This document shows, piece after piece, positions 1 to 25,795 of a stretch of 25,795 nt of DNA. The DNA is taken from the IMG/VR virus record IMGVR_UViG_3300021960_000449, positions 1 to 25,795 of that record. One strand, written 5' to 3'. The notes under the pieces were generated by a model. That model ran no database searches. It worked only from the letters and a program-made list of their open reading frames with translations, and had not been told where the DNA came from. This DNA is from a virus. A program made the position numbers and the translations under genes. Positions within the stretch are counted from its first letter, which is position 1. Every line of letters starts with the position of its first letter.

Positions 1-453
1 ACCAGCGCCTGAGTAAGTAATGGCTGTTCCACCCATACCACCATCGGCCACAAAACAATACCAGTCACATTGAGTAGGGGCTAATGTAACTGATCCTGAG
101 CCACCAGGCCCACCATCTGTTGAAGATCCAGGGGAACCACCAGTTGCACTAATAGGTGAACCTGGTGTTTGTGTGGGAACTGATACTGATGATGTTCCGC
201 TAAGACCACCAACAGTAATAGACAGAGAATCAGAGTCAGTTACAGTTAAAGCAGTTCTAGCGTAACCTCCACCTCCGCCACCACGGCCCTGGCCGGTTGG
301 AGGGTAACATCCACCTCCTCCGCCACCCCAAACATGGACATGAACCTCAGTAGTTCCTTCTGGAACTGGCCATGTAACACTCTGAGGTCCTTTGAAGATA
401 CACCTATTGTTTAAGTGACTACCCGCAGATGTAGTTTGATATTGTTGTGTCAT
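1..453 (-). CDS. Glycine-rich adhesin-like fibre protein (3' end cut by window edge)
   Basis: This reading frame starts at ATG 453-451 and stays open for 151 codons to position 1, so its C-terminus lies outside the window. After a short N-terminus comes a beta-type segment (VTWPVPEGTTEVHVHVWGGG) that runs into two six-glycine stretches around residues 47-73, then further Gly/Ser/Pro-rich sequence with GG, GGPGGSG and GGMGG. Poly-glycine blocks of this kind are known in tail-fibre-tip adhesins of T4 relatives (gp38-type receptor-binding proteins) and in many phage proteins called glycine-rich structural proteins. The start overlaps the stop of the upstream fibre gene as TGATG, which suggests coupled translation. 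A host-contact role is inferred from composition and from the position after other fibre genes; no specific receptor can be named. Confidence 0.8.
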   Translation of the reverse strand, partial: MTQQYQTTSAGSHLNNRCIFKGPQSVTWPVPEGTTEVHVHVWGGGGGGCYPPTGQGRGGGGGGYARTALTVTDSDSLSITVGGLSGTSSVSVPTQTPGSPISATGGSPGSSTDGGPGGSGSVTLAPTQCDWYCFVADGGMGGTAITYSGAG

Positions 454-1385
454 CAGTCTATCCTCCAACCAATAGTGGCATTGACATAAGTAAATTTCAC
501 ACTTTTATATGCAACATCAAGGGTAATATCCTCAGCAAGACTCATAATATTACTTCCATTTCTTGCTACTGTAGTGTCTTTAAAGTTACCAACTGCAACA
601 TTGACTTCACTACCAACAGTTGGTGAGATAGGTAATGTAATTGTTTGGGTTGCACCAGTGACTTCAATGAACTCGCGATTAACAATAGTTTTACCAGTCG
701 CTGAGGCTGATACTCCATTATATATCACACCATCCAGACTGGATACTGTGGTGATACCAGACACATTTAGTGTTCCAGTTACATTTGCACCAGTGTCTGT
801 AGTTTCAAATTTTTTGGAATTATCATAGTAGAGGTCAACAGGACCATCCACCACAAACTCTGCCATATTTTCAGTGTCAGCACCCTTGGTAATCTTTACG
901 CGACCACCATTGGAACCAAGAACAATATTACCAGTTCCCTGGTCTTCAATGAAACTAGCAGTTCCTGTATGATAAAGTCTTAAATCACTATCATTACCAA
1001 TATTTAGGTACTGACTATCAGGAATAAATGCCCCATTACTAAAGGTACTGACACCAGTTACTGTAAGACCATCGGCAAGGATTTGAACGCCCTTCCTGGC
1101 AGTTATCATACCGACAGCGTCGATATTTGTTACGTCACGATAGGTAAGTGTTCCACCGATAGTTACATTACCATCAAATTCTGTATTACCTGTAAATGTT
1201 GAAACTCCTGAGACATTCAGGTTTGTGAGGTTACCATCACCTGATATGATGAGACTAGTTAAACCAGAACCATCACCAGAGAATGATGTTGCGGTTAGAA
1301 TACCACTTACAGTAGTATTACCTGAGATAGTAGGGCCATTGTTTCCTACCCTGTTCTTAATTATGTTTACATTAAGTTGTGACAT
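453..1385 (-). CDS. Tail-fibre-like virion protein, 310 aa
   Basis: A 310-aa beta-rich repetitive protein with the modules typical of marine cyanophage fibres: LTATSFSGDGSGLTSL near residue 31, several VSGVSTF/VTGVSTF segments, an RLYHTGTASFIEDQGTGNIV segment near residue 136, and a C-terminal segment (ITLPISPTVGSEVNV, then KFTYVNATIGWRID) that looks like a small globular tip domain. It is likely a trimeric fibre or fibre-adaptor protein on the baseplate periphery. The gap before it is 26 nt, with no good Shine-Dalgarno and only a degenerate CATAAAATA instead of a clear late promoter. Its stop overlaps the ATG of the glycine-rich gene. Assignment to long or short tail fibre is not possible from sequence alone. 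Confidence 0.85.
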   Translation of the reverse strand: MSQLNVNIIKNRVGNNGPTISGNTTVSGILTATSFSGDGSGLTSLIISGDGNLTNLNVSGVSTFTGNTEFDGNVTIGGTLTYRDVTNIDAVGMITARKGVQILADGLTVTGVSTFSNGAFIPDSQYLNIGNDSDLRLYHTGTASFIEDQGTGNIVLGSNGGRVKITKGADTENMAEFVVDGPVDLYYDNSKKFETTDTGANVTGTLNVSGITTVSSLDGVIYNGVSASATGKTIVNREFIEVTGATQTITLPISPTVGSEVNVAVGNFKDTTVARNGSNIMSLAEDITLDVAYKSVKFTYVNATIGWRID

Positions 1386-1411
1386 TTTATTTTATGTTAT
1401 TGGGTAGAAAA

Positions 1412-2626
1412 TCACTGAATCTCACCAAGATTCAGAATGTCAATAACCATGGTTTTACCAAGTCCAAGGGTCACACCAACACCTGATTGGATAACCAATT
1501 TCGGTGAAGCAACAACCACATATGAAGTTCCTGGACCAGCATTAGTGGTATCCAGAACCATATTTTCACGAACATTGGATTCAGCATCAATATACGCAAA
1601 TGGTGAACTCTCACCATCCGAATAAGAAATAGGTGAACCAATACCAGTAGATGTTTGACCTTTGATACTAATATCAATTTTGTCACCATCAACAGTAACA
1701 GTTTGATTAATACCATCAAAATTCAAACTGGTAGTATTACCTACTAATGTATCTGCAGAATAAACAGCAATACTGGAAATACCACCAGCAGCACCACCTC
1801 CACCTGTTCCAGTGCCATCCAACAGGTACATGGTGTTACCCATTCCTGCATGAATGGAACACTGGTAATAAACATTACTTGGTGCATTGAATGGAACTTT
1901 GAAGGTAAGAATACCTACCTGTGTTCCTTGTCCTTCAACACCATCTTGGTATAGTAGACTAACACCAACTGAACCAATACCCGCTTCAGGTTTTTTGATA
2001 TAGAATGGATGTCCAGAGGCATTCAGATTGAAGTGATACTTCTTACCTCTGACAAGATAAAGAACTGGGTTGTCAGCATTCTGTGTGAAACCAATACCAG
2101 TTGTCTGATATTGATAAGCAACTGTACTATTGTTTATAATATCAAACTGAGTGTAAATCTCTGCATCATTTGCAGTAACTACACCAGTGATTGTTGGATT
2201 GTTTAGGGTCTGGATTGTTCCAGAAATTGCTCCGGTGACACTCAGGTTACCTGTAATATCAACACCACCACCAAAATTAGCTGCTGATTGACCAGCACCT
2301 GGCTGAACATCTAAGACATAGTTAGTGTCAGGTGTTGTAGAGTTAAAACCTGTACTGTTGTTGGTTACATCAACAGTAATAGAAGTTCCACCTGCACCAA
2401 CTTCCAGACCAGTACTAGAAGTAACAATCCCCGAATAATTTGCGTTGGTTCCAGTAGTCGAACCCGACAGGGTAAGTCCCACACCAACAATATTTCCTAT
2501 AACTTCAAGTTTAGCACTAGGTGTAGTAGTGCCAATACCAACTTTATCAATACTACTTTCGGCGTAGATAAGGTTTGTTGAAACCTCTACGCCATTCTTT
2601 ACTACAAAGTTTTTGTTAACGGCCAT
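1412..2626 (-). CDS. Fibre-type virion protein with cupredoxin-like domain, 404 aa
   Basis: The chosen start is ATG 2626, which has GAGGT seven nt upstream; a GTG at 2653 would add nine residues but lacks a well-placed ribosome site. The N-terminal part (MAVNKNFVVKNGVEV, then VGIGTTTPSAKLEVIGNI) is the common cyanophage fibre start with collar-like repeats. Residues about 183-272 form a separate domain: SGHPFY carries His206, and YYQCSIHAGMG carries Cys256, His259 and Met262. The His...Cys-x2-His-x2-Met set matches the type-1 copper ligands of cupredoxins such as plastocyanin. A Gly-rich linker follows and then a C-terminal beta-rich region ending GKTMVIDILNLGEIQ. A perfect late promoter lies 43 nt upstream. 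Virion location is inferred from the fibre modules; copper binding is inferred from the ligand pattern. Confidence 0.85.
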   Translation of the reverse strand: MAVNKNFVVKNGVEVSTNLIYAESSIDKVGIGTTTPSAKLEVIGNIVGVGLTLSGSTTGTNANYSGIVTSSTGLEVGAGGTSITVDVTNNSTGFNSTTPDTNYVLDVQPGAGQSAANFGGGVDITGNLSVTGAISGTIQTLNNPTITGVVTANDAEIYTQFDIINNSTVAYQYQTTGIGFTQNADNPVLYLVRGKKYHFNLNASGHPFYIKKPEAGIGSVGVSLLYQDGVEGQGTQVGILTFKVPFNAPSNVYYQCSIHAGMGNTMYLLDGTGTGGGGAAGGISSIAVYSADTLVGNTTSLNFDGINQTVTVDGDKIDISIKGQTSTGIGSPISYSDGESSPFAYIDAESNVRENMVLDTTNAGPGTSYVVVASPKLVIQSGVGVTLGLGKTMVIDILNLGEIQ

Positions 2627-2668
2627 TGATACCTCAGAGGTTTCACTATCCACCTCTTATTTATTTAT

Positions 2669-2676
2669 TATTTATA
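2669..2676 (-). promoter_or_regulatory. T4-type late promoter TATAAATA
   Basis: On the minus strand this is an exact match to the T4 late promoter octamer. It lies in the gap after the 527-aa gene and 43 nt before the ATG of the cupredoxin-containing fibre gene. The sequence just downstream repeats AATAAATAAATAA, so the exact initiation site is ambiguous. Confidence 0.75.
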
Positions 2677-2684
2677 CAGTTCTA

Positions 2685-4268
2685 TTAGTCACCAGTCACT
2701 GACCAGTTCCTTGCATAAGTATTAAATCCATTTGACTTGTTGAACCAAACTCCCCATCTTCTATTACCAAGATTTTGAATTTTTGTTGGTCGAAGACTAC
2801 GACCAGGACCACCACCAGCAGTAACATCCTGAAGGACAACTACACTAAGACTGGTATAATCATTATTCATAGTAACAATATAATATTTAACATTTGTACC
2901 AGTACCAGTCTGACCATCAGGTGAGCTAGGATTTATAACCTCAACATTTACAATTGAACCAGTAAAGTTGAGGTAAGTAGTAATATTACTTGAATTATTG
3001 AATGTATGAGTAACTTCACCCGATTTTACTGGTGGTGGAGGAGGAACAAGACTAAACTTAATTTTTGCTTTACCAGTATTACCACCAAGTTGTGTTGTTA
3101 CTACTTTCGCAGTTCCATCAGTATAACCTGAACCACCAGCACCACCATGACCTGAAGTACCCCCAGCACCACCAGTGGCTCCTCTACCACCCTTTCCTTC
3201 AGTAGAACCAGAAGCTCTACCTTCTGTAGTAGTGATAGTGTATCCTGGTTTAAATCCTCTTATAATATCATCACTTAGTGAAACTTCTGTTCCATCATTT
3301 ATTCTAAATTTAATCTTATTTGCAGAGTTATCTGAACATGGTGATATACCTAAACTAGTCCAATAGTTACCTTTAGTACAAGAAATAGTTCTACCGCCAT
3401 TAGGAGCAGTCTCTAATGTATCATTTGGTTGAAGACTTACAGTACTCACAAGAGAACCAAAAGAACCATTTAATGTCAATTGACCACTACTAACCAATGT
3501 CCCACCACTTGAGTTGGATCCATTGGCACCAGCAACATTAACACCACCACCATCTGCACCAGCACTATTACTTCCTCCCTGACCACCTTGTCCAGCTACT
3601 AGAAGTAAGTTGGCTCCTCTATAAAGAAAAACACCAGAGTTATTTGTGGTACCTAGAACGACATGTTCTATGTTTTGTGTATGTGTAAGTGTGACTGCGG
3701 ATCTTCCGCCTTCTCCACCCTGTTGATTAGAAGAACTAGTTAAACCAGGAGCCCCATCCATATAAAGAGTAAGGTCAAGATTCTTCTCTCTTGCATAATA
3801 AGTGACAATATTGTATGTACTATCAAACATTGTATCATCAAGTGTGAAGTCACCATCATCAAGATTTGCATCAATCGATTTATATCCACCAGTAGGAGTA
3901 AATCCTTCAAATCTTACAATACTTCTTGGTGGTCCAATATTCCAGGTGGCAGTATCAGATGCTTGAATTACTCTAGATGTAATGTCCTGTCCTTCATTCC
4001 TAGATGTAATATCAACAAATGCATATCCTCTAACAGTTTTTTCTCCTTGATCTGTAGATGAAACGAGAAATACATTACTATTTGAATTGGGTTGAATTAC
4101 ATCATCAACAATCCAATAGTACTGAATGGGATATCTATTATCACTAATAGTTGCCGTTAAAGTAAATTCAGCATTAATATTTACAGCGGTTCTTGTATCT
4201 TGTGGCTGTGATGTAATTACAATACTTGGAAGTACTGTAAGTATTGAGTCATTTGATTTAATACTCAT
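2685..4268 (-). CDS. Ig-like and glycine-rich virion protein, 527 aa
   Basis: The start ATG 4268 overlaps the stop of the upstream gene as ATGA and has AGGGA upstream. Residues about 12-100 look like an Ig-like beta-sandwich (ITSQPQDTRTAVNINAEFTL, later YYWIVDDVIQ). The middle is Gly-rich (GGQGGSNSAGADGGG near residue 230 and GGRGATGGAGGTSGHGGAGG near residue 365), with intervening beta segments. A proline run (VPPPPPV) near residue 408 precedes a C-terminal region rich in aromatic beta strands that ends WGVWFNKSNGFNTYARNWSV. Ig-like domains on phage particles are generally thought to give weak surface binding, and Gly-rich repeats resemble adhesin tips. This is most likely an exposed fibre or baseplate decoration protein made together with its 129-aa upstream neighbour. 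I do not recognise a named family. Confidence 0.8.
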   Translation of the reverse strand: MSIKSNDSILTVLPSIVITSQPQDTRTAVNINAEFTLTATISDNRYPIQYYWIVDDVIQPNSNSNVFLVSSTDQGEKTVRGYAFVDITSRNEGQDITSRVIQASDTATWNIGPPRSIVRFEGFTPTGGYKSIDANLDDGDFTLDDTMFDSTYNIVTYYAREKNLDLTLYMDGAPGLTSSSNQQGGEGGRSAVTLTHTQNIEHVVLGTTNNSGVFLYRGANLLLVAGQGGQGGSNSAGADGGGVNVAGANGSNSSGGTLVSSGQLTLNGSFGSLVSTVSLQPNDTLETAPNGGRTISCTKGNYWTSLGISPCSDNSANKIKFRINDGTEVSLSDDIIRGFKPGYTITTTEGRASGSTEGKGGRGATGGAGGTSGHGGAGGSGYTDGTAKVVTTQLGGNTGKAKIKFSLVPPPPPVKSGEVTHTFNNSSNITTYLNFTGSIVNVEVINPSSPDGQTGTGTNVKYYIVTMNNDYTSLSVVVLQDVTAGGGPGRSLRPTKIQNLGNRRWGVWFNKSNGFNTYARNWSVTGD

Positions 4269-4654
4269 ATCGCATTCCCTGAAGTTGGATCATTTAGATA
4301 ACCATCAAGTGATGCACTTGGAATATAATCTGCAATAAAATAAAATCTGTCTAAGTTATCCTGTGGTGATTGTGCATTATTTATAGTTAATTGTGATGTT
4401 GCAGTTCCAACATACTTTGTTCCTTCTACTAATGGAAGATTGGTCGGTGCATCATACCATCTGTATGTTACCTCCCCATCCAGAATTGCAGTTGGATTCT
4501 GGTCAAATGCTGCTGTGGCAAAACCACTAATCACAACAGTTGAGCCAATACCAGTAGTTATACTTGATGGTTGGTCCACAATCCTTAAAAGTGGACCATT
4601 CAAGTATATATTAGTATTGGGTGTTCTGAAATGTCTAAGAGAGACAGGTATCAT
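4265..4654 (-). CDS. Small Ig-like virion protein, 129 aa
   Basis: A 129-aa protein whose core (about residues 25-110) reads as an Ig-like beta-sandwich: VDQPSSITTGIGSTVVISGF, a TYRWYD strand with the typical core Trp, then TSQLTINNAQ and DRFYFIADY. The layout is similar to the Ig-like segment of the following 527-aa protein, which it overlaps by ATGA, so the pair probably arose or functions together. AAGGAGAA lies 12 nt before the ATG, and a CCTAAATA late-promoter-like octamer lies 23 nt upstream, embedded in the stop codon of the 1951-aa gene. A virion surface role is inferred from the fold and context. Confidence 0.75.
   Translation of the reverse strand: MIPVSLRHFRTPNTNIYLNGPLLRIVDQPSSITTGIGSTVVISGFATAAFDQNPTAILDGEVTYRWYDAPTNLPLVEGTKYVGTATSQLTINNAQSPQDNLDRFYFIADYIPSASLDGYLNDPTSGNAI
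4378..4385 (-). promoter_or_regulatory. Internal TATAAATA late-promoter match
   Basis: A perfect TATAAATA on the minus strand inside the 129-aa gene, 110 nt before the 527-aa gene. It could give extra late transcription of that gene, but it also encodes Thr-Ile-Asn and may be a chance match, since the spacing is much longer than for the other promoters here. Confidence 0.3.
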
Positions 4655-4676
4655 TTTTCACAGTTCTCCTTCAAGG

Positions 4677-4684
4677 TATTTAGG
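4677..4684 (-). promoter_or_regulatory. Late-promoter-like octamer CCTAAATA
   Basis: Minus-strand CCTAAATA overlaps the TAA stop of the 1951-aa gene and lies 23 nt before the 129-aa gene start. The CTAAATA core recurs before the 417-aa gene and gp26 at similar spacing, which supports a real variant of the T4 late motif. Confidence 0.5.
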
Positions 4685-7600
4685 TGAAGTTCTGGCCAAC
4701 TACACCACCATAAAGTGTAGAACCACCATCAAAACTCATAAAGGAGTAAATATCAGCGGCTCCGGCAGATGGTGTGATTATAGGACTAACACCACCAGGC
4801 CAGAAGACATTAATACTATTGCCAATACTATTGACAAAAGTATCAATACCAACACCTCTTGGCGTAGTTCCCTGAACAATCTTCAGTGTAAATGCAAAGG
4901 TTCCACCTGGTGGAGGATTGATAACCCTGAAGTCATTGACACTCTCAGTTGTTGTATGTGTGAAGGAGTTACCTCTTGCGATATCAATCTCAATGCGGTT
5001 TGATGATGAAATGACAGGTTGAGATATCTCATAGTAAGACTTCAGTCTTGCTCTACCTTCAACATCCAAGTTCTCTCTTGGTGATGCAGTTCCAATACCA
5101 ACACCCTTTGTAGTGGTGGCAGAGAATATAGTATTACTAGTACCAACTCTCAGTTCACTGGTTGCAGTAATGACACCAACTTGAATTGTTCCACCTTGGA
5201 TATTAACATTAGGTGCGGTAAACTTACCAGATACATTACTGTCACCAAAATCAGCAGTTCCAATAAATCTGGACTGATTAGTAACATACAAGTCAGTCTG
5301 TCCGACTCCGAGAGAACCAATTTTAACTGTATACTCCGTACCAAAAGCAGTAGTACCAAAACCAACATTTCTATTATCAATTGGATGAATGCCAGTTCCT
5401 AACCCAGATTGAACACCTTTAAATAGACTATCATTTTGAAGATTAGTAAGTCCAGATCCATCTCCTGTAAATGCGGTTGCTACAACAACACCATCAACTT
5501 TAAGTTTCTCTGTTACGGTAGCTACACTACCAATACCAACACCGTTCTCATCAACACAGAACATTGATGAACCTGAACCAACCTTCAGAGTACAATCTCC
5601 TGCAGTTGTAGTCCCAATACCAACTTTTTCAAAGATAAACTCGCCACCATCAGAGGTAACACCACCGAAGGCATACCAACCATTTTCTATAGTATAAGTC
5701 CAACCAATTGTTCCACCCTTAGTTGGGTTTGCATTATAGACTACATCACCAGGATTTCCTGCGTCAGTAGGAATTGTAATACCAACAGTATAGTTTCTAG
5801 AAACAACTGCATCACCTTGAAGGAATATTGAGTTGGCTTCAATACCTTTGTCTGAGGTGGATGTCAGTTTTTGATTAAATACAACTGGACCATCAAATTC
5901 TGAAAGAATATTATTTGAAGGCCCACCATTAACTCTCAGTGCTCTAGAAGCAATGACCTCTTGTGTCTCAAGAACATCAATGCCAAATGATGCATTCTCA
6001 CCATTAACAAAGTCTTCACCAGTGTAGGTTTGAATCGGAGTATCATAAACAATTTCTTTACCAGTATTGGAGGAAATTCTCTTGTTACCAATGAAGAAGT
6101 CACCAGAATCGTTCATACCGGTGTAAACAACAACACCACCAGAAGTAGTTTGTGCCTGTGCAGTTAACTGTTCATCAACAGAAAGTTGCTTCTTCTGTTT
6201 GATAGGTAGTGAAGTAGAGTAGTTACCAGGACCATAACCAAGATATTCAAAGGTATGACCAGAAGCACGGATAATTGAGTTTCTTCTAAATTCAACAGGT
6301 GAGACAGAAACTTTCTTGATTACACTCTCATCTAGGTGACTAGTGGGTCTTGTGCCCATCATACCTCTGAACACCTTAACAGGGTTAGAGGTTACAGTTG
6401 TCTTAATTCTTACAATTTCATCATCAACCTTCAGGTAGTCACCTATCTGAAAATTAAAATCTGTAAGATTTCTGATATTGATTTCATCTGTTGTTGCATT
6501 AGCGACGGTCGAAGAAATAACAGTAGTGATACCGATATAAGGGACAATATCTCTTCCACCAAAATTCTCATCAGAACCTGATAGAAGTGCTCCACCTTGA
6601 GCAGTGTTACCAGGATAGTATGCACGAATAGTTCCACCAGTTCCTGGATTAACTGTATTGACACCAACATTGATTGTAAATGTATTGATACCTACGTTAT
6701 CAGTAACAAGGAAATCTTTATTAAAGAAGTCTGTCGTAGCTCCACCAATTCTAACAGTGTTATTAACTCTCAGACCATGACCCTGGTTTGTGGTGACCGT
6801 TGCCAGACCACTAACATTATCGTACACAAATGTACTGATACCAAGAGTTGTACCTGTAAGACTGAATAGTGCCTCTGTAGTTGTAATAGCGCCAATACCA
6901 GTGGTATTGATACCAGAGGTAATAGTATCAACAGGGATTGCTCTAATAGAGTTATTACTGATGATTTCAGAAATTCTATAAAGTTGATTGTATTGTACAT
7001 AATCATCGGATACAACACCAGAAATTTGAATAGTGTCGTTGACATTATTATAAACCTTATCAACAGTGACCGAACCTTGACTATAACCTGTGGTTTGAGA
7101 AGTTCCGACAACATTCAGTGTTTCTGTTAGAACATAACCACTACCACCATTCATAATATGAACATCAGTAATACTACCAGATGCATTAACGGTAATTCTT
7201 GCCAGGCCACCAGTACCTGAACTTGAACCAGAAAGAACTGCGTTGTAGAGGTTTTCTGTTCCACCACTACCATTACCGTATCCAGAACCACTACTATTAA
7301 TACTTACTCTAGTAATTTGTTGTAGTCCATGGTCACGGTCAGTAAAGATAACAATGTTTGAACCATCTGCCGCAGATTGGATATCAGTGATACCAATACC
7401 CAAATTATTTTCATTATTAATCTTGTCAAGTGTTTCTTTGGTAGTACTATTTTTTGGTTCACTGATAACGGTCTTACCAATCTTATCAGGGAGTGCATAA
7501 GTTATAGAGGGACTTGGATCTGATATTGGATTATCTCTATCAACTTGTGGATAAAGATTGATAATAGGTTGTCTGAAACTATGATCCTGAGAATCATTAA

Positions 7601-10535
7601 ATGGTGATACTTGAGGTGTGTTTGAGGTATTAAGAATATTCAGATAATAGACACCATCCTGTTGACCAGGAACATACTCCTTAATCTGTTGAACATCATA
7701 GACAAAATAATCATTATTAAAGTTCTTACGTTTGAAGGTAGGAAGACTTGTAGTTCTGTTAGAAACATTATTGGTGAAGGTTCCAGGATCAGTAGAAACA
7801 CCTTCTACAGAGAATGATCTAGCACTTTGAATACCAATAACTTTAAATTTACCATTATAACCAGATTGTGCTGTACCAACAGTAAAGTTTGTACTGGTTA
7901 CATTATTGACCTCAACAGTAGAACCAATAGAGAGACGGTGATTTCTTTCTGTCTCATAGAATGCAATTCCACCACTGTACTTTGCCTTGGTGATGTAAGA
8001 TGGATTTCTGAGTTGTCCACTGTTACTCATAGTAACAGATCCTGGATTGTACTGAAGTCCTACTTCAGTATTTGTTTGTCCATTGACACGATTGGATTCT
8101 TGAACAATGAAACTATCTTTAGGAACTCTAGCGGTTCCAACACCTGAAGAAGCAGGAAGTATGTACCTATACTGATAAATCCTATCGTCAGATGATCTGG
8201 TATCAGGTGTTCTTGTGATGTATGTTCTAGAAGTTGAATCTCCAAGAGCGGTAGTTCCAAGACTTACTAGTTTAGGATACAGTGTGTTATCAGATGTCGC
8301 AGTTCCAACAGTTACATACCATTGGTTTACATCAGAGTCAAACTGAATTGGGTGGCCAATATCACCAGAAGTCTTATCACTAACTCTACTCTGAACAACC
8401 AGATTACCACCAAGATTGTTGAGAACTAACTCTGTTCCAAACTCAGCATCTTTTGTAGTTTGTGCAATCTTAATTTGATCATCATTCAGACCAGTTGTGA
8501 TCGCATAGTAAACATAACTATTTTCAAGACCATCAGGAAGTCTTGAATTATCACTCACAACTCTAATAGATTCACCATTCTGAAAACTATGATCTTCGGT
8601 AAATGTAAGTATATTACTTGCAATGCTATTACCTGTTCCTACAGATCTACCGACTCTTGAGACCTTCACACTGGTTACATTACTTGAACCAATATGAGTC
8701 TGTGGCATCACAATTCTTGCATTGTATGCCTCAGTAGTTACACCATCAGAAATAAGAACAGAAAGTCTATCATCACTCTTAGCACCAACTCTATATCCCT
8801 GGATTCTGGATTCGGGTCTAATGTCTGGATTGTTTTGATTATATAAGTAAAGTCTACTTGTAGACCCTACTCCAACAGTTCTAGAAACATCAATGGAAGT
8901 ATATTCAAGATTAACATCTGTAGTGTCAATTTTTCTTGGGGGAACAATATTACTGATGTAACCAATATCATCCACATCAAATGCATCTTCTCTATATCCT
9001 TTGGACGTTAAAGAAGTTTGTCCAAAGTTACTATTAGAGTTGGTGACAGAGAAGTCGCCACCAGATTCTGTTACAAAATGATTTGAGAAACCAATTGCAA
9101 AGATAGACACCAACTGAATGATAGAGTTGTTGGATGCCTTGATATGGAAGTTAGAATAACTTGGTTTATATTGTGCCTCAGTATCAGAATGAATATTCGT
9201 TACTGTTGTTGAATCATCATAAGAACCAGTAACTGAATTATATTTTACAAATGCATTGTCATCAACCTGAAGACTGACACCCGTGAATTGCGCAACAACC
9301 ATTGACTTAAAGCCAGATGCCTTAGAGCCATCGGCATGCATACCACACATACCATAAACAGATCTCATTGACACATTAAAGATATATGGTGAAGCACCAG
9401 AAACTGTGTCCGTCGAAAGTTCTATAGAAACACCAGTTACTGATGGAAGAGCATTTGATGGAAGTGTTGAAGATTCGTATGTAAAGGATGTGGTTTTTCC
9501 TTCACTATCTTGAGAGAGAATTTCGGTTGCAACGAATGTACCATTATATGCATTGTCAGTTACACCGTTGACCTGGAAATATGTGTCAACATTTAATCCA
9601 CTAATACCATCACTCAGATTGACAGTAATTGTTGTGGTTGCAACTGAACCATTACCCGATCTTATACTACTAATACCTGTAGTACCACCAGTTGGTCCGA
9701 CGATACGAAATTCATCAACCTTTGGCTCAATATCTACACCAGATGAAGGGTAGTCAGGACTAATTGCACGGCCAGAAGAAGGCCCATATGCAATACCAAT
9801 CTTTTCATAATACATGTCAAGATCAGTTCTATTGGTGGTATAGTTACTGATAAATTGATCGTTAATACTTACGTTATTAGCACCATCTGCATATTCAAAT
9901 GTGGTTAGTTTATGGTGTGAGAAATTAGGAACAGCAGTGTTGTCAGTATAGTCTCTATAAACACTACCATTTGGATCACCATCAAATGTGGTGAAACTTT
10001 GTAGGTAACAACCTCCTGTCACTCTAAAAAGAGCAGATCTTTCAATATTATCATTCTCTGGGTTTGGAACATACAGAGGACGAATCTTACATTTACGAAG
10101 ATCCTGTCCAACAATAGAAGTACCTCTGGGGATGATAACACCGCCATGAATACTATTCAGTTTAAAGAGTTGGTTAGTAGGAGACTTTACATCGAAGTTA
10201 GTATATACATCAAACTGTGAAAAATCGGTACTAGTCGAACCATTTCTTAACTTGTAAGTACCTGAACCATCTAGAATCCACCCAGGTCTATTATCAACAA
10301 AGTGCTCACCAGGAGCCAACATGATAGTTGTCTTTTCAAATCTATCATTATCTAAACCTCTCTGGTAAGAGAATCTAGAGGATTCTACTAAAGCTCTCTG
10401 AATACTTTTAAAGGGTCTTGCAAGTGAATTACCCTGATTGGTGATACTATCAGTAGCATCTAGACTGTTAGGATCAACATAAAGAATATTTCCACGGACG
10501 TTTTTCAGAAAATTGTCTAAACGTGATAAGGGCAT
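4680..10535 (-). CDS. Giant fibre/baseplate virion protein, 1951 aa
   Basis: The largest gene in the window. The N-terminus (NILYVDPNSLDATDS, then ARPFKSIQRALVESSRF) matches the start of parallel beta-helix proteins, in which a YVD...PF-x-TI-x-AL pattern opens a pectate-lyase-like fold. The first roughly 560 residues fit such a helix. The middle, about residues 600-1400, has repeated beta modules with an HGL/HSF...V-I-G pattern followed by YNG/FNK and NTFTI-like strands. It also has a GSGYGNGSG...GGSGYVL module like those in the gp5-like protein. From about residue 1600 it carries cyanophage fibre modules (VGIGTTTAGDCTLKVG, FTGDGSGLTNL near 1690, VGIGTASPRENLDVEG), ending in a beta domain (FWPGGVSPIITP). 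A GATAAATA late promoter and a terminator separate it from the genes before it. It is probably a tail-fibre or baseplate-periphery protein; no enzymatic residues could be assigned. Confidence 0.85.
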   Translation of the reverse strand: MPLSRLDNFLKNVRGNILYVDPNSLDATDSITNQGNSLARPFKSIQRALVESSRFSYQRGLDNDRFEKTTIMLAPGEHFVDNRPGWILDGSGTYKLRNGSTSTDFSQFDVYTNFDVKSPTNQLFKLNSIHGGVIIPRGTSIVGQDLRKCKIRPLYVPNPENDNIERSALFRVTGGCYLQSFTTFDGDPNGSVYRDYTDNTAVPNFSHHKLTTFEYADGANNVSINDQFISNYTTNRTDLDMYYEKIGIAYGPSSGRAISPDYPSSGVDIEPKVDEFRIVGPTGGTTGISSIRSGNGSVATTTITVNLSDGISGLNVDTYFQVNGVTDNAYNGTFVATEILSQDSEGKTTSFTYESSTLPSNALPSVTGVSIELSTDTVSGASPYIFNVSMRSVYGMCGMHADGSKASGFKSMVVAQFTGVSLQVDDNAFVKYNSVTGSYDDSTTVTNIHSDTEAQYKPSYSNFHIKASNNSIIQLVSIFAIGFSNHFVTESGGDFSVTNSNSNFGQTSLTSKGYREDAFDVDDIGYISNIVPPRKIDTTDVNLEYTSIDVSRTVGVGSTSRLYLYNQNNPDIRPESRIQGYRVGAKSDDRLSVLISDGVTTEAYNARIVMPQTHIGSSNVTSVKVSRVGRSVGTGNSIASNILTFTEDHSFQNGESIRVVSDNSRLPDGLENSYVYYAITTGLNDDQIKIAQTTKDAEFGTELVLNNLGGNLVVQSRVSDKTSGDIGHPIQFDSDVNQWYVTVGTATSDNTLYPKLVSLGTTALGDSTSRTYITRTPDTRSSDDRIYQYRYILPASSGVGTARVPKDSFIVQESNRVNGQTNTEVGLQYNPGSVTMSNSGQLRNPSYITKAKYSGGIAFYETERNHRLSIGSTVEVNNVTSTNFTVGTAQSGYNGKFKVIGIQSARSFSVEGVSTDPGTFTNNVSNRTTSLPTFKRKNFNNDYFVYDVQQIKEYVPGQQDGVYYLNILNTSNTPQVSPFNDSQDHSFRQPIINLYPQVDRDNPISDPSPSITYALPDKIGKTVISEPKNSTTKETLDKINNENNLGIGITDIQSAADGSNIVIFTDRDHGLQQITRVSINSSGSGYGNGSGGTENLYNAVLSGSSSGTGGLARITVNASGSITDVHIMNGGSGYVLTETLNVVGTSQTTGYSQGSVTVDKVYNNVNDTIQISGVVSDDYVQYNQLYRISEIISNNSIRAIPVDTITSGINTTGIGAITTTEALFSLTGTTLGISTFVYDNVSGLATVTTNQGHGLRVNNTVRIGGATTDFFNKDFLVTDNVGINTFTINVGVNTVNPGTGGTIRAYYPGNTAQGGALLSGSDENFGGRDIVPYIGITTVISSTVANATTDEINIRNLTDFNFQIGDYLKVDDEIVRIKTTVTSNPVKVFRGMMGTRPTSHLDESVIKKVSVSPVEFRRNSIIRASGHTFEYLGYGPGNYSTSLPIKQKKQLSVDEQLTAQAQTTSGGVVVYTGMNDSGDFFIGNKRISSNTGKEIVYDTPIQTYTGEDFVNGENASFGIDVLETQEVIASRALRVNGGPSNNILSEFDGPVVFNQKLTSTSDKGIEANSIFLQGDAVVSRNYTVGITIPTDAGNPGDVVYNANPTKGGTIGWTYTIENGWYAFGGVTSDGGEFIFEKVGIGTTTAGDCTLKVGSGSSMFCVDENGVGIGSVATVTEKLKVDGVVVATAFTGDGSGLTNLQNDSLFKGVQSGLGTGIHPIDNRNVGFGTTAFGTEYTVKIGSLGVGQTDLYVTNQSRFIGTADFGDSNVSGKFTAPNVNIQGGTIQVGVITATSELRVGTSNTIFSATTTKGVGIGTASPRENLDVEGRARLKSYYEISQPVISSSNRIEIDIARGNSFTHTTTESVNDFRVINPPPGGTFAFTLKIVQGTTPRGVGIDTFVNSIGNSINVFWPGGVSPIITPSAGAADIYSFMSFDGGSTLYGGVVGQNFT

Positions 10536-10564
10536 TTTACCTACAGGCCGTCTTCATTATGAGT

Positions 10565-10572
10565 TATTTATC
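10565..10572 (-). promoter_or_regulatory. Late promoter GATAAATA
   Basis: Minus-strand GATAAATA (7 of 8 with TATAAATA) lies just downstream of the intrinsic terminator and 30 nt before the 1951-aa gene, so a new late transcript probably begins here. Confidence 0.7.
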
Positions 10573-10575
10573 CAT

Positions 10576-10600
10576 AAAAAAACCACCCAAAAAGGGTGGA
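10576..10600 (-). terminator. Intrinsic terminator
   Basis: Read on the minus strand, a perfect 6-bp stem CCACCC/GGGTGG with a five-T loop is followed directly by seven T residues. This is a classical rho-independent terminator. It lies 38 nt after the 58-aa gene and just before the promoter of the giant fibre gene, so it ends the small-gene transcript. On the plus strand the stem has no T run after it, so it acts one way. Confidence 0.85.
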
Positions 10601-10637
10601 TACATTACCACAGAGTGGCGCCTTCCTTCACATTATA

Positions 10638-10814
10638 TTATCTTACCACACTTTTCTCTTTAAGTAAATACTCTACTGTTGTTGCAACATCATTCATTGC
10701 TATTCTTAAATCTGTTCTTTGTCCCGACTCTTGCCAAAGAGTCTCATCATCATTACCACAGAGAGTCCATCTCCACTGTTCCATTTTATTACAATACCAG
10801 AGATTTATTTGCAT
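10638..10814 (-). CDS. Small conserved-looking protein, 58 aa, unknown function
   Basis: This short frame starts at ATG 10814, one base after the stop of the 89-aa gene, and ends at TAA 10640-10638. The protein begins MQINLWYCNKMEQWRWTLCG and continues with an acidic stretch (NDDE), then a helical C-terminus (RIAMNDVATTVEYLLKEK). The Trp/Cys-rich start and amphipathic end look like a real small phage protein rather than a random frame. An internal ATG at 10784 would give 48 aa, but the upstream start is preferred because it almost abuts the previous stop and keeps the Trp-rich segment. No ribosome site better than AGAG was seen. The function is unknown. It is the last gene before the terminator. 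Confidence 0.65.
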   Translation of the reverse strand: MQINLWYCNKMEQWRWTLCGNDDETLWQESGQRTDLRIAMNDVATTVEYLLKEKSVVR

Positions 10815-10815
10815 G

Positions 10816-11085
10816 TTACTCTATAGGTAAAAGTTCAGGATTTTCTAATTCTAGGTCATACAACATAGGATGACATTCTTCCGCCAACAAATATGATGAT
10901 GCCTTATACAAACCATCCAAGGTATATGTTGGAGAATTATTTGCAGCATCAATGACATCATAGTTGTAATAGTATTCTTCTTCGGCATCATCAAAGGTAA
11001 ATGGTATACCTTGAATAAAATACATCAGAACTAAGTTAGATGTATCATTGAGCCAAACAAACTTGGTTTCAATTTTATATTTCAT
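10816..11085 (-). CDS. Hypothetical acidic protein, 89 aa
   Basis: The start ATG has GAGGGG seven nt upstream and an AATAAATA late promoter 21 nt upstream, so it is the first gene of its own short transcript. The protein begins MKYKIETKFVWLNDTSN and is strongly acidic and aromatic in the middle (FDDAEEEYYYNYDVID), followed by a helix-like segment (LYKASSYLLAEECHPMLYDL) and an acidic tail. No membrane segment or known motif was seen. Small acidic proteins of this kind are common in cyanophage small-gene clusters, but I do not recognise this one. Confidence 0.75.
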   Translation of the reverse strand: MKYKIETKFVWLNDTSNLVLMYFIQGIPFTFDDAEEEYYYNYDVIDAANNSPTYTLDGLYKASSYLLAEECHPMLYDLELENPELLPIE

Positions 11086-11105
11086 AAGAAACCCCTCGTT
11101 TGAGA

Positions 11106-11113
11106 TATTTATT
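11106..11113 (-). promoter_or_regulatory. Late promoter AATAAATA
   Basis: Minus-strand AATAAATA in the 33-nt gap between the 97-aa and 89-aa genes, 21 nt before the ATG of the latter. It matches 7 of 8 positions of TATAAATA. Confidence 0.6.
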
Positions 11114-11118
11114 AATAG

Positions 11119-11412
11119 TTAGACGGTTCTCTCTAATCTATTTGTTGCTTGGTCAGGAAAGTCTCTTGGACGACTATCACCAGCATTATCAGTTCTAGGA
11201 GAACCTTCGTTTGCTTTCACAGTATGTTGATAGTTCACTCTCTTGTATCTCAACCCTAGAGGATCAGGCATCCAGTATGTTACTTGCCAATCTTGATCAG
11301 GACATAACTCAAGATGCTTCTCTACCGAGTGATTGAAGCTACCCATTTGAACATGTCCATCATGAGTGATACATCTATCATCACCAATATCAACCACAAA
11401 TAATTGACTCAT
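11119..11412 (-). CDS. Hypothetical protein, 97 aa
   Basis: The chosen start is ATG 11412, with GGAAGGGAGA directly upstream and an ATGA overlap with the 51-aa gene. A TTG at 11445 in the same frame would add 11 residues but overlaps the 51-aa coding sequence. The N-terminal half (MSQLFVVDIGDDRCITHDGH, then FNHSVEKHLELCPDQDWQV) looks globular, with two Cys and several His. The C-terminal third is polar and basic (SPRTDNAGDSRPRDFPDQ, then NRLERTV) and probably disordered. No family recognised. Confidence 0.65.
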   Translation of the reverse strand: MSQLFVVDIGDDRCITHDGHVQMGSFNHSVEKHLELCPDQDWQVTYWMPDPLGLRYKRVNYQHTVKANEGSPRTDNAGDSRPRDFPDQATNRLERTV

Positions 11413-11564
11413 TCTCCCTTCCAAGTTGGTGGATGAAAAACACAATACTCATTGAAGGTGATCTTCATTTCTTTTTCTGTTAAGTTGGCGTTCTTTGCTG
11501 CCTTGGGCAAGTTCCACTTCGCTGCAAATAACATTTCCATAGACTGACGCGTTTCTGGTCTCAT
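11409..11564 (-). CDS. Small helical protein, 51 aa, unknown function
   Basis: A short frame starting at ATG 11564 and ending in the ATGA overlap with the 97-aa gene. The protein starts MRPETRQSMEMLFAAKWNLP and continues with KAAKNANLTEKEMK and a C-terminal NEYCVFHPPTWKGE. It reads like a compact two- or three-helix domain, with the LPKAAKNANLTEKEMK part resembling a helix-turn-helix-like segment. This frame is preferred over an overlapping 55-codon frame from 11616 because its composition is protein-like and it feeds exactly into the next gene. GGAG lies 10 nt upstream. It may be a small regulator, but that is a guess from shape; the function is unknown. Confidence 0.65.
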   Translation of the reverse strand: MRPETRQSMEMLFAAKWNLPKAAKNANLTEKEMKITFNEYCVFHPPTWKGE

Positions 11565-11612
11565 ACTCGTAACACTCCAGAATTTGTTGATATAAGTTAA
11601 AAGAATACCTAT

Positions 11613-11882
11613 TCATGTAGGTTGAACATAGTTAATGATTTTCTCTGGTAACACTGACCTAATTGTCTCTAATACATTCATAAATTCTTCTACTGTGTCA
11701 CAATTAGAAGACAGTGTATTACCCTCATTAGAAATAAGAGTAAATTTACGCATCATTATGTCAATGACACAACTGGTAATGTATTCATCGTTTTCGTTTT
11801 CAACAAGAAAGTCTTTTTTATTGTATTCCATGAGATTGGTCAGGGACTCTCTCAGTATAGGAGGTTCAGGATCACCTGTCAA
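11613..11882 (-). CDS. Hypothetical protein, up to 89 aa
   Basis: The longest version begins at TTG 11882 with AGGG close upstream; an ATG at 11831 would give a 72-aa product starting MEYNKKDFLVENENDEYITS but has no clear ribosome site. The start is therefore uncertain. The protein is acidic, with a beta-like middle (CVIDIMMRKFTLISNEGN) and a helical end (VEEFMNVLETIRSVLPEKI), and ends NYVQPT. No motif recognised. It follows the 113-aa fibre-like gene by 14 nt, with a small inverted repeat between them. Confidence 0.55.
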   Translation of the reverse strand: MTGDPEPPILRESLTNLMEYNKKDFLVENENDEYITSCVIDIMMRKFTLISNEGNTLSSNCDTVEEFMNVLETIRSVLPEKIINYVQPT

Positions 11883-11890
11883 TGACCCTG

Positions 11891-11910
11891 TGACACTTAT
11901 GAGAGTGTCA
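11891..11910. repeat. Small inverted repeat at gene junction
   Basis: TGACAC and GTGTCA arms with an 8-nt loop span the stop of the 113-aa gene, just before the possible TTG start of the next gene. There is no T run on either side, so it is not an intrinsic terminator. It could be a processing or translation-coupling hairpin, or chance. Confidence 0.3.
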
Positions 11911-12238
11911 GACTTGTGGAACCAATACCAGACACTGTAAAGGTCAATACACCACCTGTATGGGTGATTGTGACGGGTGTTGTTGATGCTGCACTGACGA
12001 ATCCACTGGCAGTAACAATACCCACGTTCAGGTTAGGTGCTCCAATGATACCTTGTGCGACTGTTGCAACACCGGCAACACTTGCATAGGTCGCAGTACC
12101 AACACCAAGAGTGGTACCATCACCAAAAATTGTATAGATCTCGTTAAAATTATCGTTAGTCTTATCAAATGATGTTCTCAGTGGATCACCTGTTCCATCA
12201 TTAGGAACAGAACCCAAGTTAACTAATTGCTTTGCCAT
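11897..12238 (-). CDS. Short fibre-like virion protein, 113 aa
   Basis: The N-terminus (MAKQLVNLGSVPNDGTGDPL, then RTSFDKTNDNFNEIY) is a motif common at the start of cyanophage fibre and structural proteins, where NDGTGDPLRT...NDNFNEIY probably forms an attachment domain. It is followed by short VGTATYASVAGVATVAQG repeats and a C-terminal segment (TITHTGGVLTFTVSGIGSTS) also typical of longer fibres. At 113 aa it is much shorter than most proteins with this N-terminus, so it may be a minimal fibre or adaptor. An AATAAATA late promoter lies 22 nt upstream. Virion association is inferred. Confidence 0.8.
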   Translation of the reverse strand: MAKQLVNLGSVPNDGTGDPLRTSFDKTNDNFNEIYTIFGDGTTLGVGTATYASVAGVATVAQGIIGAPNLNVGIVTASGFVSAASTTPVTITHTGGVLTFTVSGIGSTSLTLS

Positions 12239-12259
12239 GATTTGTTATCTTCGTAGGAT

Positions 12260-12267
12260 TATTTATT
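12260..12267 (-). promoter_or_regulatory. Late promoter AATAAATA
   Basis: Minus-strand AATAAATA overlaps the stop codon of the 417-aa gene and lies 22 nt before the 113-aa gene start. Confidence 0.6.
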
Positions 12268-13519
12268 ACTTACTGTCCGCAGTAATAAGTGTGTTGTCTG
12301 CAGTAAGATTACCTCTATCTGCGTCTGCAGTGTTACTATTTGTCGGTAATTCAGAATCTACCGCCTCAACAGATGGTATCGTTGTTTCAATATTTCTTGG
12401 AGAATTATTAAGACCATCAGTTTCTTCTTGGTTTCTGATTTTTACTCTTTCTACAGACCATAGTTGTAGTTGTGACCCATGTTTTCTTTGTTTTGTAGTA
12501 TTTACTGATACAAACCAAGTTGTAATTCCAACTCTGGTAGAATCAATCTCATCCAACAATTGTTGTTGTTTTGTTGCAAGGTCCGAACAAACGGCACCAA
12601 CAGGAACAGTTAATGCTCCAGATCCAGGTGAGATAAGACCTAATATAGGAGTTAATTGTCCAGTGTCAGCATTCCATTCTACTGATGCTGTACCAGATGC
12701 TGTACTAACTCCAGTCCATGAACACCCAGTCTGAACTCCTACAAAAAATGAACTTAAACTTCCCGAATACAATTCACTAGGTATAAAAACATTTCCTAGA
12801 GACACTGATCCATCAATTTTATATGTGTTAGTCGATATTCCTCCTGATGAATCTATTTGATAGAACCTACCTAATGTATCACCTTCTTCGCCTTCAAATG
12901 TATCAAGAGACCAGTTACCCTCATCATCTCTTATGTAATAATTTAATCCTACATCAGGGTCAGTATAAATTGAATTTTTGACCCAGATATCTTCTTCCCC
13001 TTGGCCTGCATTAGTGTTAGTCAATATAGGAAATTTCATATCCTCCAGTGCATTATCATTAGGAGAAGTTCTAGATTCCAAGTAAGGATACCTTCTTATC
13101 CTGACGGCATCTGTTCTTACAATTGAGTACGCAACTGCAGGAGTTGCAGTACCACCAGTACCAGGTCCTGGTGTAACAGCTTCATCTACACCATTTCCTG
13201 AACTAATATCATTATTCAAACCTCCTGTGCTATCATAAAAACTACAAATTGGGGGAAATACTCCTGGTTTAAATAAACCCAATGCAGAATTACCTAAACC
13301 AATTGCTTCTTGTTTTTTGTCATTAATTATCTGTATTTGACCAGAAATATTTTGGAGAACTTCTAGATCAAGTTCTTTTGATACTAACTGATATTCATTT
13401 ACTGCTGTTGATGCAATACCAACAGGATATTGAAATACATCATTCTCTTCATCTCTACTGGATTTTTCAGACGAAAGACCAGTGACAACAAATTGTCCTG
13501 TTGTGGATAATGTGGACAT
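12266..13519 (-). CDS. Virion structural-type protein, 417 aa, family not recognised
   Basis: A 417-aa protein starting MSTLSTTGQFVVTGLSSEKS. It has an early helical segment (residues about 45-75), a Gly/Pro-rich linker (VTPGPGTGGTATP near residue 115), and an acidic middle with aromatic beta strands (GLNYYIRDDEGNWSLDTFEG). A later beta region (YSGSLSSFFVGVQTGCSWTG) is followed by a predicted helix (LATKQQQLLDEIDSTRVG) and a polar Asn/Thr/Asp-rich tail that looks disordered. A structural role is inferred from size, composition and position among fibre genes. A TCTAAATA late-promoter-like octamer lies 22 nt upstream; no Shine-Dalgarno was seen. Confidence 0.75.
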   Translation of the reverse strand: MSTLSTTGQFVVTGLSSEKSSRDEENDVFQYPVGIASTAVNEYQLVSKELDLEVLQNISGQIQIINDKKQEAIGLGNSALGLFKPGVFPPICSFYDSTGGLNNDISSGNGVDEAVTPGPGTGGTATPAVAYSIVRTDAVRIRRYPYLESRTSPNDNALEDMKFPILTNTNAGQGEEDIWVKNSIYTDPDVGLNYYIRDDEGNWSLDTFEGEEGDTLGRFYQIDSSGGISTNTYKIDGSVSLGNVFIPSELYSGSLSSFFVGVQTGCSWTGVSTASGTASVEWNADTGQLTPILGLISPGSGALTVPVGAVCSDLATKQQQLLDEIDSTRVGITTWFVSVNTTKQRKHGSQLQLWSVERVKIRNQEETDGLNNSPRNIETTIPSVEAVDSELPTNSNTADADRGNLTADNTLITADSK

Positions 13520-13540
13520 ATTATAAAACTACTATTTTGT

Positions 13541-13548
13541 TATTTAGA
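13541..13548 (-). promoter_or_regulatory. Late-promoter-like octamer TCTAAATA
   Basis: Minus-strand TCTAAATA contains the TAA stop of the oxygenase gene and lies 22 nt before the 417-aa gene, the same spacing as the other late promoters in this window. Confidence 0.5.
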
Positions 13549-14221
13549 TCTGTTTCCACTGATTTGGATGTGTGGAACCTTGATGATGGTTGTAATATTC
13601 TTCTTTAAGAGTGACTCTTACATCACCTGCGATTACAATTCTTTCATTATCTCTCACATCACTTTTTTGAGTAAAGTGAGTTATATTACTAGGAAAGACA
13701 ACAACCGATCCTTCATATGGGGTGATTGTATAAAAGTTACAATTATATCTATTAAATGACATCAGAGTATTGTTAGTATTAGATACTTCAAATAATCCAC
13801 CAACACTTTCATTTTTATTCTTCTCCTGTTGAAGACAGAACTTATCAGACGTAGAGTCCGTCTTCAGATAATAAACAAAACTCAGATTAGATTCATTATG
13901 AAAATGAGGTGGGATAGATGGAGTATCATCGTCTTTATGATACCCAACCCATGATTTAATTACATGATAATTGAGTTTTGAATAATCAACATTTAGATGA
14001 TAAAAGTAATTATCAATAGATTTTTTTAGGTCATCAAAGAAAAGATTATATTGTGGATCTAGATGTAGAAAGATTTTACCAGAGTATTCTGGACTCTCAT
14101 TCTTATACCCATTGAACCAATACTCTCTTAAAGAATTTATATTTTCTTTCTTAAACTCTTCATGACATTCAATACTATCTTGATAAATTACCAGAGGGAA
14201 TATCTCATGTACCTTATTCAT
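13544..14221 (-). CDS. 2-oxoglutarate/Fe(II) oxygenase-like protein, 225 aa
   Basis: The start is ATG 14221 in a TGATG overlap with the upstream gene. The C-terminal half has the pattern of the putative 2OG-Fe(II) oxygenases widespread in cyanophages: PPHFHNESNLSFVYYL with His106 and His108, then about 75 residues later SVVVFPSNITHFTQ with His182, and NERIVIAGDV with Arg194, which would bind the 2-oxoglutarate carboxylate. Such enzymes couple 2-oxoglutarate decarboxylation to hydroxylation of a substrate. The first metal motif reads H-F-H rather than HxD/E, so the exact iron ligands are uncertain. It sits between fibre-like structural genes, so modification of a virion protein is possible, but the substrate is unknown. 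The N-terminal half (MNKVHEIFPLVIYQDSIECH) is consistent with the same family. Confidence 0.8.
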   Translation of the reverse strand: MNKVHEIFPLVIYQDSIECHEEFKKENINSLREYWFNGYKNESPEYSGKIFLHLDPQYNLFFDDLKKSIDNYFYHLNVDYSKLNYHVIKSWVGYHKDDDTPSIPPHFHNESNLSFVYYLKTDSTSDKFCLQQEKNKNESVGGLFEVSNTNNTLMSFNRYNCNFYTITPYEGSVVVFPSNITHFTQKSDVRDNERIVIAGDVRVTLKEEYYNHHQGSTHPNQWKQI

Positions 14222-15081
14222 CAATCACTATTAATAATATACTGAGTATTATCACCTGGATAGTCTGCTTCTGTCAATCCTTTATATTCAGGAATGTTAG
14301 ATTCAGTGTCCTTTCTTTCGCCATAGACAACATAACTACAATTGATAGGTCCACCGGCACTATTCTTCACAATTACCTTAGTTCCCCACTGTACATCCTC
14401 TACATAAAGTTCCTGAAAAGAACCAATAGGACTAAGAACAACATCAATACTATCAGGATCAACCAAACCTTTCCAGTATTCAGGAAGATTGATCACATTA
14501 CTACCATTCAACTTACCTCGGACATACACATCTGCCTTTGGAGTTTCAACACAGACATATCTTAATCTATGATCTTTTTTGGTTGGGTGTGGAATATCAA
14601 ATGACTTCTTAGATGATGCGATAGATCTTGTCTCGGTCATGTATGATTTCATGTCACCCACACCCGCCAGTGTTGCCTGACTATTCATCTTTACAGCACC
14701 GTTGGCAATAAAGACACCGTTCATAGTACTTACTCCATTACAAATAATTTTACCATTGGCAACAATACTACCATTAGCAATAATGTTTCCATTAACAACG
14801 GTGTTAAGAACTTGTAGAAACAAACTGGGAAGTTTCTGTCCTGCTTGTTTTTCAAGAACAACAATTTGTGGTGCTGAAGCATAAAGGTGAAAATAGCTGT
14901 AGTCACTAATATCTCTAAAAAAGACGAGACCAACATCTGTCAAAGGAAAAGATGTGTCCGTTGGAATATCAGTATGCCACATTCCTTCTTTTTCAGAAAG
15001 ATCATAACTATATGCAGCCTCATCATTCTGGAGAGGTCCAGTAAATGTTGCATAATTTCTTAACTGAAATGGTCCTGGCAT
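14221..15081 (-). CDS. Baseplate/fibre protein with NG repeats and shared C-terminal domain, 286 aa
   Basis: The start ATG 15081 has GGAGG eight nt upstream and overlaps the previous stop as TGATG. Residues about 97-130 contain regularly spaced Asn-Gly pairs (NGNIIANGSIVANGKIICNG), which suggests a short beta-solenoid. Residues about 158-258 form a domain also present in the upstream 232-aa protein: SFDIPHPTKKDHRLRYVCVE, then VYVRGKL, LPEYWKGLVD, SPIGSFQELYV and a final YGERKD. Similar domains occur in phage tail fibres and in proteins downstream of gp5-type hub genes. The arrangement after the gp5 and needle genes suggests a peripheral baseplate or tip-associated part. The exact role is unknown. 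Confidence 0.8.
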   Translation of the reverse strand: MPGPFQLRNYATFTGPLQNDEAAYSYDLSEKEGMWHTDIPTDTSFPLTDVGLVFFRDISDYSYFHLYASAPQIVVLEKQAGQKLPSLFLQVLNTVVNGNIIANGSIVANGKIICNGVSTMNGVFIANGAVKMNSQATLAGVGDMKSYMTETRSIASSKKSFDIPHPTKKDHRLRYVCVETPKADVYVRGKLNGSNVINLPEYWKGLVDPDSIDVVLSPIGSFQELYVEDVQWGTKVIVKNSAGGPINCSYVVYGERKDTESNIPEYKGLTEADYPGDNTQYIINSD

Positions 15082-15779
15082 CAACCTACCTCCGTCACTA
15101 ATTTAGGAATATCTTTTCTTTCTGCAAATACATGGTAATAACAGTTGATAGGAAGACCTGGTTTTGTTCCTACGACAATTTGATTGTCTTGTGTTCTCTT
15201 TACAATCAACTCTTGATGAGTTCCAATTGGAGTCAAGGAAACTGTGATAGTCCTTTCATCTACAAGGTTCCTCCAAACCTCAGGAAGGATAATAGTATCT
15301 TTGTTCTTAAGTTGACCTCTTACATATACAGAATGTTCGGGTCCTTCCATACACGCATAAACAAGTTGTTTGTTAGGGTCGTCTGGATGAGGGATCATAA
15401 AGTTCTTTGATCTTGCAAGAAGAACTTCAGTGTAGATAATCTTTGACTTGATTGTCTTTACAGTCAGAAGAGTGTCAACTTTCAAGAAACTTTTGATTCT
15501 TGCATATGTTTTAACCATCAACGCATAAAACGGGATGGGTTTCATCTCAATATTCTTGTTCTGACCAATCATTACATTGGCAATACCATTAGTTGGTCCT
15601 ACTGGAGCTCCATCAGTAGCAGCTGTTTCAGGGTCAAACTGACCAGTAGGATCACCAACAATCTCCGGGCCCTCTACATAAGCAGAACCACGAACCTCAA
15701 GAGATCCACGACCAAGAAGTTCAGGTTTTCCTAAACCACAAAATAATCTTTTTCCTACTGCAATGTCAGGTACTCTCAT
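15081..15779 (-). CDS. Baseplate/fibre protein, paralogue of its downstream neighbour, 232 aa
   Basis: The start overlaps the needle gene stop as TAATG. The N-terminal 80 residues are Gly- and Pro-containing (GRGSLEVRGSAYVEGPEIVG), with a beta-repeat look. Residues about 124-223 carry the same domain as the 286-aa protein: SKNFMIPHPDDPNKQLVYAC, VYVRGQL, LPEVWRNLVD, TPIGTHQELIV and FAERKD. The two genes are therefore a tandem duplicate with different N-terminal attachments. A baseplate or fibre role is inferred from the position directly after the gp5-like and needle genes. No enzymatic motif seen. Confidence 0.8.
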   Translation of the reverse strand: MRVPDIAVGKRLFCGLGKPELLGRGSLEVRGSAYVEGPEIVGDPTGQFDPETAATDGAPVGPTNGIANVMIGQNKNIEMKPIPFYALMVKTYARIKSFLKVDTLLTVKTIKSKIIYTEVLLARSKNFMIPHPDDPNKQLVYACMEGPEHSVYVRGQLKNKDTIILPEVWRNLVDERTITVSLTPIGTHQELIVKRTQDNQIVVGTKPGLPINCYYHVFAERKDIPKLVTEVG

Positions 15780-16366
15780 TATACTATTGCTTTGTTTTTT
15801 TGTTCATTAGTTGATGGTGTTCCTTTAGATCCATTGACTTCTGTAGCACCATCTGCACAGTCAACCATTCCACCGTATATATTTAACACGGCTTTACCAA
15901 CACACTCTACAGACTTTTCAGAGAAAATTTTTGTAGATATCTTTGAGTTGAGATCAATGGTTTGCGCCTTACCAATGATCTTCTCATTGGCATACATCAA
16001 AATACTACCACCCTTGTTATCTGAACCAGTAGTTTGAATCAGAACGTTTCTTCCTCTAATCTCAACATTGCCGTTAAGTGCGTTGAGAACCAGGTTTCCA
16101 CTTACCGCATCAATAAAGACAGCAGGTTCATCTTTTGTAGTACAATTATCTCCTGCCTTTACCTGAAATGCACCAGGTGATCTACAGATTGTACCATGTT
16201 TTCTATGACTTTCACCCTTTTGCTCTAAAGTGATATAATGTTTTTCATTCTTACCACTTCTTAAGAGTACCGCAGATTGATTATTATCTGGCCAAATGTG
16301 ACCAAATTTTATCTCGCCATGCATGTTACCATATCTTATAACATGGTAATCTTTAGTTTGGGACAT
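15779..16366 (-). CDS. Beta-helix needle-like protein (gp5 C-terminal-type), 195 aa
   Basis: The gene starts inside the last 14 nt of the gp5-like gene. After an N-terminal beta region (KDYHVIRYGNMHGEIKFGHI) comes a run of short alternating strands: AVFIDAVSGNLVLNALNGNV, then EIRGRNVLIQTTG and, later, KIIGKAQTIDLNS and AVLNIYGGMVD. This rhythm fits the triple-stranded beta-helix of the T4 gp5 C-terminal needle and of VgrG spikes. In T4 the needle is the C-terminal part of gp5 itself; here it would be a separate polypeptide. The tail (EVNGSKGTPSTNEQKNK) is polar and likely flexible. The needle role is inferred from fold rhythm and from adjacency to the hub gene. Confidence 0.7.
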   Translation of the reverse strand: MSQTKDYHVIRYGNMHGEIKFGHIWPDNNQSAVLLRSGKNEKHYITLEQKGESHRKHGTICRSPGAFQVKAGDNCTTKDEPAVFIDAVSGNLVLNALNGNVEIRGRNVLIQTTGSDNKGGSILMYANEKIIGKAQTIDLNSKISTKIFSEKSVECVGKAVLNIYGGMVDCADGATEVNGSKGTPSTNEQKNKAIV

Positions 16367-18776
16367 TAAACTTACCTACACAATCTATAACAGAAATAAC
16401 CTTATCTTGGAAGTCTGGTTCTCTCTCCAAATCATTCTCTCCTATTCTATCTATACAGAACTTCGGAATCAGTTCTGCATTGAAGCCTGACTGAGATTTC
16501 ATGGTAATCTTTGGCATCTCAGTAAATCCTTCACCACCTTCAGTAACTTTGATGGATACAATTTTACCAAAGTCTCCAAGTTTGGGTACAGCCTTGGCAC
16601 CAAAATTAGGTTCAATAACAAGTTCATCACCTTCACTGTAATTGATACCTGGATTGTCAATAATTACCTCGCAAAGATAGAGGATAACTGGATAAGAACC
16701 AGTATCCAGTGATGGATAATTTCCAGGAGATGTCAATATAGTAAGTGGTGGAGTGGTAAGAACTGATTCTTGTGTAATGATCGTTGGTATTCCACCAGGA
16801 ATAATCTGACCAGCATCCGTTTCAATCTCTGTTCCCGGTGGAATAGTAACCTCATCACCAGGACTTACATTAACAGGGTTCTCTGGAGGAATAGGAACTC
16901 TAATAGTTCCATCTCCATTAGTGATATTAGTATCTTCTGGATTTGCCCATACTCTACCATCACCACCAGTAGAACCATTTGGTGTAGGAAGATAATCTTT
17001 ACCAGGTTGAACGACTATAATATCAACTATACCAACAGTAGGATTGCCGTTAGGATCCCTAACGTCAACATCAGGTGTTGTTCCATCTCCTGAAGTAATT
17101 GGGGTTCCATCAGGAAGTGTCCCTCCAAATACAGGAGTTACAATACCACCTTGACCTATACCACAATCATCAACAACCTTTGTATAAGTATTTCCTGCAA
17201 TATAATCGTAACCCGCATTAACAACATCACCACCAAGAATCTCACCACCACCACTTACGATAAGATTGATAGCAGCACCTGTACCTGAACCAAAAGTATC
17301 AAGAGTAGGTGGTCCACAAGTTCTTGGTCCAGTGTAACAAGAACCCGCATCAAATAAATTATTAAAATCTAAGTTGAAATTAAAATTATCAATGTCTATT
17401 GCACTGGTAATTGATCCTGCAGTATTTGTAATATTTTCAATCAATGAATCAAAATTGTCAATTATTCCAGAATTACTACCATCCCATATACTCCAGTTTT
17501 CTACAGTAGAACACTCCGGTTTTTCTTCACAACTCAAGAACGAAATGACATCCAAAATAATTTGAAGACCTCCTCCAGCAATACCAAGAACACTATCAAC
17601 AATACCACCAACACCATTGATAATAGATTGAATTGCACCGAAGGCTTGACTTACTGCACCATCAATCAAACCAGCAAGTTGACCAAGTAACCCACCTAAA
17701 AAGTTATTAACAAGACACTCTGCAGTATTAACAACTCTATCAACTGCTCCCTTGAGGAATCCAAGAACCATGTCAAACAATTTATCAATAATTTTTTTGA
17801 ACAGACATGCTATAATATCACTGGCAGTTTCCATCCCCTCTTTCATCGCAGGTTGTTCATTGGGCATCAGGAGATTATATAATTTCTTTGCAGCATTATT
17901 GATTCTTGCAATAACAAACTTTTCAATTTCAGTGAACAACCACTTAACTGCACCAGCAATTATTTTTGTACCTTCTACAATTTTTTTCTCAATCCATTCT
18001 TGAGCTTTTGCAATATCTTTGTTTAAATTAAACCTAAAATCATATGCGCTTTTCTTTGCCTTTTCAATTTGTTGAATAGTATTCTTTATTTGAAGTTGCA
18101 TTGAAGTCAAAGGAGACTTACAATCTGGTGGTGGAGGAAGTTGTGTTTTTTCTTTAGCATCTCTCCAGATTTCACCAGAACTAAGATCAAATGCAGTGGA
18201 GTCTCCTGTTACAGATTCAGTCCAGAACTCAGCAACATTAAATGGTACATTATATTCATAAGAATCAGCAAATGTATTACCACCAGACTTTTCTCTAATT
18301 AAGAAAGGTGAAATATTTCGCTCAAAAAATCCAGTTGTGGGGAAGAATGATGGTGAATTGGCACTAACTTGGTTGAAATCATTATACCCAAAGGTTCCCA
18401 TGATGACAGGTTGTTGTCCATCCTTACCATCAAAGTAAAAACCAAATACGAATGATCCTTGTGTTAAATTTGCAGAAGCAGAACATCCACCTCCTCCTCC
18501 ACCAGCAGTCACAGGATACAACACAACTGCCCAAGGTAAATCCTCATCAGCAATATCAGGATCTTCTGATGCAGATTGACTCTCCCATCCATCTAGATGA
18601 GAGCCCATAATACGAACTTTATATCTCTCACCAAATCCTTTTGATTCCGTATTATCATTTGACGGAAAACCAGAAATGTTGTCTCTCCAAACCTCCTCTT
18701 TAGGAATCTGACCGACCCACCAATAGAATCCGTCTCTTCCTATAAATTCTTTATTTTGTAGAACTTGATCTAACAT
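16353..18776 (-). CDS. gp5: gp5-like baseplate hub protein with OB-fold, no lysozyme domain, 807 aa
   Basis: Residues about 15-135 match the gp5/VgrG OB-fold: FYWWVGQIP, ERYKVRIMGSHLDG, LPWAVVLYPVTAGGGGGG and SFVFGFYFDGKDGQQPVIMG followed by TFGYN. In T4, gp5 forms the central hub and its OB-fold sits on gp27. Here the OB-fold is followed not by a T4-type lysozyme but by a long helical and hydrophobic Gly-containing region (about residues 230-430, for example GLLGQLAGLIDGAVSQAFGA). A beta-rich C-terminus follows with repeated GY...GD...G-x-I modules (NPGINYSEGDELVI, KVTEGGEGFTEMPKITM). It directly follows the gp27-like gene, with stop and start adjacent (TAAATG), and overlaps the needle gene. 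The hub assignment is firm for the OB domain; the role of the other regions is unknown. Confidence 0.85.
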   Translation of the reverse strand: MLDQVLQNKEFIGRDGFYWWVGQIPKEEVWRDNISGFPSNDNTESKGFGERYKVRIMGSHLDGWESQSASEDPDIADEDLPWAVVLYPVTAGGGGGGCSASANLTQGSFVFGFYFDGKDGQQPVIMGTFGYNDFNQVSANSPSFFPTTGFFERNISPFLIREKSGGNTFADSYEYNVPFNVAEFWTESVTGDSTAFDLSSGEIWRDAKEKTQLPPPPDCKSPLTSMQLQIKNTIQQIEKAKKSAYDFRFNLNKDIAKAQEWIEKKIVEGTKIIAGAVKWLFTEIEKFVIARINNAAKKLYNLLMPNEQPAMKEGMETASDIIACLFKKIIDKLFDMVLGFLKGAVDRVVNTAECLVNNFLGGLLGQLAGLIDGAVSQAFGAIQSIINGVGGIVDSVLGIAGGGLQIILDVISFLSCEEKPECSTVENWSIWDGSNSGIIDNFDSLIENITNTAGSITSAIDIDNFNFNLDFNNLFDAGSCYTGPRTCGPPTLDTFGSGTGAAINLIVSGGGEILGGDVVNAGYDYIAGNTYTKVVDDCGIGQGGIVTPVFGGTLPDGTPITSGDGTTPDVDVRDPNGNPTVGIVDIIVVQPGKDYLPTPNGSTGGDGRVWANPEDTNITNGDGTIRVPIPPENPVNVSPGDEVTIPPGTEIETDAGQIIPGGIPTIITQESVLTTPPLTILTSPGNYPSLDTGSYPVILYLCEVIIDNPGINYSEGDELVIEPNFGAKAVPKLGDFGKIVSIKVTEGGEGFTEMPKITMKSQSGFNAELIPKFCIDRIGENDLEREPDFQDKVISVIDCVGKFNVPN

Positions 18777-20177
18777 TTATTCAATGTCTCCGAAACTATC
18801 TCTAATGATATCAATGCTTGACAGTGTTTGTTCTGAATTTATTTTGTGACAGACATTTGCAACAATATATCTTCCAGAAAGAGTTTGACTACCACTAGAA
18901 ACTTCAGTATTCAAATTTACAAATGTACAGTTTACAACGTCCCCAGCCCTAATACTAAAATCTCCGGGTATGATTATATTTATTTTAGTTCTGAATAGTT
19001 CGTTATATCTCATAATAGATTGAACCATTACCTCTGGAGACCTGGTGGTAGGCGATGGATCCTTTCTATCATCTATTAATTTACTATCTTTACTATCTTT
19101 ACTATCTTTACTATCATTAGGCAAAGTTCCAATATCAAGATAACTAAACATCAATCTTGAAGGTTTTTCTATAATTTCTTTTTGTGGATTATTTGTTTTC
19201 TCATTCAATAATTTTACTTTACCTTTTTTATTTTCCTCAAAACTAAAGTCCACTACTCTATAATTGAGTGAATATAAGTCAAAGAAAATCGTCTTACTAT
19301 TATACACACCTAATGATAAATCTTTTCCAATATCTGCCTGTTGTTGAGTAGTATAATCTAAAATGTTAATTTTCTTTCCACCAATACTACCCTTTGGTTC
19401 CTTACCTGTATTATTGTAAATAAAATCACGACCTGGTTTTACCAATTGTTTAGAAAGAGTGTCAACCGACTTGAAGTAATACTTATCTCTAGTTTGGAAG
19501 AAGAAAAACCCTGCAGTAGCACCCTGAAGAGTTCCTTTCGTTGGATCATCTGATGCAGTTTGTGAAGTTGCAGACTTAGATGCTAACCAGGTACAGGTGT
19601 AAAGTGGTTTCTTTGTATTACCAATAAAGTTATAATCATAACTACTCTGTTCAATATCAAAGACATCTGCTCCTAAACCTAAAATATTTTGAAGAATATC
19701 CTTAACATGGTTTCCTGGATTACCATTATATCTCTTAGTAACTCTTGTTTCTTCATTAGTCCAGTACTCTTTAGTAACTAAATCCAAAACAAACATCTTC
19801 TTTGTACCTTGAGTAGCAACATTTCTGATACTCTTGATGTACATTACGTCCGAATCACAGACTGCAGAGGTAAGTGTTCCTTCACTTTCAGAAGTTACAT
19901 CGTTATTATCAATAACTTCAAACTCAATTTCTTCACCACCAACCAATTCAAGATCATCAATAATACCACTGGTATTCAGTCTAGTATTACCTTCTTTTTC
20001 AAATCCAGTATCTATAAAGGCAACCGTAGCCGTCACAGTATTGGCTAGAATACTTTCATAATAATAAAATTCTGCAATAGAACCACTAAGATCGGTGGAC
20101 TTACCATTAGATCCTTTGATCTTAAAGAATTTTATATCTCCAGGTCTAATGGATTGTTTATATGGAGTATTTGCCAT
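18777..20177 (-). CDS. Baseplate hub protein, gp27-like, 466 aa
   Basis: A 466-aa protein directly before the gp5-like gene, the place expected for the partner that forms the hub ring under the OB-fold. The N-terminus (YKQSIRPGDIKFFKIKGSNG, then FYYYESILANTVTATVAFID) is beta-rich. A central section (KRYNGNPGNHVKDILQNILG) resembles the linker helix of gp27/VgrG-type hubs. The C-terminal section (IIIPGDFSIRAGDVVNCTFV, then SGRYIVANVCHKI) matches the barrel strands with an IPG-D...AGDVV pattern typical of hub proteins. T4 gp27 is 391 aa, so this version is somewhat longer. A DSK tandem repeat lies near residue 355. The hub role is a strong inference; the exact name gp27 is less certain. Confidence 0.75.
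   Translation of the reverse strand: MANTPYKQSIRPGDIKFFKIKGSNGKSTDLSGSIAEFYYYESILANTVTATVAFIDTGFEKEGNTRLNTSGIIDDLELVGGEEIEFEVIDNNDVTSESEGTLTSAVCDSDVMYIKSIRNVATQGTKKMFVLDLVTKEYWTNEETRVTKRYNGNPGNHVKDILQNILGLGADVFDIEQSSYDYNFIGNTKKPLYTCTWLASKSATSQTASDDPTKGTLQGATAGFFFFQTRDKYYFKSVDTLSKQLVKPGRDFIYNNTGKEPKGSIGGKKINILDYTTQQQADIGKDLSLGVYNSKTIFFDLYSLNYRVVDFSFEENKKGKVKLLNEKTNNPQKEIIEKPSRLMFSYLDIGTLPNDSKDSKDSKDSKLIDDRKDPSPTTRSPEVMVQSIMRYNELFRTKINIIIPGDFSIRAGDVVNCTFVNLNTEVSSGSQTLSGRYIVANVCHKINSEQTLSSIDIIRDSFGDIE
19080..19115. repeat. 9-bp tandem repeat, 4 copies (DSK repeat)
   Basis: Four perfect copies of TTTACTATC (plus strand), encoding four Asp-Ser-Lys units in the gp27-like protein. The repeat is in frame, so copy-number changes would preserve the reading frame while altering the length of a polar, likely exposed loop. 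Confidence 0.95.
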
Positions 20178-22057
20178 TATGCATTAGAAAAGGGTTGTCC
20201 TAGGATTATACTATCTATATCTATATCATAACCACCAGAACTACGAGAAACACCAGAAGAAGCACCAGGGCCACCACCAGGAAGTGGTATATGAACTGGT
20301 ACTGCTACTTCTAACAGTGCAACCTGTAGTCCTGTTTCTTCATAAGATGCAGTAGAACTAACTTCCTGTGCCTTGTCAGGTGGTTTTTTTGGTGTCATTT
20401 TGATGGGATGTTTCTTGGTCCAAGCACCTGGTTCTACTTCGGCACCTTCTGCACCAATTTCCCAGTGGAGATGATAAGAACCAGGAGTTCCAGTATCACC
20501 GGTTTTGGCTAACATGGTTCCAGCACTGAACTTTTCTCCAACCTTAAGAGGTCCTGGAGCCATTAGATGAGCAAACATATGTTTCTCACCATACACATCA
20601 TCCTGCCATTCTACAATATTCCCGTAACCAGAAGCAGGACTATTTCTAGTTATCCTTCCTGGTAGATACGCATATACTGGAGTTCCCTTAGTAGTGGGAA
20701 TATCATATCCTTTATGATTACTCTGAGTACTTGCCCTATATCCTTTACCAGATATAATTGACAATCCTTGTTCATCAATATCACTTTGTGCAAGTGGACT
20801 ATAAGCTGTACTCAAAGAAGCTTTTTCTTGACCATCATATGCAACAGAACCACTATGACCAGATAGACTCCCCAACTTGGTATCACCTCCCATTACTGGT
20901 GTTTGTGGTTTTGAAAAACCACGTAGATTTGTATCAGTTCCTTTTAAAATATCAAAATATTTTGATTCTATTTCTGCTCTTTTTTGTTCATCTTCGACTC
21001 CTTTCAATTCATTATCTCTTTGAGTTTTTATTTTTTCTATTTCCGCTCTTCTATTTTCATAGGCAGTATATGCATCTTTTTGTTCCTGTGTTCCACTCTT
21101 CATTACATCAAGATATTGTCGTCCACCAGATGAGGTACCTCCGGGACCTACAGCAGGTTTATAATCTGGATTTTTTATTCTCCCTTTTCGAGTTCCATCT
21201 TTTTCTATAAAAGTATCAACTCCTGTAGATCGAAGTTTTTCTTCAATAATTCTATGTTCTTCAAGAAAAGCTTCTCCTCCGGCCAAATTGGTTATTGTTT
21301 CCATCCCAACATGTTTTAGGTACAGTGCTAGTCCTCCTGCAGCTAAAACAGGTAATAAAATACCACCGAGAGCTAATATAATTGGACTAACGATTGAGAG
21401 AATAGTCCCTACCATACTAATAACAGGTAAAAATGAAGCTACAAATGCAATACCCAATATCCCAAGAGTTCCCAAAATAATTTTGTCAAGGTGTTCCGTC
21501 AAGAATCCAAAAATAGATTCTTGTTTCTCTGGATCAAGGAATTTCAACAACTCCATGATACCCAACGACAAGATAAGTCTGCCACCTATCTTGAAAATAT
21601 CCATAAAAAGGGAAGGCATCGTAAGTTTCATTGGTTTTGAAACTTTTGCTACAGTTTTCTTGGATTCTGTTTTTTCTTCATTTCTTTGACGTTTTGAGTT
21701 CTGTTTTATATTCTCTTTAGTTCTATTACCTTTCTTTACATCACCCAAATCTTTCTTGGTTATCTTCTGTAAGTTAGCGGTAGAGCCAACTAGAGACGTG
21801 AGAAGTGCATCAAATTTACTGACACTAAACTGTTCATTAACGTTTGAGTAAGGAAGAAACTTAGTCGTCTCAACTTTTTTTCTATAGGGTGCAAGTTTTC
21901 TAGGTTCAACCTTAGAGAATTGTGCTCTACTTTTTGCCGGAGAAGTAGTTGAGTTGGAAAGAAGTTTTTGTGCTGATACCTTATCATCTTTTTTTGCACT
22001 CTTACCCTTCTTTACCAATGCACTTGTAATCCCCTTTGCCAGTATTGGAAGTGCCAT
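20177..22057 (-). CDS. Virion protein with membrane segments and M23 endopeptidase domain, 626 aa
   Basis: The start has GGGGAGGG upstream, three nt after the 802-aa gene stop. Residues 1-145 are very basic and Ser/Lys-rich. Residues about 192-248 are strongly hydrophobic (IILGTLGILGIAFVASFL and SPIILALGGILLPVLAAGG), enough for two or three membrane passes. Residues about 330-370 look coiled-coil (RRAEIEKIKTQRDNELKG). The C-terminal region, about 435-545, is an M23/LytM metallopeptidase with the full motif set: His448-x3-Asp452 (HKGYD), His497 in MFAHL, and His529-Leu-His531. M23 enzymes cut the peptide cross-links of peptidoglycan using zinc. As part of the tail it would help penetrate the cyanobacterial cell wall. 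The membrane segments suggest it may be ejected and insert in the inner membrane. It shares an IMELLKFL segment with its upstream neighbour. Confidence 0.85.
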   Translation of the reverse strand: MALPILAKGITSALVKKGKSAKKDDKVSAQKLLSNSTTSPAKSRAQFSKVEPRKLAPYRKKVETTKFLPYSNVNEQFSVSKFDALLTSLVGSTANLQKITKKDLGDVKKGNRTKENIKQNSKRQRNEEKTESKKTVAKVSKPMKLTMPSLFMDIFKIGGRLILSLGIMELLKFLDPEKQESIFGFLTEHLDKIILGTLGILGIAFVASFLPVISMVGTILSIVSPIILALGGILLPVLAAGGLALYLKHVGMETITNLAGGEAFLEEHRIIEEKLRSTGVDTFIEKDGTRKGRIKNPDYKPAVGPGGTSSGGRQYLDVMKSGTQEQKDAYTAYENRRAEIEKIKTQRDNELKGVEDEQKRAEIESKYFDILKGTDTNLRGFSKPQTPVMGGDTKLGSLSGHSGSVAYDGQEKASLSTAYSPLAQSDIDEQGLSIISGKGYRASTQSNHKGYDIPTTKGTPVYAYLPGRITRNSPASGYGNIVEWQDDVYGEKHMFAHLMAPGPLKVGEKFSAGTMLAKTGDTGTPGSYHLHWEIGAEGAEVEPGAWTKKHPIKMTPKKPPDKAQEVSSTASYEETGLQVALLEVAVPVHIPLPGGGPGASSGVSRSSGGYDIDIDSIILGQPFSNA

Positions 22058-22060
22058 ATA

Positions 22061-24469
22061 TTATGCCCTCCCCACATGATAAGTTTGTTGTGTAGAAATT
22101 GCACTTAGATCTGCGACGTTGGTTGCAGAGAATGAATACGCTTGACTTTGTGGACGACCTGCAGCAGCATGAGCAACACCTGGAGCCTCACCACCAGTCA
22201 AACCTCCAATTGTAGTCAAAGAAGCTTTTTGAACTGGTGGGTTTATCGCATAAGGATTAGGACGGGTCAATTTTCCAGCATCTAAATCTTTAAGGAATTG
22301 GTCTGGATCTTTTTCCAACCTTCTATTTACATCTTCTAGGGGTACAGTTATTGGTAATGCTGAAGTTGGTGGGGGTGCCGATTCAGTAGTTTGGGCCGGC
22401 ATTTTTTCTCGTTGTTTTTTATATACTTCCTTTATTTGTTCTTTTGATTTACCCCCCTGACCATAATAACTGGTTCCTTGAATATCTCTTCCTTTATAAT
22501 CAGGACCAAAAAGATTAGGGAAAGATGCAAACACTGGTGCCAATTTGTCAATAGTCTGGTCCGACATTTCAGGAGCATTGATTTCTGCCTCTGTCACACC
22601 GGCCTCTTTCATTATGTAACCATATAAGAATAGTTTATCCTGGTTTTCTGGGGTAAATTTATCTACTGCCGGATTAAGACCTGCGGCTTTAGCATAAGTT
22701 TCTGGTTTTACCATCTGATATTTACCAACAGCATAACTGGCATCAGGTTTACCTGCACCATCTATAAATTGTGCTGATGGTTCTTTATTCCTCATACGTC
22801 TCTTCTGTTCTTCTACAACCTGATCAATCGTCAGTTTACTTAGATCCAAATCATTACGACCACCAAACCAGGTATTATAACCAGCACTACCAGATGTTCC
22901 TTCTGCAAAGGCAACAGTCTCTGCAAATGCCTTTTGTTGTGGGGTTAAACCATTTCCTGATTGAGAAGGTTGTTGCCCCATCAAAGTCTCTTGAGGTTGT
23001 GTTGTACCTGGTGCAGGAAGTTCTGGTGCGGGTGGTGCCTTATCAAATTTCATAAAATCATCATCTACCTCTGGAAGTCTTCCTAAGAATACTTTATCTC
23101 TGATAATGGATTCTTCAATTATTGGTATTTGTGGTGTTGGTAAATTAGGAATATTTCCCATGCCAGGAAGTTTTTTGAACTCTTCTATGAACGGATTAAG
23201 ACCATCCACAAACTCTTTTAGTTTTGTGTTAATACCTTTTATCATATCATTCGTAGGTTTGATAATCTGATCAACAACAAAATTTTCTATCTTCATTTCC
23301 AATTTGGCAATCTGTAGATTTATCCATTTGGTAATACCATTAATATATTTTGCAGGATCCTTGAGGAATTTCAACAATTCCATAATAAACATAGCAAATC
23401 CAAGTCTCTTGAAGAAATCAAATAAACCACCCATCATATCAGTTAATGGTTTAACAGTTTTCTTCACACCTGCGACTACACCACCCAGAACAGCCGCTCT
23501 CTCTATTCTCTCTTCCTTTCTTTGAGCAGCTGTATTTTCTGCAGTAAGTCTATCCTGGTTTTTCTGTGCGTTTTCCGCAGCATCTTTATTCTGAAGATTA
23601 CTAGTAGTTTGTTGAACATTCTTATCAACACTATTCAACTTACTTGCAATCAGTGCAAGAGTCTCATCCATCCCCTGTCTCTCAGGTTGAATAGGTTGTT
23701 CAGTTTCTTGTGGTGTTACTGATGGTAATAAAGGAGTTACACTAACAGCAGAAGAACTTGGTTTTGTTTTTGCTACAAAAGATTGTACATTAATTTTTTT
23801 AGAATTAACTTTAAACTTACCAGTACTACCCTTTATTCTCTTATATTCATCACTTATAAGTTCTGCATCACCGCTATCTCCCTCATTATCATTCATTCTA
23901 TCGGCGGCCATCTTCTCTTTGAGAAGAGATTTATAGTCACTATAGTCCAGGCCTGTGGTATCTTCAATACCAAGAAGTTCTAGTATTCTAGAATCAATAT
24001 CTTCATCTACAAGTTCTTCTTCTTTTTGAGGAACATTTCCAACAATAACCGCAAGAGCAGAAGACTTCTCTTTTACATTCTCTTTTAGTTTGGTTGATGA
24101 TTTTTTGACACTATCTACCTTACCTTGATACTCTGCAATGAGCTTATCAATCTCACTCAAGATACCATCAGAAGTCCCCTTCAACTCCCCATCAAGTCTT
24201 TCTTGAGTATCATCTATAAACTTATCTGCTGGTTCATATTTTTTTGTATCTTCACTATTCTCCTCAACAAAACTCTTTGCCATTTCATGGAGTTCTGAAT
24301 CATTATATCCCTTAAATATTTTATTATCAATCTCGCTCTGTTCTTCTTTACCTAAAGAATTATAAAATTTTGAAATAATATTAATCTGTTGGTCTGTCAA
24401 TTTGGCGACAAGATCCTTCCCTAACTTAGATTCGTAAGTTTTTCTTAGTTGTTGAGGATCTCTAGCCAT
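22061..24469 (-). CDS. Tape-measure/hub candidate with lysozyme-like domain, 802 aa
   Basis: This long helical protein directly follows the gp26 frameshift pair, the place normally held by the tape measure gene. The N-terminal 340 residues are charged and coiled-coil-like with Gln/Glu-rich linkers. Residues about 348-375 are hydrophobic (DFFKRLGFAMFIMELLKFLK). A Pro-rich linker near 478-505 leads to an enzyme domain at about 510-620: AFAETVAFAEGTSGSAGYN, then SYAVGKYQMVKPETYAKAAG and FTPENQDKLFLYGYI. The AxxEGT...GxYQ pattern matches lambda-endolysin-like (GH104-type) muramidases or lytic transglycosylases, with Glu523 the likely catalytic acid. The C-terminal 180 residues are Pro/Ser/Gln-rich. 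It would cleave peptidoglycan glycan strands during tail penetration. Tape-measure identity is inferred from length and position, and the hydrolase from the motif. Confidence 0.8.
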   Translation of the reverse strand: MARDPQQLRKTYESKLGKDLVAKLTDQQINIISKFYNSLGKEEQSEIDNKIFKGYNDSELHEMAKSFVEENSEDTKKYEPADKFIDDTQERLDGELKGTSDGILSEIDKLIAEYQGKVDSVKKSSTKLKENVKEKSSALAVIVGNVPQKEEELVDEDIDSRILELLGIEDTTGLDYSDYKSLLKEKMAADRMNDNEGDSGDAELISDEYKRIKGSTGKFKVNSKKINVQSFVAKTKPSSSAVSVTPLLPSVTPQETEQPIQPERQGMDETLALIASKLNSVDKNVQQTTSNLQNKDAAENAQKNQDRLTAENTAAQRKEERIERAAVLGGVVAGVKKTVKPLTDMMGGLFDFFKRLGFAMFIMELLKFLKDPAKYINGITKWINLQIAKLEMKIENFVVDQIIKPTNDMIKGINTKLKEFVDGLNPFIEEFKKLPGMGNIPNLPTPQIPIIEESIIRDKVFLGRLPEVDDDFMKFDKAPPAPELPAPGTTQPQETLMGQQPSQSGNGLTPQQKAFAETVAFAEGTSGSAGYNTWFGGRNDLDLSKLTIDQVVEEQKRRMRNKEPSAQFIDGAGKPDASYAVGKYQMVKPETYAKAAGLNPAVDKFTPENQDKLFLYGYIMKEAGVTEAEINAPEMSDQTIDKLAPVFASFPNLFGPDYKGRDIQGTSYYGQGGKSKEQIKEVYKKQREKMPAQTTESAPPPTSALPITVPLEDVNRRLEKDPDQFLKDLDAGKLTRPNPYAINPPVQKASLTTIGGLTGGEAPGVAHAAAGRPQSQAYSFSATNVADLSAISTQQTYHVGRA

Positions 24470-24641
24470 TTTGTTGTGCCTTTGCTTTTTCTTCTTCTTC
24501 CTCTAAGTGTTGCTGTAAGAGGGCTACGTAAATGTCTCTCTCCCACGGCATCATGTTTTCAATCTCCGTTAATGAATATTTATGATACTGCATCAGGGCA
24601 AAATTTAACCTGAAGTAGTTCTCAAGATCCATGTGGATCAT
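24462..24641 (-). CDS. Small tail-assembly-chaperone-like ORF, -1 frame extension of gp26, 59 aa
   Basis: This frame runs from ATG 24641 (MIHMDLENYFRLNFALMQYH) to TAG 24464-24462 and overlaps the start of the 802-aa gene. The middle (YSLTEIENMMPWERDIYVAL) and acidic end (LEEEEEKAKAQQ) resemble the downstream frame of tail assembly chaperone pairs, where a helix is followed by a (M/P)xxERDIY motif and a charged tail. It has no ribosome site of its own beyond AGGT next to the ATG. The codons before the ATG are open in the same frame up to the slippery site in gp26, so translation by -1 frameshifting would give a 300-aa gp26 fusion. It occupies the place of T4 gene 51 but is far shorter than T4 gp51. 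It may also be made alone from ATG 24641 or 24632. Confidence 0.7.
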   Translation of the reverse strand: MIHMDLENYFRLNFALMQYHKYSLTEIENMMPWERDIYVALLQQHLEEEEEKAKAQQNG

Positions 24642-24671
24642 ACCTATGCGAAAAAACTGGATAAGCCCTCC
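24626..24671 (-). promoter_or_regulatory. Candidate programmed -1 ribosomal frameshift signal
   Basis: In minus-strand order: an SD-like GGAGGG (24671-24666), nine nt, the heptamer TTTTTTC (24656-24650) in the required X-XXY-YYZ phase for gp26 codons AGT-TTT-TTC, ten nt, then a hairpin GATCC-ACAT-GGATC (24639-24626). A slip of -1 at the heptamer bypasses the TAG at 24646-24644 and enters the small ORF. An SD-like element about 10 nt upstream of the slippery site, plus a downstream hairpin, is the layout known to stimulate -1 frameshifting in bacterial dnaX. Confidence 0.7.
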
Positions 24672-25363
24672 AAGACGACAGTACTTTTTACATCAGTCTT
24701 AGGATTAGTAACCTCAACTTCATATGAAAGTTTAGGCATAGTCTCAAAGAACTTTTCAATCTGTTTGAATTGAACAGAATTCATTTGTTCCAAAAAGTCA
24801 ATAACTTCTTTTTTTGAACAATCTGCAGTTGACCAAACTTCTTCTTCACTAAAGATTTTATCGATACAACCTGCAATCAATTCAAATGATTTATTAACGT
24901 CAACCTCACCTTTAATGTCAAAATTATTTTTAATAAATTCATCTAGTGACGGATACTTCATTTCCATCATCAAACTATCATCAAGTTTAATTTTTTTATC
25001 GTGGCCTTCACCTTCCTTTACTTCAATTTCATCCAATAAGATAGTAATAGGAATTTCAGTCACACCATCGTCAGGAGCAAGAATATTTACTTCAACTTCT
25101 TCACCAACAGACTTACCTCTAATATTTAAGAAAAGAAATTCAATATCAAATGTAGGAAGTGATTCTACTTTAACACCTCTGGTTTCAATACAACTCTTTA
25201 GAACTGCTCTGATTGCATTAGTGATTTGTTTTGTGTCATCACTTTCAAGAGCAAGAACCAGAAGTTTTTCTTCTTTAACAAGAAATGGTCTATATTTAAT
25301 TTTCTTTTTAGTAGAGGGTAAAGTCAACTCATAAGTTGGAGTTGCAATTTTTGGTAAAGGCAT
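24644..25363 (-). CDS. gp26: Baseplate hub subunit gp26, 239 aa
   Basis: The N-terminus (MPLPKIATPTYELTLPSTKK, then KYRPFLVKEEKLL) is the signature of the T4-like gp26 family. The same is true of the following SLPTFDIEFLFLNIRGKSVG segment and the later YPSLDEFIKNNF. T4 gp26 is 208 aa and belongs to the baseplate hub assembly group; this one is 239 aa. The protein ends VVLEGLSSFFA at a TAG placed just after a TTTTTTC slippery sequence, so a fraction of ribosomes may extend it by 62 residues. It follows the tail-tube-type gene by 32 nt, with an ACTAAATA late-promoter-like octamer 30 nt upstream and no clear Shine-Dalgarno. If the frameshift is real, gp26 would correspond to the short (G-type) member of a tail assembly chaperone pair. 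Confidence 0.88.
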   Translation of the reverse strand: MPLPKIATPTYELTLPSTKKKIKYRPFLVKEEKLLVLALESDDTKQITNAIRAVLKSCIETRGVKVESLPTFDIEFLFLNIRGKSVGEEVEVNILAPDDGVTEIPITILLDEIEVKEGEGHDKKIKLDDSLMMEMKYPSLDEFIKNNFDIKGEVDVNKSFELIAGCIDKIFSEEEVWSTADCSKKEVIDFLEQMNSVQFKQIEKFFETMPKLSYEVEVTNPKTDVKSTVVLEGLSSFFA

Positions 25364-25392
25364 AATGACTTAATAAAGAAATCAGTTACTAG

Positions 25393-25400
25393 TATTTAGT
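25393..25400 (-). promoter_or_regulatory. Late-promoter-like octamer ACTAAATA
   Basis: Minus-strand ACTAAATA includes the TAA stop of the tail-tube-type gene and lies 30 nt before gp26. It shares the CTAAATA core with the octamers before the 417-aa and 129-aa genes. Confidence 0.45.
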
Positions 25401-25795
25401 TGGCGGTTCCAGGTGTTGTACTTCCATCATCACCCAAAGCTCTGGTAAGATTTGGGGTACTATTAAATGCAGCAAGAACTTCTGAAGTTACTCTACTAGC
25501 ATTATTCAATAATGAGTTTGAACTCTGTCTCCACTTTAGTTTTTCTCTAGTATATCTCAAGAATGTGAAGTTTACGGTATATTCCATAATTTGACTGGCA
25601 GAATATGAAAGAGGTGTGGAGTTAATTGATATAGGATATGCACCAACTAAGGTATAACTATTTGCAGTCCCATAACCTTCTTTTTCAAACTTACTAATAA
25701 ATACCTGTCCTCTATATGTGGCTGGATAATTCATTCTATAAGATGCGGTAACATTCTTATATGCACTGGTGTCTGTTTGATTAGAAATCCAGTCC
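25396..25795 (-). CDS. Tail tube/tube-initiator-type protein, C-terminal 132 aa (5' end outside window)
   Basis: The frame is open from the window edge to TAA 25398-25396; the ATG at 25734 is internal because codons before it (DWISNQTDTSAYKNVTASYR) continue the same protein. The visible part has MNYPATYRGQVFISKFEKEG, then SYTLVGAYPISINSTPLSYS and MEYTVNFTFLRYT. This is the strand pattern of the tail-tube fold shared by T4 gp19 and the baseplate tube initiators gp48 and gp54, where a YP/FP-x-S-I-x...L-x-Y segment is followed by a V-x-F-x-F/Y strand. The C-terminal 45 residues are helical, then Thr/Gly-rich. The place beside gp26 and the hub genes favours a gp48/gp54-type initiator over the main tube protein, but this cannot be settled from the fragment. 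Confidence 0.7.
   Translation of the reverse strand, partial: DWISNQTDTSAYKNVTASYRMNYPATYRGQVFISKFEKEGYGTANSYTLVGAYPISINSTPLSYSASQIMEYTVNFTFLRYTREKLKWRQSSNSLLNNASRVTSEVLAAFNSTPNLTRALGDDGSTTPGTAN

Follow-up and report, generated by a model that had tools for sequence, protein, structure and literature searches.

The window analysed here is a 25,795-nucleotide stretch of viral DNA (IMG/VR record IMGVR_UViG_3300021960_000449) that carries, on its minus strand, a gp26 gene followed by a small open reading frame in the -1 frame (Table 1). The gene order is tail tube, gp26, extension and putative tape measure, and this placement between the tail tube and tape measure genes is the one expected of tail assembly chaperone (TAC) pairs. 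The last codons of gp26 read GAG GGC TTA TCC AGT TTT TTC GCA TAG, with one codon (GCA) separating the slippery heptamer from the stop and not two as the initial annotation had counted. The rest of its description of the junction agrees with the sequence: the heptamer lies in exact slippery phase, and the Shine-Dalgarno (SD)-like element and the hairpin are present at the distances that it gave. From the heptamer, 64 codons can be read in the -1 frame, 62 of them after the two Phe residues (FF), before it closes at a TAG (24464..24462), where the end of the extension overlaps the ATG (24469) of the 802-aa ORF by 8 nt; these coordinates also agree with the earlier description. An ATG is located 2-3 nt past the gp26 TAG. 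No SD sequence was found at a proper distance from a possible start of the extension in the window, which bears out the earlier remark that the small ORF has no good ribosome site.

Table 1. Position and assignment of features at the gp26 locus of the window
Feature	Coordinates	Strand	Basis
gp26 (239 aa; PF12322 / phrog_150), predicted short tail assembly chaperone, TAC-N	25363..24644	minus	profile matches and predicted N-terminal fold matching 2ob9
-1 frame extension (phrog_634), predicted C-terminal end of the 300-aa fusion that would form the long chaperone (TAC-NC)	24462..24656	minus	
Slippery heptamer T TTT TTC, X XXY YYZ phase	24656..24650	minus	
SD-like GGAGGG, 9 nt 5' of the heptamer	24671..24666	minus	
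Hairpin GATCC-ACAT-GGATC (GATCCACATGGATC), 5 bp, starting 10 nt 3' of the heptamer	24639..24626	minus	
802-aa ORF, probable tape measure protein	22061..24469	minus	position and relatives' annotation
Tail tube protein homologue, cut by the window end, adjoining gp26 upstream	25396..25794	minus	phrog_45, E 6e-11

The gp26 gene product matches PF12322, the T4 gp26 family, with an E-value of 2e-70 (237 bits, cut-off 24.5). The extension matches phrog_634, the baseplate hub assembly catalyst gp51 (E 1e-30), and in named cyanophages it is either annotated as a separate gp51 or left without annotation. The first 232 columns of phrog_150 match gp26 and its C-terminal columns 231-281 match the extension; the PHROG profile itself thus already spans the fusion. 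A profile search of the small ORF against tail chaperone families, proposed in the initial annotation, returned only chance matches in Pfam. The 802-aa protein, which had been suggested to be the tape measure, occupies the position of proteins annotated as tape measures in HTVC008M, Cr30 and phiM12, but shows only weak matches to families in Pfam, PHROGs and NCBIfam, so that the assignment is supported by position and by how relatives are annotated, with no strong family match to the protein itself.

Sequence searching did not find structures of sequence homologues for gp26 or T4 gp51. An AlphaFold2 model of gp26 was built from an alignment of 47 sequences (pLDDT 86), and a Foldseek search of this model against the PDB gave nothing significant, with an HK97 chaperone at rank 4. 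When 611 chains were realigned to the model, the best were the HK97 tail assembly chaperone 2ob9 (Z 7.8), 3fgx (7.5) and YqbN 3klu (7.2), a match that is limited to residues 1-90 with all Z under 8; the next-best chain scored 4.8. Both 3fgx and YqbN are relatives of phage chaperones. The model's matches among viral models were mostly other gp26-type proteins. In the model, the N-terminal part of gp26 resembles a tail assembly chaperone.

The heptamer and the frame relation are conserved across Kyanoviridae and well beyond, as the frameshift proposal had called for. TTTTTTC keeps its phase in 80 of 80 close IMG/VR loci, and in each the ORF follows in the -1 frame. The wider set of 342 loci (301 unique junctions) includes Kyanoviridae, pelagiphages, and Methylophilales, Caulobacter, Sinorhizobium, Ochrobactrum, Pseudomonas, Stenotrophomonas, Delftia, Vibrio and Aeromonas phages, and an in-phase T6 heptamer is found in 291 of its 301 unique gp26 junctions. 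Each of the 282 heptamer junctions with a complete extension has 58-69 codons free of stops in the -1 frame, and alignment of the homologues shows the extension to be conserved as a protein. The ten junctions without the heptamer are those of T4-type phages (three), Ackermannviridae (five) and Vibrio phage D510, and one probable assembly error. The last (L327) is almost identical to L326 but has five T in place of six, and was not accepted as a true case. L301 and L316 at first appeared to be without the heptamer because of a longer 0-frame tail, but both have it.

Codon usage at the site was analysed in 116 clusters formed at 80% identity. In all 116, TTT is used for the first Phe, compared with 71% of Phe codons elsewhere in gp26, and the codon 5' of it (Ser, Asp or Asn) ends in T in 116/116, compared with 60% for Ser elsewhere. 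Under the assumption of independent clusters the probabilities are about 1e-17 for the Phe codon and 1e-21 for the preceding codon; the clusters are related and not fully independent, and these values are therefore overstated, though the pattern itself is not in doubt. Across 6670 pairwise comparisons the first Phe codon shows no synonymous change; the values at most of the codons around it are 0.27-0.82.

Most database records, such as those of P-SSM2 and S-PM2, treat the extension as a separate gene, gp51, and it could in principle be translated without fusion by re-initiation or coupling at the ATG just past the gp26 stop. That ATG in the window, together with the TGATG or TAATG overlaps of Cr30, Vibrio K571 and the Stenotrophomonas and Delftia phages, makes some separate initiation possible. 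However, 39 unique loci with the heptamer have no ATG, GTG or TTG ahead of the conserved extension body and 24 further unique loci have no ATG there, giving at least 63 without an ATG, in which no ordinary ATG start is available to a separate small gene. Like the heptamer and the frame relation, the lack of an alternative start is seen among Kyanoviridae and well beyond. Examples are pelagiphage HTVC008M (FFLICLSHIDLETYY...) and cyanophage S-CAM1 (FFRIAVFHNSLEGYY...). The residues ahead of the extension body (FFRIALSH type) are conserved. Separate translation also leaves the invariant phase and codon choice of the heptamer unexplained, does not fit the missing SD in the window, and is at odds with T4, where the product exists as one fused chain; it is regarded as improbable, at the level of a small residual chance.

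T4 carries two separate, divergent genes, gp26 and gp51. A virtual fusion profile, in which gp26 up to FF is continued by the extension, matches T4-type gp51 along the whole gp51 length (hhalign, 241 columns, probability 99.4%, E 1e-21), while the extension aligns solely with the gp51 C-terminus (E 9e-10) and gp26 profiles align with T4 gp26 and also with the gp51 N-terminus. Independently of the virtual fusion, phrog_150 matches T4 gp51 over columns 13-280 of 282. The T4 gp26 and gp51 proteins are thus homologues, gp51 being a gp26-like domain plus the extension, and since the alignment with the virtual fusion covers all of gp51, the predicted frameshift product exists in T4 as an ordinary gene. 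The arrangement of a gp26-like domain and a small domain in one chain is matched by the virtual fusion, and would be present in the window only if frameshifting occurs. Whole records of T4, 44RR and EC-F2, all without the heptamer, contain two PF12322 genes, and every heptamer phage tested contains one. The short and long forms of T4 thus come from two genes with no heptamer, whereas the type in the window has one gene and a predicted frameshift. A 2010 review (PMC3004832) counts both T4 proteins among the chaperones of hub assembly and places gp51 outside the particle.

The two flanking elements noted initially are putative stimulators. A conserved Leu-Glu-Gly is encoded just upstream of the heptamer, and its Glu codon is GAG in 74/91 clusters against 30% of gp26 Glu codons elsewhere (p 3e-24), a choice that forms GAGGG about 10 nt 5' of the heptamer. 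Five-base anti-SD matches occur in 60/116 clusters, only a moderate excess over the synonymous expectation of 43 (maximum 61 in 500). The 40-60 nt 3' of the heptamer fold more stably than synonymous resampling predicts, with a mean z of -1.6 to -1.7 compared with -0.35 for a control region, and the window's own downstream folding has a z of only -0.9. A downstream stem-loop is general, but the exact 5-bp hairpin is clade-specific: its five pairs are kept in 16/116 clusters overall and in 39/58 sequences of the window's clade. It was rejected as a family-wide element in favour of a stem-loop whose register differs among clades. Within the window's clade the second pair of the hairpin is A-T in 18 sequences, G-C in 19 and G-T in 17, and never A-C.

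Transcriptional slippage on the T run, yielding mRNAs one base longer or shorter and hence a fusion without ribosomal frameshifting, would suit the T homopolymer at every site and the T8 run of ten clusters, but the run is exactly 6 in 100/116 clusters, a length at which polymerases do not usually slip efficiently, and the SD-like codon bias and the stem-loop point to the ribosome; this explanation is given a very small chance.

It is highly probable that gp26 and its -1 extension encode the short and long tail assembly chaperones through a programmed -1 frameshift, as first proposed; conservation, the missing starts, the predicted fold and T4 gp51 as an equivalent fusion all support the pair. 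The signal, the frame, their conservation, the missing starts and the gp51 homology are seen in the sequences themselves, whereas slippage, its rate and the chaperone function are inferred. Most ribosomes would stop at the gp26 TAG and release TAC-N. On reaching T TTT TTC, a minority would move into the -1 frame as both Phe tRNAs pair anew with TTT TTT, a step probably aided by the upstream SD-like sequence and the downstream stem-loop. These ribosomes would then read 62 more codons to give the 300-aa TAC-NC. If the pair works like lambda G and GT, TAC-N would coat the tape measure protein, the product of the next gene, and the extension would recruit tail tube subunits.

The lambda gpG/gpGT, P2 E/E' and HK97 gp13/14 pairs likewise depend on a -1 frameshift late in a short chaperone gene that lies between the tail tube and tape measure genes. 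The site here differs from these types in its T6 slippery sequence, in a larger gp26 with more domains past residue 90, and in an extension without a sequence match to Pfam chaperone families. The dnaX frameshift site of E. coli consists of an SD-like sequence upstream, a slippery heptamer and a downstream stem-loop. The gp26 junction has the same three-part layout with a different heptamer and gene, and the likeness is one of resemblance only. In other phage families, Vandenendeviridae and Andersonviridae, the tail chaperone is described in PMC12846349 as using a -1 frameshift at GTTTTT upstream of the tape measure gene.

The initial annotation knew of no description of such a device in T4-like phages, but one had been given by Vladimirov, Gautam and Davidson (Virology 2022, doi 10.1016/j.virol.2021.11.003). 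According to two later papers, that study identified the tail assembly chaperone genes of T4-like phages; PMC10885494 cites it for a solution of one short and one long fused gene, and PMC12846349 for slippery poly-T signals within the TAC-N genes of T4-like phages. As represented there, these are the same genes and the same idea as the gp26 and extension of the window, and the core claim was thus already known. The mechanism, judged from sequence, is very likely a programmed -1 frameshift making a long tail assembly chaperone, ordinary in kind and published in outline. The 2022 study reportedly describes frameshifting as kept in several T4-like groups, with the T4 group using separate genes. 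With the core idea available since 2022, the added value of the present analysis lies in its breadth, the evidence on stimulators and the exceptions; the selected SD-like and stem-loop context and the heptamer-less Ackermannviridae relatives are possibly new.

Relatives without the heptamer had been named at the outset as evidence that would speak against frameshifting, and relatives with the same gene pair but no heptamer, the Ackermannviridae and D510, count against it. The Ackermannviridae carry the same gene pair in a -1 relation. Agtrevirus-type junctions read ATTTTCATCTAATG or ATTTTCATTTAATG, and 15 IMG/VR loci together with Klebsiella phage T751 have ATTTTCATTTAATTTTTGAAATTG unchanged, with no standard start ahead of the extension body. 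A junction segment from this family reads ATTTTCATTTAATTTTTG. Vibrio phage D510 also has the same gene pair without the heptamer; scans with single Vibrio K571 and D510 proteins found no relatives. The tested Ackermannviridae and D510 each contain one PF12322 gene, and since the Ackermannviridae hold only this one, another route to the long form is needed, perhaps P-site Phe slippage from TTC to TTT.

A wider and more tentative proposal, to which we give somewhat less than an even chance, is that the T4-like junction is a three-part recoding cassette, composed of a selected SD-like element, the T6 heptamer and a stem-loop of clade-varying register, that tunes the ratio of short to long form. 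The same gene pair would also have passed through at least three other states, namely two genes (T4), a stop-start overlap (Vibrio D510 and some Ackermannviridae) and a conserved non-canonical shift site, ATTTTCATTTAA, without a start codon (other Ackermannviridae).

Hundreds of cyanophage records split gp26 and gp51 as baseplate genes, an annotation error if, as is most probable, they are one gene with two chaperone forms. The result also places T4-like phages within the general scheme of tail assembly, to which T4 has long been the listed exception, and it is as an exception to the lambda G-GT scheme that T4 is named in a 2016 recoding review (PMC5009743). It further illustrates that gene duplication or other solutions can take the place of a recoding device. 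For the predicted products of the window, the tryptic peptide spanning the fusion junction is STVVLEGLSSFFR, the C-terminal peptide of the short form is STVVLEGLSSFFA, and a further peptide is IGMIHMDLENYFR.

The junction between gp26, the putative short tail assembly chaperone gene, and its -1 frame extension carries both the heptamer and a TGATG/TAATG overlap at five homologous loci (L084, L086, L088, L090 and L335), so that frameshifting as well as re-initiation is possible in these phages. A TAATG is also found at the junction of Agtrevirus-type relatives (L339:2795-2960, L340, L346-L348), where the extension could begin through this stop-start overlap. Vibrio phage D510 encodes a single PF12322 gene and its junction, which reads TCA CTT TTC AAG TAA TGG, lacks the heptamer; the -1 ORF is joined by stop-start overlap (L089:3060-3260). 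The annotation of this ORF is incomplete.

The extension is also in the -1 relation in Ackermannviridae (15 IMG/VR loci, L349-L363, and Klebsiella phage T751, L337:2770-2830), where the junctions contain no XXXYYYZ heptamer and no ATG, GTG or TTG ahead of the conserved extension body. The sequence ATTTTCATTTAATTTTTGAAATTG is invariant at these junctions and is a possible non-canonical -1 site.

The slippery run is T6 in one and T5 in the other of two near-identical Stenotrophomonas phage records, L326 and L327 respectively; the difference, which disrupts the gp26 end, is probably a homopolymer assembly error.

Whereas gp26 and gp51 are divergent in T4, the long gp51-like gene of Enterobacter phage EC-F2 overlaps by 8 nt with a short gp26-like gene immediately after it (L342:2001-3294), an arrangement that may be a trace of the duplication.

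The 802-aa protein encoded in the window is the probable tape measure, and the 626-aa protein has a similar hydrophobic helical segment.

Genes downstream of the junction in the window
Feature	Position	Remark
Putative tape measure, 802 aa	22061-24469	C-terminal stretch similar to phrog_18972
626-aa protein with M23 peptidase domain	20177-22057	Next after the probable tape measure gene
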